From: Metallosphaera hakonensis JCM 8857 = DSM 7519
GTDB taxonomy: Archaea > Thermoproteota > Thermoprotei_A > Sulfolobales > Sulfolobaceae
DNA: 64,000 nucleotides
NCBI RefSeq assembly: GCF_003201675.2
Contig: NZ_CP029287.2
Span: 1,178,001 to 1,242,000, forward strand
Direction of reading: 5' to 3'
In this document: piece by piece, positions 1-64,000 of the stretch
Layout: every line of letters starts with the position of its first letter
How positions within the stretch are numbered: position 1 is the stretch's first letter
Notes under the pieces: generated by a model
What the model was told of the DNA's origin: nothing
Databases searched by the model: none
Seen by the model: only the letters and a program-made list of their open reading frames with translations
Translations under genes and position numbers: made by a program

Positions 1-516
1 AAAGAGCAAGTGAAGGAGAAAGTTCTAAATTTGGCTTCCGAAATAGTTCCTGACCTAAACGTTAAGGTTAATGTCAATACGGGAGATAGGGAAGATCAGG
101 GAATACTATATCTAACAGTGACAGGGACATCTGCGGAGCACGGTGACGACGGTATGACAGGGAGAGGTAATAGGGGAATAGGTCTCATAACTCCCATGAG
201 ACCAATGTCCCTAGAAGCTACAGCAGGGAAGAACCCAGTAAACCATGTGGGCAAGCTTTACAACATTGTTGCCAACCTAATTGCTAAGAAAGCTTCGGAG
301 CAAGTAAAGGACGTGAGGAACGTTCAGATTGAGGTGTTAGGTCAGATAGGAAGACCAATCAATGATCCACTAATAGTTAACGTCGAGGTATCCACTCATT
401 CAGGGAAGATAACCTCGGAAACCAAGGCCGAAATCTCCGGGATAGCTGAGGAATATCTAGATTCGTTCGACAAGATAACTCAAATGATCCTGGAAGGAAA
501 AGTCATGCTATTCTGA
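1..516 (+). CDS. mat: S-adenosylmethionine synthetase, archaeal type (3' part)
   Basis: The reading frame is open from base 1, so the N-terminal part lies outside the window. The visible residues match the C-terminal half of archaeal methionine adenosyltransferase, which makes S-adenosylmethionine from methionine and ATP in the cytoplasm. Characteristic stretches are [13 protein letters not shown] followed by [19 protein letters not shown], and a C-terminal part with [10 protein letters not shown]. The archaeal family is about 400 residues, so roughly 230 residues are missing upstream. The gene ends at a TGA before a 250-nt spacer and an insertion sequence. The GTG at position 10 is internal and not a start. 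Confidence 0.95.
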
Positions 517-610
517 ATCTGGATCTGTATTCAGTGGTGTTACACCAATTTTACTCATTAAGAGGAAATTTCTTAAACACGGTTATATCTCTCGTTAAGT
601 TGGAGAAATA

Positions 611-634
611 CGTTCAATTACGATGTAATGAACG
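611..634. repeat. Hairpin-forming inverted repeat downstream of mat
   Basis: Arms CGTTC/GAACG and ATTAC/GTAAT form a 10-bp stem with one bulged A and a 3-nt loop. It lies about 95 nt after the mat stop and about 80 nt before the insertion-sequence region. It may act as an RNA 3'-end structure or belong to the flank of the mobile element; the sequence does not decide. The rest of 517-714 shows no gene. Confidence 0.4.
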
Positions 635-691
635 AGAAAGATTGAATTAATTGCGAAGAAAGCGAGAGGAGACGTGTTTTCCCGCGTGCTG

Positions 692-713
692 TAATACTAA
701 ATGTCTAGTATTA
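692..713. repeat. Perfect hairpin next to the IS left end
   Basis: TAATACTA and TAGTATTA form a perfect 8-bp stem with a 6-nt loop directly before the candidate left terminal repeat. It could be part of the element or a target structure. Confidence 0.45.
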
Positions 714-771
714 TCAAGTGGGGTGGAGTTGAGGGAGAAAAGATTTAAGCGAGGGACCCCAGAGCCCCAAT

Positions 772-1773
772 ATGCAAACCATGTTAAGCGGAGTACAAGT
801 TCCCGTGTACTCCCAAGAGAGGTTGGAGTCCCTCGCTCAAGTTATGGCATTGGAGCAGTTTAAACTTATCTCCCCCAATCCCGAGAAGCTGGTCCAGGCA
901 GCTCCTTCCCTACTTCAGGGGAACAGGGGGAAGGACTACGTGTACCTCACGAGGTTGGGAGAGGGGTTGGGCTCGCTTGTGGGCAAGACCTTCACGTTCT
1001 GGGACCAGTGCGGGAAGGTGGGTAAGGGGAAGTTCGGGACCGTGCTTGCAGTCGACGAGAGCGGGCTCACGGTGGGGGAGAAGGGGGAGTTGGAGGCCTT
1101 GAGGGATGGAGTTGGGCTCATCCCGTGGAGGAGGAAGGGAGTGAAGGCCAGGAGCGTGGACTTAGTTCACCCAGTGAGGTGTTCCCTCATGCTCCAGTTC
1201 GCCGACCTGAGAGGAGAGAGCCCTTCCCTCTTCCTCCTCCACTCGGTGCAAGAGGTCGTGAAGCACGTGGAGGTAGATTACGTGCTCGCAGACGCGGGTT
1301 TCCTCAACTTCCAGGTACTGAGGGAGATGCCCGTGAAGGTCGTGGTGAGGGGGAAGTCCGGGTTGAAGGGCTTTCAGCAGCTCTCCTCCCTTCGTCTCCA
1401 GGAGAGCGTAAGGAAGGTGGAAGACAGGACTTACGTGGCGTACAGGGAGCTGGAGCTCGACGGCCTCTACTACTACGACGTGGTCTACGTGAAGGACAAG
1501 GAGAGGCCCAGGCACTTCACCTTCGTCACCAACTTCAAGGGCGACCCCTACACCATAGCTGAACTCTACAGGCTAAGGTGGCAGATCGAGGAGGGCTTCA
1601 AGGTAAGGAAGGCCAGGATAGAGCTGGTGAGGAAGCTCAGGAACAAGGTCTTCCTCTTCCTCTACTACACGATACTGGACAACGCGTGGAACCTGTTCAA
1701 CCGTGTCGTCTTCGGCTACATCACTCCAGGCAAGAAGTTCATCTCCTTCGACTCCTTCATCAAACTTCTCTAA
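772..1773 (+). CDS. IS4-family DDE transposase
   Basis: This 333-residue protein catalyses cut-and-paste transposition. The DDE triad is visible: Asp95 in VLAVDESG, Asp174 in VLADAGF and Glu273 in YRLRWQIEE. The IS4 YREK signature is complete (Tyr266, Arg269, Glu273, Lys280). The length is normal for archaeal IS4-type transposases and there is no frameshift, so the copy may be active. A TATA-like box ATTTAAG at 743-749 lies 22 nt before the ATG, giving a leaderless transcript. Base composition is much more G+C-rich than the host genes on either side, which suggests recent arrival. Several long open frames on both strands inside the gene are by-products of this composition. Confidence 0.9.
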   Translation: MQTMLSGVQVPVYSQERLESLAQVMALEQFKLISPNPEKLVQAAPSLLQGNRGKDYVYLTRLGEGLGSLVGKTFTFWDQCGKVGKGKFGTVLAVDESGLTVGEKGELEALRDGVGLIPWRRKGVKARSVDLVHPVRCSLMLQFADLRGESPSLFLLHSVQEVVKHVEVDYVLADAGFLNFQVLREMPVKVVVRGKSGLKGFQQLSSLRLQESVRKVEDRTYVAYRELELDGLYYYDVVYVKDKERPRHFTFVTNFKGDPYTIAELYRLRWQIEEGFKVRKARIELVRKLRNKVFLFLYYTILDNAWNLFNRVVFGYITPGKKFISFDSFIKLL

Positions 1774-1779
1774 AAACCG

Positions 1780-1807
1780 GGGCGTGCAGGGTGGGCTATG
1801 CACGCCC
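1780..1807. repeat. Perfect 9-bp hairpin after the transposase stop
   Basis: GGGCGTGCA and TGCACGCCC pair perfectly around a 10-nt loop, 6 nt after the TAA of the transposase. It is a plausible transcript-end or element-end structure, directly beside the candidate right terminal repeat. Confidence 0.6.
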
Positions 1808-1958
1808 TCCCAACCACGTGAGAAAAATTCAGAATCCACTGATCCTGATCGAATATACTGGCTAAATATGTCTAAAAATACTTAAACATGTTATGTTTCA
1901 TTATGTTTAATCAATATTTACTCTATATCAATCAATGATTAAAAGTACAAACTATATA

Positions 1959-3779
1959 TCATCTAGATGAACTTAATTGGTGAAACACCACTGATCTGTA
2001 TTCTTCTATCATTCTTTTTAGAACGTCTTCGTTAAGTTCTTGACTAAGTTCTTTCTCCTTTCTAAGTAGGTTTAGGTCCCTGACCAAGTTCTCATCTATT
2101 ATTGCAAAGTCTTTACCCACGTATAGGGCAAGATCTGGATTGATTTTCCATTCATGAAATCTGAGCTCGCCCTCTTCGATCTCAAGCCCCTTGAAGTTTC
2201 CCCTCACAGTTACAACTTTACCCTTAACCACTGCATCCAATAAGTTTTCCAGTGTCGATATCCTTTCAGAAAATTTCAGTAGCTGTTCTTTTAGTTTACC
2301 GACTTCCTTATTTTTCTGCTCCAATATTCTCTTCAATTCCTCTACTCTCCTATCCCTATCCAATTCTGCGTTGTAGAGTTTCTTGATCTCTTCGATCCTC
2401 CTTTCGAGGACTTCCTTATCATGTATTAGCATGGAAATGGTTCTTCTGAGCCTAAGGAGTTCCTGCTTGAGAATATTATTCTCCTCAAATATCTTCTCGT
2501 TATTTTCTTGTCTTACCTCCTGCTTCACAGTCTCAATTTTCTGAGGTGCTGAGATTTTCCGTTCTATTTCGTTCTCTATGCACTCAGCTATGGAGTTTCC
2601 ATTTATTACGCATCTAAAGATATTGTTCCTATCCATGTCTATTCCGAATCTTCCTATAAGACCCTCTGCCTGTCTTAGCTTCCTTTCCACATCCCTAAAT
2701 GCTACTACAGCTGCCGCTAACGAATCCCTAATGTGAGGATCGCTGATATGCAATCCAAATTTAGTTGAGAATTCCTCCAAGATATTTTGTTTCTCGTCAA
2801 CGGACAGAGACCTCTCAGGTATGTGTAACCTGGCTTTTAAGATTGCACTCATTTTTTTGACCATATCTGGAACTGGGTTTACGTCCGTAGCGATTAGCGC
2901 TGGTGTCCCTTTTTCTAGGATTAGCTCTATAATGGACTCTCTGTCCATCCCTCTCTTAGTGGTTAAGAGGAGTGGATTTCCGTACATATCAATGACCGAA
3001 ATCCCTACCTCCAATCCAGGATCTAGGCCTACTATGACTGGCCTCTGAGAAATCTTCCTAGAGTCCACAAACTCTATCTTATCCCTGTAGAAAGCTCTAA
3101 TCTCAAGGTTAACGTCATGTCCGCTCATCTTCTTGACTAATCCGTAGAGGCTTTCCCTAGGTGCATAGACAATGAAGATAGCGCTCTCCATTCCCGCTTT
3201 AGTTCTCCTAACTACAACGTCATAATCGAAGTTGTGTTTGTCAAGTTCCTCTTTAACTCTCCTGAATACCCTAAGTACGAGGCCTCTAAGATGTCTCTTG
3301 TATCTATTGGAACTCATCCCACCAGGTCCGGATTTCCTTCCCTTTGAGATGATTATCTTGGTCCTATTTTCTACGAACTTAATTTTAGTCCCTGCTCCCT
3401 TAAGGGCAAGAGTCGCCACAAGGAAAGCTGTTCTCGATGGAGTAGGTTTGCCTTGAACCTCTATCCCGTATTCTTTAGCGACGTCCTTTAAGTCTAGGAA
3501 AGTACCGTTCTTTACAGTTACCTGAACTACCTCCAATTTTTCCGGCAATAGTGCGAGCATGGAAATAATTTCTCGATCAGTGCTCCCGAGTTCATAGATG
3601 TTATCTGTCCCCAGCAGGTTCACGTCATACTCCCAGGCTAACCTAACCAATCTACTCTTGGTTACGTCCTCAGCCTTATCCACTATTTCTCCGTTATCGT
3701 CCAGTATAACCACAGCATATCTTGGTTGCTCCGTTGAATTTGGAGATCCCTTCTCTATATCTATTCCCATAACTCTCAT
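1959..3779 (-). CDS. DUF460 family protein (RNase H-like fold, coiled coil)
   Basis: This 606-residue protein belongs to the archaeal DUF460/COG2433 family, whose function is unknown. An N-terminal domain starts MRVMGIDIEKG. A second RNase H/RuvC-like segment carries VIVGLDPGLEVGISVID at about residues 247-265. A long Glu/Lys/Arg-rich coiled coil spans about 425-515, followed by a small beta-rich C-terminal domain. Family knowledge points to a nucleic-acid role, but no reaction is established. The ATG overlaps the stop of the Rio2 gene (ATGA), so the two are co-transcribed and probably translationally coupled. A second possible start is Met4. The coupling to Rio2 hints at an RNA or ribosome-linked job, which is inference. 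Confidence 0.8.
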   Translation of the reverse strand: MRVMGIDIEKGSPNSTEQPRYAVVILDDNGEIVDKAEDVTKSRLVRLAWEYDVNLLGTDNIYELGSTDREIISMLALLPEKLEVVQVTVKNGTFLDLKDVAKEYGIEVQGKPTPSRTAFLVATLALKGAGTKIKFVENRTKIIISKGRKSGPGGMSSNRYKRHLRGLVLRVFRRVKEELDKHNFDYDVVVRRTKAGMESAIFIVYAPRESLYGLVKKMSGHDVNLEIRAFYRDKIEFVDSRKISQRPVIVGLDPGLEVGISVIDMYGNPLLLTTKRGMDRESIIELILEKGTPALIATDVNPVPDMVKKMSAILKARLHIPERSLSVDEKQNILEEFSTKFGLHISDPHIRDSLAAAVVAFRDVERKLRQAEGLIGRFGIDMDRNNIFRCVINGNSIAECIENEIERKISAPQKIETVKQEVRQENNEKIFEENNILKQELLRLRRTISMLIHDKEVLERRIEEIKKLYNAELDRDRRVEELKRILEQKNKEVGKLKEQLLKFSERISTLENLLDAVVKGKVVTVRGNFKGLEIEEGELRFHEWKINPDLALYVGKDFAIIDENLVRDLNLLRKEKELSQELNEDVLKRMIEEYRSVVFHQLSSSR

Positions 3780-4633
3780 GAATATCCCTTAACGTAATTC
3801 AATACCTCCTCTAGATCCCTTTCAACCGAGTACTGTTTCTCGAAAAACTCAAGTATTCTCGATATGTCCTTGAGGAGTGTTACCTCATTTCTATTGGCCT
3901 GAGGCCAATCTATAACTACTATCTCCTCATTTTCATTAACTAGGACATTATATTGGCTCATGTCACCGTGGGTCAGCCCCCCACAATACTTATATGCTAT
4001 CCTCATAGTCCCCAGGATAGAATCAAGAACGTAGTCGGGTCTCTGCAATTCTGCCCTATACAAAGGAACTCCCTCAAAGTACTCCATGGCCACAGCATTA
4101 GTAGAAAAACCCAGAGGCGAGGGAACGTATCCCATGTTGTTTTTAATACATTGGAGTGCCTCATATTCTCTCCTGGCGTTCTCTAGAGTCATGGAGACCC
4201 AGTTTCTATCATGAAAATTGTCGATTTTTTTCCTGTAACTTCTTCTTCCAATTCTATGATACTTCACGACTATGGTGTTATCATTAAAATCATATCCGAA
4301 GAGGACTCTGCTCTCCTTACCCTCACCTATGGTTATTCCTAGACTTTTAACTATCTTCCTTGAGTGAAGCGATTTAGTTGAAACGATATCTAGACCAGTG
4401 AATGTAATGGAGATGGAGTCTTCTCCCCTCACTTTCGTCTTTGAAATAGCTCCATTTTTAGCTAGTCTAAGCAAGGAAATTTGAAGTTCCTTCTCACCCA
4501 GATTCAAATCTCGAAGTAATGTACTTTTAGGAATATATTCGAATTTATCTCTTTTATCTATTAGATACTTCAAGATTAGATAATCAAGCTTATCTGTTAC
4601 AGCTACTCTTTCTGCTAAAGTAAGCGAATTCAT
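3776..4633 (-). CDS. rio2: RIO2-type serine/threonine protein kinase
   Basis: RIO2 is an atypical kinase/ATPase needed for small-subunit rRNA maturation. The 285 residues show the N-terminal winged helix (about 1-90), a glycine-rich nucleotide loop near GEGKESRV, the catalytic loop HGDMSQYN (His222, Asp224) and the metal-binding Asp242 in VVIDWPQA. These are the hallmarks that separate RIO2 from RIO1. The length is usual for archaeal RIO2. It is the first gene of a two-gene unit with the DUF460 gene, overlapping it by 4 nt. A 157-nt divergent spacer separates it from the ParA-like gene. Confidence 0.93.
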   Translation of the reverse strand: MNSLTLAERVAVTDKLDYLILKYLIDKRDKFEYIPKSTLLRDLNLGEKELQISLLRLAKNGAISKTKVRGEDSISITFTGLDIVSTKSLHSRKIVKSLGITIGEGKESRVLFGYDFNDNTIVVKYHRIGRRSYRKKIDNFHDRNWVSMTLENARREYEALQCIKNNMGYVPSPLGFSTNAVAMEYFEGVPLYRAELQRPDYVLDSILGTMRIAYKYCGGLTHGDMSQYNVLVNENEEIVVIDWPQANRNEVTLLKDISRILEFFEKQYSVERDLEEVLNYVKGYS

Positions 4634-4790
4634 GAGGTTATGATAATGTTATGGAATCCCCCTATTTTTGTTTTCATGAGTCGATGATAAAAGGTACTGA
4701 ACGGCTAAAGGTATAAGGTTCTTTAATGAAATATTACCTTCTTGGAGATACCATTAAAGTAAAATATTATTATAGGATCTTTATTGACTA
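4634..4790. promoter_or_regulatory. Divergent promoter region, rio2 and parA-like gene
   Basis: The 157-nt spacer between the two divergent starts is AT-rich. Towards the plus-strand gene a TATA-like stretch (about 4764-4772) lies some 18 nt before the ATG. Towards rio2 an A-rich box (AAAAATAG on the minus strand) lies about 27 nt before the ATG. Both are consistent with leaderless transcripts. Confidence 0.5.
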
Positions 4791-5561
4791 ATGAGAATAT
4801 CAATCTTAAGCTCAAAGGGGGGAGTTGGAAAGTCAACCATTGCCATCTCGCTTTCTAAGGCACTATCGAAAAGAGGTAACAACGTTCTCCTGATTGATAG
4901 AGATTTGATCGGATATGCATCCTATCTAGCTGGAATTAGGGGTTTAGGCATGGTCTCCAGTGTGGCTGATGGAGTTGAATCCACATTTTATAGGGAAATG
5001 AGATTCGATGATGGGTCCGTTGTTGTTTTGAAGTATTTTGGAGATGGACCGAGATATAAAGTAGATATAGATAAATTTCATAAAGACCGGGCCTTAGGAG
5101 ATAGGGGTTGGGAATTGTATAGACGGGTTCTTAATTTAAGAAAATACGACTTCGTCGTGGTAGACAACGCGCCCCTTGTAAGGCCACAGGATGATATTGT
5201 AAGGCATGAGCTGGAGAAGTTTAAGTCAGTTTATCCTGGTTTCCCCGTTAGACAATTATTCGTCTCTGATTCTTTAGAGGTGACAATTAATGACAACGTT
5301 AGATATGCAGAGTCCATAGGCGTTGTGAACGAGAAAACGGTACTCGGTTTCGTTATCAATATGATACCTCCAAGAGATGTGGAAAAGTTTAGGAGTGTAC
5401 TAAGTAATATTGTAGGAAGATTAGGGGCTAGATTTGGCATATTGCTTCCTTTCATGGAAAGCATTTTCCAGTTTAGTGGAGAATTCACGGATTTTCCTAT
5501 CCCTACTGAAATAGAAGACCTTGCTGAGAAAATACAAGAGATTCAAACGATTAAAGACTGA
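4791..5561 (+). CDS. ParA/MinD-family P-loop ATPase
   Basis: This 256-residue protein has the deviant Walker A motif SSKGGVGKSTIA near the N-terminus, with the signature lysine before GGVGK, and a switch/Walker B-like strand DFVVVDNAP near residue 125. This places it in the ParA/MinD/SIMIBI group, which uses ATP-driven dimerisation to position or partition cargo. No ParB, SegB or MinE-like partner is next to it, so the cargo is unknown. It differs from what I know of SegA, which is paired with segB. The gene stands alone between the rio2 unit and a small unknown gene. No membrane segment is visible. Confidence 0.8.
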   Translation: MRISILSSKGGVGKSTIAISLSKALSKRGNNVLLIDRDLIGYASYLAGIRGLGMVSSVADGVESTFYREMRFDDGSVVVLKYFGDGPRYKVDIDKFHKDRALGDRGWELYRRVLNLRKYDFVVVDNAPLVRPQDDIVRHELEKFKSVYPGFPVRQLFVSDSLEVTINDNVRYAESIGVVNEKTVLGFVINMIPPRDVEKFRSVLSNIVGRLGARFGILLPFMESIFQFSGEFTDFPIPTEIEDLAEKIQEIQTIKD

Positions 5562-5821
5562 CAATGTGACACGCTGAGTTATTCTAAGGATTCGTTTAGG
5601 ATTGTAATTATAACTTGGACAGATTTAACAAAGGAAAATATTAAGCGTAAATAGTTATATAGTCAATACTAGAGTGTTCAGTTAAATTCGTTGAGACTCA
5701 TTAAATACACTGGATTCGCAAAGGACCAGTGGATGGACACGTCTTAAGAAGCGACTTTTGTTCTCTAATATCGCCAGTTAAGGTCATAACAATATATACT
5801 TAGAAGATACAAATTTATCAC
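5562..5821. promoter_or_regulatory. AT-rich spacer with promoter of the small ORF
   Basis: No coding signal is seen. A TATA-like box AATATATA at 5791-5798 lies 23 nt before the GTG start of the following 75-residue gene, matching the leaderless spacing seen elsewhere in the window. Confidence 0.45.
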
Positions 5822-6049
5822 GTGAAATCAGCCTTAGGTCCAATCATACTAGCCTCATCTGGAGTGTTCCACTACTCAAGTGATATGAAACAGGCAAGTA
5901 AGGCCTATAATATCGCCAAAAAACTATATCCAGATTTTAAGGTATCACTGGTAAATTTAGGAAATCCTGAAGAAAAAGCTTCAGCAGTAGATGTGGATCC
6001 AGATCTCGGAGACTTGGACTCTGGATATGCCGTGATTATCGAAGCCTGA
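5822..6049 (+). CDS. Small conserved-looking protein of unknown function
   Basis: This 75-residue protein starts with GTG and is preceded at the right distance by a TATA-like box. Codon use resembles the neighbouring housekeeping genes, and the protein is balanced, with a hydrophobic N-terminal strand and an acidic C-terminal part (DVDPDLGDLDSGY). I do not recognise the family. It ends 40 nt before tRNA-Val. The product looks globular and cytosolic, without a signal peptide or metal-binding cysteines. Confidence 0.6.
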   Translation: MKSALGPIILASSGVFHYSSDMKQASKAYNIAKKLYPDFKVSLVNLGNPEEKASAVDVDPDLGDLDSGYAVIIEA

Positions 6050-6056
6050 CCTAGAA

Positions 6057-6068
6057 AATTTTTTATGG
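6057..6068 (+). promoter_or_regulatory. TATA-like box of tRNA-Val
   Basis: The T-rich box AATTTTTTATGG lies about 22 nt before the first base of the tRNA, the expected place for an archaeal tRNA promoter. It overlaps the end of the spacer after the small unknown gene. Confidence 0.45.
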
Positions 6069-6089
6069 GAAATCGAATTAGTAGTTTAT

Positions 6090-6164
6090 GGACCCGTCGT
6101 CTAGCCTGGTTAGGACGCAGCCCTCACACGGCTGAGGTCGAGGGTTCAAATCCCTCCGGGTCCA
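6090..6164 (+). tRNA. tRNA-Val (anticodon CAC)
   Basis: The 75-nt gene folds as a full cloverleaf. Acceptor arms are GGACCCG and CGGGTCC with discriminator A. The D arm carries GGTTAGGA, the anticodon stem CAGCC/GGCTG encloses the loop CTCACAC (anticodon CAC at positions 34-36), and the T arm has GAGGG-TTCAAAT-CCCTC. It reads GUG valine codons. No intron is present and CCA is not encoded. A T-rich run follows at once and probably ends transcription. Confidence 0.97.
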
Positions 6165-6543
6165 TATTTTACGTTTATGCTCTTCATATAGAATAACACG
6201 TTAATGCGCTATAGAAGGTTTACTATGCGACGTCGTGACAGTTAGCGAGTAGGGAGCATAGTTTACGCCTAAAATTAATGTAGATTCCAGCGATATCTCA
6301 CTATTTTATTTCCTTTATAAGATATAATATTTTGCTGGACAGACTCGTGTCTTCTATATTAAGTTTATTAGCCGAGGGAAGAATACTTCACTTCTTGGAA
6401 ACATGCTTAGTCATATATCTGAAGCGTAATGATAGGGTAAAGACGTAACTTACCTCTGACGTTTAACTGAACAATGTGAGAAAGTTTACTGATATAGAGC
6501 TCCTAAATCACCTCAGTACTGACACTAAGTGTATTATAAATCA
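6165..6543. other. Gene-free spacer after tRNA-Val
   Basis: No open frame of convincing length, tRNA or repeat array is visible here. Composition is AT-rich, like the accessory patch that follows. Tract ends at the structured repeat copy A. Confidence 0.5.
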
Positions 6544-6634
6544 TTATACTTAGTCATTATCTAAATCGCAATGTGGTATCCAAAGTCACTCGATGTATCA
6601 GAGAAGGCTACGTTGCCCTTTAAAGTCTCAGGAA
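6544..6634 (+). repeat. 91-nt structured repeat, copy A
   Basis: This segment matches 49891-49980 on the opposite strand at about 79 of 91 aligned positions. It folds into a long hairpin: 6562-6565 with 6619-6622, and 6568-6577 with 6607-6616. All three arm differences between the copies keep or improve pairing: a T/C mismatch becomes G-C, and two wobble pairs become C-G. The wobble pairs only work as RNA on the plus strand here. Copy A ends about 115 nt before the YeeE start. It could be a conserved ncRNA or leader element, or a MITE-like repeat. Confidence 0.75.
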
Positions 6635-6716
6635 GAATTACACTTGTTTAAAAAGTTTAAATTTTGTTCGGATTAACTCAGTTACAGTAAATTACCGAAG
6701 TTTTTATTAAAACAAC

Positions 6717-6724
6717 TATATATT
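6717..6724 (+). promoter_or_regulatory. TATA box of the yeeE-like gene
   Basis: TATATATT lies 26 nt before the GTG at 6751 and supports that codon as a leaderless start over the ATG codons at 6760 and 6763. Confidence 0.55.
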
Positions 6725-6750
6725 GTTTTGAAGAGACTAATTATATTATA

Positions 6751-7986
6751 GTGATAGAAATGATGACATATACAGCCCCAATGTGGGTTGGACTAATAAT
6801 TGGTTTCATAATAGGAGCAGCCGCAGAGGTGTGGGGGATAGCCAATCCAGAAACACTAATTAGATTAGCGAAATGGGAAGACAGATTATTTATTGACTGT
6901 ATATTAATAGCATTCGCGATTTCTACACCGGTAATCTATGGACTTTACGCTGCAGGGGTTGGATTTCACTGGTCTCCAAAACCATTATATTTAATAGGAG
7001 TTGGCTTAGGCGGAATATTATTTGGATCGGGTTTGGCTTTATCAGGATATTTCCCCGGTTCAATATGGATGGCGTTAGGTGAAGGAAGAAGAGATGCGAT
7101 ATATGCAGTGTTTGGTGCAGTTTTAGGAGCAGCATCTTGGACAGTACTATACCAGACTCCTGCCGGACAATGGTTAGTTAATACATTAAACTTTGGAAGC
7201 CTCACATTAGGAGGAAAGAAAATATCCGCATTTATAATTCAGCCACTTGACGGATTAACAAGATTAGACCTATTCGGAATTTCAATAGTATACGGAGTCG
7301 CACTATTTATGATAGCATATTACCTTCCAAGGTTTAAAGGAGGAGAAAGGAGCTGCTTAAGAGCCAACATAGAAAAGAGAATGACACCTTTTGAGGTACA
7401 GAAGCGTGTGGATACTGCAAGATATCTAACTGATGGAGGATTACCATATAAGAAAGGCAGTGCAGCGCAGAAGTTAAACGAGTATTATGCGGTAGAGGAC
7501 AACGTTACAAGATGGTTTATGATAAGCATCGCAGGCATAGTAGGATTAACAGTCGTTGCAGAAATGTTCTTACATCAAATATTTGGAGAATCTACTACAG
7601 ACTCATGGTTAGCTGGGCAATTATTCCTACCAACCTTCAAGTACAGCGAAGCCGTGTTTAAAGGAATAGGCTGGGAACCATTTAGCGACATAGGAACATT
7701 AATGGGTGCATTCTTCGCAGCAGTATTCTTGACAAGGAGATATACATCCTTTAGAAACATAATACCTCCCAGCTGGGCAGAAAGATTCGGAAACAACCAA
7801 GCAGTAAGATTCCTAGGATCCTTCGGAGGAGCATATTTAATGCTATTTGGGGCCAGAATGGCGGGAGGATGCGCTTCTGGACACATACTAAGTGGGGGAA
7901 TCCAAATGGCATTAAGCGGCTGGGAATTTGCAATAGCAGTGTTCGCATCTATGCTAATAGTGGGAAGAATATACTACAGGAAGTGA
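6751..7986 (+). CDS. YeeE/YedE family sulfur-compound permease
   Basis: This 411-residue integral membrane protein of the YeeE/YedE (DUF395) family has about nine to ten hydrophobic helices. Relatives import thiosulfate or other sulfur compounds. The C-terminal half keeps the family motif [12 protein letters not shown], whose cysteine lines the substrate path. In the N-terminal half the equivalent site reads [11 protein letters not shown], without a cysteine, so the internal repeat is asymmetric. Codons are strongly A/T-ending (ATA, TTA, GGA), unlike the neighbours, suggesting acquired DNA. A small membrane-protein gene follows after 6 nt. In an acidophilic sulfur oxidiser, uptake of sulfur compounds is the likely role; the exact substrate is not shown. 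Confidence 0.85.
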
Positions 7987-7992
7987 TGCGGG

Positions 7993-8265
7993 ATGACACT
8001 ACAAGAAAATACTTTAGAAAAAATGGATAAAATATTTAAAGTAATATTCATTGTTGGCTTCATTATTGAAATAATTATTGCCGCTGTAATCACTGGAAAC
8101 ACTGCTACAATACCATTAACTGGATCTCAAGTAGCAATTGTAGGTATAATAGCTGTACTATTGTTGCTTATAGCTACCGTCATTTATAGCCAATTTCCTT
8201 ATTCAGTTTTAGGCAAGCCAAAGGAAGAAGAGAAAGAAGAAGTTCCAGAAAGGAATGAAAAATGA
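7993..8265 (+). CDS. Small two-helix membrane protein
   Basis: This 90-residue protein has two hydrophobic helices (about 15-35 and 47-66) and a charged Glu/Lys-rich tail. It begins 6 nt after the YeeE stop and shares its A/T-rich codon use, so the two form one transcript. I do not recognise the family. It is most likely an accessory subunit or companion of the permease, inferred only from position and composition. Confidence 0.7.
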   Translation: MTLQENTLEKMDKIFKVIFIVGFIIEIIIAAVITGNTATIPLTGSQVAIVGIIAVLLLLIATVIYSQFPYSVLGKPKEEEKEEVPERNEK

Positions 8266-8676
8266 ATATATTTTTATTTTATAGTTTTTGCTTATTTTTG
8301 TTTATTATACTATTATATTTACGTATAACAAAGATAACAGCTACACACATTGTAAGGGATATACTTTTTCTTGCTTTATGAATGAGACAATGAAAAACTA
8401 GAATAGTCTATAGGACTACCTATAGGCGTAGCCTTTTAAAAACAAAAATTACTAGAAGGATCGTTAACTAGTACATGGGGATAAAGGACTGGGATCATTC
8501 AAATGTATTTACGAAGTTCTCTCAGGCTAAAGAAATAGACCGAATTTAACTAAACGTTTTCACATTGAGTGGGCAGTAGTTTCCATTATTTAATTGACAT
8601 TTGCCCTAATTACAATATATTATAATCCCCGAATCAGTAAATTCTTTGAAATTACTATTAGGTCACATAAAGAAAA
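8266..8676. other. AT-rich spacer with a short perfect palindrome
   Basis: No gene is visible in these 411 nt. At 8408-8425 CTATAGG and CCTATAG form a perfect 7-bp stem with a 4-nt loop. The segment separates the AT-rich permease patch from the convergent hexuloisomerase gene and may hold the transcript ends of both. Confidence 0.4.
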
Positions 8677-9318
8677 TCAGAGCTCTATATTAGCATGCAC
8701 CATCCTTAAGTCTTCTTCGGTCTTCTTCAATCTCATCATTAACTCTGCGACTACCCCGTCCAGGAAAACCTGCGTTGTATCTTCAAATAGCGTCCCGAGA
8801 GGAGCTAGAGGTTCTGTTATGCCCAGAATCTGCCTAGCGAAATAATCTTCGTTTTGAGAGTATTTAGTCCTACCCGGTATTTCAACAACCACGTCCGCTA
8901 ATTTCCCAAGAGGACTATCGTGATAGCTCGTTAGCGCTATGAGAGATGCCTTCGCGTCTCTCGCAGCTTCGGCAGCAGTAACGATAAGTTTAGTCCTCCC
9001 GGACCCTGAAATAGCTATCGCTATATCGTTCTCCCGTATAGAAGGGACGATCGTTTCCCCCAATACATACGCATTATACCCCAGGTGTAAAAGTCTCATG
9101 GCAAAGGCCCTTCCTACCAATCCGCTTCTACCAGCTCCCATTACAAGGACTTTACCTCCCTTCTTATCATAAAAGTCAGCTAATCTATCTATCATTTTCT
9201 CAGTTTGCTGTGGGTCAATCAACTCCACAGAGCGCACAATAAATTCAGCAATATCATACATTGTCTTAAGACTTAAAGGGAGATTAAGGGATGATGGAGG
9301 CTCCACCCTATCCGCCAC
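8677..9318 (-). CDS. 6-phospho-3-hexuloisomerase (SIS domain)
   Basis: This 213-residue SIS-domain protein matches 6-phospho-3-hexuloisomerase, which interconverts fructose 6-phosphate and arabino-3-hexulose 6-phosphate. In archaea it serves the reverse ribulose-monophosphate route to pentoses. Sugar-phosphate contact motifs are visible: [17 protein letters not shown] (about 58-74) and [12 protein letters not shown] (about 100-111). The hexulose-phosphate synthase partner is not in the window. The upstream neighbour on the same strand is a class I aldolase, separated by 104 nt. Met1 is used; Met20 is a possible later start. Confidence 0.88.
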
Positions 9319-9422
9319 TGCTTTATCGGAGTAACGTCTTTTAAAGTTAGCTCAATACTTCACGGAATTCCTAAGATAAAATATAAACAAGATATTATCT
9401 TGTAATTTTGATTTTGGAAAAA

Positions 9423-10238
9423 CTATTTTTGCATTGTCTTTATGGCTTCTTCGGGTGGAATTCCTTCATGGACAACCTTTGAAATAGCGTATGCCATAAG
9501 ATCTGGAGCCTGCGATTGCCAGAGGTTTCTTCCCACTGTTATCCCAGATGCCCCAGAATCTAGGGCATCCCTTAACATCTTCAGAAACTCTAGATCATTG
9601 GACGTTTTAGGCCCTCCACGAATCAGAATCGGAGCAAATGAGGCTTCCACTACAGATGAGAAGCCGGCCTTGTCCCCTGTGTAATCGACCTTAAGCAAAT
9701 CAGGTCCAATCTCTGAAGCCAATCTAGACACATACTTAACTGCAGCAGTCTCTTTTATGGAGTCGGCTATTTCTTTCCTCACGAATAGAGGTTCAATGAT
9801 AAACGGCATACCGAAGTCTGCAGCCTCTCTTCTTGCCTTAGCTAACTGCTCCAAATTATAACCTTCAATCCTATCATCACCATAACCCACGACCAAGTAG
9901 GTCACGACAGCATCGGCTCCAGCTTTTACCGCTTCCTTCACCTCGTAAACCATAGAGTAGTATCCTTGATCATATTTTCTAGCATCTCTCCATACGTTTG
10001 CGGTGTCAAGTCTGGCTATAAGCATTGGGGAGTTCCTAGAGTAGAAGTTTTCCTCAACTACTCTCAGCATAGCTGGTGTCATCTGAAGCGCGTCTGGGTA
10101 GTTTCCCATCATTTTTACGACGTTAATAGCGTTCTCTATCCCCTTAAGTGGTCCCATTACTAGGCCATGATCAAGGGCAACTATAAAGGCTTTCCCTCTA
10201 GAGAATAATCTCTTTAACCTTATGTCCAACCCACTCAT
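9423..10238 (-). CDS. DeoC/FbaB-type class I aldolase
   Basis: This protein resembles archaeal class I fructose-bisphosphate aldolase and the related ADTH synthase of aromatic amino acid synthesis. It has FIVALDHGL near the N-terminus, DLLKVDYTG with the likely Schiff-base lysine, and the phosphate-binding end ILIRGGPK and GITVGRNLWQ. The open frame runs 31 codons further upstream (to 10331). I chose the internal ATG because a TATA-like box (minus-strand TTAAAAATA, 10265-10273) lies 26 nt before it and because the family starts near MSGLD. That gives 271 residues, the usual length. Which substrate it uses cannot be read from the sequence. Confidence 0.8.
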   Translation of the reverse strand: MSGLDIRLKRLFSRGKAFIVALDHGLVMGPLKGIENAINVVKMMGNYPDALQMTPAMLRVVEENFYSRNSPMLIARLDTANVWRDARKYDQGYYSMVYEVKEAVKAGADAVVTYLVVGYGDDRIEGYNLEQLAKARREAADFGMPFIIEPLFVRKEIADSIKETAAVKYVSRLASEIGPDLLKVDYTGDKAGFSSVVEASFAPILIRGGPKTSNDLEFLKMLRDALDSGASGITVGRNLWQSQAPDLMAYAISKVVHEGIPPEEAIKTMQK

Positions 10239-10563
10239 ACCCTCTCCATAGACCTTCAATACTTTATTTTTAACTTGATGGAAGAGAGCCCGGGTGTAAT
10301 GTCTTAACCTACCGAATTTGGTAAATTTCATTCAATTAGATTGCTCACAGGACTATCGTTTTATCTAGCTTCTCGCAACCTGAAGGTGCTTTTTGATCCA
10401 TTGAATGTTTCCGTAACCCCCTACCACGCTCTTTTCACTTAAACTTCAGATGTGTAATTTAGATTTGTTATACCCTCGTGGGTGGGGTCTTCTGCCTCTT
10501 CGAACCCCCATTAAGATAAATCGACAAATCACCTTCGAGATAGCTCTCATTAGGGAAGAAGCC
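10239..10563. other. Spacer upstream of the aldolase
   Basis: The first 93 nt could be an N-terminal extension of the aldolase frame but more likely hold its promoter. From 10332 to 10563 I see no gene. A short GC-rich inverted repeat (GGGGT/ACCCC, about 10490-10520) could be an end-of-transcript structure of the flippase gene. Confidence 0.35.
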
Positions 10564-12060
10564 CTATCTTTTAGTTATTATGGCAAAGGATCTCCTTAGG
10601 ATGTCCCTAGAGTATTGGTTTAGAAGGAGGTTTATCGTTGCAAATACTGCAAGCGCAATCGCGGCCCTATATGCCATAATGAACAAATCCTGAACTAACC
10701 TTTGTCCATGAATAGGGGCAAAGGGGTATAGGATAAATACGAGTCCTATTAGGAACGAAGAAAGTATTGGCACTAGAGTCTCCATTAATGGCACACGAAA
10801 AGAGTACATCTCCCTGGAACTCTGAAAGGAGGAGACCATGATCGCTAAGGAGTTTATTAGTAAACCGAGGCTCATCACAATCGAATAGTCAACGGGGTCG
10901 TTGATATTCAAGGCTTTGAGATAGATCATCAACCCAATTGCAATAACCACTCCTATAATGGAAAGAGATGAGTTTCTCTTGGCAAGCCTGGCGAGATCCC
11001 CCTTTAACTCGGCTCTCGATTCAGAGTCTAGGGTCTGATCCTTCATGTAGACACTTGTATAAAAAATCTGGAAGAACCCTCTGAGGAGATTAGAGGCAGA
11101 GAGAACGATTAAGGAAATATAGGCGGCAGTGTAATCAGGCCTCAACACATATAAGAGCGGAAGACCATCGGCTAGAGCAAGTAGGAGAAAAAGAGAGCCA
11201 GACAAGGAGAACAACTTGAGTGATGTTTCTATCAATGATGGGTCCTTAGTTTCGCTGAGTTTGGATATGAGACCGCCGAAGGAGCTTGTTGACCATATTA
11301 CCAGGTTAGACACAATAAGCGCAGATTCGAAATAGGAGACAGGGACAGTGTTGCTCACGAGAAGTACGGCCACCCAAGTAAGGGTAGCCTCAAGTATATA
11401 CTGAATGTAAGGTATCATGAAAACAACAGATTTCCTTAGGGCACTTATGGCTATGCGAAAGTCGCGCTTAAAATTAGCTTTCACGAAGAACATGTTTATT
11501 GCAATCTGAACCAAGTATCCTATGACATAGGCTAAGATTACTGCCTCAATGGAAAGTTTCAAGACAAGCAAAGCATAGACTCCGATTCCTAATCTGGCCA
11601 ATTGAAATGCTAAGGCCCCAATAGCGTTTACCCTAGGCCCTCTCCCTAGTGAGATAGCGTTGGACGCTTTATAAATAAATATAATAAAAATAAGCAATAT
11701 GCCTAGATAAAAATATAAAGGATAGTCATAATGAGAAATTGAGATTAGAAAGGGAACTAAAGTTAAATATATTGTAGAACTTACCATGGCAGTTACCAGG
11801 TCTATTAGAAGTATTCCTCCCACCGGTTTGCCTTCCGCGGTATATCTTGATGTTATATTTGAAAGAAGATCTCCAGGAATTGTGAAGTAACCTGTTACGA
11901 GAACGAATATGAACTGCCATGCACCAAACGTTTCAACGGATATGGCTGAGAGATACCTTGCAACTACTAGGGAAAAAAGGAAGGATAAAGGTGACCCTAA
12001 AAGACGCAGTCCAAGACTAAATAGCCCTATTCTAACTAGACCTGGCTTCGGTTTGCTCAA
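10564..12060 (-). CDS. Polysaccharide/lipid-linked glycan flippase (MOP superfamily)
   Basis: This 498-residue membrane protein has about 12-14 hydrophobic helices and the N-terminal pattern of Wzx/AglR-like flippases: a helix followed by VVARYLSAISVETFGAWQF. Such proteins move lipid-linked oligosaccharides across the membrane. It sits downstream of genes for a CBS protein, a sugar nucleotidyltransferase and a UDP-sulfoquinovose synthase, all on the minus strand. In Sulfolobales sulfoquinovose is part of the S-layer N-glycan, so the glycan flippase role is a reasonable inference. Helix content and order are seen; the substrate is not. Confidence 0.75.
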   Translation of the reverse strand: MSKPKPGLVRIGLFSLGLRLLGSPLSFLFSLVVARYLSAISVETFGAWQFIFVLVTGYFTIPGDLLSNITSRYTAEGKPVGGILLIDLVTAMVSSTIYLTLVPFLISISHYDYPLYFYLGILLIFIIFIYKASNAISLGRGPRVNAIGALAFQLARLGIGVYALLVLKLSIEAVILAYVIGYLVQIAINMFFVKANFKRDFRIAISALRKSVVFMIPYIQYILEATLTWVAVLLVSNTVPVSYFESALIVSNLVIWSTSSFGGLISKLSETKDPSLIETSLKLFSLSGSLFLLLALADGLPLLYVLRPDYTAAYISLIVLSASNLLRGFFQIFYTSVYMKDQTLDSESRAELKGDLARLAKRNSSLSIIGVVIAIGLMIYLKALNINDPVDYSIVMSLGLLINSLAIMVSSFQSSREMYSFRVPLMETLVPILSSFLIGLVFILYPFAPIHGQRLVQDLFIMAYRAAIALAVFATINLLLNQYSRDILRRSFAIITKR

Positions 12061-12105
12061 GAACTTTAGCCTCTTAAGAAAGTTTTAGCATGGAATTTGA
12101 ATCTA

Positions 12106-12501
12106 TCACGATTCGAACATGTCGTCTAGAGCTTTGGCCACATCTCTGATAGAGATTATCCCCGTTAATTTTCCGTCACCATTGACCACTGGAAGGTGTC
12201 TGATATTATAGGTTCTCATTAGACTCAGTGCACCAGTTATGGGAGAATCCTCTCTCACTGTTATTAGGGATGCAGTCATAATGTCGTCAACTTTGTCTTC
12301 AAGATTTTTATCGCTTCCAATGGCTCTTACTACGTCCCTTTCAGTGACTATTCCAATGGGTTTTCCTTTCTCTGTAATTATAACAGATCCAACATTTTTT
12401 TCGGTCATTATTTTGGTTACTTGCCTAAGTGTTACTCCCTTCTCCACAGAAATAACTTCGGTTTTCATATAGTCTTTAACTATCTCTTCCATGGAAGTCA
12501 T
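12106..12501 (-). CDS. CBS-domain pair protein
   Basis: This 131-residue protein consists of two CBS domains and nothing else: first about 8-62 (VEKGVTLRQVTKIM, VGSVIITEKGKPIGIVTERDV), second about 72-128 (ITVREDSPITGALSLM, RHLPVVNGDGKLTGIISIRDV). CBS pairs bind adenine nucleotides or S-adenosylmethionine and tune partner proteins. It lies 45 nt upstream of the flippase on the same strand. The partner is unknown. Confidence 0.93.
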   Translation of the reverse strand: MTSMEEIVKDYMKTEVISVEKGVTLRQVTKIMTEKNVGSVIITEKGKPIGIVTERDVVRAIGSDKNLEDKVDDIMTASLITVREDSPITGALSLMRTYNIRHLPVVNGDGKLTGIISIRDVAKALDDMFES

Positions 12502-12912
12502 TAATTGTTCACAGATTTAAAATTGAGCCGAAGGGTTATTCCTTGCTATTACCGATTTCTGATCAGACTTCAAGAGAGGATTCCTGCTATCAAAATCTAC
12601 ACTGAAAGGAAAACTAATTTATCGCTAAGAGGGGTAAGAGGCGTTCTGAACTCACACGCTCAGATACACGTCGGTCTAACCTTACATTAAGTATATCCTT
12701 TTTCTTAGTTGATTCCTTTCGCCCACCAACAGAGGATTATCTAGCAATGGAACTATATGGTTGTTTAACGTGAGGAGCGCTTAAGGAGAGTTTGCTCTCC
12801 ACAAGCTTTCTCACAGCTCCTGGGATGCGGACCTCTGCGAACATTATCAACACCTTTAGAAGCGGACTTCCGCCCCAAGGCCTCATGAAGTTGGACCTGT
12901 TGCTCTTATTGA
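12502..12912. other. Spacer with a possible coding remnant
   Basis: No complete gene is visible in 411 nt. On the minus strand 12737-12886 encodes a 49-residue open frame with protein-like composition that reads MRPWGGSPLLKVLIMF near its start and ends in TAA. The frame stays open upstream into the 3' end of the nucleotidyltransferase gene, but I see no start signal. It may be the tail of a decayed gene; I do not recognise the family. Confidence 0.3.
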
Positions 12913-13674
12913 TTATACACTCTTCCCATACGTAAATTCAAGAGCTTTGAAATAATTCTCTGGATCGCCCACGTTAAGCCATCTCTCTTTTTCTAAAACT
13001 ATTGCGTAAACTTCTCCGCCTTGATTTAGGAGGTTTGCTATACCGTACGTCAACTCCACTTCACCTTCGTTAACATGAATTTGTTCTAGTGCATTCATCA
13101 ACGAGTGAGAGAAAACGTAAACAGCTGATATCCCTAGATCCGACTTAGGGGACTTGGGCTTTTCCTCGACATCGTTTACTCTAAGCAGTTTGTGTCCCAT
13201 CACTTCACCCACCTCCTTAGCTTGGACGATTCCATATCTCTGTGGATTACTAACCTTTCTAACTAGGAGGACTGCCTCAGGATCATTCTCCTCAAAGACC
13301 TTTAATGCTTCGGAATATCCGCCCGTGAGCACTCCGTCATCTGCGTGAACGAAGAAAGGATCGTTTCCGACGAAATCCTTAGCTCTAAGAACCGCATCCC
13401 CGAAACCTTTGGGAATGTTTTGAGTAACGAAAGTTACTCCTCTCTCTGAGAGATAGTCCACCAGTAGTTTCCCTTGATTACCTACTACCACACAGTATTT
13501 ACTTACTCCTGCCACACCAAGTGAATCTATGATTAGGTCGATCACAGGTCTCATAACGAACTTTCCGTCTTCTTTTCGAAACAACGGTAGAAGGGCCTTA
13601 GGAAGCACAGAGGTGATATATTTCATCCTACTTCCTTTACCAGCAGCTGTGATTACAGCCTTCTCAACTTTCAT
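12913..13674 (-). CDS. Sugar-1-phosphate nucleotidyltransferase (GalU-like)
   Basis: This 253-residue enzyme (from Met9 of the longer frame) matches UTP-glucose-1-phosphate uridylyltransferases and related nucleotidyltransferases. The N-terminal signature AVITAAGKGSRM binds the nucleotide, followed by LPKALLPLF; HADDG carries the metal-binding aspartate, and EEKPKSPKSDLGISAVYVF follows. The later start MKVEKAV gives the normal spacing of the nucleotide loop. It probably makes UDP-glucose, the substrate of the UDP-sulfoquinovose synthase encoded 70 nt upstream on the same strand. The sugar specificity is inferred from this pairing. Confidence 0.85.
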   Translation of the reverse strand: MKVEKAVITAAGKGSRMKYITSVLPKALLPLFRKEDGKFVMRPVIDLIIDSLGVAGVSKYCVVVGNQGKLLVDYLSERGVTFVTQNIPKGFGDAVLRAKDFVGNDPFFVHADDGVLTGGYSEALKVFEENDPEAVLLVRKVSNPQRYGIVQAKEVGEVMGHKLLRVNDVEEKPKSPKSDLGISAVYVFSHSLMNALEQIHVNEGEVELTYGIANLLNQGGEVYAIVLEKERWLNVGDPENYFKALEFTYGKSV

Positions 13675-13744
13675 GGGACATGATTCACCTATCCTCATTT
13701 AAATTATATGCAACCACATCAGGGAAGTAAGGTCTAATTGATGA

Positions 13745-14899
13745 TCATTTCCAAATGGTCTTAGGCATAATCACGTGCTTGAATCTCTCTAATCTCTCCT
13801 TGTATGGAAGAAGGTCCATAATCATTGTCTTGGTTTCGTCCCTGATGTTCTTCTTGGGCCTAAATCCTAACGATGGAAGCACCTTAACCTCAGGGTTATA
13901 ATAGTGCTCCTCAGCCTCTACTCGCGGGTTCTTTACATTTTTTATTTCTACCTTAAGTCCAAGTTCCTTTGATGCATCCCTCACTATCTCAGCAAGTTGA
14001 GTCACGTTGTAAACTTCAGCAAATTGATTTACCACTCTATATTCTCCTTCTTTAGGAGGATTCTCGATCAACAGCCTCATTGCCTCTACGCTATCTTCAA
14101 GGGAAATAAAGCCCCTGGTCTGCTTTCCTTTTCCATAGGGCGTCAGGGGTAGACCGAGTATCGCCTCCACGCAATACCTATTTATTACTGTTCCCCACGT
14201 TTCATCAAAATCGAACCTCGTCCTCAACTCCTCGTCTATAATCTCCTCTGTTCTAGTTCCGTAAACTGGACCTTGCATGATGTCAGTAACAGTCAAACCG
14301 GAGAGTTTTCCCTTGAAGAGGATAAGAAAGGTATCGAATATCTTACTCCAGTGATAATATGAGCCACCCCACTTTGGGGTAGGTATAACGTCTTCCTTAC
14401 CCTCAATCAAAGCTTTAACGAAGGCCGATTCTGGAATATCAAAGTTTGGCGTTCCGTATTCTCCCATAGTTCCCATCTTTAGGATATGTATTGAGGGGTC
14501 GATCTCGCTCACAGCATAAAGCAGGGCAAGCGTGGACTTCAAATTGTTTTCCAGGGTGTACCATGCGTGCTCATAATCCTTCATGGAATATGGAGCGGAT
14601 CTCTGTTCGGCGAAATGGACCACAACGTCAGGCTTGAACTCTCTAATGGTTTCCTCCAGAAGGGCCTTATCCTTAGCATCCCCCACTACGAACTTCAGAT
14701 CTGTACCCAGTTTCCTTTTCACGGCCTCAACTCTTTCCTTAGGTGAGGGTAGGGGAAAAGCTGAGTCTGAACCCACTTCAGCTGAAAATCGTCGAGTTGA
14801 TAGGTTGTCGATTCCAGCTACTTCGTGACCCTTAGAAAGAAGTCTGAGAGCCAAAGCCCATCCAATATAACCATCTATTCCCAAAATTAACGCTTTCAT
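13745..14899 (-). CDS. agl3: UDP-sulfoquinovose synthase (Agl3/SqdB-like)
   Basis: This NAD-dependent SDR enzyme converts UDP-glucose and sulfite to UDP-sulfoquinovose. The N-terminal Rossmann motif is GIDGYIGWAL, and the catalytic Tyr-xxx-Lys lies in SYYHWSKIFD. SqdB-like features are KMGTMGEYG, DIMQGPVYGTRT, and FDFDETWGTVINRY in the middle. The Sulfolobus acidocaldarius homologue Agl3 supplies sulfoquinovose for the S-layer N-glycan. I start at the ATG at 14899 (MKALILG), which places the Rossmann loop at residue 8; the open frame runs 14 codons further without support. 385 residues is normal. The neighbouring nucleotidyltransferase and flippase fit the same pathway. Confidence 0.9.
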   Translation of the reverse strand: MKALILGIDGYIGWALALRLLSKGHEVAGIDNLSTRRFSAEVGSDSAFPLPSPKERVEAVKRKLGTDLKFVVGDAKDKALLEETIREFKPDVVVHFAEQRSAPYSMKDYEHAWYTLENNLKSTLALLYAVSEIDPSIHILKMGTMGEYGTPNFDIPESAFVKALIEGKEDVIPTPKWGGSYYHWSKIFDTFLILFKGKLSGLTVTDIMQGPVYGTRTEEIIDEELRTRFDFDETWGTVINRYCVEAILGLPLTPYGKGKQTRGFISLEDSVEAMRLLIENPPKEGEYRVVNQFAEVYNVTQLAEIVRDASKELGLKVEIKNVKNPRVEAEEHYYNPEVKVLPSLGFRPKKNIRDETKTMIMDLLPYKERLERFKHVIMPKTIWK

Positions 14900-14963
14900 A
14901 TGGGTATTAAAAATGAACGAGGAACCTAAAAATCTTGCCAAAACATTGAAGAATATTTTGAGG

Positions 14964-15920
14964 TTATTGATATTTTAGTTTCTCTAGCATCTGTATCCTT
15001 TTCGCTGGATGGGGGTGATCACTGAAAAAGTCGACATACCATGGAACCCTCTGGGTTTTCCAATACCCTATCAGTTCATCAACGTTTGCATAGATTTGCT
15101 CGGGAGGAGGAGAGGTGAAGAACAACATTCTCATTACATTGTTTTTATTTCTGTATTTCTCTACTGCCCTGGGATCCACAGTTAGGGTTATCTTAGCTAG
15201 TGCCCTTTCTAGGTTCTCCGCTCCTCCAGGTATAGTCTTTGCTGAATTGAAATCTGCGTATGCCTCCCTCATTCGATTTATTGCCAGCATGAAGAACTGG
15301 AAAATGAAACTAACTACGAGAAGACCGATACCTATTGCCCAAGCGTAAAGGGAACCATTTCTTTGGCCTCCGCCTCCTAGGAATCCGCTCCACATTAAGG
15401 AGTAACCTATCCAGTACATCAAGGCCGGAATCAAACCTATTGCCAAGAGCAACTCTACGTCTCTATGTTTCAAGTGACCAAGCTCATGCCCAAGAACTGC
15501 CTTTATCTCATCCTTATTCAATACTCTTAAGAGGGGTAGAGTAATGGCTACCCTTTTTCCAGCTATGGGACTACCGTAAGCGAAGGCGTTTGGAAAAGGA
15601 ACGTCTGCAATATAAACCTTCGGAGTCCTTAGTTTGTTAAATAGAGCCACTTCGTCCACTAAGTTTACTAGCCAACCGTATTCAGGATCTTCAGGGGTTA
15701 CCTCTTTAGCTCTATACATAGCATTAATAAGATATGGACCAATAAGCCACTGTACAACGTTTAGTAACCCCACGAGAACCAGCGCTCCTACAATGATAAA
15801 GGGTGTAAATGAGCCGTAAAGGTACCCCAGAACACCATAAACTAAGGCAAATCCTGCAACGAAAATAGCTAGGCTCAGTAACAACATACCCAGCTTTAAC
15901 TTAATTGATACTACATTCAT
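14964..15920 (-). CDS. htpX: HtpX-like M48 zinc metalloprotease
   Basis: This 318-residue membrane protease has two N-terminal helices (about 9-31 and 36-60), the zinc motif HELGHLKHRD near residue 145, further helices around 156-215, and a downstream REAYADFNSA segment with the third zinc ligand. HtpX proteases degrade damaged membrane proteins. The length and layout are those of archaeal HtpX. It stands alone, 64 nt upstream of agl3 on the same strand. A second, shorter M48 protein is encoded at 42160. Confidence 0.92.
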   Translation of the reverse strand: MNVVSIKLKLGMLLLSLAIFVAGFALVYGVLGYLYGSFTPFIIVGALVLVGLLNVVQWLIGPYLINAMYRAKEVTPEDPEYGWLVNLVDEVALFNKLRTPKVYIADVPFPNAFAYGSPIAGKRVAITLPLLRVLNKDEIKAVLGHELGHLKHRDVELLLAIGLIPALMYWIGYSLMWSGFLGGGGQRNGSLYAWAIGIGLLVVSFIFQFFMLAINRMREAYADFNSAKTIPGGAENLERALAKITLTVDPRAVEKYRNKNNVMRMLFFTSPPPEQIYANVDELIGYWKTQRVPWYVDFFSDHPHPAKRIQMLEKLKYQ

Positions 15921-16093
15921 TTAGGTCAATGTAAATGATACGTGAAAGGGATAAAAAAGATTTCCAAAAGGTCCTTTATCAAAGATGCAGTTAAGAACTT
16001 AGCCGGCCAAAAAAGATTCTAATTTAAAAACAAGTTTTGGAATTCCCTTCGATAAGAACCCGAAGTAATATATAAGACAAATGTTTAACAAAA

Positions 16094-17206
16094 TCATATT
16101 ACCATTCTTTCATCAACTAGCCTATTCTTTTCGAATCTCTCCGGTCCGAATACGTCTATAAACCTGCTTTTCACCCCGTCAGCTATAAGGTCAGCCATAA
16201 GCTTACCAGAGTAGGGAGAAAACATCATCCCATGGCCGCTATATCCTGCATCCACGTAGAGACCCTCAGGCCATGTGGAAGAAAACCCCATCACGTGAGA
16301 ATGATCGGGTGTCATCTCGTAATAACCTCCCCAACCTCTGAGTACTCTTATCCCTTCTGCACCCTTAACTAGCCTTCTCACATCTTTAAGGAATATGCTG
16401 AGCCTTTCGTAGGAAACGTCAAAATCTAGGAAACCTCTCTCCCTTTTATCCTCCACTCCGCCTAAGATCTCCCCCTTTAAAGTATGAGAGAAATATACCT
16501 TAGACGTTATCACTAGGGGTTTTACTCTATATTTTAGATCTTCTGTTATAAAAATTTCTTTTTTTTCAGGCTCTATGGGGAGTCGGATCCCGTTCTGGGC
16601 CATGAATTTACCTGACCAGGCACCCAGAGTCACTACAACCGCATCGGCATCTATAACGTTTTCCTTTACCCTTACTCCCCTTACCTTTCCTCCTGAGAAT
16701 AATAACTTGTCTGCCTCTCCGGTAATCATCGTGACTTGCCCCTTTATTTCCTCATATAGCCCGAATGTGAGATAGTCATGATGAAAAGAACCATCCTGAG
16801 GAGCAAGATAGCATTGTCCATCACTCTTGAGGTAGTCGAACTCAGAGCAATCCATAAACTTACCGCCAACTCCCAGAGACTTCCAAAGACTATCGTTCCT
16901 CTTCATCGCTTCTAAGGCCCTTTCATCTTCGAGGATCCATAGGTAACCTGTCTTCATACAAACCGGGTTGAGGGGGAGCTCTCTACACATTCTAAGGAGA
17001 TAGGGGATAGCCTCTTTAGCGAACTCTACGTTCTCTTTTGTGTAAAAATGATATCTGAATCTTCCAGCGTTTCTTCCACTAGATCCATAATTTATTCTAG
17101 TTTTCTCTATGATAGTTACGTTCTTAAAACCTTTTTTCACCAAATGATATGCCAGGCTGACTCCATGACCTCCAGCCCCTAAGATTACCACTTTCATATC
17201 CATCAC
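16094..17206 (-). CDS. FAD-dependent amine oxidoreductase, sarcosine-oxidase beta-like
   Basis: This 370-residue flavoprotein is of the D-amino-acid oxidase (DAO) type. The dinucleotide motif VVILGAGGHGVSLAYHL is at the N-terminus, followed by SSGRNAGRFRYHFYT, as in sarcosine oxidase beta and HcnC-like subunits. The C-terminal part has GWGGYYEMTPDHSHVMG and GYSGHGMMFSP, which close the FAD site. The stop codon of the adjacent alpha-like gene overlaps its ATG by 4 nt. The pair probably forms a complex oxidising a secondary amine or imino acid (sarcosine, proline or a relative). The natural substrate cannot be read. Confidence 0.85.
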   Translation of the reverse strand: MMDMKVVILGAGGHGVSLAYHLVKKGFKNVTIIEKTRINYGSSGRNAGRFRYHFYTKENVEFAKEAIPYLLRMCRELPLNPVCMKTGYLWILEDERALEAMKRNDSLWKSLGVGGKFMDCSEFDYLKSDGQCYLAPQDGSFHHDYLTFGLYEEIKGQVTMITGEADKLLFSGGKVRGVRVKENVIDADAVVVTLGAWSGKFMAQNGIRLPIEPEKKEIFITEDLKYRVKPLVITSKVYFSHTLKGEILGGVEDKRERGFLDFDVSYERLSIFLKDVRRLVKGAEGIRVLRGWGGYYEMTPDHSHVMGFSSTWPEGLYVDAGYSGHGMMFSPYSGKLMADLIADGVKSRFIDVFGPERFEKNRLVDERMVI

Positions 17207-18588
17207 ACTGGATATAGCGGTGATCTAAACGTGATCAACTTCTGACTTGAGATAATGCTCCCAGTAACATATGTGCAGACCTTTCCCTGGCACTCACCTA
17301 AACCCAGTCCTCCTACTCTCTTCAATAACTCCACATTGTCATACCCCATTTTCATTACCTCTTCAACGTCTTTCCAAAGAACGTCTTCGCATAAACACGA
17401 ATATCCACCAGAGGAGTAAAAGTAAGGGCTCTTCATTGCTACCAAGGAATTGGTGTAATACTGGTGTAGAGGAGTCTCTTTTAATAAATTGGCTAATCTT
17501 TCAGCTTTTTCAGCGTCGAATGGAGCCTCTCCACTTAAGGCTGACATCTCCTCATCCCATATGCCCCTAGCTCCGCCAACTGCAAAATGTCCACAGCTTC
17601 TCATATAGCCGTCCATCTCGTGGTTAGGTAGATATGTTCCCATGTTAGGGTAGAACTTGTAATCGCAACCTGCATTTGCCATGGCTTCGAGTCTGGGCTG
17701 CTTTACTGGAGCGAATACCAAGGCATCCACAACTTGGTCCCCCTTTTCCCATTTAACGGAGAGTTTTCTCCTTTCTAGTTTAACTCTCAGCCACTCGACT
17801 TCTTCTATTTCTAAGCCTTTATTCTCAGCTAATTCAATATACTTTTTTGAAAATAGCCTAACCCCCCTTGGAGTTAGAATTTTTGCGTTAGATAACAAGG
17901 CGGTCTTTATGGCGTCGTCGAAAGAACCTAGGACAATAACCTTCTTATAATTTGAGATCCTCTTGAGGTAAAGTCTCCTAGAAATAACGTTGGGATAATC
18001 GTTTCCCTCGAATATAGGGGGAAGGTATCTCGCTCCCACCGCAAACACGATCCTTGAAGGTGAGATCATGATTATTTTGCCTTTGGTCCTAACTAGATAT
18101 CCCTCTGAAAATTTTCCTAGAAAATCACCGGAGATGATCCTTTCTGCATTGGATTTAATTATTTCTTTAGATTTATGCAAAAGTTCTCCATTTGTATTGG
18201 TGGGGTCGTCAAAGATATCGGTAAAGAGTTCATTCGTTACCAAGAGCCCGTTGGTTCTATTCAACGCAAACAAACCCGATAAACCTGAACCTATTATTAA
18301 CGTATCCATTTTGAGCTTCTCTTCTTTGAGCTCTTCCTCCGCAGGATAGGAATCTGGGACGTTCATATTTCTTGAAATTCTCTCCAAAATCCATGGAACT
18401 CTTCTAACTAATTTTATCTTATGAAGAGCAAGATTACTAAGCCTTAAACCTAAACCTGTACGCTCAGGAGATATGGGCGTACAGTTTTCAATCCTTTTGT
18501 CCCCATTCTGGATCTCAGTATATGGCAGACCCTTCTCACAATCAAAAGGGCCTCTAATTCTCAAATGCCTCTTACTCTTGACTTCCAT
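17203..18588 (-). CDS. Sarcosine-oxidase alpha-like FAD/[2Fe-2S] oxidoreductase
   Basis: This 461-residue partner of the DAO-type subunit has an N-terminal Rossmann FAD domain after a 90-residue lead (DTLIIGSGLSGLFALN at about 95-110) and a central pyridine-nucleotide-oxidoreductase region. The C-terminal BFD-like [2Fe-2S] motif is CLC around residue 400 and GECQGKVC near 440. The folded N-terminal [2Fe-2S] domain of classic SoxA is not obvious in the first 90 residues. The gene overlaps the upstream phosphodiesterase gene by 17 nt and the downstream beta-like gene by 4 nt. All three hang on the end of the heme operon. Confidence 0.8.
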   Translation of the reverse strand: MEVKSKRHLRIRGPFDCEKGLPYTEIQNGDKRIENCTPISPERTGLGLRLSNLALHKIKLVRRVPWILERISRNMNVPDSYPAEEELKEEKLKMDTLIIGSGLSGLFALNRTNGLLVTNELFTDIFDDPTNTNGELLHKSKEIIKSNAERIISGDFLGKFSEGYLVRTKGKIIMISPSRIVFAVGARYLPPIFEGNDYPNVISRRLYLKRISNYKKVIVLGSFDDAIKTALLSNAKILTPRGVRLFSKKYIELAENKGLEIEEVEWLRVKLERRKLSVKWEKGDQVVDALVFAPVKQPRLEAMANAGCDYKFYPNMGTYLPNHEMDGYMRSCGHFAVGGARGIWDEEMSALSGEAPFDAEKAERLANLLKETPLHQYYTNSLVAMKSPYFYSSGGYSCLCEDVLWKDVEEVMKMGYDNVELLKRVGGLGLGECQGKVCTYVTGSIISSQKLITFRSPLYPV

Positions 18589-20173
18589 TCTCCAAGGCCT
18601 CTACTAGAGCCCTTCCTTCCATCCTTGGCGCTTGAATTTCCATTATCTTTAGAAGTGTTGGAGCTACGTCAATTATTCTTGCCCTTATTTTCTTACCTTT
18701 GGCAACATTCTTACCTATTCCCATAATAACACCGTATAAATCCTCTTTTCTATAGAAACCATGATCTCCTGTGGATGTGGAATAGGGTATTACTGGCTCA
18801 ATTTCTTTTTCGCGATCCACACTGGAGCTGGGAGAGTAATAGTCCTTGATACTGAGCTCTATGTCGCCCTGTCTATCTGAGGCTGGGGTATCTCTTACGT
18901 ATATTCCCGTAAAAACAGTCTCTCCGTTTTCATCTTTGAACTGCTCGAGATTCTTAACAATGTATCTGACAAGTTTCTGGTACTCCTTGAGGTAAACTAC
19001 TCCTGCCTCCTCCCGCTCCTTAAGGTTTACCCTGATTATACCGCCTCCTCCGTAATATGCTTTGGTCCTTCCCCAGTTTATCCTCCCATCGTCCATTTTC
19101 AGCACATTAATCCTCTCCAATATTTTATTGACATACACCCTCTTCTTTATTTTTGTTATACCATGATCCGAACAAAGAAATATATTGTCTGCAAAATTAC
19201 GGTGCAGCATTAGAAACTTATCAGCCATGTTATAAACTTCAAAAATGTAGTCAAGCGCCTTTCCATCATCTACTCCGTAAAGCAGATGCTGAAAATTATC
19301 GACAATGGGAAGGTATGTAATCCCGAAATCCCAAGCGTCTCTCTTAAGGAGATATAGCGAATATTCCACAAAGAAATTAAATGAGAGTTCGGCCGTTTTC
19401 ATGTACTCCTCGAAGCTAATCAGACCCTTGTTTAGGCCCTTATAATCCCCGTCTAGTATCATACCTACCTTACTGACTACGTTTTCCCAGACTTCTGTTA
19501 CTAGGTCCCTCCTGTTTCCCCATTTGAAATTAAGAAACGCTGGAGGAGTAACGTATACTCCCTTATCGTTTCCGTGTAAGAAAATTGACGACTTTAACTC
19601 CTCTTCTCCACACTTCCCGTCTATTTCCAATGGGCCAATCCAGGAGTCCCCTTCTAACTTAAACTCTCTTCCATCTACACTTACTAGATATGAAAGACCT
19701 TCTCTTTTCACAAGCCACTTTTTACCTAAAAACTCGTTCTCTCCTTCCTTAAGGATAGAACTCTCTGAGCATTTCTTAATTTTCGCCTTATACGGATCAA
19801 AGAGGACCACGTTATCTAACTTCCATTTATCTGGTAATGCCTGAGGAGCTGACGTAACTATTACCTTGTATCCCCTTTTCCCTAGATCCACCCATATGGG
19901 ATCTACTAACAGGGAGCTACTTGAGAAAGCCGAAATACTTGATTGTATCCTTCTTCCCTTTACAAATATTCTAGGAGAGACGACGCCGTGCGTCTTAGGC
20001 GTTGCACCAGTGAAAAGGGAGGCTAGAGCTACGGGTGTTATTGAGGGATAAGTGCTTTCTAAGGGTCCGTAGATCCCCCTCTCCATCAGTTCTTGGAAGG
20101 TGGGAAGTTGATGGATGAACCTCTCTGTTAAATGATAAGCTAAACCGTCCACTACCACCAACAAAATCTTCAA
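18572..20173 (-). CDS. Alkaline-phosphatase-superfamily phosphodiesterase
   Basis: This 533-residue protein belongs to the type I phosphodiesterase/nucleotide pyrophosphatase group. The N-terminal metal-binding stretch is LLVVVDGLAYHL, the nucleophile region is STYPSITPVALASLFTG, and later metal ligands are in CSDHGITKIK and STGDHGFYRK. There is no signal peptide, so it acts in the cytoplasm. The substrate is unknown; family members cleave nucleotides, phospholipids or phosphoglycerate. It lies directly after a small gene behind hemD and overlaps the next gene by 17 nt. Confidence 0.8.
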   Translation of the reverse strand: MKILLVVVDGLAYHLTERFIHQLPTFQELMERGIYGPLESTYPSITPVALASLFTGATPKTHGVVSPRIFVKGRRIQSSISAFSSSSLLVDPIWVDLGKRGYKVIVTSAPQALPDKWKLDNVVLFDPYKAKIKKCSESSILKEGENEFLGKKWLVKREGLSYLVSVDGREFKLEGDSWIGPLEIDGKCGEEELKSSIFLHGNDKGVYVTPPAFLNFKWGNRRDLVTEVWENVVSKVGMILDGDYKGLNKGLISFEEYMKTAELSFNFFVEYSLYLLKRDAWDFGITYLPIVDNFQHLLYGVDDGKALDYIFEVYNMADKFLMLHRNFADNIFLCSDHGITKIKKRVYVNKILERINVLKMDDGRINWGRTKAYYGGGGIIRVNLKEREEAGVVYLKEYQKLVRYIVKNLEQFKDENGETVFTGIYVRDTPASDRQGDIELSIKDYYSPSSSVDREKEIEPVIPYSTSTGDHGFYRKEDLYGVIMGIGKNVAKGKKIRARIIDVAPTLLKIMEIQAPRMEGRALVEALENGSQE

Positions 20174-20446
20174 TTAATCACCTTTATCATAGGTCTTTTT
20201 TTCAATATCGTGTCTAACTTTGTTTGGGGAGATCATATTGACGTGTTCCCTCTTAATATTACCTTTATTGTCAAAGCTAACTGCGAACTCATAAATTCCC
20301 AGTCCGTTCTTGAACTGTCCAAAAACGTCGTATCTATCCTTGAAGTTCTGAATAAACTTAACATCTACGGTGTCCTCAATGAGTGTTGGGTCTATCTTCT
20401 TGAGAACTTTGATCAAGAGCGCTCTTAAATCATCCAAAGTTATCAC
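20174..20446 (-). CDS. Small conserved-looking protein in the heme operon
   Basis: This protein of about 90 residues is predicted to be mixed alpha/beta, with no cysteine and no membrane helix. The open frame begins with GTG at 20446, but an SD-like GGAGGTGA lies just there, so the in-frame TTG at 20437 (three codons later) is an equally good start. It overlaps hemD by 17 nt and ends exactly before the phosphodiesterase start. I do not recognise the family. Its place suggests a role linked to tetrapyrrole synthesis, but this is only context. Confidence 0.65.
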   Translation of the reverse strand: MITLDDLRALLIKVLKKIDPTLIEDTVDVKFIQNFKDRYDVFGQFKNGLGIYEFAVSFDNKGNIKREHVNMISPNKVRHDIEKKTYDKGD

Positions 20447-21110
20447 CTCCTCTTAGACTTTCTAGAACATCTATGGTACCTTTGATGCTGGAAACTCGAC
20501 TTTCTATGAACTTTAGTTCCGGCCTTAATGTCCTCAATGAAGTAGATGTCATTGGTCCTATGGTAACTACTTTATGGCAATCCTTTATGAAATTAGCTAC
20601 ACTTTTAGCTATCAATGAACTTGTCAGAACCACAACATCGATTTCGCATCTCTGGAGTAACTCCTTAACTTCGCTTAACTTGGATTGATCAAGAACTAAA
20701 TCGTAGTCGTAAAACTCTCGATAGTCTATCAATGGAGATAGAATCTCCTTCATGTCTTGAGAGGCCCTCCGGCTCCTGAAGGCGACAACAGACGACAGAC
20801 CAGAGTTCAGTAGGAGCAACGCTAGGTCACGGCTGGTGTGCTTTTCTGGATAGACTGGATTAAATCCATGCTTAACCAATTCCTCGGCAGTCTCTGGCCC
20901 TATGGAAAAAATCCTCATATGTCTAATTTCTTCAAAATTATGAAAACATCGAACTGCGTTCACGCTCGTGAAGGCTATCCCTTCAATGTCTCTAAATGAC
21001 GTCTCGTCGTACTGCAAACATTGTACTGAAAAAATGGAGATATTCACTATATCAATGCCCTCAACTGAAGGTAAATCACTTCCCTCAGGTCTAAGATATA
21101 ATACCCTCAC
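20430..21110 (-). CDS. hemD: Uroporphyrinogen-III synthase
   Basis: This 226-residue protein, from a GTG start, is highly divergent, as this family always is. Two alternating alpha/beta domains are visible, with family landmarks AFTSVNAVRCF, FSIGPETAEELVKHGF and VVTIGPMTSTSLR. It closes linear hydroxymethylbilane to uroporphyrinogen III with ring-D inversion. The call rests on these motifs and on its position directly after hemC, which it overlaps by 20 nt. Confidence 0.88.
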   Translation of the reverse strand: MRVLYLRPEGSDLPSVEGIDIVNISIFSVQCLQYDETSFRDIEGIAFTSVNAVRCFHNFEEIRHMRIFSIGPETAEELVKHGFNPVYPEKHTSRDLALLLLNSGLSSVVAFRSRRASQDMKEILSPLIDYREFYDYDLVLDQSKLSEVKELLQRCEIDVVVLTSSLIAKSVANFIKDCHKVVTIGPMTSTSLRTLRPELKFIESRVSSIKGTIDVLESLRGGDNFG

Positions 21111-21963
21111 TTTTCATCTCCTTTAGAAGCATTTTGCCCAGTTTTTGTCCGGCCAATGTAGGTGGATCGCGAGTGGATAGGTTTACTGTAACGCGCTTAA
21201 CTCCGTTACTATAGCTAGCGATCCCAGTTAGTAGGTCGCCCTCTTTCCTAAATACAACACCCATTGGTGTATGACATCCTCCACCTATAATGCCCACTGT
21301 CTCCTTTTCAGCAATGGCCTCGTCCATTGTAGCTCGGTCGTTAATTGGTATCAAAATGTCACGGAGATTAGGTTTACCAACTACAGCAATAATTCCCTGA
21401 TTGGCCTCTGGCGTAAACTCTTCTAGATCCAAAGGGTGTCTCTTTATGTCTATATTCAGTCTCCTTAAACCTGCCTCAGCTAGAATTATCCCATCGTATT
21501 CACCTTGGGTATACTTTCTCAGCCTAGTGTCCACATTCCCCCTAATGTTCTCCACAATGATATCTGGCCTTAGCACTTTCAAGAAATTGGCCCTCCTGAT
21601 GCTTCCAGTTCCTATTCTCGATCCACCTGGGAGTTTCCTTAATTCGAACTCGGAAACGAGGACATCGATAGGAGTTTCTCTCTTTGGAGTAGCAAGGATC
21701 TCTAAGCCGTTTGGGAGTTCAGACGACAGATCTTTCATACTGTGAACGGCTATGTCAGCTCTTCCATCTAGGACAGCGTCATTAACCTCTTTCTCAAATA
21801 CGCCCTTTCCTATCTCCGTGAGGGGCTTGTTAAGAAAAAGGTCTGCCTTAGTCCTTATTTCTATGAACTCCGTTTCATATCCTTGCGAAATGAGGAAATT
21901 TTTGACTATCTCGACCTGTTTTAAGCTTAACTTACTGCCTCTAGCAGCTATCCTTATCCTCAA
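21091..21963 (-). CDS. hemC: Porphobilinogen deaminase
   Basis: This 290-residue enzyme polymerises four porphobilinogens to hydroxymethylbilane. Landmarks are [14 protein letters not shown] at the N-terminus, [30 protein letters not shown] and GGGCHTPMG, whose cysteine carries the dipyrromethane cofactor. The start is TTG and overlaps the hemL stop (TTGA), suggesting coupled translation. Confidence 0.96.
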
Positions 21964-23237
21964 GTCAGCTCCTCCAGGACTTTCTTGAATTTGCTTACAC
22001 TCTCTTCGATCACTTTATCGTCATGAGCTAGGGATGTAAATAGTGCCTCGAACTGACTTGGAGGGATAAAAACTCCAAGTTTAAGTAGGTTCTCGTGTAC
22101 CCTGGAGTAGAGTCCACGATCGGCTTTCCTAGCGTCATTCGCGTTCTTAACCTCTTTCACCCCTAGGAAGAACTGAAAGAAATTAACAACCTTGTTAACC
22201 ACATGTTCCATCTTAATCGAGTTGTCTATCTCGTCCGCTAAAATTCTGGTTGCCCTCTCCGTAACTTTGTATGTGTCCGATTTCTCGAGCTCTCTTATAG
22301 TCGCAATACCTGCAGTCATAGATATTGGATTCGCATTGAAGGTTCCAGCATTGAAAACTTTACCCATAGGCGTGAGGCTATCAATGACGTCTCTCTTCCC
22401 GCATACAGCACCTATTGGAAACCCCCCGCCGATAATCTTACCTAAAGTGGTTAGGTCTGGAGTTACACTGAAGTAAGATTGGGCACCTCCGAGCCCTAAT
22501 CTGAAGCCTGTAATTACCTCGTCAAATATAAGAATTGTACCATAAGCTCTGGTTAGCTCTCTCAATCCTTTGAGGAATTCTATGTCAGGCGGTATAACTC
22601 CCATGTTACCCATAACCGGCTCTACGATAACACCGGCCACGTCCTCATCCTTTAAAACTCGCTCAGTACATTCAAGGTCATTATAGGGGCAAACTGCAAC
22701 TGTGGAAGCTACTTCCCTTGGCACACCCTGAGATATGGGCACACCGAACTCGGTGGCTGCGCTTCCTGCGTCTATCAGCACGTAGTCGTGGGCTCCATGA
22801 TAATTTCCATCAAACTTTAGAATTTTTGTTCTATTGGTAAATCCTCGACTAAGTCTGATGGCGGTCATTGTAGCCTCAGTACCACTATTAACAAATCTTA
22901 CTTTCTCAGCCGAGGGCACATGAAGAGTTATAAGCTTCGCAAGCTCTACTTCGGCTCTACTTGGTGTTCCATACAGCCATCCTTTGTCCAGTTGTTCCCT
23001 GACTGCCTCTATAACCTTGGGATGGGCGTGACCCAATATTAGGGGGCCGTACCCTAAAACGTAATCTATGAGCGTCTTTGAGTCCTCAGTAATAAGATAC
23101 GGACCTTTTCCAGACTTTACAAAGAAGGGATAGGGTTTTACAGCTGCCCTCACTGGACTGTTGACTCCACCTGAAAATAGTTTCTGGGCATCCGCCCATA
23201 GGTCAAAGCTCAAAATGGAACTCCCTCCGTCATCCAT
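21960..23237 (-). CDS. hemL: Glutamate-1-semialdehyde 2,1-aminomutase
   Basis: This 425-residue PLP enzyme makes 5-aminolevulinate from glutamate-1-semialdehyde. Visible hallmarks are GGVNSPVRA at the N-terminus, [42 protein letters not shown] and the PLP lysine in [15 protein letters not shown]. Its start lies inside the 3' end of hemB (28-nt overlap). With hemA it forms the C5 route to tetrapyrroles. Confidence 0.97.
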
Positions 23238-24220
23238 TGAACAAGCATAGGGGCATAATACGTCAATATGAGATTCGCTCCTGCCCGTTTAATCGCGTGA
23301 GTTATTTCGAGAACCGCAGCTTTCTCGTTAATCCAGCCGTTATTTACAGCAGCCTTTATCATGGAATACTCACCGCTCACGTGATAGGCAGCCAATGGAT
23401 ACTGAGGAAAGTTAGACTTGACCAATCTGATTATATCGAGATAAGTATGGGCAGGTTTGACCATAAGGATATCTGCACCCTCCTCTACATCCAACTGTAC
23501 TTCCTTTAGTGCCTCATTGGCATTTCTAGGGTCCATTTGATAGGTTTTGCGATCACCAAAAGCTGGAGCGGAACTTGCAGCTTCCCTAAATGGAGAATAG
23601 AACACTGAGGCATACTTTACGCTATACGCCATGATTAGAGTATCCGTGTACCCATTTTGATCCAGTTCGTCTCTTATTGCACCCACCACTCCATCCATCA
23701 TACTAGAAGGTGCCACCACGTCAGCACCTGCCTCAGCTTGAGACAGAGCTATCTTGGCATGAACTTTCAGACTTTCATCGTTATCAATGTAGTACTGATC
23801 GCCCCTATAGTTGACTATACCGCAGTGGCCATGGCTAGTGTACTCATCTGTACACTCATCAGCAATTAAGAGCACTTTATTCCCAAATGTCTCCCTTAAT
23901 AGCTTAAGGGATTTTTGAATCACTCCGTCCTTCTGAAACGCTGAGCTAGCTAAGTTATCTTTAGACGATGGAACTCCAAATAAAATAACTTTTTTTACAC
24001 CTTTATTATAATTATCATCAATAAACTTTATAAGAGAATCATTGACTGGGTACCTTAACACGTCGGGCATTGAGGAAATCTCTTCAGGACTAGAGATCCC
24101 TTCCTTCACGAAAACTGGTAGAACAAGATCCTCAGGAGTTAACCGAGTCTCCGCCACCGAGTCTCTTACGATTTTGTTCTGCCTTAATCTCCTCGGCCTT
24201 ATCTTTGGATAGCCAACCAT
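23210..24220 (-). CDS. hemB: Delta-aminolevulinic acid dehydratase
   Basis: This 336-residue enzyme condenses two 5-aminolevulinates to porphobilinogen. The metal region reads [14 protein letters not shown]: the Cys-x-Cys-x7-Cys zinc site has Asp in place of the middle Cys. Both active lysines are visible (YSVKYAS and [10 protein letters not shown]). The N-terminus RPRRLRQNK and [18 protein letters not shown] is typical, so the start at 24220 is credible even though it lies 89 nt inside hemA. Confidence 0.96.
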
Positions 24221-25406
24221 GAGAGAATAATGAGGTAGCTAAGTTAATGTAGTTTACCTCGTTTGCCTCCACTGCGGTCTTAAGGTTAGCGAACATAGGG
24301 GAGAAGATTTTCTTTATCATTGACCTAGTCATAGCATCTAGGACTTCCTTGGTATCCTCACTTTGATCTCCTAGTTCCCTTTGTGCCCTCTCTACCTCCT
24401 CCTTTCTTATCTCCTCTATCTTTGACATGAACGAAGACACGAAGTCATCATAGACTAAATTAAGACAGTCCTTTTCGAATTCAATGAGACCCTCCTCCAC
24501 TATGTTTTTGGCTTTCTGGATCTCTTTCTGTCTCTCTTCCAATTGAGCTTTGGACAACTCTTCTAGATCCTTTAAGGTGTAAACATTGGTACCCTCGAAT
24601 ATAGAGGGTGAGCCTACATCTATTACAATGGAACCCTCAGGGGCTTTTACTTTCTCAGGATAGAAAATCGCCGAAAATATTAGATCGTAGTTGCGTAACC
24701 TGGAGAAGTCGAGAGGAAAGTAACTGTAACCGAACTTGACTGCTAGATCCCTTCCTTTCTCAAAAGTTCTGTTGAAGATTGTAACGTCCCCAGCTCCCTC
24801 ATTATGAAGTATGAGCGCCAACTTCTGGGCGATCTCTCCTGCTCCAAGTACAGCTATCCTTCTCTTCTTAACGTCTCCGACTAGCTTCTTTGCGAATTCC
24901 ACAGCTAACGAGTAAACTCCCACTTTTCCCTTAGATATGTCCGTTTCCAGCCTGACTCTTCGCCCAACTTTTAAAGACCTTTCCAGGAGGCTTCTCATAT
25001 ACTTGGATCCTATCCCTAGCTGAATGGAACTCTTCATGGCTTCCTTTATTTGTTTAAGAATTTCGTACTCGCCTACCGATAATGAATCTATCCCAGCAGA
25101 TACTTCAAAGAGGTGCCTTATGGCATCCCTACCATCGAGAATTGTAGCGTCCATTGAGATGTTAGCATGATGAACTTCATTAAGGTAATGTAACAGTTCT
25201 CTTTTACTTGACCTGTCTCTAGAGAACATGTAAATCTCTATCCTATTGCACGTCTGAAGCAACGCCATCTCGCCTCTATAATATTTCGCAAGTTCCTTGA
25301 TTTCATTCCAACCCAAGTAATGTGAAGCTAGCTTGTCTACACCTATTGTCTTGTAGGTATAGACTATAGCTGAGTAAGAATCGATAATGTCAGACACTAG
25401 CCCCAT
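24132..25406 (-). CDS. hemA: Glutamyl-tRNA reductase
   Basis: This 424-residue enzyme reduces glutamyl-tRNA(Glu) to glutamate-1-semialdehyde with NADPH, the entry step of the C5 pathway. The catalytic cysteine is in [11 protein letters not shown] (near residue 50). The [14 protein letters not shown] segment and the NADPH motif [12 protein letters not shown] (near 190) follow, and a long C-terminal dimerisation helix ends the protein. The last 29 codons overlap hemB in another frame. The start overlaps the precorrin-2 dehydrogenase gene by 17 nt. Confidence 0.96.
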
Positions 25407-26052
25407 CTATTATCTCCTCTGCCCTTTTCATGGCATCGTTCACTTTCCCACTGTTTATGAAACTTTCGAATTGCTTATCAATAAATATTTTTTGATAAAG
25501 ATTGAATCTTATTGACGGATCCTTAACCCTATTCTTCAACAATTCCTTGACCTGCCCCATCACCTTTAACTCCAATAGTATCCTTGGATCACTTCTCAAA
25601 GTATCCAAAGCCTTTTCCAAGATTACCTTTGACATTATACTAGATTTTCCAAGAGTGGTAACTGCTATTCCAATGTCTTCATCCTCGTAGAAGATAGGAA
25701 CAATGAATGAAGACTCGGAAGGGTTTGTGGGATTATTACAGAGTTTTCTGATTTCTTTAGCCATGGAGCAAATATTTGAGTTCAGAACTGGATCATTTGT
25801 CGCAGTAACTATAATGTCGAATTTTCCGAGGTATTCCTTTCCCAGTTGACTAGCATCCATCTTTACTTTCTCTATCCTCTCGTTTTTTACCAGCTCGTCG
25901 GAGAAGTCCAACGACCACACCGATACTTTGGCACCGTACTCTTGGAACTTTAGTGCCCTCTTTGTTCCAACCTTCCCTCCGCCCACAATTAGGATATTAA
26001 GATTAGTCAAGTCAAGAAATATTGGGAAATAATGATTGGCGTGAAGTGACAC
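25390..26052 (-). CDS. Precorrin-2 dehydrogenase / sirohydrochlorin ferrochelatase-type protein
   Basis: This 220-residue protein matches the Met8/CysG-N (SirC) family, which oxidises precorrin-2 to sirohydrochlorin with NAD. The N-terminal part has [26 protein letters not shown]-like order, with [11 protein letters not shown] at about 22-32. [13 protein letters not shown] and [22 protein letters not shown] follow. GTG is the start, with a TATA-like box 20 nt upstream. As first gene of the run it links heme, siroheme and cobalamin routes; cobalamin genes are also in this window. Confidence 0.9.
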
Positions 26053-26072
26053 ATATCAAATACGTTACTTAG

Positions 26073-26080
26073 ATTTTAAA
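26073..26080 (-). promoter_or_regulatory. TATA box of the heme operon
   Basis: On the minus strand TTTAAAAT lies 20 nt before the GTG of the first gene of the heme run. It is the only spacer upstream of that run, so the whole set to 16094 may share this promoter. Confidence 0.5.
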
Positions 26081-26097
26081 TGTGAATTATGAATCGT

Positions 26098-27146
26098 TTA
26101 AAACCACTGATCTAACCCTGTTTGTCTTCCCATATCTCTGAGGTCTCTCATTGCCTTTTGGAGTCTCTGAATCGCTCCCTTTACCCTTTCCTCATTGAAA
26201 TCGTTCTCCTTTACAAGGAACTGGATTATCTTCTCAGGATCTGGGTCACGTAAATCTAGGGGTACTGAAGGTAAGGAAACCTCCGGATTAAGAAACATCT
26301 CCCTTATTTTCTTATAGTCAAATTTAATCATTTCTGGATCGAGCTCCTTCTTATCTATGTTCTCAATTCTCTTGAAAGTCTTTATTAGACGATAGGCTTT
26401 CTTTGGACCTATGCCCTTTACTCCGTCTGGGTTATAATCTGTTCCAACTAGTATGGCTATATCAATCAGCTGTTCCCTTGTTATTTCTAATTTCTTCACT
26501 AATAATGAAGAATCAATAATTTCAGGTTTAATCTCTATATATATGTCCTTATTTGGAAGCTTTCTTTTCCCGCTTATGGTGAGATTCCTTATCAGTCTTA
26601 TGGCTCCGAATAGGAGTGAATCGTAATCTTGGCTAGCAGACGCAAAAGTTAGACCCTTCGAGTTAAGATAAGCTGCTTCAGCCTCACCCTCGGAGGGAGC
26701 CTGAACTGTCGCAATCCCCATAAATCCTAGGAGTTCCTTGCTCTCCTTTGCCATGTCAGAGGTGAGCCTAGAAGTCATCTGAGAAAACTTTCTGACCTCC
26801 TCAATTTTACCTTCCTCTCTGGCCCTCTCCAACTTTCTCTCTGCTTCTTCCTTTATTTTTCTCCTGTTCTCTAGCTCTTGACTTTTCATCTCGGGAGGTT
26901 TCCCATCAAAAACATAGATGGGTATAATACCTTCCTCAAGCAGGTTCACAGTCCTATAGAAAACACCGTTAAGGTGACTAGTCACCTTACCTTCTCTATT
27001 CATCAAAGGTGTACCGTCAAATTGCCTTATTGCAGCAAGAAATTGATAAATGGCGTTATAAGCATCTATACCTACTTTTTTCCCCTTGACCTCTGACAGA
27101 GATAATTCCCTTTTTACCTCTGCCACTAAATCAGAGAGATCTACGC

Positions 27147-27150
<4 letters not shown>
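26098..27150 (-). CDS. fen: Flap endonuclease 1, apparent AUA start
   Basis: FEN-1 removes 5' flaps during Okazaki-fragment maturation and repair. Motifs are GIDAYNA, VFDGKPPE, APSEGEAEAAY, ASQDYDSLLFG and GTDYNPDGVKGIG, with the C-terminal PCNA-binding box QTGLDQWF. The only standard start is a GTG at 27126 (MAEVKREL). However, the frame directly upstream reads GVDLSDLV, which matches the MGVDL-type N-terminus of Sulfolobus FEN-1, preceded by ATA at 27148-27150. That ATA overlaps the upstream TAG stop (ATAG) and follows an SD-like AGGTGA at 6 nt. I therefore extend to ATA, giving 350 residues. Confidence 0.9.
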
Positions 27151-29734
<2,584 letters not shown>

Positions 29735-29746
29735 TTATACATTAAC

Positions 29747-30022
29747 TTAAAACCCGAGCCTCGTCACGCCCACTACTTCCGCGTGGCTAACTCCTTCAAT
29801 ACCAGAGGCTAGTTCCTCAAGTGTATCCGTACCACCCTCTGTCTTCTCTGGCATGGAGATATAGAGAACTAAGGCCTTGAGCCCGAAGGCTATGGGCTCG
29901 GTCTCCTTCCTTATCAGCTTGTAACCTTCAGGTAGTTTGGAGACTAAACTGTTGGAGACTTTTTCAAGGTCAGTTTCATCCCCTTCAGGGAAAACCTTGA
30001 GTACTACCATTACCTCTGTCAT
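29747..30022 (-). CDS. Translation elongation factor aEF1B (EF-1 beta)
   Basis: This guanine-nucleotide exchange factor recharges EF-1A with GTP. The 91 residues match the archaeal EF-1 beta fold: VMVVLKVFPEGDETDLE, PIAFGLKALVLYI and GVSHAEVVGVTRLGF. I start at the ATG at 30022 because an SD-like GGGGTGG lies just before it. The longer frame would overlap the Zn-ribbon gene by 22 nt and add a non-conserved lead. It lies 11 nt behind the Zn-ribbon gene and 57 nt before cdc48. Confidence 0.94.
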   Translation of the reverse strand: MTEVMVVLKVFPEGDETDLEKVSNSLVSKLPEGYKLIRKETEPIAFGLKALVLYISMPEKTEGGTDTLEELASGIEGVSHAEVVGVTRLGF

Positions 30023-30033
30023 TATACCACCCC

Positions 30034-30231
30034 TTAAGGACCAACAAATCCGCACTTTGGACAGGTATAAGAAACTCCTTGTAACCTACAGTACTTATCC
30101 CTGTATATGGTAACTTCTCCACAGTTGGGACAGGAGAATATAGCTCCTTTCTCCCTTGGATGCATAATTTTACCGCAACTGGAGCACACCGGCGGTTCTA
30201 CTTCCTCCCTTAGGCTTAACCTCATCGACAT
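30034..30231 (-). CDS. Small double-zinc-ribbon protein
   Basis: This 65-residue protein has four CxxC motifs: CSSCGK, CPNCGE, YC and CPKCGF. It belongs to the archaeal small zinc-finger group related to predicted RNA-binding Zn-ribbon proteins, whose function is not defined. It is the first gene before aEF1B and cdc48, as in many archaea. A translation-linked role is plausible. Confidence 0.85.
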   Translation of the reverse strand: MSMRLSLREEVEPPVCSSCGKIMHPREKGAIFSCPNCGEVTIYRDKYCRLQGVSYTCPKCGFVGP

Positions 30232-30531
30232 GAATGAGCAACCTCTTTTATACCATGAAATTGGGTCTATTAAATCTAATATTTGCTTCTAGTTTAAGTG
30301 ACAACTTTGTTCAACTATACTTCCTACTCAAAATCTGACCTCTTACTTTAATGCTCTATTAAGGATAGCCTCTTACTTGTGTTGAATATATTCATGTGTC
30401 TGTTTGAAAATGATCTCAGTTGTATATCTAAACAGAAAGCTCTCTAGTGATAGCACTGTTAAACCATTTTGCGAGCGTAAAGGATACAGTAGCTCAAAAC
30501 TCTTTAAAGCTCAATTGGATGGTTTCGTCTA
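30232..30531. promoter_or_regulatory. Divergent spacer with pth2 promoter
   Basis: The 300 nt between the Zn-ribbon gene and pth2 contain no gene that I can support. A TATA-like TTTAAAG at 30503-30509 lies 22 nt before the pth2 ATG. The promoter of the Zn-ribbon, aEF1B and cdc48 unit must also be here on the minus strand, but no clear box stands out. Confidence 0.45.
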
Positions 30532-30885
30532 ATGAAAATGATTATCATAGTGAGGACTGACATTGAAATGGGGAAGGGGAAGATAGCCGCTCAAGTAGCT
30601 CACGCTGCCGTGTCCTTAGTTTTAGCTTCCATGGGACGATCAACATGGAATCAATGGTTGGAGGCATGGTTAGAAGAGGGTCAACCTAAAGTCGTATTGA
30701 AGATCTCTAGTTTGAGCGAACTCTTGGAACGTATAGAGAGAGCGAAGTCCCAGGGACTTCAAACCACAATAATCACTGATGCAGGGAGAACTCAGGTGGA
30801 ACCTGGAACCATAACCTGCGCTGGAATTGGACCTGCGCCAGACAATGAGATTGATAAGATCACGAGTGATCTAAAACTCCTGTGA
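30532..30885 (+). CDS. pth2: Peptidyl-tRNA hydrolase, archaeal/eukaryal type
   Basis: Pth2 recycles peptidyl-tRNA released by stalled ribosomes. The 117 residues show the family core KMGKGKIAAQVAHAAV-like segment (here EMGKGKIAAQVAHAAV) and TTIITDAGRTQVEPGT, followed by GIGPAP near the C-terminus. Length is typical. It precedes truD by 12 nt on the same strand, forming a small RNA-processing unit. Confidence 0.97.
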   Translation: MKMIIIVRTDIEMGKGKIAAQVAHAAVSLVLASMGRSTWNQWLEAWLEEGQPKVVLKISSLSELLERIERAKSQGLQTTIITDAGRTQVEPGTITCAGIGPAPDNEIDKITSDLKLL

Positions 30886-30897
30886 AGGTATTGGAAA

Positions 30898-31995
30898 TTG
30901 CTAGATTTAGACTTAGCCATTGGAATAGAGCTCCGATTACATGATTGGCCTCCAATAGAGGCTACCATAAGTAGACCTGAGGGATTTAAGGTAATAGAGG
31001 AAGTAGATGGAAAGCCATGTTCCCAATGGACAGGGCTAAGAGATGGTAAGTTTGCAGTCTATCTTCTTAAAAAGAGGGGAATAGATCACTTCTCAGTTAT
31101 CTCGAGACTGTCATCCGTCTTGAAAGAGAGACCAGGATATCTGGGGATAAAGGACGCTAACGCCATAACCGAACAATTGATCTATACAAGGAGAAAAATC
31201 ATTGAGTCTTATTCTGAGCAATCATTTTCGATCGAGTTCAGAGGTTTTATAGATGGCAAAATTAACCATACTGGTAATATTTTTGAAATAGAACTGATTA
31301 CTGAAAACAAAGATGAGGTGAAAGAGAGGGCCGAGATTCTAAGAAGGGAAGGATTGTTGCCAGCTTTCATTGGTTACCAACGTTTTGGGACTAGGAGACC
31401 AATTACACACCTAGTGGGGAAGGCGATCACGGAACGCGACTGGTGTAAGGCTGTGGAGTACATTCTAGGGTATCCCTTCATATGGGAGAACGTCGACATC
31501 AAGAAATTTAGATTGGCCTACATGGAGGGGAGAGTTACAGATGATCTCCTTGAGAGGATACCTAAACAAGAGAGGTCGGTTTACTTGGAACTTGCCAGAG
31601 GCAATTGCTTGTCAGCTTTAAAGAAGTCAAGTGTGAAGCCCAGCTTCTACGTGGAGGCATATCAGAGTTATCTATTTAACAGGATACTATCGAGAAAATT
31701 GTTGAGATCTAAGATATTTGAGCGGGACGAAATATTGGTACCTACCAAGCCCGAAGATTGCGATACCGAGTGCCGTGAGGTATTTGATGAAGAGGGGATA
31801 GATAAAGGGTCATTCTATATTGAAGAAGTCGGGGTTAACCTCAGACCATTGAGGAGAAAGGCTTTCATGAACGTGAGCTCTATAAGAGTTGACGTTCATA
31901 ATAACTTAAAAATAATGTTCTCCTTAGAGAGAGGTATGTATGCCACCCTCGTCCTCTCAGAAATTCTAAACACTGACCCAAAAAACTTTACTTAG
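30898..31995 (+). CDS. truD: tRNA pseudouridine synthase TruD-like
   Basis: This 365-residue protein matches the TruD/Pus7 family, which makes pseudouridine at tRNA position 13 (and 35 in some archaea). The catalytic motif GYLGIKDANAITEQ, with its aspartate, is near residue 85; GYQRFGTRRPITHLVG and the C-terminal NVSSIRVDVH region follow. The start is TTG, 12 nt behind pth2; no ATG fits. It ends 1 nt before the convergent aspS stop. Confidence 0.93.
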   Translation: MLDLDLAIGIELRLHDWPPIEATISRPEGFKVIEEVDGKPCSQWTGLRDGKFAVYLLKKRGIDHFSVISRLSSVLKERPGYLGIKDANAITEQLIYTRRKIIESYSEQSFSIEFRGFIDGKINHTGNIFEIELITENKDEVKERAEILRREGLLPAFIGYQRFGTRRPITHLVGKAITERDWCKAVEYILGYPFIWENVDIKKFRLAYMEGRVTDDLLERIPKQERSVYLELARGNCLSALKKSSVKPSFYVEAYQSYLFNRILSRKLLRSKIFERDEILVPTKPEDCDTECREVFDEEGIDKGSFYIEEVGVNLRPLRRKAFMNVSSIRVDVHNNLKIMFSLERGMYATLVLSEILNTDPKNFT

Positions 31996-31996
31996 A

Positions 31997-33289
31997 TCAA
32001 GGAACCAATCTCTTCTTATCCCTTGGGAAGAGGGATATTTCCTTAACGTTCTGAAGTCCCGTAAGCATTAGCATGAACCTTTGAAGTCCCATCCCAAATC
32101 CAGCGTGAGGGGGGATTCCGTAATCGAACCACTTAAGGAAGAACTCAAAGTTAACTGGGTTAAGGCCTCTAGCTCTTAGCTCCTTTTCCAGAACTTCCCT
32201 TGTGTGGTTCCTGCTACTTCCAGATACGAGTTCCAACCATCTATAAACTAAGTCAAAGCTCTCGCTTATTTCAGGCTCTTTTTCCTTCCTCCTTGTATAG
32301 AAAGGCCTAGCCTCGGCCGGCCAATCCGTTATAAAGTACAAGTCCTGCTCGAGAACTTTATTGAGAACCCTAGACTCTGGAGTACCTATATCGTCTCCGA
32401 ACTTAGTTTGGAGACCTTGAGACCTCAGGATTTCTATGGCCTCCTTATAGGCTACCCTCTTGATTGGCCTGGTGACTGAGGGAAGTCGGTGGTTCAGAAT
32501 AGCCAAATCGTTCTGGTTGTTCTTGGCAACGCTTTCAAGGACATTTACTATTACGTCCTCTACTATATTCATGACATCGTTATAGTCAGCAAAGGCCATT
32601 TCAACATCCATGCTAATGAATTCCGCAAGGTGATAGGGAGTATCAGACTCCTCCGCTCTCCAGGCAGGGGCTATCTCAAATACTCTCTCCACCGCCCCAG
32701 CTAAAAGCTCCTTATATAACTGTGGGCTCTGGGCCAAAAACGCTTCTTTTCCGAAATATATCACTGGGAAAAGCTGAGCTCCTCCCTCTGTACCAGTGGC
32801 TATTATCTTGGGAGTAAATATCTCATAGAATCCGTGTTTATATAGAGTCTCTCTAAATGCTCTGACAGCCGTTGACTGGATTCTTATCATAGCCTGCATT
32901 TCTTGCCTTCTAAGATCTAGTAGTCTTTCCTTGAGCCTAACCTCAATATCTGCCTTTACCTTATCAGATACGTCCAAGGGGAGTGGGACCTTAGCTTTGC
33001 TCAGGAGCTTTAATTCCTTACAGGACACCTCAACGCCATTTGGTGCCCTTTTATCTGCCCTAACCACACCAATTACTTGGATCACGGATTCTTGGCTGAG
33101 ATCCTTAGCGATCTCAAAGGAAGGGGAAGTTTTATCAACTACAACTTGTCCTATACCACTCTTATCCCTAAGAAGGATGAACTTCTTTCCACCAAGGTCC
33201 CTAACGTTATGAACCCAACCGGCTAAAACAACTTCCTTGCCGTCTGACTCGGGCGATATATCTTGAATAAAGTGGGTCCTTAACATCAC
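31997..33289 (-). CDS. aspS: Aspartyl-tRNA synthetase
   Basis: This 430-residue class II synthetase has an N-terminal OB anticodon-binding domain ([23 protein letters not shown], about 17-40) and the class II core with [20 protein letters not shown], the flipping-loop region, and motif 3 near the end ([14 protein letters not shown]). It attaches Asp to tRNA(Asp). No Asn-specific partner is visible here, so whether it also charges tRNA(Asn) is open. It overlaps the upstream KH gene by 4 nt. Confidence 0.95.
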
Positions 33290-33792
33290 TCAACCCTTAT
33301 TTTAACCTTTGTATCATGGATCCTGGATAAAGCGTTTTCTAGATCGGACGCGTTAGCTGGCAATAGTCGTCTTTCATTTTTAGCCACTCTAATCACGTAT
33401 TGAACAGAACCGTCTGGCAACCAAACCGTGTTAACCCCAAGGACTCTAGCAGGAGATAATAACTGAACGGCGCTATTTTTAATGCTAGTAGATTTCTCGA
33501 TTATTCTTACCTTCAACTTAAGCTTATCCTGCAGTGCCCTAGCTATTTTAATCCATTTTGAAGAGTCCATGGCTTGGGGGCTCTCCACTAGGAGTATAAC
33601 TAGGTTACCGGATCTTATAGCCTTGTAATATGTTGCGTCCTTAAGCTCCTTGAACTGACCCTCTTCTAACTCAAGTAGAGCCTCCATAACCTTAATCTCA
33701 AACTGATCCACTTGACCGCTGTCAACCAAATTTTGGCAACGGTTGCACAAAAGACCGCTTCTAACGCAAAGGTAATCAAGAGGAATTTTCAT
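33286..33792 (-). CDS. NusA-like KH-domain protein
   Basis: This 168-residue protein has an N-terminal CxxC-like pair ([11 protein letters not shown]) and a KH-type RNA-binding region with RARDxxR-like order around 85-150 ([27 protein letters not shown]). It matches archaeal NusA-like proteins, which consist of KH domains and may bind RNA during elongation or ribosome maturation. It is translationally coupled to aspS (4-nt overlap). L40e is divergent, 70 nt away. Confidence 0.85.
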
Positions 33793-33862
33793 TCTAAGTC
33801 CACACTCCCTTTACCGCAATACTTTTGAATCTAGCTATTATATAAGTACTGGGTTAGGATCG

Positions 33863-34033
33863 ATGCCTTTAACAGACCAGGCCAAAATCCAAATAGTTCA
33901 GGAGAGAGTGTTCATAAAGAAAGTATGCAGAGATTGCGGGGCCTTAAATTCCATAAGGGCTACCAAGTGTAGAAGATGCCACAGTACTAACTTGAGACCC
34001 AAGAAGAAAGAACTACCAACTAAGAGAGCTTAA
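33863..34033 (+). CDS. rpl40e: Ribosomal protein L40e
   Basis: This 56-residue zinc-ribbon ribosomal protein begins [17 protein letters not shown], has two CxxC pairs (CRDCG and CRRCH) and a basic tail. The length is exact for archaeal L40e. A TATA-like stretch (about 33838-33846) lies just upstream. Its last 14 nt overlap the 3' end of the convergent nucleotidyltransferase-like gene. Confidence 0.97.
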
Positions 34034-34583
34034 ACCCAATGGAGCTAAGTCTCTCCTTTACACTCTCCCTATTTTCTTCAAAAGCCTCGCTATGTAGGCT
34101 CAATATTTTAGAGTCGATTTTTAATTTTCTTTCTCCTATTAGTTGAATAATTTTATTGAGTTCTTCCTCATCTTCTTCCCTAAATGCATTAGCTTTCAAT
34201 AGAATGTAATCCTCCAATCTTATTATCTTAAAGTAACCCTTACCTATCTGTCTCTCCTCTGCACTTTCAATCACTATAGGTGGAACGAAAAAGTCTTGGA
34301 CATTTTCATAGAGATCCACTTGCAATTGGTCGTCGCCCAGTGGCACTATGAGCCTAGGTGTATCTATTGGTGTTGATCCGATATCCCACCCTTTTCTATC
34401 CGCCAAGTCCTTTAGGACGTCGAATTCAACTAGTGCACTGAAGTTAAGGGGAAAAATATCCACGTCGCTGTCTGTTCCCTTTCTTCCAAGCAAAAGGTCA
34501 ACTATCGTGTCTCCAATTATTACGAAATCTAGAACCTCTTTAATTTCATTCAGAACTCCTCCAATTTTATCAAACGTAATCAA
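34020..34583 (-). CDS. Nucleotidyltransferase-fold protein
   Basis: This 187-residue protein has the pol-beta-like pattern [25 protein letters not shown], with GTDSDVDIF offering the two metal-binding aspartates, and a third Asp in QLQVDLYEN. This suggests a minimal nucleotidyltransferase, but no substrate-binding part is recognised, so the activity is open. It is a single gene, convergent with L40e, and starts about 60 nt from the class II tRNA. Confidence 0.7.
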
Positions 34584-34642
34584 TTAAACCACACACCATG
34601 AACCGCAATTACTTTATAATTTTTTGCTCTCATATAATAAGC

Positions 34643-34760
34643 GCCGGGGTGGCCGAGCGGTCTAAGGCGGCACTACCATCCATCGGTAGCGCTAGGGGCT
34701 GCAGTGGGTTTCTCGTCACGGAAACCCGTTATTTCGCGGGTTCAAATCCCGCCCCCGGCT
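34643..34760 (+). tRNA. Class II tRNA (Leu or Ser) with probable intron(s)
   Basis: Acceptor arms GCCGGGG and CCCCGGC (discriminator T), a class II D arm (GCC, an 11-nt loop, GGC) and a T arm (GCGGG-TTCAAAT-CCCGC) are clear. The 67 nt between D and T arms are too long. Removing 16 nt (34673-34688, which carry a CTACC/GGTA hairpin) joins GCA to GC and gives a perfect anticodon stem GCAGC/GCTGC with loop GCTAGGG. That reads TAG (Leu), although position 33 would be C. The remaining variable region, with stem GGGTTTC/GAAACCC, is still long, so a second intron is possible. The D-arm sequence also fits tRNA-Ser. Confidence 0.75.
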
Positions 34761-34847
34761 CTCAAGTTTATATTAAACCATTCATGGATTATATTCGATC
34801 CAACTTTGAGCCAGCCAAAGAGGAAGGAAGAGACGGTTGGAAGGGAA

Positions 34848-36431
34848 ATGACGGGAGATGAGGCACTGGCTTACGTACTCAAGGAGATTGGTATAAAAAA
34901 GGTATTTACATCAAACGCAATTCCGGACTTCCTAAGAGACAGATTAACCCAATATAATCTTACGGTCGACACGTCTCTCACAATAAGAGACGCATTATTG
35001 TTAGCAGACGCCTTCGCGAGAGACACAGGAGATGCTGGAGTTGTTATAAGTACTCCGGAAAGCCTATTACTCGAGGGAAATAGCGTAGTTGCGCAGGCGT
35101 TCTCTGATTCCGTTCCCCTACTTATGATAGGCACATTAAGATCGTATAGGGATGTGGGCAAGGCTAGAGTGGAAGAGCTTAAATCCCCAGATGACGTAGC
35201 TGTTTCCCTTTCACCTTTCGTAAAATTCAAAGAAAGAGTGATCAGTATTGAGGAGATCACAGTAACCGTGGAGAAGGGATATAAAGAGGCCTTAAGCAAT
35301 AGAATGAGGCCTGCTCTCGTGGAAATAGCGGAAGAGCTCTTCAGACTAAAGGCCTATCCGCTCTCCACAGCTGAGCAGAAACCAGAGAGGAAGACCCCAG
35401 ACAAGAACACTGTGGCAAAGGTAGCCGAGGTTTTAGGTAATTCTAAGTTACCGGTAATAATTGCAGGATACGGTGTGAGAGCTAGCGGTGCATCGGCCCA
35501 GCTATTGGAACTGGCAGAATTACTGGATGCCCCCGTAATATCTACCTTCAGGGCTAAAGGGGCATTCCCAGCTTCCCATCCCCTATATGCGGGAGAGGGT
35601 TTGGGCGCTTTCTCTACTGATGTGGGTTCCAAACTAATGATTGAAGCGGATTCGATTCTGGTTCTAGGATCTAGACTCCCTCAGCTTAGTACTGCAGGAT
35701 GGTCCATGAAATACAAGGGGTTCCTGATGCATAACAACGTTGACGGAGAAGATATAGGTAAGGTGATAATGCCACAAGTCCCCATAGTGGCTGATACAGG
35801 ACTTTTCCTCAAGGAATTGATTGGAGTCCTTAAACAGAAGTTCAAGGAGAACATGAACAGGGGAATTAGAGGAGAGATAGCTACAAGCAGGAAGGTATAT
35901 CCCATCAAACCGCACTCAGGTTTATGGCCCTATGATATAACAAGGCTATTAATGCAATTCAACTTTTCCAAGTACTTTATTGATTTAAGTGCCCCTACCA
36001 TGGATCTTGTCAGGCTTCCAGTGGATAGGCCAGTGTGGCATATGAGTGAGACAATCATTGAAAAGGGAATTGGTGTTGCAGGCGTAATTCAATCTAATGA
36101 TCCGAATTCCTTGGGTATAACCGATGTAAGCGGGGCCCTGAAAGGCCTAGGTTTGATTCAACAAAGAATGAAGAAAACTGTTGGGACTATTCTTATAATG
36201 AACGACGGCGGTGCTACCTATCTAGATACATTCAAGTCTGATATACCATCAATTGGCCGCTCTGGAGTGACAATGGATCTCGATGAGCAACTAGAGCGAT
36301 CCATTGGGGCAATTACTGTTGATACGTATTCTGGACTCAAGGACATACTGGGAGAGAAAAAAGAAAGCCTCAAGGTAATCAACGTAAAGATAGACCCAGA
36401 CTATGAGTCTGTAGTGCTACTTAAGCCGTAA
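34848..36431 (+). CDS. Acetolactate-synthase-like ThDP-family protein, degenerate
   Basis: This 527-residue protein follows the three-domain order of the IlvB/ThDP family: an N-terminal Pyr-like domain, a middle domain around [18 protein letters not shown] and [12 protein letters not shown]-like text, and a C-terminal PP-like domain. The catalytic Glu of the Pyr domain (HEQ in IlvB) is replaced; the region reads [21 protein letters not shown]. The ThDP-binding GDG to NN motif of the C-terminal domain is not visible ([11 protein letters not shown] stands there). It is therefore probably not a normal acetolactate synthase. I start at the ATG at 34848, since the longer frame runs through the tRNA. 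Confidence 0.7.
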
Positions 36432-36981
36432 TTTTTTACTAAAAAATTGTTAGAAATTCTTGATTTTGTTAAGCTTTGATAAAGCATTTGTTCAATTTAT
36501 CTTGAATTAAATTCGTTAATTTTTCAGGAATAAAATTTTAACGTTCTTCGGAGCCCTTAGCATTCAATAATACCAATATACAGTCATTAACGAACAAGAT
36601 CTCCCGGGATCCCAAGGGTTACATCATCCTATCTTGGTATTCTGCGGCTCAGCTAACGAGCTCATCTTGGCTACAGTTAATCCAACTCTCTTTTACTCTT
36701 ATCCTTACACAATTATGTTATATCTAAAATCAGACCGAATGTCAAACAGTATACTTCCTGGCCTTAGGGTTGCTAAAACCCATTACCATTTAGCTTTTCC
36801 TTGTCAGAAACAGTTACGTAGCAATATTACTACATTGACTCTTGCGCTAGATGCTCTGCTCGGTAGACACTCAAGGCATCGTGGGGATAGATATTATACT
36901 GACAATAACAGAACTCCAAGGAAAGCTCAGCCGCATGTCTTGAAACTTCTCCTTCATCCTAAAAAGCGCTAGTTTCCCTTT
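36432..36981. other. 550-nt spacer without a supported gene
   Basis: A 112-codon open frame on the plus strand (36634-36972) has low-complexity, unlikely protein composition and no promoter at the expected distance. AATACCAA near 36568 and TTGGTATT near 36635 could pair across about 60 nt. A non-coding RNA is possible but not shown. Confidence 0.35.
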
Positions 36982-38091
36982 TCACTCGAACTCTATGGTC
37001 GCTGGAGGCTTAGTAGTTACGTCATACACGACTTCGCCTACTCCTGGAATCATGGCCAATCTCTCGGCGATCTTGGTTAGAACTGAAGTATCCAATTCCA
37101 AGATGTCCGCGGTCATGAAATCTTCAGTGTTAACAGCTCTTATGGCAACAGTGTAATTTCCCTCCCCTTTCCAAACCCTCATAAGAGCCCTTGTAAAGTC
37201 GCCACTTGTAATCTTTCTAGAGACCTCTCTTATCTCCTTGTAATCATTCCTGAGACTAAAGGAGGCCATTTTGCCGTAACTCCTTACGTCCCCCTTAACT
37301 CCTGTAGCCTTAGTTTCGTAGACATGTATCTCATCGCCCAAAATCTCTGACAATCTCTGATCTATACCGAAATTGGACTCAAAGACTGCTGCAAAATATT
37401 GGGAGGGCTTTAAGGGCTCTAGTAGACTCTCTACAACCTTGTTACTTTTCCTTGTTATCTTAAGTTTCTCTCTTGTTAAGGCTCCCACACATCTAACCAG
37501 AAGTCCTGGACCTGGGAAAGGTTGCCTCTCTGAGATTTCCTTGGGAAGACCCAGATATCTGGCTAGCTCCCTCACTTCATTTTTATACAAATCCGCAAGA
37601 GGTTCCACCAGAGAAAAACCCCAAGTCTGCTCTGTGTTTATTCCAAGCTGCACTAACACGTTATGTTGGGTCTTAATTCCGCCTTGGGTCTCTATCCAAT
37701 CTGCTGCAATGGTGCCCTGGACTAGAAATTTAGATTCATGTGTCTTAATTATTTCAGATATAGCGGTGTAGAATAAGTCTCTAAACTTCTTTCTTTTCTC
37801 TTCGGCATCCTTTAATCCTTCTAGAGAAGATAGGAACTTTTGAGACATATCTACAACTTTTAATGGCATTATATCCCTCAACATGAGCCTAACCGATTCA
37901 GCCTCATCTTCCCTAAGGAAACCAGTATCCAACATTACTGGAATTACCCTGTCTCCCAGGATCCTATACATTAGAGCTGCAGCCGTGGTACTGTCAACTC
38001 CTCCACTAACGGCAGCAACGACCCTATTGTTCCCGACTATAGACTTCACTTGTGGTTCTATCTCCTCAATGAACTTCTCGGGTTCGAACAT
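36982..38091 (-). CDS. guaAb: GMP synthase subunit B (ATP pyrophosphatase)
   Basis: In archaea GMP synthase is split; this 369-residue part activates XMP with ATP. The PP-loop VAAVSGGVDSTTAAA (about 23-37) and the C-terminal dimerisation domain (MTADILELDTSVLTKI, DVTTKPPATIEFE) are visible. The glutaminase subunit (GuaAa) is not in the window. The start codon lies directly against the cobQ stop, so the gene is transcribed behind cobQ. Confidence 0.95.
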   Translation of the reverse strand: MFEPEKFIEEIEPQVKSIVGNNRVVAAVSGGVDSTTAAALMYRILGDRVIPVMLDTGFLREDEAESVRLMLRDIMPLKVVDMSQKFLSSLEGLKDAEEKRKKFRDLFYTAISEIIKTHESKFLVQGTIAADWIETQGGIKTQHNVLVQLGINTEQTWGFSLVEPLADLYKNEVRELARYLGLPKEISERQPFPGPGLLVRCVGALTREKLKITRKSNKVVESLLEPLKPSQYFAAVFESNFGIDQRLSEILGDEIHVYETKATGVKGDVRSYGKMASFSLRNDYKEIREVSRKITSGDFTRALMRVWKGEGNYTVAIRAVNTEDFMTADILELDTSVLTKIAERLAMIPGVGEVVYDVTTKPPATIEFE

Positions 38092-39495
38092 TCAATTCTG
38101 TTTTACCGTGTTATCCATATAAATCTGTTCAATTGCTTCTAGATCAACTCTCTCCTTTATGACGTCGGCTAGTTTATTAACTGTCTCCTCTATCTGATCC
38201 TTTAAGCTAATGCCCTCCAACTTAATGCCGTACTCTTTCAGGATATTTCTACCTCCTTCAGAGTATAGGGAACCATGAACACTAAGACCTGCGTGATCAC
38301 CGCTCATTGCTCCGTCCATAACCCTCGTACCTACCCCATTTCTTTCCTCTATTACTAGAAGCGGATCTCCTCCTTGATATTCTATTTCTCCCCTCCTTAT
38401 CTCATACCCCTCAATAGGTCCGAAACTGGACCTGCCCCTACTTAATGAAACTACCTTAGATCTTTGGAATCTAACTTTAACTGGTAAGAGTCTTAGTCCA
38501 GTATAAGAAGAGGGTTCTCCTGCCTCGAGACCATACGGATCAACTAGGGTTTCTCCCATCATCTGGAAACCCCCGCATATACCCAGGACTCTTTTCTTCA
38601 CTAGAATATCCCTAAATCCCCTCTCCAATAACCAAGATAGCGACATCCTTGTGTTCCTAGTTCCTGGCAATATAACTAGATCGGCTTTACTTAGATGTGA
38701 TGGTTTCGTGACGAATCTTAATCTTGCATTTGACCTGGAGAAAACATGAAATTCGTTAAAATTACTCATGTATGGATATGCTACTACGTCAACTTCAAGT
38801 TCCCCATCTCCCATTTCACCTATGTTCATGGAGTCCTCAGCCATAATCTTTAGCCTGTCGTCGTATGGAATGGTTCCAAGGAACTTCATTGAAGTACGAC
38901 TCTCGAGCCAGGATATGGCCGGTTGCAACAATTTTTCATCACCTCTAAATTTATTAATAATGAAACCCTTCAGGAGTCCTCTCAATGAGGGCGGAAACAT
39001 TGTATATATTCCGTAGGCAGAGGCGAACGTTCCTCCTCTGTCTATATCTAGGACTAAAACGACTGGTATCCCTTCCCTAACCAATCTAAACCCCGATATA
39101 TCCCTCTCCATAAAATTGGGCTCCCCTATTCCCCCAGCACTTTCAATAACCATATCGTTCTGAATGGTCTCTCTTACCTTTTTCCAATATTTTTCGATGA
39201 TTGTGTAATACATTGACGGCGAGAAGTTACCCTGTGATTCCCCCCAGAAAATAACCTCTATTCCACTACCCGATGGTTTCAGTAAGACGGGGTTCATAAA
39301 TCTCTGAGGTTCGAGTCCAGCTCCGATGGCCTGGAAGGCTTGAATAAATGCTATTTCGCCTCCATCCTTAGTGGGATAACTATTCAGCGACATATTTTGA
39401 GCCTTGAAGGGCACTCCACGCAAAAGCTTAACTAGAGCGGAGGTTACGAGAGACTTCCCAGAATCGCTCATGCTGGAAGAGATTATAATTGCCAT
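38092..39495 (-). CDS. cobQ: Cobyric acid synthase
   Basis: This 467-residue enzyme amidates four carboxyl groups of adenosylcobyrinic acid a,c-diamide. It has an N-terminal P-loop-like segment (SSSMSDSGKSLVTSALVKLL) and a C-terminal class I-type glutamine amidotransferase domain with GICGGFQMMG (cysteine) and the H-x-E-like GLSVHGSLY end. The start at 39495 is 16 nt from the divergent cobS start; a TATA-like box on the minus strand (39518-39525) lies 22 nt upstream, inside cobS. Confidence 0.95.
   Translation of the reverse strand: MAIIISSSMSDSGKSLVTSALVKLLRGVPFKAQNMSLNSYPTKDGGEIAFIQAFQAIGAGLEPQRFMNPVLLKPSGSGIEVIFWGESQGNFSPSMYYTIIEKYWKKVRETIQNDMVIESAGGIGEPNFMERDISGFRLVREGIPVVLVLDIDRGGTFASAYGIYTMFPPSLRGLLKGFIINKFRGDEKLLQPAISWLESRTSMKFLGTIPYDDRLKIMAEDSMNIGEMGDGELEVDVVAYPYMSNFNEFHVFSRSNARLRFVTKPSHLSKADLVILPGTRNTRMSLSWLLERGFRDILVKKRVLGICGGFQMMGETLVDPYGLEAGEPSSYTGLRLLPVKVRFQRSKVVSLSRGRSSFGPIEGYEIRRGEIEYQGGDPLLVIEERNGVGTRVMDGAMSGDHAGLSVHGSLYSEGGRNILKEYGIKLEGISLKDQIEETVNKLADVIKERVDLEAIEQIYMDNTVKQN
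39482..39489 (+). promoter_or_regulatory. TATA box of cobS, inside cobQ
   Basis: ATTATAAT lies 22 nt before the GTG of cobS and within the first codons of the divergent cobQ gene. Confidence 0.5.
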
Positions 39496-39511
39496 GAGTT
39501 AGTATGAAAGC

Positions 39512-40252
39512 GTGAAGGTATTAAAGGGGATTCTGGGGCAGTTAGCTTTCTTTACAATCATCCCTGTGGGTAAAACCGATTTCGAGTTAACCATGGAATA
39601 TTCGTTTCTAGCGCCGATAATAGTGGGATTGGTCACTGGCGGAATAGATTACATCGTTCTCAGAGGATTATACTTAGTTTTAGGCGGAGTAGTATCCATT
39701 CTCCTAATCCCGATAGTGGAGATAATTAGGGGATTTAACCACTTAGATGGACTTCTAGACTTCGGAGATGCCTTAATGATAAGAGGAAGCTCTGAGGATA
39801 GGCGGAAAGCCCTGAGGGACGTCTCAGTAGGGGCCGGAGGGATAGGATTAGCTATTGTTTACATCACCATTTTTTATGTAGCTACTCAAACTATTACTAA
39901 TTTCGGTATTTTTAGTTTGTATAAGCTTATCTCCGCGGAGGTACTATCGAGAACAATAGGTTTACTTTCTCTCTCCTTAATGAGACCCATGGAAGGGAGC
40001 TTCCTGGGCAGATCATTCTACGAAAAACTGAAGGGAAAGTGGTTTGTCCTTGTGATCCAAAGCGTTCCTTTTCTTTCGCTTTCATCTATAATTCTTTTTC
40101 CAATACTCCTTGGACTATTTCTTGTACTCGGCAAGAAGATCCTAAATGGATCGTCTGGTGACTTGACTGGTGCCTCCATTACTATTAGCTTTCCCATACT
40201 TCTTCTAGGTGAAGACAGATGCTTCCTATTCTCATTGCCTCACTTGTTATAG
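39512..40252 (+). CDS. cobS: Adenosylcobinamide-GDP ribazoletransferase
   Basis: This 246-residue membrane enzyme joins adenosylcobinamide-GDP to alpha-ribazole (phosphate), the last step of cobalamin assembly. It has five to six hydrophobic helices and the family segment FNHLDGLLDFGDALMIRG (about 72-89), followed by GAGGIGLAIV. The start is GTG, supported by a TATA box 22 nt upstream. Its 3' end overlaps cobD by 34 nt, so the two are coupled. Confidence 0.94.
   Translation: MKVLKGILGQLAFFTIIPVGKTDFELTMEYSFLAPIIVGLVTGGIDYIVLRGLYLVLGGVVSILLIPIVEIIRGFNHLDGLLDFGDALMIRGSSEDRRKALRDVSVGAGGIGLAIVYITIFYVATQTITNFGIFSLYKLISAEVLSRTIGLLSLSLMRPMEGSFLGRSFYEKLKGKWFVLVIQSVPFLSLSSIILFPILLGLFLVLGKKILNGSSGDLTGASITISFPILLLGEDRCFLFSLPHLL
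39518..39525 (-). promoter_or_regulatory. TATA box of cobQ, inside cobS
   Basis: On the minus strand TTTAATAC lies 22 nt before the cobQ ATG and within the first codons of cobS. The two boxes are mirror images in position, so both divergent genes seem to be leaderless with promoters in each other. Confidence 0.5.
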
Positions 40253-41130
40253 ATTTGATTCTTGGGGAGCCACCAACCTGGCTTCATCCTGTGGTTTATG
40301 TGGGAAAGACATCCGAGAAATTGATTAGGCCATATGGAGGCTATTGGTACGGTATATTTATATGGTTCGCCTCAGTGTCTCCTGTGTTCCTCATATGTAT
40401 CTCAGTCATATACATCCCTGTACCTCTAATTAAAATGGTATTAGTTATTTTAATTCTGAAAACTACATTTTCTATTAAGCTACTATATGATTTAGTGAAG
40501 GGTGCATTACCGCTGAACGATAGCTCAAGAAGAGTAGTTCAGAATATAGTAAGAAGGGATCTGAGTTCGGTATCAATTGGTCATGTGGGTTCGGCAGCAA
40601 TAGAATCACTGTTCGAAAGTTTAGTTGACGGAATCACGTCTCCGATGTTCTGGTTCCTTCTGCTTGGCTTGCCTGGCGCCCTCCTCCAGAGATTTGCCAA
40701 TACAATGGATAGCATGGTAGGTTATAAAAATCCAGAGTTATTGAAAGAAGGTTACTTCTCAGCAAAGCTCGATACCATCCTAAACTTCATACCCGCAAGA
40801 ATAACTGGAATTTTCATGATTTTGGCAGGGTTCCTTTTGGGAATGGAGGTTAGGAACTCCCTTACCTCATTAAGAAAAGCGAACATTGAGAGTCCGAACG
40901 CCAGGTACCCAATTGCCATAGCTGCGGGAATTCTAGGGGTGAATCTAGAGAAAATAGGTAGTTACTCGGTTGGCGATGGCAATCTACCTACCGATAAGGA
41001 CGTAGAAAGAGCTCTATTACTTTTCAGAGTAACTTTATTTCTTTACCTCCTTGCGATGTTAGTTTGTTATTATTACCTTTATGGCCTTGCCTTCCTTAGC
41101 TATCCTTACGGCCTCATGGAACTGTTCTAA
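40219..41130 (+). CDS. cobD: Adenosylcobinamide-phosphate synthase (CbiB/CobD)
   Basis: This 303-residue membrane protein attaches aminopropanol (phosphate) to adenosylcobyric acid. Family landmarks are DLILGEPPTWLHPVVYVGK, ESLFESLVDGITSPMFWFLLLGLPGA and TMDSMVGYKNP. Five hydrophobic segments are visible. It overlaps cobS at its start. Its last 24 codons overlap, on the opposite strand, the end of the zinc alcohol dehydrogenase gene. Confidence 0.95.
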   Translation: MLPILIASLVIDLILGEPPTWLHPVVYVGKTSEKLIRPYGGYWYGIFIWFASVSPVFLICISVIYIPVPLIKMVLVILILKTTFSIKLLYDLVKGALPLNDSSRRVVQNIVRRDLSSVSIGHVGSAAIESLFESLVDGITSPMFWFLLLGLPGALLQRFANTMDSMVGYKNPELLKEGYFSAKLDTILNFIPARITGIFMILAGFLLGMEVRNSLTSLRKANIESPNARYPIAIAAGILGVNLEKIGSYSVGDGNLPTDKDVERALLLFRVTLFLYLLAMLVCYYYLYGLAFLSYPYGLMELF

Positions 41131-42072
41131 ACCAAACTTGTGAGTAACTAGCTTACTGACATCGATTTTTTTCTCTGAAATCAATTTTAGTGCTTCCCTG
41201 GTGTCTTCTTCCACTGCAGCATTGCTCGATATTACAGATATCTCGTTATTCAGAAGTTCACTAACATCATAATTCAAGATTGTTCCTTTATACGGAACTC
41301 CGAACAATAATACCCTTCCACCTTTCCTGACCGAAGCCAATCCGGAGAGAATAGCCTGAGGAGAACCTGAAGCAATTATGGCCAAATCGACTCCTCTCCC
41401 ATCAGTGTTTTTTCTGACTTCTTCCTCAACCTTAATCTTGGTTGGATTTAAGGTAATTGCGTTTAGGGCCTCAGCGAAGCTTAGTCTAAAATCAGAAATA
41501 TCAGATACCATAACGTTCTGTGCTCCTAACTCCTTGGCCTTAAGAAGGTGAAGTAAACCCATGGGACCTGCCCCAACAATTAGAATCGAATCTTCCTTGG
41601 ATATACCTACCCTCCTGTGCGCTCTAATTACGGTAGCCAGAGGCTCTATGAAGGATCCCTCTTCAAAACTCACATTGGTAGGCAATACTAACACACCTCC
41701 CCTTTCCACATTCCAGGCCGGAACCCTGAAGAACTCGGCAAATCCTCCAGGGTCTAGGTTGGTCTTTCTGTAGTAGGGGCACATGGTAGGGCTTCCCCTC
41801 TTACAGTAGTAACACTCGTAGCAAGGTACATGATGATGAGCGAACACCCTTTCTCCAGGTCTTACCATGTCTGACATTGATTCTGAAACTATGCCTGCAG
41901 GCTCGTGACCAAGGATCGGCTGAGAGGCTGTGTAATGTCCACACATTTTCTCCACATCGGTACCACAAAGGCCACAGGCTTTCATCTCAACTAGAACATC
42001 TCCATCAGACAACTTTGGAACTGGAACGTCCTTTATGACGGCTTTCCCATCTTCCATGATTACAGCTTTCAT
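41059..42072 (-). CDS. Zinc-dependent MDR alcohol/polyol dehydrogenase
   Basis: This 337-residue enzyme is of the medium-chain dehydrogenase family. The catalytic zinc region is CGLCGTDVEKMCGHY and GHEPAGIV, and a structural-zinc Cys cluster CYECYYCKRGSPTMC lies at about 92-106. The Rossmann motif is VGAGPMGLL near 165. The start MKAVIMEDG at 42072 is chosen over an upstream codon. Substrates of this group include polyols, threonine and sugars; none is indicated here. It is divergent from the small M48 protease gene and convergent with cobD. Confidence 0.88.
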   Translation of the reverse strand: MKAVIMEDGKAVIKDVPVPKLSDGDVLVEMKACGLCGTDVEKMCGHYTASQPILGHEPAGIVSESMSDMVRPGERVFAHHHVPCYECYYCKRGSPTMCPYYRKTNLDPGGFAEFFRVPAWNVERGGVLVLPTNVSFEEGSFIEPLATVIRAHRRVGISKEDSILIVGAGPMGLLHLLKAKELGAQNVMVSDISDFRLSFAEALNAITLNPTKIKVEEEVRKNTDGRGVDLAIIASGSPQAILSGLASVRKGGRVLLFGVPYKGTILNYDVSELLNNEISVISSNAAVEEDTREALKLISEKKIDVSKLVTHKFGLEQFHEAVRIAKEGKAIKVIITN

Positions 42073-42129
42073 ATCACTACACAAAGGTTTACGGTTTTTA
42101 AAGTGAAAGTTTCGCCCATCTGGACAAGG

Positions 42130-42137
42130 TTAAATAG
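42130..42137 (+). promoter_or_regulatory. TATA box of the small M48 protease
   Basis: TTAAATAG lies 22 nt before the GTG at 42160, supporting this codon as the leaderless start. Confidence 0.5.
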
Positions 42138-42159
42138 TACTACGGCTCATAATACAAAT

Positions 42160-42729
42160 GTGAACTCGATTATTTTCATCTTACTGTCTCTCTCGTTTTT
42201 ATGGGCACTGTATGCACTGATACCAGCCATTATCCTTAAAAGATATGTAACGTACACGTCCCCTGTTATACACGAATTAGTGAGGGTCTCGGGTGTTAGA
42301 GTCAGGGTTGTGATTAAACGAGATGCCTCTGTTAACGCATTCTCTCTACCAAATAACGTTATAGTAATCACGGAGGGCTTAGCCAATCAAGGTCAGGACA
42401 ACTTAAGATCTGCACTAGCTCATGAAGTAGGCCATTTAAAGGGATTCCATCACGTTAAGACCTTCTTGCTTTTGACTTGCCTAACTGGGATTTCTATCTT
42501 TTTAATTATGAATGTGAATATAATAGTTGGAATAGTGCTAATGTTAATAGGGATAATCATTATGAGGTATACGTCCAGGCTCTTTGAATTCTGGGCTGAC
42601 AAATATGCTGTAAGTCTTGTGGGTAAAAGTCAATATATACAATTACTGACATTAAATATGGATCCAAAGGAGAGATCAACCATGTTTTCCACCCATCCCA
42701 CAATTATGAACAGACTTAAGAAGATTTAA
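42160..42729 (+). CDS. Small M48-family zinc metalloprotease
   Basis: This 189-residue protein has an N-terminal membrane helix, the zinc motif ALAHEVGHLKGFHH, two further hydrophobic helices, and FEFWADKYAVSLVG carrying the third ligand. It is a shorter relative of HtpX. The frame is open 19 codons further upstream, but the TATA box and the hydrophobic N-terminus NSIIFILLSLSF favour the GTG at 42160. The substrate is unknown, and a CoxL-like gene follows after 25 nt. Confidence 0.88.
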   Translation: MNSIIFILLSLSFLWALYALIPAIILKRYVTYTSPVIHELVRVSGVRVRVVIKRDASVNAFSLPNNVIVITEGLANQGQDNLRSALAHEVGHLKGFHHVKTFLLLTCLTGISIFLIMNVNIIVGIVLMLIGIIIMRYTSRLFEFWADKYAVSLVGKSQYIQLLTLNMDPKERSTMFSTHPTIMNRLKKI

Positions 42730-42754
42730 ATTACCCTTTATGGAATAAAAACAA

Positions 42755-44890
42755 ATGAAATATGTAGGTAAGCCTATCAAAAGGCTAGAGGACCCTAAAT
42801 TAATCACAGGAAGAGGTTCCTTTGTAGATGACGTCCAGCTTCCAGGTACCTATTACGTAGCGTTTTTGAGGTCTGAGTATCCCCATGCCCTAGTCTCTGT
42901 GAAACCTGGACCTAACATCTTCACGGGCTTCGATATCAACCCTGGTAAAGATTTTCCCATTCCGTCTAGGGAAGTTACATACGCTGGACAGCCCATTGCT
43001 GCAGTGGTCGCACGTGACAGATATGAGGCGTATGATCTCCTTGAGAGCATTGAGGTCAATTATGAGCCCCTTAGACACGAATTGGATCCTTTCAATGCCA
43101 TGGAGGATAAGGTAAAGGTATATTCGAAACTTGAGAGCAACATTTATGCCAAGAAAGAATTCGTAGGTGGAGAGGCCAAAAAAGAACTCGAGGAATCCCC
43201 AGTTGTTTTAACGGGAGAACTGCATAATCAAAGAGTTATTGCATCGCCCATGGAAACTAGAGGCATATTAGCCTGGTTTGATGGAAACCGGCTAAATGTA
43301 TGGTCTTCAACCCAATCGGCCCATTATCTCAGAAGAAACCTGGTTTCGTTCTTGGGAATTCAAAATATAAGAGTAATACAACCCGATGTTGGAGGTGCCT
43401 TTGGTAGCAAGATAATAACTCATCCAGAGGAGTACGCAGTGAGCTTCCTTGCCTTGAAGTTAGGCATTCCTCTGAAATGGATTCCAACCAGGAGAGAAGA
43501 AATGCTGAGCGCTGGACATGGAAGAGACAAGTGGTTAAGATACAAGGTAGGCGTGAAAAGGGACGGGACCATAACAGCCATCTTCGGAAGTGTGGTGGGT
43601 AACCTTGGCGCGCCTTACAGGGACGCTAATGATGATGACTCCGGTAACGTCATGAGCGCAGCTAGGATGCTTCCTGGACCTTATAGGATTAAACATGGCT
43701 ACGTTACAGCTTACAGTGTAAACACCAACCTACCTCCAACCACATCGTATAGGGGAGCTGGGAGACCGGAGGCAACATATTTCATCGAGAGTATTATGGA
43801 CGAAGTAGCAATGGAGTTGAAGCTTGATCCGTTGGAAGTGAGGGCTAGAAACGTTGTAAGACCTGAGGAGATGCCCTACACAAATCCTTTTGGAATAACT
43901 TATGATACTGGTAATTATCCTGAACTTCTTAGCATCGCGAGGTCTCATTATGAGCAACTTAAAGCTGAGATAAGAGGAGAAAATCAATGTGTTGGCCTAG
44001 CTATGTACGTGGAGATCACGGCTTTCGGCCCTTGGGAAACTGCTAGAGTCTATGCGAAATATGACGGGAGGATAATTGTAGTCACTGGTACTGGTCCTCA
44101 TGGTCAGGGAGACGCAACTGCCTTCGCTCAGATAGCTGCAGATACCCTGGAGATACCCATGGAGCTCATAGAGGTGAAATGGGGAGATACTGACATCATA
44201 GAGGACGGCATAGGCACATGGGGTAGTAGGACTGTTACCGTAGGAGGATCTGCGGTTTTGATGGCTGCTCAGGAGCTAAAGAAGAAACTGATAGAAGCTG
44301 GAGCCAAGGCCATGGAGGCTGACGTGGAGGAAGTGGAGTTTACCGAAGGGAAGATCAGGCATAAAAAGACTGGTAAGACCATGGAACTTATTGAGGTGAT
44401 TAAGTCCGCCTATAAGTTGGGCATTTCGTTGGACGTGACTACTGTGTACCCGGTCAAGAAACCTACGAGTCCGTACGGTGTGCATATGGCTTTGATAGAG
44501 ATAGACAAGGAAACTGGAACCGTCAGGGTTAAGAGATATATAGCTATTGATGATGTCGGTAACGTGATCAATCCCCTCTTAGCTGAAGGGCAAATTCACG
44601 GTGGTTCTCTTCAGGGGATAAGTCAGGCTCTATATGAAACCGCCGAGTTCAGTGACGGTGTGCTTCAGAACGCTACTTTCGGGGATTATGCGCTACCTAC
44701 CGCAATGGAGTCGCCTAGATTCACATGGAAGTTCATTACAAACGGAACTTCGCCTCACCCCACTGGCTCGAAGGGTATAGGAGAAGCCGGAACTGTAGTA
44801 GGAACTCCTGCGGTGATTAATGCGATTCGGGGATGTCTTAAGAGTAAGTTTAGTACAATGCCAATTAATTTCGAGACAGCCCTAAGGTGA
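42755..44890 (+). CDS. Molybdenum hydroxylase large subunit (CoxL/XdhB-like), orphan
   Basis: This 711-residue protein matches the large, molybdopterin-cytosine-dinucleotide-binding subunit of the xanthine dehydrogenase/aldehyde oxidase/CO dehydrogenase family. It has the N-terminal RLEDPKLITGRGSFVDD, QPDVGGAFGSK, and the active-site loop SYRGAGRPEA, which is the AYRGAGR type rather than the CO-specific AYXCSFR type. The catalytic glutamate lies in GSKGIGEAGTVVGTP. The FAD and [2Fe-2S] subunits are not adjacent, so partners must be elsewhere. The next gene overlaps its stop by 4 nt (GTGA). An aldehyde or purine substrate is likely; CO is not. Confidence 0.88.
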   Translation: MKYVGKPIKRLEDPKLITGRGSFVDDVQLPGTYYVAFLRSEYPHALVSVKPGPNIFTGFDINPGKDFPIPSREVTYAGQPIAAVVARDRYEAYDLLESIEVNYEPLRHELDPFNAMEDKVKVYSKLESNIYAKKEFVGGEAKKELEESPVVLTGELHNQRVIASPMETRGILAWFDGNRLNVWSSTQSAHYLRRNLVSFLGIQNIRVIQPDVGGAFGSKIITHPEEYAVSFLALKLGIPLKWIPTRREEMLSAGHGRDKWLRYKVGVKRDGTITAIFGSVVGNLGAPYRDANDDDSGNVMSAARMLPGPYRIKHGYVTAYSVNTNLPPTTSYRGAGRPEATYFIESIMDEVAMELKLDPLEVRARNVVRPEEMPYTNPFGITYDTGNYPELLSIARSHYEQLKAEIRGENQCVGLAMYVEITAFGPWETARVYAKYDGRIIVVTGTGPHGQGDATAFAQIAADTLEIPMELIEVKWGDTDIIEDGIGTWGSRTVTVGGSAVLMAAQELKKKLIEAGAKAMEADVEEVEFTEGKIRHKKTGKTMELIEVIKSAYKLGISLDVTTVYPVKKPTSPYGVHMALIEIDKETGTVRVKRYIAIDDVGNVINPLLAEGQIHGGSLQGISQALYETAEFSDGVLQNATFGDYALPTAMESPRFTWKFITNGTSPHPTGSKGIGEAGTVVGTPAVINAIRGCLKSKFSTMPINFETALR

Positions 44891-45363
44891 ACTTCTTGCA
44901 AAAACACCTTCTCTCTCAAAAGGAGGTGAAGGAAGTTCAAAACAAGATTAAGGATATGTACGGCGTTACCATTACTTCAGAGAAAATAGAGATTGGGAAG
45001 GAGAAAAGGAGAGTATTTTACTTCGTGGATGGGGTTCTCAGCTTTTTTAATGATCAACTTATTCCAACTCTATGTTTCGCCCAGAAATATGGTTTAAAAA
45101 TACCGTGGGTCGTCATAGATGAAGGAGCGGTAAAAGCTATTGCCAGGGGGGCAGATCTTTACGCTCCAGGCGTTATCGAAAGTTCCACTGAGATAAAACC
45201 TGGCTCACTTTTGCTTGTCAAGACAAGGTTGGGGCAACCTGTAGCTTTGATGATAGTAGACGAAGGAGCAATTGAAGCTCTAAAAGTGAAAAAGGGCAAG
45301 ATTGCCACTGCACTTCACTGGATTGGAGACGAAATATGGGACATGTGCAAGCCTAAAAACTAG
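44887..45363 (+). CDS. PUA-domain RNA-binding protein
   Basis: This 158-residue protein, from a GTG start, has an N-terminal DUF1947-like part and a C-terminal PUA domain (about 78-150: PWVVIDEGAVKAIARGADLYAPGV, VDEGAIEALKVKKGKIATALH). Archaeal relatives are similar to MCT-1/Tma20, which act in translation. It is coupled to the molybdenum hydroxylase gene by a 4-nt overlap, an odd pairing. Confidence 0.88.
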   Translation: MNFLQKHLLSQKEVKEVQNKIKDMYGVTITSEKIEIGKEKRRVFYFVDGVLSFFNDQLIPTLCFAQKYGLKIPWVVIDEGAVKAIARGADLYAPGVIESSTEIKPGSLLLVKTRLGQPVALMIVDEGAIEALKVKKGKIATALHWIGDEIWDMCKPKN

Positions 45364-45376
45364 AAATACAAACATA

Positions 45377-45718
45377 TCATCTCTTAAGCTCTTTTGGATT
45401 TCTCCTTTTCTTTAGTTCATGTAACTCCTTCCTAAGTTCCTCTATTTCCTTTCTAAGCCTCTCAATTTGACCGTCATGGATTTCAACTATCTTAAGAATT
45501 TTTTCGATCTGATTACTATTATCCAATGCAAGCTTAATATTTCCCGACTCATCCATTGAAGCATAGCCCAGCCTCTCAAGTTCCCTTACATAGCCCTTAG
45601 CAGTCTTGGGCGAAACCTTTAGTTGAAGAGCCAAGTCCTGTACGTTCACCTCGCCCTTAACTTTGAGAATTTCGATAATATCCTGGAGTCGGGGGGTTAG
45701 TTCCATATCCATGTGCAT
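45377..45718 (-). CDS. Winged-helix regulator with coiled coil
   Basis: This 113-residue protein has an N-terminal winged-helix DNA-binding domain (about 8-60, with VNVQDLALQLKVSPKTAKGYVREL as the HTH) and a C-terminal heptad-like coiled coil (IEKILKIVEIHDGQIERL, Lys/Glu-rich). It is probably a dimeric transcription regulator. It is divergent from the ornithine-cyclodeaminase-like gene, 50 nt away, and may control it. Confidence 0.8.
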   Translation of the reverse strand: MHMDMELTPRLQDIIEILKVKGEVNVQDLALQLKVSPKTAKGYVRELERLGYASMDESGNIKLALDNSNQIEKILKIVEIHDGQIERLRKEIEELRKELHELKKRRNPKELKR

Positions 45719-45768
45719 TCGACCGCACTGCTTTTAAGCAATATGGCTTATCTAATTAAGGGCTTTTA

Positions 45769-46707
45769 TTGACACTGCTCATAAAAGAAAGCGAGGTTGA
45801 TCAAATCTTCACTTTAAAGGATGCCTATGAATCTCTTCGTGAGGCCTTCATATATGAGGAGAATAAGAGAGCCATTAATACGAAGAGGATTAGAACATCA
45901 TTCTCCGGATCCACGCTCACCTATCAAGCTGGGGCATTAGAAGGATATATTGGGTTTAAAACATATGTACGCGGAAATTTCGTATCCCTTCTCTTTTCGA
46001 GTGATGGAGAACTTCTTATGATAGCAGAGTCCGATAGACTCTCCCTTTTTAGAACTGGAGCTTTATCAGTACTGGCGGCTGACGTGATGAGGAAGAGCTA
46101 CTCCTCCGTGGGAATAATTGGATTGGGTAAACAGGGGATAGCCCAAGTCGAGGCTTTTCATAACTTAGTACCAGGGGCGAAAGTCCTAGGATATACTAGG
46201 TCACCTGAAAGGGAAGGTAAAGCGAGAAAGACACTCTCAAAACTAGGTATACCGCTCCAAACTTTACCAAGCATCAAGGATGTGGTATCTAAGGTCGATG
46301 TTATTGTAACAATTACAACAGCCACATCACCTTTTCTTAAGAGGGAATACGTAGGGGAGAGCGTTCATATAAATGCAATGGGCTCCAATCTGCCCGAGAG
46401 AGTTGAGCTATTCCCTGAGATTATAAAGGCCTCTGCTCTAATAGCCGTTGAGGATAAAGATCAAGCTAGGGAAGAGGCTGGAGACCTCATCCTCGCAGAG
46501 AAGATGGGAATGCTAGATTGGAAGAAAACGGTCAATATTTCAGAGATTTTAGCTGGAAAAGTAACGACTCCGTCTGGTATAACTATTTTCAAGTCTGTAG
46601 GAATAGGTCTCGAAGATGTAGCAGTAATGAAAACGTTATTTAACAAGGCTAAATCTAGAGGTTTGGGAAGAGAGATAGAGGTTAATGGAAGATGGTCTCC
46701 AGAATAG
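45769..46707 (+). CDS. Ornithine cyclodeaminase / mu-crystallin family dehydrogenase
   Basis: This 312-residue NAD(P)-dependent protein has LPxR-like TSFSGSTLTYQAGALEGYIGFKTY and the Rossmann motif VGIIGLGKQGIAQVEAF near residue 115; SLFRTGALS precedes it. Family members make proline from ornithine, or reduce imines, alanine or lysine-derived compounds. The start is TTG, since no ATG or GTG is close. It overlaps the aminotransferase gene by 16 nt, suggesting a shared amino-acid pathway. Confidence 0.85.
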   Translation: MTLLIKESEVDQIFTLKDAYESLREAFIYEENKRAINTKRIRTSFSGSTLTYQAGALEGYIGFKTYVRGNFVSLLFSSDGELLMIAESDRLSLFRTGALSVLAADVMRKSYSSVGIIGLGKQGIAQVEAFHNLVPGAKVLGYTRSPEREGKARKTLSKLGIPLQTLPSIKDVVSKVDVIVTITTATSPFLKREYVGESVHINAMGSNLPERVELFPEIIKASALIAVEDKDQAREEAGDLILAEKMGMLDWKKTVNISEILAGKVTTPSGITIFKSVGIGLEDVAVMKTLFNKAKSRGLGREIEVNGRWSPE

Positions 46708-47831
46708 GGAGGGAGATAGAGCTATCTCCTGTGGAATTGGGGTCCCGTTTAGGGAAAAAAGTTGAAATTAATATGGCCAGCGGATCCCCAGATCCAGCAA
46801 CAATACCTGTAAAGGAAATAGAGAAAGCTTACCAAGAGGTTCTTGCAGCCAAGGGCTCCTCCTCCTTGTTTTATCCTGGAGCTGGAGGTCAACAGGAACT
46901 AATAGATGAAATTTCTAGGTATCTACCTGAAATTGGAATAAGGTCAAAGGATCCCGTTGTGGTAACTAGCGGAGCTCAGCATGGAATAGAGCTTCTCTCT
47001 AAATATTTGCTCGATAACGACCCAATCATTGTTGAAAACCCAACGTTCGTGGAAACATTCTCTGCCATGAAGTTGAGATCGTCGGTAGTTCTTCCAGTGA
47101 ACATTGATTCTAAGGGAATTTCGGTAGATGAGCTCGATAAGTTAACAAGGATAACAAGACCGGAAGTGGTCTACGTTATTCCAAATTGTCATAATCCCGG
47201 AGGGGTTAACTTAAGCGATGAAAGAAGAAAGCGAATTGCTGAGATCGCGGAGGAAAGGGGCTTTTACGTTATAGAGGACGATCCATACAGGCCTATTGCA
47301 GGGTGTACCCCTAGTCCCATAAAAGATTATGATAAAGCTGGTAGAGTCATACACGTAAGTAGTTTCAGTAAAATTCTGGCTCCAGGTCTAAGAATTGGTT
47401 TCATTATTGCTAACAAAGAGATCGCAGAAAAAGTAAGCCTTTTAGAACAACTGGACTTCTCTACCTCCACTATAAATCAATATATAGTTTCCTATCTTCT
47501 GAAAACTGGTCTGGTAACCTCCAGGTCAAAAAACCTCCACTTACATTACGCGACAAAGATGAAAGTGCTAATAGACTCCCTAACCGATGCTGGCCTAACT
47601 GATTTTAATGAACCGACTTGTGGGTTCTTCCTCCTCTTGGACCTTAAGAGAGACGCCTTTAGAGTCCTAGAGGAAGCCAACAAAAAAGGTCTCGTATTCG
47701 TACCAGCTAAGGGATTCTTTTTGAGAGGAGGAGAGACCAAGGCTAGATTTAGCATAACAATGCCAAACGAAGAACAAATTAAGAGAGGAGTAGAGATATT
47801 GAAGAATGTGATCAAGGACGTTTATGCCTAG
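46692..47831 (+). CDS. PLP-dependent aminotransferase, class I/II
   Basis: This 379-residue fold-type I aminotransferase is of the kind related to 2-aminoadipate/branched-chain aminotransferases. PLP motifs are TSGAQHGIELLSKY, IPNCHNPGGV, EDDPYRPI and the lysine in SSFSKILAPGLRIG. It is coupled to the ornithine-cyclodeaminase-like gene and convergent with the M24 peptidase gene (4-nt overlap of stops). The substrate amino acid is not defined. Confidence 0.9.
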   Translation: MVSRIGREIELSPVELGSRLGKKVEINMASGSPDPATIPVKEIEKAYQEVLAAKGSSSLFYPGAGGQQELIDEISRYLPEIGIRSKDPVVVTSGAQHGIELLSKYLLDNDPIIVENPTFVETFSAMKLRSSVVLPVNIDSKGISVDELDKLTRITRPEVVYVIPNCHNPGGVNLSDERRKRIAEIAEERGFYVIEDDPYRPIAGCTPSPIKDYDKAGRVIHVSSFSKILAPGLRIGFIIANKEIAEKVSLLEQLDFSTSTINQYIVSYLLKTGLVTSRSKNLHLHYATKMKVLIDSLTDAGLTDFNEPTCGFFLLLDLKRDAFRVLEEANKKGLVFVPAKGFFLRGGETKARFSITMPNEEQIKRGVEILKNVIKDVYA

Positions 47832-48883
47832 ATCATAATTATCTCCTTTTCAAGTGAATTCAAGACTTCCAATCTTCTCCTCATTACGACCATGTCCTCT
47901 ATCCTTATTCCAAACTTCCCAGGAATGTAAATTCCAGGCTCTATAGTGAATACCGAGTTTTCGGATATAATGTCCTTATTGTCAGTGGAGATGTAAGGTT
48001 CCTCGTGAACGTCTATACCTATTCCGTGTCCAGTTCTATGAATAAAGAATTTTCCATAGCCCCTATCGCTTATTAATTTCCTAGCCCTTTCATCTATTTC
48101 TTTGCCAGATAAACCGAACTGAGATTCCTCAGCGCTCAGCATGGCCTCTTTGACAATTGACCAGATCTTCTGGACTTCATTAGAGAGTTTTCCAATAGAT
48201 AAAACCCTTGTAGTGTCCGTGGAATATCCTCTATACTTAACACCAAAATCTGCAATTATTGGCTCCCCAGGATGGACTTTCCTATCGGTACATCTAAGGT
48301 GAGGCATTGAGGTATTAGGCCCTGAAGTTAGGATCGTGGAGAAAGAGGGTACAACACCACGCTCTCGGAAAACTGTTTCGAGTTGCTGCGCTAGATGACA
48401 TTCGCTTAATCCTTCCTTGATCTTAGAGCTAAATTCTACCAGGGATTCCTCAGCTATTTTCAGACCGGCTCTCATTATCTCAAGTTCTTCCTCGTCCTTG
48501 ACAGACCTCAAGGGCTTGGTCACTGTTGATGCAGGTATAATATTAGAGGGAGAAAATCTGTTAAGCAAAGCAATTAAGAAGACGGACCATAATTGATCGT
48601 CTATGGCTAACAAAGAACCACTCCTTATATTAGCTAGCGTGTAAGGATCTTCACCATCATTATATGTCCTCACCTCCATATCAATTGAGGACAGTTGTTC
48701 CTCGTAAATTTTAGGTGCAATTATGTATTGATCGTCACCTAAGATTAGAAGGATAGGTCTCTCCATTGGTTCCTCCATGAAACCAGTGAAATAAAACATG
48801 TTACTTCCAGGGCCTATGATCATGTAGTCAGCATGACCTTGAAGCAACTCCCTGGCTTTACTCAAGCGTTTCTTATAGTCCAT
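47828..48883 (-). CDS. M24-family Xaa-Pro dipeptidase/aminopeptidase
   Basis: This 351-residue metallopeptidase has an N-terminal creatinase-like domain (1-130) and a C-terminal pita-bread domain. The metal ligands are visible in IADFGVKYRGYSTDTTRV (two Asp), HRTGHGIGIDVHE (His) and FTIEPGIYIPG plus GIRIEDMVV (two Glu). It releases residues before proline or splits Xaa-Pro dipeptides. The TnpB-like gene ends only 31 nt upstream of its start. Confidence 0.94.
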   Translation of the reverse strand: MDYKKRLSKARELLQGHADYMIIGPGSNMFYFTGFMEEPMERPILLILGDDQYIIAPKIYEEQLSSIDMEVRTYNDGEDPYTLANIRSGSLLAIDDQLWSVFLIALLNRFSPSNIIPASTVTKPLRSVKDEEELEIMRAGLKIAEESLVEFSSKIKEGLSECHLAQQLETVFRERGVVPSFSTILTSGPNTSMPHLRCTDRKVHPGEPIIADFGVKYRGYSTDTTRVLSIGKLSNEVQKIWSIVKEAMLSAEESQFGLSGKEIDERARKLISDRGYGKFFIHRTGHGIGIDVHEEPYISTDNKDIISENSVFTIEPGIYIPGKFGIRIEDMVVMRRRLEVLNSLEKEIIMI

Positions 48884-48914
48884 GTATAGAAATAAGGGTC
48901 TCGGTAAATACAGT

Positions 48915-49745
48915 TTAGCATGTATAGTAACACTTTAGTGCAAGGTTATATGCGGCGTTAAAGTCTCTATCCACCTTGTAACCACAAACAGGACAAACAA
49001 AAAGTGAACCCAGAACTTCACCCTTCTTGTAGCCACATTGAGAGCAAACCTTAGAGGTGTTTCTTGGGTCTAACCTCTTGAACCTAATTCCCCTTTCTAT
49101 GAACTCCCTTTCAAGTTCATCTTCTATGAGCTTTAAACCTCGACCGATCTTTGCGTCGTACAACCTCAGGTCTTCCAATGCCACTATTTTTGGATTTAAT
49201 TCTACGAGAAAATCCATTAACTCCTTCAAAGTGGACCTTACCTTGGTTTTTATCTCTCTAACATAAGATAAGCCTTGAGACTCACCCATATACTTCGTAA
49301 ATGTCTCCATTATTTCGCTATTTCCAATATATTTACTTTTATATATTTTTCCATCCTTTATTACAGCCACAACGGTAAAAAGATGCCTTATTCCTAGGTC
49401 AATACCCACTATTGGATCATCTATGGCATAGGCAAGAAATACCCGTATTCCATCCGAGAAGTCCACTATGGCATAAAGGGGATTCCCATACATTTCTACC
49501 TTCACCGTAGCCCCTACCTTATCCAGTTTGTAAGTAGGACCGTTACCAAGAAGCTTAAGAGGACCAAGTCTAGGGCTAGTATATATTATGTTCAGATCTC
49601 TCAAACTGGGGGGAGGAGACGGTTTAGTCTTTACGCCTGCCTTTTCCAAGGTCTTGTAATATGAAACGAAATATGTGATATCACTATAGATTTGTCTTAG
49701 TTTTCCATAATCAAGTATTTTAGCCTCAACTAAATGTTCCTTCAT
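48915..49745 (-). CDS. Compact TnpB-like (IS605 OrfB) RuvC nuclease
   Basis: This 276-residue protein has the RuvC triad of TnpB: Asp116 in VGIDLGIRHL, Glu191 in VALEDLRLYD and Asp259/261 in DRDFNAAYN. A zinc finger sits between the second and third motifs (Cys234, 237, 251, 254). TnpB proteins are RNA-guided nucleases of about 370-410 residues; here only about 115 residues precede RuvC-I, so much of the usual N-terminal lobe is missing. An in-frame TAA lies nine codons before the ATG, so the frame cannot be longer. No TnpA transposase is near, and only 31 nt separate its stop from the next gene. It could be a truncated or a domesticated copy. Confidence 0.8.
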   Translation of the reverse strand: MKEHLVEAKILDYGKLRQIYSDITYFVSYYKTLEKAGVKTKPSPPPSLRDLNIIYTSPRLGPLKLLGNGPTYKLDKVGATVKVEMYGNPLYAIVDFSDGIRVFLAYAIDDPIVGIDLGIRHLFTVVAVIKDGKIYKSKYIGNSEIMETFTKYMGESQGLSYVREIKTKVRSTLKELMDFLVELNPKIVALEDLRLYDAKIGRGLKLIEDELEREFIERGIRFKRLDPRNTSKVCSQCGYKKGEVLGSLFVCPVCGYKVDRDFNAAYNLALKCYYTC

Positions 49746-49890
49746 AAGAATATCTATTGCAGTGCATGTTTAAGAACTTAAGCCATAGATTTTCTATGAG
49801 AATATTAGTCTTTTTCCCATTAAAAATCCAATATCAAAATGATTTAACTAATTCAGATATTGTGGTAAATTTAAAGAATATATTTTATAT
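49746..49890. other. Spacer between TnpB-like gene and repeat copy B
   Basis: AT-rich 145 nt with no gene. If repeat B is a transcript on the minus strand, this is the stretch that would connect it to the TnpB-like gene. Confidence 0.35.
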
Positions 49891-49980
49891 TTCTTGGGAC
49901 TTTAAAGGGCAACGTAGCCTTCCCTGATCATTAAGTGACTTTGGGTGCCACGTTGCGCTTTAGACTATGACTAAGTATAA
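49891..49980 (-). repeat. 90-nt structured repeat, copy B
   Basis: This is the opposite-strand copy of 6544-6634, about 87 percent identical with one gap. On the minus strand TAAAG and GCAACGTGGC pair with GCTACGTTGC and CTTTA around one C/C mismatch, giving 15 base pairs with a 26-28-nt loop. It is 145 nt upstream of the TnpB-like start, in the same direction, just as copy A precedes the permease. No gene is visible in the remaining 49981-50055. Confidence 0.75.
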
Positions 49981-50055
49981 TATTATTAAGACTGAGAACC
50001 TCTTATCTCTTCCATCTCAAGGGCTTGAGTTTACTTCGTTTCCTCAAAACCTAAA

Positions 50056-50763
50056 TTAACTAACTTGTTCTACATCTCCAAATTTGATTTCTGATCCTCT
50101 ATACCCTAAATAATGATTAACAGTAGCGGAGTATATGTACGATCCCCATCTATACATTTTATAATATTCTTCTTTTTCTCTCAAGTTATCTCTATTATAG
50201 AAGTAATATACCAAGAGTTCTGGACCGCCGCCCTCGCTGAAGGCGAGAAGAGCAGAATTAAGACTAGTGCTCCCCTCCTTGATCCTCTCCATTACAATCG
50301 CGTAAGCTTCCCTGGGAGTATGGTTGCTCATTACTTCAGATATGTCCCTTAGAATCATATAACTATCAGTATAAGGAAGCTCCCCATTTCTAAAGAAGGT
50401 CCTGGACACGGACCCATTATGAGCAAAGAATAAGTCATACGGCCCGCTTCTCATATGATATGGGTGAGCGTGCGAAACCCCTTGCAGAAACCGCCTGTAC
50501 GACTTTCTAGCATGGATAATTCCATATAATCTCTCTCCCCTTATACTGTATAGCAGAGCCACGTTATCATCTAGATACATAGGCTTCGAAGAATTGTAAT
50601 AGAGTCTATTCCATCCTCCGTCTTGATACGAGTATATAACGAAACCCCATCCATCTGAGTGAGAATCGTTAGAGAGTACATCCCTTCTAGCTGACAAAAG
50701 AAGAGCCTTTACTATCTCAACATTTATCTTATCGGTGCCTGAAAAAGCTACAAATCTACACAT
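50056..50763 (-). CDS. Class II glutamine amidotransferase domain protein
   Basis: This 235-residue stand-alone Ntn-type amidotransferase is of the YafJ/EgtC-like group. Cys2 of MCRFVAFSG is the nucleophile, and HARKSYRRF, SHAHPYHMRSG and FAHNGSVSRTF form the glutamine site. It should release ammonia from glutamine or hydrolyse a related amide. It overlaps the upstream MBL gene by 8 nt. No synthetase partner is visible. Confidence 0.87.
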   Translation of the reverse strand: MCRFVAFSGTDKINVEIVKALLLSARRDVLSNDSHSDGWGFVIYSYQDGGWNRLYYNSSKPMYLDDNVALLYSIRGERLYGIIHARKSYRRFLQGVSHAHPYHMRSGPYDLFFAHNGSVSRTFFRNGELPYTDSYMILRDISEVMSNHTPREAYAIVMERIKEGSTSLNSALLAFSEGGGPELLVYYFYNRDNLREKEEYYKMYRWGSYIYSATVNHYLGYRGSEIKFGDVEQVS

Positions 50764-51442
50764 AAATGGTCAACCCGTCCTTGGCCAATAACCCTTTGTC
50801 ACCTACTACATGTTCCACTTCCTTCTCAATTTGCGCAGGGACATGGGTAAGTACAGGGTTCTTAAACATTTTTATCACTTCCTTCACTGACGTATGTCCC
50901 CATTTCCTACAATCTTCTAGGCAACTTGCCTCATGAATCACCAAATCGACGTTGATTGCCTCTTTGTCTACTTCCTCACAAGGTTCGGACGTGTCTCCTG
51001 TGTATAAAATTCTCCTCTTACCATCTGTGACAACGTAACTTACAGCATATATCTTGTGACATGCTTCAACCGAATATACCTCCAAGTCTCCTACCTTACC
51101 TTCTGGACGCCTCGATTCTTCCAAATTAGCACTAATCTCGTTATTCCTCTGAAACTGCAATAGGATATCTGAGAATCCAGGCGGAGAGTGAATGATTAAA
51201 TCCCCAATCCCGTCAATTTTCCTTCTAACAAGGTGGTCGAACACACCAGCGAAGTGATCGATGTGAAGATGCGTAAAGAAGGCCGAGTCCGGGTAGACAT
51301 TCAAGTCCTCTACTCTCATGTTAACTCCAGATCCGAAATCTAAGAGCAGTTTCCCCTCTTTTCCCTCAACTAAAATACCCGACTTAAATCTCCTTGACCC
51401 ACTGGTACTGCCCGCACCAGTTCCCAGGAAGGTAATCTTCAT
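50756..51442 (-). CDS. MBL-fold hydrolase, RNase Z-like
   Basis: This 228-residue metallo-beta-lactamase-fold protein begins MKITFLGTGAGSTSGSRR, has the zinc motif THLHIDHFAG near residue 57, a later ILYTGDTSEP, and a final His in VLTHVPAQIE. It resembles RNase Z and related hydrolases, but is short and lacks an obvious exosite arm. It may act on RNA or on a small molecule. It is co-transcribed with the amidotransferase gene. Confidence 0.83.
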   Translation of the reverse strand: MKITFLGTGAGSTSGSRRFKSGILVEGKEGKLLLDFGSGVNMRVEDLNVYPDSAFFTHLHIDHFAGVFDHLVRRKIDGIGDLIIHSPPGFSDILLQFQRNNEISANLEESRRPEGKVGDLEVYSVEACHKIYAVSYVVTDGKRRILYTGDTSEPCEEVDKEAINVDLVIHEASCLEDCRKWGHTSVKEVIKMFKNPVLTHVPAQIEKEVEHVVGDKGLLAKDGLTIYV

Positions 51443-51493
51443 TTTTATCGCCTCTCGTCGGCGTCCTCTATATCACAAAGACCAGGACATTTA

Positions 51494-52366
51494 TCAGAGT
51501 GAGATATCGGGGAATTTTTCTTTGATTTCTTCTGGCTTCGGTCCGAGAGCACCATATGTGGTAACTGATATCGAAGCTATAATGTTTGCCTTTACTACTG
51601 CGCTTTCTAGATCGTATCCTTTCTCTAGGTAAACGGCTAAAGCTGCGTTAAATACGTCTCCAGCTCCGGTAGTGTCCACTGGGTCAACCTTAATTGTTGG
51701 AATCCTCACAGACTTTTCCCTGGTAAAGATCATTGAACCTCTCTCTCCCATAGTTACTACTATGGCCTTTTTGACTCGCTTAAGTAAAATATCGGCACTA
51801 TAGATCATATCGTCAGAGTTGCTTATCTCCTTAAATTCCACATCGTTAGGCGTAAGTATGTCCACATAATTGAAGATCTCAGGATCGTTAATCTCTGCCG
51901 GAGCCGGATTAAGTATACGAAGCCCAGAAAACGTCGATAAAGCCATCTTCACAACGTCCTCCCTTATCTCAAGTTGAGTTAAAAGTACGTCACCATCAAG
52001 ACACGAATCCAAGTCCTCCGGTAATAGCTCGTAATTTGCACCCCTGTTCACCACTATCATGGTCTCTCCACCACCATTAAGCAATATGTATGCGGATCCT
52101 GTATGAGTGTTCTTTACCTTGACACATGACGTGTCCACTTTCTCCTTCCGTAAGAAACTGATGGCTCTTTCTCCGTGGCTATCGTTACCTACCGCCCCCA
52201 CAAACTTCACTCTGCCTCCCAGCCTTGAGGCTGATACCGCTTGATTTGAACCCTTCCCTCCATGGCCCAATCTGACCTCCTGCGCAAATACTGTCTCTCC
52301 CGGAACTGGAAAGCGATCTAGCTTGAAGGACATATCAACGTTATAGCTTCCCACCACATTAATCAT
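51494..52366 (-). CDS. PfkB-family sugar/nucleoside kinase (ribokinase-like)
   Basis: This 290-residue kinase has the two PfkB signatures: GGKGSNQAVSASRLGG (about 34-49) and DTTGAGDVFNAALAVYLE (near 235). Asp in the second motif is the catalytic base. Ribokinase is the closest pattern, but archaeal relatives also act on nucleosides or other sugars. Its ATG overlaps the thiDN stop (ATGA). Confidence 0.88.
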   Translation of the reverse strand: MINVVGSYNVDMSFKLDRFPVPGETVFAQEVRLGHGGKGSNQAVSASRLGGRVKFVGAVGNDSHGERAISFLRKEKVDTSCVKVKNTHTGSAYILLNGGGETMIVVNRGANYELLPEDLDSCLDGDVLLTQLEIREDVVKMALSTFSGLRILNPAPAEINDPEIFNYVDILTPNDVEFKEISNSDDMIYSADILLKRVKKAIVVTMGERGSMIFTREKSVRIPTIKVDPVDTTGAGDVFNAALAVYLEKGYDLESAVVKANIIASISVTTYGALGPKPEEIKEKFPDISL

Positions 52367-53574
52367 TTCCTTAACCCCTCCAATTTAGTTATCAGCTCAT
52401 CTAGGCTCTCTGCAACTAGGACAACCTTACCATCAATCATTAGCAGGTCACCGTAGATTCCGCTCTCAGAAATCTTGAGACTACCGGTCTCAACCAAGTT
52501 TAGAAGTTCGTTAGTTAGTGAAAATGAGACTCCTACTCTCTTACCAGTTAATTTCAAGGCTTTCGCAACAAGGTTGGTATACCAATTTACAACTATGGGG
52601 CCATCTACCTTGATCCAATCAATGTACCTGACTATACCCCCAGCCAAAGTGGCAAAATCTCCGTACTCTGTAACGTAACCAATGTTCATCTTTTCCTCAT
52701 GGGATAAAACTTTCTTTACTATACAGGGATTCTTCTCAATGAATTCAACTAGTTTCTCAAGATTTTCTCTTGCCTCCTCGATTTTCGATTTTCTTTCTAT
52801 TATGGAGAAAGGATCCACTGGTCCGTTTCCTGATCCCAAGGATAATGAGAACTTAATGGCTTCGGAGACAACTTTCTTAGCCTGAATCAACGCATCTTTA
52901 AGCTTCATTCCTCTGCTCAGGAAGGCTGTGATGGCAGCCGAAAATACGTCTCCACTACCGTGAAGATTTTCAGTGTTTATGAGGTCCCCCTTTAATTCCA
53001 ACTCTTCGCCTTCAATGACAGCGAAATCGTATCCGCCTAAAGTCTTTCCTCCCTTCACAACTACGTTTACCCCAAGGTTCTTGTGCAAATACAGAGCTGT
53101 GGTTTTGACGTCCTCATTTGTTCTTATTCTGAAGCCTGTTAGTTTTTCAGCTTCAAACTTGTTAGGTGTAATTAGCATGGATTTCCTTGCCAATCTCATT
53201 ATTTCTCTCACAGTATCCTCAGAAACCAGTGGAAAACCACTCTTCGAAATCATTACGGGATCTAAAACTAAATTAATTCTGTACTGGGATACCTTCTTCT
53301 CTACGGCCTCGACTACTTTGCTTGAGGCCAACATACCGGTCTTAGCATATTTAACTTGGAAGTCTTCCATTATTACGTCGAACTGAGACTCGATGAAGTC
53401 TGGGGGAAGCTCGATTATCTTGGCTACCTTCCTAGTGTTCTGGGAAGTCAATGCGGTTATCACAGTTACCCCAAATACTCCCAAAGAAGTGAACGTTTTG
53501 AGATCGGCCTGAATCCCCGCGCCCCCTCCCGAGTCGCTACCTGCTATGGTCATGGCCACAGGTCTTGTAGACAT
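52363..53574 (-). CDS. thiDN: Bifunctional HMP(-P) kinase and thiamine-phosphate synthase (ThiD-ThiN)
   Basis: This enzyme has an N-terminal ThiD kinase domain (TIAGSDSGGGAGIQADLKTF near the start, HGSGDVFSAAITAFL near 215) and a C-terminal ThiN domain (about 290-403) of the archaeal type that condenses HMP-PP with thiazole phosphate. I start at the ATG 53574 (MSTRPVAM), 18 codons after the longest frame, because ThiD begins there. It makes thiamine phosphate and precedes a PfkB kinase gene. Confidence 0.9.
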   Translation of the reverse strand: MSTRPVAMTIAGSDSGGGAGIQADLKTFTSLGVFGVTVITALTSQNTRKVAKIIELPPDFIESQFDVIMEDFQVKYAKTGMLASSKVVEAVEKKVSQYRINLVLDPVMISKSGFPLVSEDTVREIMRLARKSMLITPNKFEAEKLTGFRIRTNEDVKTTALYLHKNLGVNVVVKGGKTLGGYDFAVIEGEELELKGDLINTENLHGSGDVFSAAITAFLSRGMKLKDALIQAKKVVSEAIKFSLSLGSGNGPVDPFSIIERKSKIEEARENLEKLVEFIEKNPCIVKKVLSHEEKMNIGYVTEYGDFATLAGGIVRYIDWIKVDGPIVVNWYTNLVAKALKLTGKRVGVSFSLTNELLNLVETGSLKISESGIYGDLLMIDGKVVLVAESLDELITKLEGLRK

Positions 53575-53627
53575 TGAGAGAATAGTTGATAGAACCAAGA
53601 GATATTCTTTGTCTTTACAAAATGTCA

Positions 53628-54815
53628 CTATGCTCTCGGAATGTTAACTGATATGTTTCCAGACCTCTCAGTCTTAACCCACTCTTTCCTGACTCCGGTT
53701 AACTCCATAATAATCGAGACCAAATGGAGGGCTATGGTGAAGTTAAGATATAAAGCCGAGAGGAAAATGTAAATCGATTCTATCATATGCTTCCTAGAAA
53801 TCATAACTATAAGTAGAAAAGTCATCAGTGAGGAGAAGGATACGACTGCAGCCAGGAGAAGATGAATCTGATAAGAATAGATGAACACGAGGGAATAATT
53901 GGCCAAACTTAGCACCATGAAAATAGGAGTTCCAACTAGCATACCTGCATCAATTAACTTCCACGTAAACTTGAACCTCGAAATCCTCACACTTAACTCA
54001 AAGTTACCCCTATACCATCTCAACCTCTGCTTCACTAGTGAAATGAAGGACGTAGGTACTTCTCTCCAACTTTGTACTGAAGGGGAATAAAGGATTTCGT
54101 AATTTAGGCTTGTAAGCTTGAGACTGAGATCTAGATCCTCTGTAAGAACGTTCTCGTTCCATCCCCCTACCTTCTCTAGAGCCTCTCTCTTCACAAAACT
54201 ACATGTTCCTTCTAGCGGTACGAACATGCCTGACCTAGCCCTACCTGATACGGAGTATTCGCTGAAGAGTTCCTCTAAGGAGGCCAACCTAGTTATCACA
54301 GACTCCCTAACATTTATGGGAACCAGCCTTCCTTGAACTCCTCCAACATTAGGATTGGAAAGGAACTTCTGAGCAACGTAACCTAGGACATCGAGTCTGG
54401 GAACCGTATCGGCATCAAAAACTCCAATTATCTCCCCCCTTGAAATTCTTAGCCCGTAATTAAGAGCTCTACTTTTCCCGTTTACGGCCTGTCCTTTTTC
54501 TAGGTGCATACATTTGATTATATTATACATCTCCGCGTATTTTTTACAAACATCAAGAGTACCATCCGTTGAGCCGTCCTCCAATACGATTATCTCATAT
54601 TTTGACCTATCATACTCTTGGTTCACTAATCGTTCCAGAAGCCTTCCCAACACCGGTTCCTCGTTTCTTGCCGGTACAAGAAGAGAAAAAGAGGGGCCCG
54701 ACGAGGACTTTGATTCCACTGGTTTCCAGGTTAATCCGTATATCGCAAATCCTGAATTATAGACGCTCCATATGGATACTATGATGCTAAGACCAATTAC
54801 AATATCATCAAGCAT
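53628..54815 (-). CDS. Membrane glycosyltransferase family 2
   Basis: This 395-residue processive-type GT2 has an N-terminal membrane helix (about 1-23). The catalytic domain shows LVPARNEEPVLGRLLERL, IIVLEDGSTDGT, GVFDADTVPRLDVLG and TEDLDLSLKL with QRLRWYRGN (the D,D,D,QxxRW pattern). Two to three C-terminal helices follow. It may add sugars to a lipid-linked or secreted glycan. The acceptor is unknown. Confidence 0.88.
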   Translation of the reverse strand: MLDDIVIGLSIIVSIWSVYNSGFAIYGLTWKPVESKSSSGPSFSLLVPARNEEPVLGRLLERLVNQEYDRSKYEIIVLEDGSTDGTLDVCKKYAEMYNIIKCMHLEKGQAVNGKSRALNYGLRISRGEIIGVFDADTVPRLDVLGYVAQKFLSNPNVGGVQGRLVPINVRESVITRLASLEELFSEYSVSGRARSGMFVPLEGTCSFVKREALEKVGGWNENVLTEDLDLSLKLTSLNYEILYSPSVQSWREVPTSFISLVKQRLRWYRGNFELSVRISRFKFTWKLIDAGMLVGTPIFMVLSLANYSLVFIYSYQIHLLLAAVVSFSSLMTFLLIVMISRKHMIESIYIFLSALYLNFTIALHLVSIIMELTGVRKEWVKTERSGNISVNIPRA

Positions 54816-54874
54816 TGTAGATAGTTCTCGGCACTCCTAATATGTTTTTAGCCGTCTTGGCTCTATTCAAAACG

Positions 54875-55120
54875 TTATAATCTGAGTGAGTGAATCTCCT
54901 CAATAACGTTTCGTAGATCCATTGTTACTAAACCGATATCGATCTTGGCCCGTCTTATCCCATAATTACTTCTCCTTTCCATTAACTTCCCCGTTCCATA
55001 AAGGGCCAACCCAGTTACAGTAGTTACATGAAATGGATCATCTAGCCCAAAGGCAATGAATTTCCCTATCCCCTGAATTAACTTTCCCTTGGGTTCATAG
55101 TCCCCAAGTATATCCTTCAT
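54875..55120 (-). CDS. Small protein of unknown function
   Basis: This 81-residue frame starts with ATG, has balanced composition and ends in IDIGLVTMDLRNVIEEIHSLRL. I do not recognise the family. It is isolated, with 59 nt to the glycosyltransferase start and a 371-nt spacer before it. No membrane segment is evident. Confidence 0.55.
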   Translation of the reverse strand: MKDILGDYEPKGKLIQGIGKFIAFGLDDPFHVTTVTGLALYGTGKLMERRSNYGIRRAKIDIGLVTMDLRNVIEEIHSLRL

Positions 55121-55491
55121 GTATCATAAATTTGGAAATTAATCTTTAAACGTAATGGGGCCTATAACCCTTTTAATCCAGTTCCTCATTCCTCTCCTGG
55201 AATACCACATTTGTTGTTTCGCAAGTTTAAGTGCGAAAGACCTACTTAACTGAAATTTGTCCCGTCTTCTGCTCCACCCTGAGTTGTAGAGTTTTGATCT
55301 ATTTCCCAACGATTTGAAGTAGATAAGTTAGTTTTTAAGTTTATTCCAACTGAAATCCTATCCAAGATATCATTATTTTCAAGATAATCTGAAAATTAAT
55401 TGACCATAAAATCCTAAAGAGGACTAATGATATAAAGAGAAATTAGCCCAATTCGCTGGAACAATCTTAAGAGAAAGAACAAAATAGAAGA
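55121..55491. other. Gene-free spacer downstream of the zinc ferredoxin
   Basis: No gene, tRNA or clear structure is visible in these 371 nt. The promoter of the 81-residue protein should be near 55140-55170, but no strong TATA box is seen. Confidence 0.4.
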
Positions 55492-56357
<866 letters not shown>

Positions 56358-57470
56358 CTAAGTTTGACCTAAAGATATGACTTTGTCACATAGGGGAAGA
56401 ATGTCTTTATCATGAGTGGCCAATATTAGTCCCCTCCTTTCTTCCCTGAGCATATCCACCATCTTGGCAAAGGCCAATAGTCCCTCACCATCCATAGCCG
56501 TAGTGGGTTCATCAAGACCTATCACCCTATGACCCGATGCATATGCAGAGGCTATTAGTGTACGCATCTTCTCTCCTGTACTGAGAGTGAACGGGTTCCT
56601 ATCCTTAATCCTGTCCAAACCAAACGTAGTAATAGCCTCAGGGCTCTTAACCTCCTTTTCAACGGTTTCTTGAAAGAACTGCAGATCTGGATTCTGAAAA
56701 ATTGCGTATATCTTCCCAGACAGTTTCTTCAAGGTCGTAGTTTTACCTGATCCGTTTGGCCCAACTAAGCAGACCACCTCCCTCTCTCTCACCTTTATTC
56801 TAATACCTGCGTTTACATCCAAGATCTCTTCTCCTGGATTACCCCCGCTGGACTCCAGTTTGAAACCTCTCAAACCGTTCTTCCTGAGAAAATCAGGATC
56901 GCTTAGTTTGTCCCTATCAATCTCTCTGACTACACCTTCAGATATTAGGTAAATTTTGTTGGCTAAATTCATGATGTGGCCTGTTCTATGCTCCGCGACT
57001 AAGCTCCCTTGCGGGATGATTTCTGTAACGAGTTTAATACCTGCTTCGTCTAGATTGGATAACGGTTCGTCCAATAGAACATATCTAGGAGAGTTCGAGA
57101 GGATCGAAGAGATAACAAATCTCTTTTTAAATCCGTCAGAGAGCTTAAAGAAATTATGAGTGAAATACTTACCCATTAACTTTCTTCCTATCTCAAAGTT
57201 CACCTGATGATAAAGCGACATAATCCTTAATTCGTCCTCCAGAGTATTCGCAAGTATCTGGGATCTCGGTTCTTGAAACACTGCGGAAAGGACGGAGTAG
57301 TCTCGGTTACTACAGAAATCCCTCTGATCCAAGATAATTTTACCCTGATCGCACATAATAGAGTTTATTAAGGTAGTTTTACCGCTTCCGTTCTTACCCA
57401 GCAAGGCAACTATCTCATCCTCTGCTAGCTCTACTTTACCAGAGAGATTGGGATGAGTAATGACAAGCAA
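56358..57470 (-). CDS. ECF transporter ATPase with two fused ABC domains, compact
   Basis: Two ABC ATPase domains are joined in only 370 residues. Domain 1 has GKNGSGKTTL (about 29-38), signature-like KLSDGFKKR, RYVLLDEPLSNLD and AEHR. Domain 2 has GPNGSGKTTT near 218, TLSTGEKMRTL, VIGLDEPTTAMD and ATHDK. Both Walker A and B motifs are complete. Usual fused EcfA proteins are longer (about 480-560), so the helical parts are trimmed. The start is TTG inside the EcfT-like gene (40-nt overlap). Confidence 0.88.
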   Translation of the reverse strand: MLVITHPNLSGKVELAEDEIVALLGKNGSGKTTLINSIMCDQGKIILDQRDFCSNRDYSVLSAVFQEPRSQILANTLEDELRIMSLYHQVNFEIGRKLMGKYFTHNFFKLSDGFKKRFVISSILSNSPRYVLLDEPLSNLDEAGIKLVTEIIPQGSLVAEHRTGHIMNLANKIYLISEGVVREIDRDKLSDPDFLRKNGLRGFKLESSGGNPGEEILDVNAGIRIKVREREVVCLVGPNGSGKTTTLKKLSGKIYAIFQNPDLQFFQETVEKEVKSPEAITTFGLDRIKDRNPFTLSTGEKMRTLIASAYASGHRVIGLDEPTTAMDGEGLLAFAKMVDMLREERRGLILATHDKDILPLCDKVISLGQT

Positions 57471-58018
57471 AGCGCTGAAACCCCCAATATCATGGGAACT
57501 ATATCCTGTTTCGAAGGTCTAAATTCTGTCTTACGAGTGAAATTGCCATATAGTTTTAACGTGTATGATTTATAGAGGTCATCTGCTATCTTCACCATCT
57601 CCACCAAGATCGGCCTAGATATTTCCTCTATACTAAACCTCATTTTCCTTGCTCTTCTATAGAAGAAGACGTTAGTGGCAACCTCATAGAAGACCGGAAT
57701 GTAACTCAAGGTTACAACCAAAGGAACCCCCCTCTCACCGGTGAGCCCAATCACCGACACCTTGTCTAGATACTCTGAAAGGATCAAGAAGAGATCAATA
57801 AAAAGGAAGGCTCTTAGCACATAAGTGAAAATGGGCAAATGATGAAAATAAAAAACCACGGAGTATGAGACGAACAAGGAAAGGAGTTCAGCGAACACCA
57901 AGGTATACTTCCGATATAGAAGGATTAGGGATATGAGGAGCCCCCAAAGGGGACTAAAATAAGCTGAGATAGCAACGGTGAATGCAAAGAATAATGCGTA
58001 CCAAATTTTCCATTTCAC
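57431..58018 (-). CDS. ECF transporter transmembrane (T) component
   Basis: This 195-residue membrane protein has four to five helices followed by a cytosolic helix pair with RRARKMRFSIEEIS, resembling the Ala-Arg-containing coupling helices of EcfT (ARS/ARG motifs). It would connect the ATPase to the S component. It overlaps both neighbours (4 nt with the S gene and 40 nt with the ATPase gene). Confidence 0.72.
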   Translation of the reverse strand: MKWKIWYALFFAFTVAISAYFSPLWGLLISLILLYRKYTLVFAELLSLFVSYSVVFYFHHLPIFTYVLRAFLFIDLFLILSEYLDKVSVIGLTGERGVPLVVTLSYIPVFYEVATNVFFYRRARKMRFSIEEISRPILVEMVKIADDLYKSYTLKLYGNFTRKTEFRPSKQDIVPMILGVSALCLSLLIPISLVK

Positions 58019-58611
58019 CTTATGACACCCGATTTAATTAGGAAGTTGCCGAGGTTACTGGATATCACGCCCATTATGGCACTCTCCCCAAAGTAGAGCA
58101 GGCTGAAGGCCAAGGTAAGTAGGGGTAGGTCGTTGAGGACAGGAACCCCAATGAAGAGGAACCCAAAGAGTACACTTAGAACTCCTGCTAAACCTCCTGC
58201 CAAAGTCGTGTTGATCATTACAGCCTTGAAACCCCTATAGCCCACCTTTCTAGAAACCAATTCCACCACAATTCCAACTACGAGGAAGGTAGCACTTAGG
58301 AACAGCAAGAAGAATAAGCCATAAAGTAGGGCGCTGATTAGACCAACAAGAAGGGGACCGTTTCTCTTGTTAATAGCTTGAATCCCTACCGAGATAATTA
58401 TCAGGGGAATAGTAAGTGTTAGAATGGGGTCTAGAAATACACTTAAGGCATAAAGGGAAAGGGAAAGGCTCATTACTGCTGCGACGCCAAAGGAGGCCAC
58501 AGAGTAAATCGATGCGTATATTAGCATCCTTCTGTCCATGGGGTAAAGTTCAGCATATAAAGGTAAAAGTTTAAGCCTCAATTTATAATAGTAAAATCCC
58601 TTGAAGGCCAC
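58015..58611 (-). CDS. Putative ECF transporter S component
   Basis: This 198-residue membrane protein, from a GTG start, has about six hydrophobic helices and no catalytic motif. Its place in front of T and ATPase genes makes it the likely substrate-binding subunit. Substrates of ECF transporters are vitamins or metals; thiamine precursors are one guess because thiDN is in the same region, but this is weak. Confidence 0.6.
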   Translation of the reverse strand: MAFKGFYYYKLRLKLLPLYAELYPMDRRMLIYASIYSVASFGVAAVMSLSLSLYALSVFLDPILTLTIPLIIISVGIQAINKRNGPLLVGLISALLYGLFFLLFLSATFLVVGIVVELVSRKVGYRGFKAVMINTTLAGGLAGVLSVLFGFLFIGVPVLNDLPLLTLAFSLLYFGESAIMGVISSNLGNFLIKSGVIR

Positions 58612-58978
58612 AAGATCACACTGAAGGTTCGAACTAAATCTACGGGATTCCGTTTTAGGTTATGTTTAATACTCTATTCTCAAACTTCATGAAATGGAAC
58701 CCCATTTCCTGCTTCTCTTCATATTTCAGAATACTAAACCTGACACGTTAGCGATCGAATGAGGAAAACTCGCTAGAATCTAAGTTTGTTGTTAAATATC
58801 TTGACGGGATTTATTACCGTCCCTGGATTACGTTATAAATAGGCTGCAATTGGTAAGGGATCCACGAGATTCTTTGGCAACTCTAAACTGGGTAGCTCAA
58901 TTGGGTTTATAGGAGAACTCTCGCTGGATTTGGAGAAGTCCACAGGGAAGCCGAAGGAACCGAACTCTATAGTTTGCG
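58612..58978. other. 367-nt spacer with a strong TATA box
   Basis: TTATAAAT at 58833-58840 is a near-perfect TATA box on the plus strand, but no start codon or tRNA follows at the right distance, and no open frame of note is seen. A non-coding transcript from about 58865 is possible. Confidence 0.3.
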
Positions 58979-59197
58979 TTACCTGTCATCGGAGCTAATA
59001 ATCATTATAAAACCCATGTATGCAATATATCCAAAAACTATCAACACTACCAGAAAGTCTAGTACATGATATACTAGGGGCGGTATTCTCTTGAGGAAAT
59101 TAAATTGACTTCTTAAAAAGATCGCTAAGAACGAGATAGCTATCACGAAAATAGAAGAGGTTATTAGAACTGCACCTATAATCTTATGTTTTAGCAT
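58979..59197 (-). CDS. Small membrane protein
   Basis: This 72-residue protein has two hydrophobic helices (about 7-28 and 42-65). It overlaps the epimerase gene by 14 nt. I do not recognise the family. Confidence 0.65.
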
Positions 59198-60101
59198 ATC
59201 CCAGCAACCTTAATACGTCACGCGTAGCTCTCCGTACCACTTCTCTTGAAGATAGAGTGGGCTTCCATCCAACTGCCTCTATTTTGGAGATGTCAAGGAG
59301 CATTAGTCTGACGTCCCCTTTCCATCCTCTTCCGTCCCCATTATCCAAGTACTTATGGACAGGCTTAAGGCCCATTTCTTCCTCAACTATGGAAGCTATT
59401 TCCTCTACAGTAACCCAATCCCTGTTGCCCACGTTATAAAAATCATATCTCCCCTTAAACTTCTCTCGTAAGAGAAGAACCGCAGCAATTAACTCATCTA
59501 TGTATAGGTAGCTCTTTCTCTGTTTTCCGTTTCCAAGTATCTCTAGAACGTTAGGGTCCTTCATGAGTTTTCTCACGAAGTCAACTACTACCCCGTGGGA
59601 TACTCTGCCTCCCGTGATGTTAGCGAGCCTTAACGAGAGCGCTGATATACCGTAGTTTAAGGAGTAGAACTTGACCATATCTTCTCCCATCAATTTGAAG
59701 AGACCGTAATTCGAAATAGGATTTGTCTCTTCTCTTTCACTTGTAGGAATCTTGGCCTCTCCGTAGACCGTTGAGGAGGAGAAGAATATGAAGTAAGAAC
59801 AATCTGACCTTCTAGCCATTTCTAATGTATTAAGTGTGACCTTGACGTCTCTCTCAAAATGCTCTTCTACGTTCTCCATTGATGTTCTTACATCTGGGTT
59901 AGCTGCCAGATGATACACAGTATCACACTCCTCTATCATAGGGAAGCCCAGACGCAAGTCAAACTTCAAGAACTTTGCTCTAGAATTAACGTATTTTCCA
60001 TAGGATAGATCATCTATCACCACTACGTCTGCTCCCGATTCAACCAGTCTGTCAACAAGATGTCCGCCTATATACCCAGCTCCTCCTGTAACAACTAACA
60101 T
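59184..60101 (-). CDS. NAD-dependent nucleotide-sugar epimerase/dehydratase
   Basis: This 305-residue extended SDR has the N-terminal [25 protein letters not shown] and [10 protein letters not shown] (Tyr-xxx-Lys), and a C-terminal part typical of UDP-glucose 4-epimerases. It most likely supplies UDP-galactose or a related sugar for glycans. The precise sugar cannot be read. Confidence 0.9.
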
Positions 60102-60556
60102 TTTGAACAGAGCATATGCGATCTAATAAATAACAGTTGCCCCGCACCCTAGCTAGTAGACTTGTCTGAAAATAGGACCCGATTTCGATGCCATGGGAAC
60201 TAACTTATTTGGAGATTTTCACCAGGTACTATGTTAAGTTAATATTCTTAAAACCTTTAATCTCATTAATACTACCTTAAAGTCCTAAAGAGAATTCCCA
60301 AACCTTATCAAATTAATGGTCTGATGATTTGTTGGATCGCTTTCCTGGCAGACGGGCCTGGTGTTAATGATCCGCTGGCAGGGCCTGACAAAACATTGAG
60401 TCCAACAGACCTTGGTGAAGTTCCGAACCCTGAAATATGGATTTAACCTGATGTCCACGATGTCCTACATGGGACCGCGTGGTTAAGTTAAGACAGAACA
60501 TGTGTGTTCTAGCTATAACGAACCGTCTATAGTAAGTCTCATTCACACGATATTGC
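60102..60556. other. 455-nt spacer downstream of SRP19
   Basis: A minus-strand 68-codon frame (60364-60570) has an Arg/His/Cys-rich, unlikely composition. GGCAG followed by GGCCTG occurs twice at 60347-60387, and AGAACA/TGTTCT makes a small perfect hairpin at 60495-60510. I see no SRP RNA, tRNA or convincing box C/D RNA. Confidence 0.35.
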
Positions 60557-60850
60557 CTATCCATTTTCACTTTGACTTTTCCCCATATTCTTTCTCAGCT
60601 TTTCGTAAATACTTTTCTCGACCTTTTCCTTGGAGCTTATCTTTCTCACTGCTATTAGCCCTTTAATCCTGCTCGCCGGATGAACCTTCTCTTGGGTTAT
60701 TGGGTCAAGATCTAACTCTTTTGCTGCCTCGATTAACTCCTTCATGCCTATTTTGAGCCTGGTAAATCTTCTTCCCTTTCTCCTACTTGGAGCAGTGAAG
60801 TAAGCTAACCAAATAACTACTCTTTCTCCTTCGTAATCTCGAAGGCTCAT
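60557..60850 (-). CDS. srp19: Signal recognition particle protein SRP19
   Basis: This 97-residue protein binds SRP RNA and helps load SRP54. The family core is WLAYFTAPSRRKGRRFTR near residue 14, followed by DPITQEKVHPASRIKGLIAV, and a basic C-terminus. It overlaps S8e by 4 nt (ATGA), so the two are co-translated. The SRP RNA gene is not visible nearby. Confidence 0.95.
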   Translation of the reverse strand: MSLRDYEGERVVIWLAYFTAPSRRKGRRFTRLKIGMKELIEAAKELDLDPITQEKVHPASRIKGLIAVRKISSKEKVEKSIYEKLRKNMGKSQSENG

Positions 60851-61233
60851 CCTTGCATCAGTATCGCATTGATTACTCCATCCTGACCAGGCCTTGAAGT
60901 AACTAGAGCCCTGCCCATTTCAGTTCTTATAATAGATCCCTTAACAATTATTCCTCTTCTAGCGTACTCCCTATTGGCTGGGCTCTCTAAGACCTCTAGA
61001 ATTTTCACCTTCTTGGCTGTTCCGTCATTGATATTGATAATGTTGGCATAGGATGCATACGTTAACCTCACCTTCCTGTTCCCACCCATCACTCTTGCCA
61101 TTTCCCTTATATCTTCACTGTAAATTTTGGTCTCGGTAGGCTGGCTACCTATTTCATATTTCCTTTTTCCCCTTGACTTATTTTTCTTTCCACCTGTTAT
61201 TTTCCTAAGATCTCTTCCTTGATATACACCCAT
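60847..61233 (-). CDS. rps8e: Ribosomal protein S8e
   Basis: This 128-residue 30S ribosomal protein begins MGVYQGRDLRKITGGKKNKSRGK, has the S8e core (RVMGGNRKVRLTYASYAN) and ends GQDGVINAILMQG. Length and sequence are those of archaeal S8e. It is followed by SRP19 and preceded by the cis-prenyltransferase gene at 40 nt. Confidence 0.97.
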   Translation of the reverse strand: MGVYQGRDLRKITGGKKNKSRGKRKYEIGSQPTETKIYSEDIREMARVMGGNRKVRLTYASYANIININDGTAKKVKILEVLESPANREYARRGIIVKGSIIRTEMGRALVTSRPGQDGVINAILMQG

Positions 61234-61273
61234 TATCGTTCAGTTGTTCCAATTACAGACAAGATTAAAAAGG

Positions 61274-62041
61274 TTAAGCTCCATACCTCCTCTTTCTGCG
61301 TTGATAAGCCCTGATTGCCCTCCAAAGGTCTATTCTCCTAAAATCTGGCCAATAGGCCTCACAGAAGAACAGTTCGGAATATGCCAAATGCCAGAGGAGA
61401 AAATTACTTATCCTCATTTCACCAGATGTCCTTATTACTAGATCTATATCGCTTAGTTCCTCATCGTAGAAGTACTTTCTAAATTCCTCCTCTGTTATAT
61501 TGGAGATATCCCTCTTACCTGTATCCCTTATTAACCTAGATACGGCATCAAGTATTTCCTGTCTCCCGCCGTAACATATAGCTAGGGTGAGCTTTCTCTC
61601 CTTGTAATTCGATGACACTTCCATAACCTTCTTTACGATGTTCCTTAAGTCATCATTGACCATTTCTAACTTACCAATTGCCCTCACTTTGATTCTATAT
61701 TTATCTACGAAAGCCTCAGTAACTAATTCCTCTATACCCCTCTTAATGTAGCCCATGACTATGTCAAGTTCTGTTTTAGATCTCTTTGTACAGTTCTCCG
61801 TGGATAGTGCAAATACAGTGACGTTATTCACGCCCAGATCTAAGAGCCAGATTAGTACATTCCTGAGTTTTTGATAGCCCACTAGATAGGCCTCGTTAAC
61901 CGAGAAGTTATTATTCCGAGCCCACCTCCTATTTCCATCGGGTATTATACCAACGTGATTGGGTATTGGCCCGTTCCTGATTTGACGCCATAGAATCCTT
62001 TCGTAAATTGGATAGAGAGGCCTCATCAGTGTTTGGAGCAT
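61274..62041 (-). CDS. uppS: cis-prenyltransferase (UppS-type)
   Basis: This 255-residue enzyme builds long-chain polyprenyl (dolichol-like) diphosphate, the lipid carrier for archaeal N-glycans. The catalytic segment is [13 protein letters not shown] (Asp); FALSTEN and [14 protein letters not shown] complete the site. It overlaps lysK by 16 nt. The carrier product links it functionally to the glycan genes earlier in the window. Confidence 0.95.
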
Positions 62042-63063
62042 AATTCTTCTAGCGCATAGACATAAGTTAGTGTAGCTATATATATTTCATCAAGAGTTAT
62101 TCTTTCAAAGTCTGTATGCTCTAGTTTAGATTCGCCTGGACCATAAGTCGCTATACTAGTTGTTATGGACGATAGGAGATTCATATCGCTGGTGCCACCC
62201 TTCCTAACAAGTGTGGGCTTCAATCCCTGACGAATCAGAGCACGCATTAGTGACTTAACTGAGTATGTTGAAGGTGATACCTTAACTGGAGCCATAGTTT
62301 CTGTGACATCAACGCCGCACTCGGGGAAAGCCTCAGATATTTTTGATAATAATTCTCTCTCGGAAATGCCATATGGGTACCTAATGTCGAAATGAACGTA
62401 AAAATCCCCTGGAGTCACATTTAATGAGTCTCCGCTCCTCACTATTGTAGGCACTATGCTGGGTGTGCCGTAGTCTGAAGGCAACCTTGAGACCTCGATC
62501 ACCTTTGGAGCATATTGAAGAAACAGGTTTCTCGTAGAGGACGAAGAATGTTCCTGCTCTCCTCTACACTTAACGCCAATCCTCAGAAGCCCTCTATATT
62601 CCACTGCTATATGCGTTGTATTAGTGGGCTCTCCAACTATTATATGGGAATATTTTCTTCCAGTTGAAATCAATTCTCTAGCTCCGGCGCTTTTGTTTTC
62701 CTCATCAGATAAGGCACCTACTTGAACCTTGCACCCCATTTCGTTGATTATCCAAGTTGCCAATATCATGGAAGTGAGTGGACCCTTTGCATCCACGGCT
62801 CCTCTTCCTAAAACTTCCTCTCCCCTAAATGATGGAGAGATGAAGCCCTGAATCGTGTCCAAATGAGAGGCTAGAAGTATGTCTCCCTCTCCAAGGAAGA
62901 AGGAGTTAGTGCCCGTGACTTTCAACTCTAAATTCAAGTCTCTAGATATTTTTTCAAACGTGCTTAGAGCTCTTGCCTCTTCTCCAGATGGAGTGTAAAC
63001 GTTCAAAAGTTTCTCAAGTACTTCTCTTCCCTTCTGTTTCAGCAACTCCTTTTCTAGTTGCAT
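62026..63063 (-). CDS. lysK: [LysW]-lysine/ornithine hydrolase
   Basis: This 345-residue M20-type zinc hydrolase releases lysine or ornithine from the carrier protein LysW in the last step of the alpha-aminoadipate route. Metal ligands are visible in [24 protein letters not shown] and the C-terminal LEHTD. It overlaps the lysJ gene by 50 nt, so both are coupled. Confidence 0.92.
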
Positions 63064-64000
63064 CTACTGCCAACTCCATGTCCTGATTGGTTATCATGTA
63101 CGGAGAAAGGAATCTTATCGCTGACAAGCCGGCCTTAAGCGACAGTACGCCGCTGTCCTGTAAAACCTTAATTGCAGGTCCAGGATTCAATCTTAGATCA
63201 ATTCCTATCATGAGACCCAGTCCTCTAACCTCTCTAACTGACCTGAAGTCCTCCAGTGCATCTCTCAACATTTTCATGAAAGTTTCACCCTTCACTCTAG
63301 CCTGTTCAGGAACACGATCCTCCTTGAGAACCTTCGATGACGCGGTCACTGCTGCAGCTGCCATTGGGTTTCCGCCATAGGTAGTCCCATGATCTCCCTC
63401 TCCCAAAGTATTCGCTATATGATCCGGTAGGAACACTGCACTTACAGGGAAACCTCCTCCTATGGCTTTGCCCGCGGTTAGAATGTCCGGCTTAATCCCG
63501 TAATGTTGATATGCCCATACCTTCCCAGTCCTGCCAAATCCGGCCTGAACTTCATCCGAAATTAGGAGTATGCCCTTATTTTCTGTCTCCTCTCTTAGAG
63601 CCTTAACGAATTCGGGCTTGGCCGGGATAACTCCACCTTCCCCTTGAACTGGTTCAAATATAACTGCAGCAGTCTCTTTATCAAGCTTCTTGAGCTCGTC
63701 CAGTTGATTGAACTCTATGAACTCTATGGGAGATATTAAAGGTTCGAACGGTTCCCTGTACTTCTTGTTCCAGGTTATCGAGAGCGACCCCATTGTCCTC
63801 CCGTGGAATGAGTTTCTGAAAGCTACGAACTTCTTTCTGCCAGTTACCTTTCTAGCTACCTTCATTGATAATTCTACTGCCTCTGTTCCGCTATTAAGAA
63901 GAAAGATGTTATCCATACCTTCAGGCTTAAGATCGTCGATTTCCTTCAACATCTCTTCCCTAATCTCCACATCGAAGGCAGTGGTAAGGGTAATTATCGT
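63014..64000 (-). CDS. lysJ: [LysW]-aminoadipate/glutamate semialdehyde transaminase (5' part outside)
   Basis: This class III PLP aminotransferase acts on LysW-bound semialdehydes in lysine and arginine synthesis. Visible motifs are [52 protein letters not shown] and the PLP lysine in [11 protein letters not shown]. The frame is open to the window edge (position 64000), so the N-terminal part is missing; GTG at 63970 is internal. lysK follows with a 50-nt overlap. Confidence 0.93.

Follow-up and report, generated by a model that had tools for sequence, protein, structure and literature searches.

Encoded on the minus strand at positions 48915–49745 of the window, the 64,000-nucleotide stretch of Metallosphaera hakonensis DNA analysed here, is a short TnpB-derived putative nuclease of 276 residues (ATG start, coordinates including the stop codon). 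The open frame comprises 284 codons and is bounded upstream by an in-frame stop, the ninth codon before the ATG. Preceded by 115 residues is the aspartate of the RuvC-I motif VGIDLG (D116), and the remaining acidic residues lie in RuvC-II (ALEDL, E191) and RuvC-III (DRDFNAA, D261); the codons of these three catalytic residues, placed by computation from the start of the frame and checked on the sequence, are at 49398–49400, 49173–49175 and 48963–48965, all on the minus strand. Located between RuvC-II and RuvC-III, as in TnpB, is a CxxC...CxxC zinc ribbon (C234, C237, C251 and C254), matched by the TNB domain of Pfam (PF07282, 62.5 bits against a cut-off of 26.3, residues 211–268).

The protein scores 57.7 bits with the NCBIfam model guided_TnpB (NF040570), below the curated cut-off of 100. 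Its PHROGs matches are named transposase (67.8 and 54.4 bits), and PADLOC Cas12 models align with the C-terminal part of the protein (62.8 bits for the best of them, at residues 217–271); both names are as expected of any TnpB relative, owing to the shared RuvC domain and zinc ribbon.

The nearest neighbours are genes for an M24 peptidase, a class-II glutamine amidotransferase-like protein and an RNase Z-like hydrolase. Downstream on the same strand is the M24 peptidase gene (47828–48883, minus), which starts at 48883, 31 nt from the stop codon of the short gene (48884–48914). The usual upstream neighbour is the amidotransferase-like gene (50056–50763, minus; PF13230 below cut-off), which overlaps the gene for the RNase Z-like hydrolase by 8 nt (together 50056–51442, minus); the latter scores below every NCBIfam cut-off listed. 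Among eight typed neighbours (45769–54815) there is no tnpA-like gene. The first-pass annotation had read the locus in the same way, with an intact triad and zinc finger, about 115 residues ahead of RuvC-I, a stop nine codons before the ATG, no TnpA and the next gene 31 nt after the stop.

Immediately upstream of the ATG is a presumed promoter of the gene's own (49746–49805, minus), with an AT-rich TATA-like box (CTTAAGTTCTTAA here) about 25–37 nt before the start codon. Judged by eye on the upstream regions, the box is alike in most orthologous loci, where it stands about 25–40 nt before the ATG, and it suggests that the mRNA may be leaderless. With a promoter that is likely its own and a gene that is found elsewhere in three genomes (G013, G021 and G011), a function read from the neighbourhood was set aside; no single function emerges from the surrounding genes. 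Elsewhere in the window, at 34643–34760 on the plus strand, Rfam matches a 118-nt tRNA (39.2 bits) that is absent from the ARAGORN listing, possibly an intron-containing tRNA.

Distribution, inheritance and selection

The short gene is a family-wide Sulfolobaceae orthologue and not a truncated transposon gene. A search with a 24-row profile, in which up to 10 candidates were scored per genome, gives a single full-length match (382–468 bits) in 30 of the 31 Sulfolobaceae genomes, the sole genome without a match being G006, which is 79% complete. Among the 198 other genomes of the class it gives no full-length match and partial matches in five; in the phylum-wide sample, with up to six candidates scored per genome, full-length matches occur in 19 of 398 genomes, all of them Sulfolobaceae, and partial ones in two more. 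Ranking next after the orthologues is a partial match of 86 bits, an ordinary TnpB. A contig scan with two patterns, a method that can miss relatives, returned 13 loci, seven of them nearly whole-length. One locus (L075) belongs to an 8,374-base record titled Euryarchaeota archaeon, in which the position of the gene agrees with that in the equally long Sulfolobaceae contig G021:C150; the title is probably a wrong label.

The alignment comprises 24 loci, that of the window and 23 others, with six further family members (G219–G224) kept outside it. Since the 23 orthologues align with the window protein over its whole length, at 36–84% identity, the short ORF is not a product of chance. Counted from the aligned ATG, the protein has 272–282 residues in 23 of the 24 loci, and neither the triad of D116, E191 and D261 nor the set of four zinc cysteines varies in any of the 24. 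At the aligned start of the G011 orthologue (L067, around 8098) there is no ATG, GTG or TTG; the cause may be a frameshift, an error in the sequence or a start codon of a rare type.

Adjoining the short gene in 19 of the 23 other loci is the amidotransferase-like gene, and in 16 of them both this gene and the RNase Z-like gene lie upstream; in G001 synteny is confined to the downstream side. The 3′ flanks, compared by eye, are not alike between genera. In genome G020, which we take to be Sulfolobus acidocaldarius DSM 639, the orthologue lies at 226.9 kb. It is probably a different gene from Saci_1941, described as a TnpB gene of S. acidocaldarius in the available text of PMC12817955.

Strong purifying selection acts on the gene across the family, with dN/dS of 0.010–0.095 in six of 12 orthologue pairs (one of the six, L048/L049, is near saturation at silent sites, and the other six pairs are saturated). 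Pairwise distances of the short gene follow those of five neighbouring genes with Pearson r of 0.89–0.93 (17–20 genomes), against 0.88–0.95 for neighbour–neighbour controls; the rank correlation is lower (Spearman 0.49–0.68, a value that stands without a rank control between neighbours). The tree, built from 24 short and 19 ordinary proteins, contains a branch with support of 97/97 that separates the short from the ordinary ones. The positions of L067 and L068 are unsure owing to their long branches, and the tool flags a meeting of long branches. Tentatively, given such branches, the nearest of the 19 ordinary TnpBs are three Sulfolobaceae frames of 384–389 codons (L093, L095 and L009) and the broken L094. 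The last of these (G007:C1:1118979–1119536), a 292-codon open frame that falls in the TnpB group nearest the short clade and lacks the N-terminal part, is likely to be a broken element. One copy per genome, in 30 of 31 genomes, differs from the mobile, multi-copy state with element ends that is typical of TnpB; the short gene is vertically inherited as a single copy.

Full-length close relatives, which would have marked the window's copy as a simple truncation, are absent among the 23 orthologues examined: all are of about the same length and most (19 of 23) are at the same locus. The proposal of the first-pass annotation that the gene is a functional minimal or domesticated form thus gains from this constancy of length, single copy per genome, shared locus and purifying selection, function itself being predicted from sequence. 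Truncation or pseudogene formation was rejected on the same pattern of length, copy number and selection. Broken TnpB-like fragments do occur in the same genome, with open frames of 78–190 residues, and a decaying transposon remnant might in principle stay intact by chance; set against a gene of one length, in single copy and under strong purifying selection throughout the family, this explanation receives almost no weight.

Predicted architecture

The AlphaFold2 model of the whole protein has a mean pLDDT of 85.5 and a pTM of 0.65, and its best Foldseek matches are Cas12f and TnpB (8dzj_A, E = 1.3 × 10⁻¹⁰), although the whole chain superposes poorly on Cas12f (TM 0.42 with 8dzj_A, by query length). 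The model divides into a RuvC domain with zinc ribbon (residues 111–276; 48918–49415, minus), assigned by fold match and PF07282, and an N-terminal part of WED-like strands in which REC has shrunk to a single helix (residues 1–110; 49416–49745, minus), assigned from AlphaFold2 models and a weak fold match.

The C-terminal half (residues 109–276) is most similar to Cas12f (Z-score of 16.6 and r.m.s.d. of 3.1 Å over 161 residues with 8dzj_A). Below this stands the RuvC Holliday-junction resolvase (Z-score of 14.0 and 2.8 Å over 131 residues with 7w8d_B), which shares the RuvC fold and has no guide; the short protein differs from it in having a WED-like part and a zinc ribbon, finds no match to the Pfam RuvC-resolvase family at E-values up to 1, and has TnpBs as its sequence relatives. 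The compact type V effectors of the Cas12f kind, whose matching chains among solved structures have 415–539 residues, use CRISPR guides; no CRISPR repeat array is present at 44000–56000 of the window.

Modelled alone, residues 1–110 give a pLDDT of 87.7 and a pTM of 0.77. In the fold search with this part, the top 20 rows are all TnpB or Cas12, among 430 chains pre-ranked by Foldseek, with weak matches (Z-scores of 2.9–5.1, Foldseek E of 0.16 or higher) in a range where the tool warns of chance arrangements. The 110 residues map on residues 2–177 of ISDra2 TnpB as strand 1, one helix in place of the REC bundle, and the WED strands. This helix, predicted at residues 16–35, is all that remains of REC in both the whole-protein and the 1–110 model, where TnpB has a helical REC domain inserted in WED. 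The shortening thus appears from the models to be internal and mainly in REC, the first WED strand being kept. This refines the first-pass annotation, which called the protein shortened: by the models, and within the limits of a weak fold match, the shortening does not lie at the N-terminus.

In its RuvC triad, zinc ribbon and, by the models, WED-like strand order, the short clade resembles TnpB of IS200/IS605 elements (ISDra2, ISFba1). The solved TnpBs matched have 384–410 residues and the whole ordinary frames compared mostly 384–452 codons, and the 276-residue protein is smaller than every TnpB or Cas12 chain matching it among solved structures. The 24 short proteins carry a net charge of +6 to +14 (pI 8.9–9.4), against +31 to +45 (pI 9.8–10.3) for six ordinary TnpB frames, about a quarter of the net positive charge and about a third of it per residue. 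Such a drop in charge is consistent with a large RNA no longer being bound, although the smaller size of the short protein also counts.

Tests for a guide RNA in cis

Serving as a positive control for a silent-site test of the 3′ end were ordinary TnpBs of the same genomes, taken as frames running from stop to stop, so that their first codons may lie outside the translated part. In these, 15 of 80 four-fold sites have changed in the last 40 codons against 264 of 510 in the body (Fisher p = 1.6 × 10⁻⁸, five pairs), a suppression that is expected where the guide RNA overlaps the gene; in the short clade the counts are 66 of 127 and 308 of 646 (p = 0.38, nine pairs, 18 of the 24 sequences), the pairs in both cases being non-overlapping and the p values rough, given some dependence among sites of the same gene. 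With overlapping pairs, 27 of 27 ordinary pairs and 3 of 11 short-clade pairs show less silent change in their last 30 codons than in the body. The silent-site comparison therefore gives no guide-RNA footprint at the 3′ end of the short clade.

There is little room for a transposon right end at the short-gene loci, and in six of the 10 loci with listed ORFs (L057, L060, L064, L066, L068 and L069) the stop lies no more than 4 nt from the end of a convergent ORF. The first-pass annotation had remarked on this lack of room, which holds, and had allowed that the right end might run into the M24 peptidase gene, which does not: with the convergent ORFs, the limited room and no 3′ footprint, a cis guide in the 3′ end of the gene or inside the M24 gene was rejected. 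Upstream of the short gene, only the gene-adjacent part is alike in related species, and this, with the lack of a 3′ footprint, leaves no sign of a guide RNA placed beside the gene as for TldR.

Also rejected was a guide RNA in the 310-nt upstream gap, where the candidate hairpin (49882–49983) is a dispersed repeat. This MITE-like element, located between the promoter and the amidotransferase gene and not part of the system, forms a hairpin of about 95–100 bp with imperfect terminal inverted repeats, and was found with shorter seeds and not at default settings. It has at least 40 matches in the genome, itself included, that are 77–88% identical to the 49882–49983 copy, and a second copy lies in the window at about 6543–6634. 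Matches occur in four of the 31 family genomes including this one, those in the other three being at few places and mostly pieces of 28–39 nt, and related loci lack the repeat at the corresponding position.

Proposed domestication of a TnpB and its alternatives

With a probability of about 65%, we infer that the gene is an anciently domesticated TnpB, predicted from its sequence and models to have kept the RuvC nuclease, lost its cis guide RNA and come to act without a guide. From TnpB proper the short clade differs in its REC of one helix in the models, its lack of a 3′ guide-RNA footprint, its single copy and its vertical descent. A TnpB derivative kept outside transposition is known in TldR, the nuclease-dead TnpB-like repressors, in which, according to the available text of PMC13418256, the nuclease has been lost and the guide RNA kept; the short clade shows the reverse, with nuclease residues retained and no cis guide RNA seen, and its triad is intact where that of TldR is disrupted.

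The main rival, unlikely in our view, is that the protein is still RNA-guided and takes its guide in trans, from a separate locus or from the guides of resident TnpB elements. Its RuvC half and, more weakly, its WED strand order are those of the RNA-guided TnpB and Cas12f, and each of the 31 family genomes has at least two PF07282 matches (2 to 70 per genome overall); against it count the reduction of REC to one helix in both models, the low net positive charge, and genome G005, which keeps the gene with only two PF07282 matches and in which a protein search finds the short gene alone. Somewhat less probable is a protein that binds nucleic acid in a structural or regulatory role and no longer cuts, its triad surviving because the metal site stabilises the fold. 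The nuclease activity of the short protein is, after all, predicted from its motifs, the invariant acidic residues might also bind metal without supporting turnover, and TldR illustrates the retention of TnpB derivatives without cutting (PMC13418256, available text); the same text, however, describes nuclease-dead derivatives with inactivated nuclease domains, whereas here all 24 proteins, with identities as low as 36%, keep the complete triad.

A defence role, in which the protein would cut ends or intermediates of IS200/IS605 elements, or viruses, recognised by their structure, ranks slightly lower still. An origin from a transposon nuclease, the load of up to 70 PF07282 matches in family genomes and the PADLOC Cas12 matches would suit it, the last being of little specificity among TnpB relatives, but the gene is also kept where such matches are few (two in G005, four each in G015 and G017), and Pfam and NCBIfam identify no known defence gene among the eight typed neighbours.

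Under the favoured reading of an ancient domestication, a transposon TnpB would have been captured as a host gene at or near the base of the Sulfolobaceae, and would in the process have shed the ends of the element, the guide RNA that overlaps its 3′ end and the greater part of the REC lobe, which reads the guide, while the RuvC active site and zinc ribbon were retained under strong selection. The product would be a small metal-dependent RuvC nuclease, most likely undirected by a guide RNA of its own, in which the WED-like strands and the remaining helix may hold a structured or single-stranded nucleic acid and the zinc ribbon may feed one strand to the D-E-D site for cutting. Its substrate would be branched or single-stranded DNA, or else RNA, and its role would lie in genome maintenance or RNA processing. 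The fold resembles that of junction resolvases, and TnpB reportedly processes its own RNA, which makes an RNA substrate possible.

Among the literature matches listed, in which subscription journals and supplements are thinly covered, no published description of the short gene was found. Domesticated TnpBs are already known; the opposite outcome, with the nuclease kept and the guide lost across an archaeal family, is not described among those matches. Programmable nucleases and nuclease-dead repressors are traced back to TnpB, and if the reading is true this clade took the contrary course, in which the catalytic site stayed and the guide was given up, as a mirror image of TldR. With its 276 residues the protein would represent a natural minimal core of WED, RuvC and zinc ribbon, and the clade would allow experiments on the parts of the fold that are able to cut in the absence of RNA and on the taming of a mobile nuclease.

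Sulfolobus acidocaldarius and S. islandicus are open to genetic manipulation, and both species are likely to carry the gene, given its spread through the family, so that the cellular role can be sought there. On balance, with odds a little better than even, the Sulfolobaceae may have made a housekeeping nuclease out of an RNA-guided TnpB by shedding the guide RNA and REC and keeping catalysis, turning programmable into structure-directed cutting.
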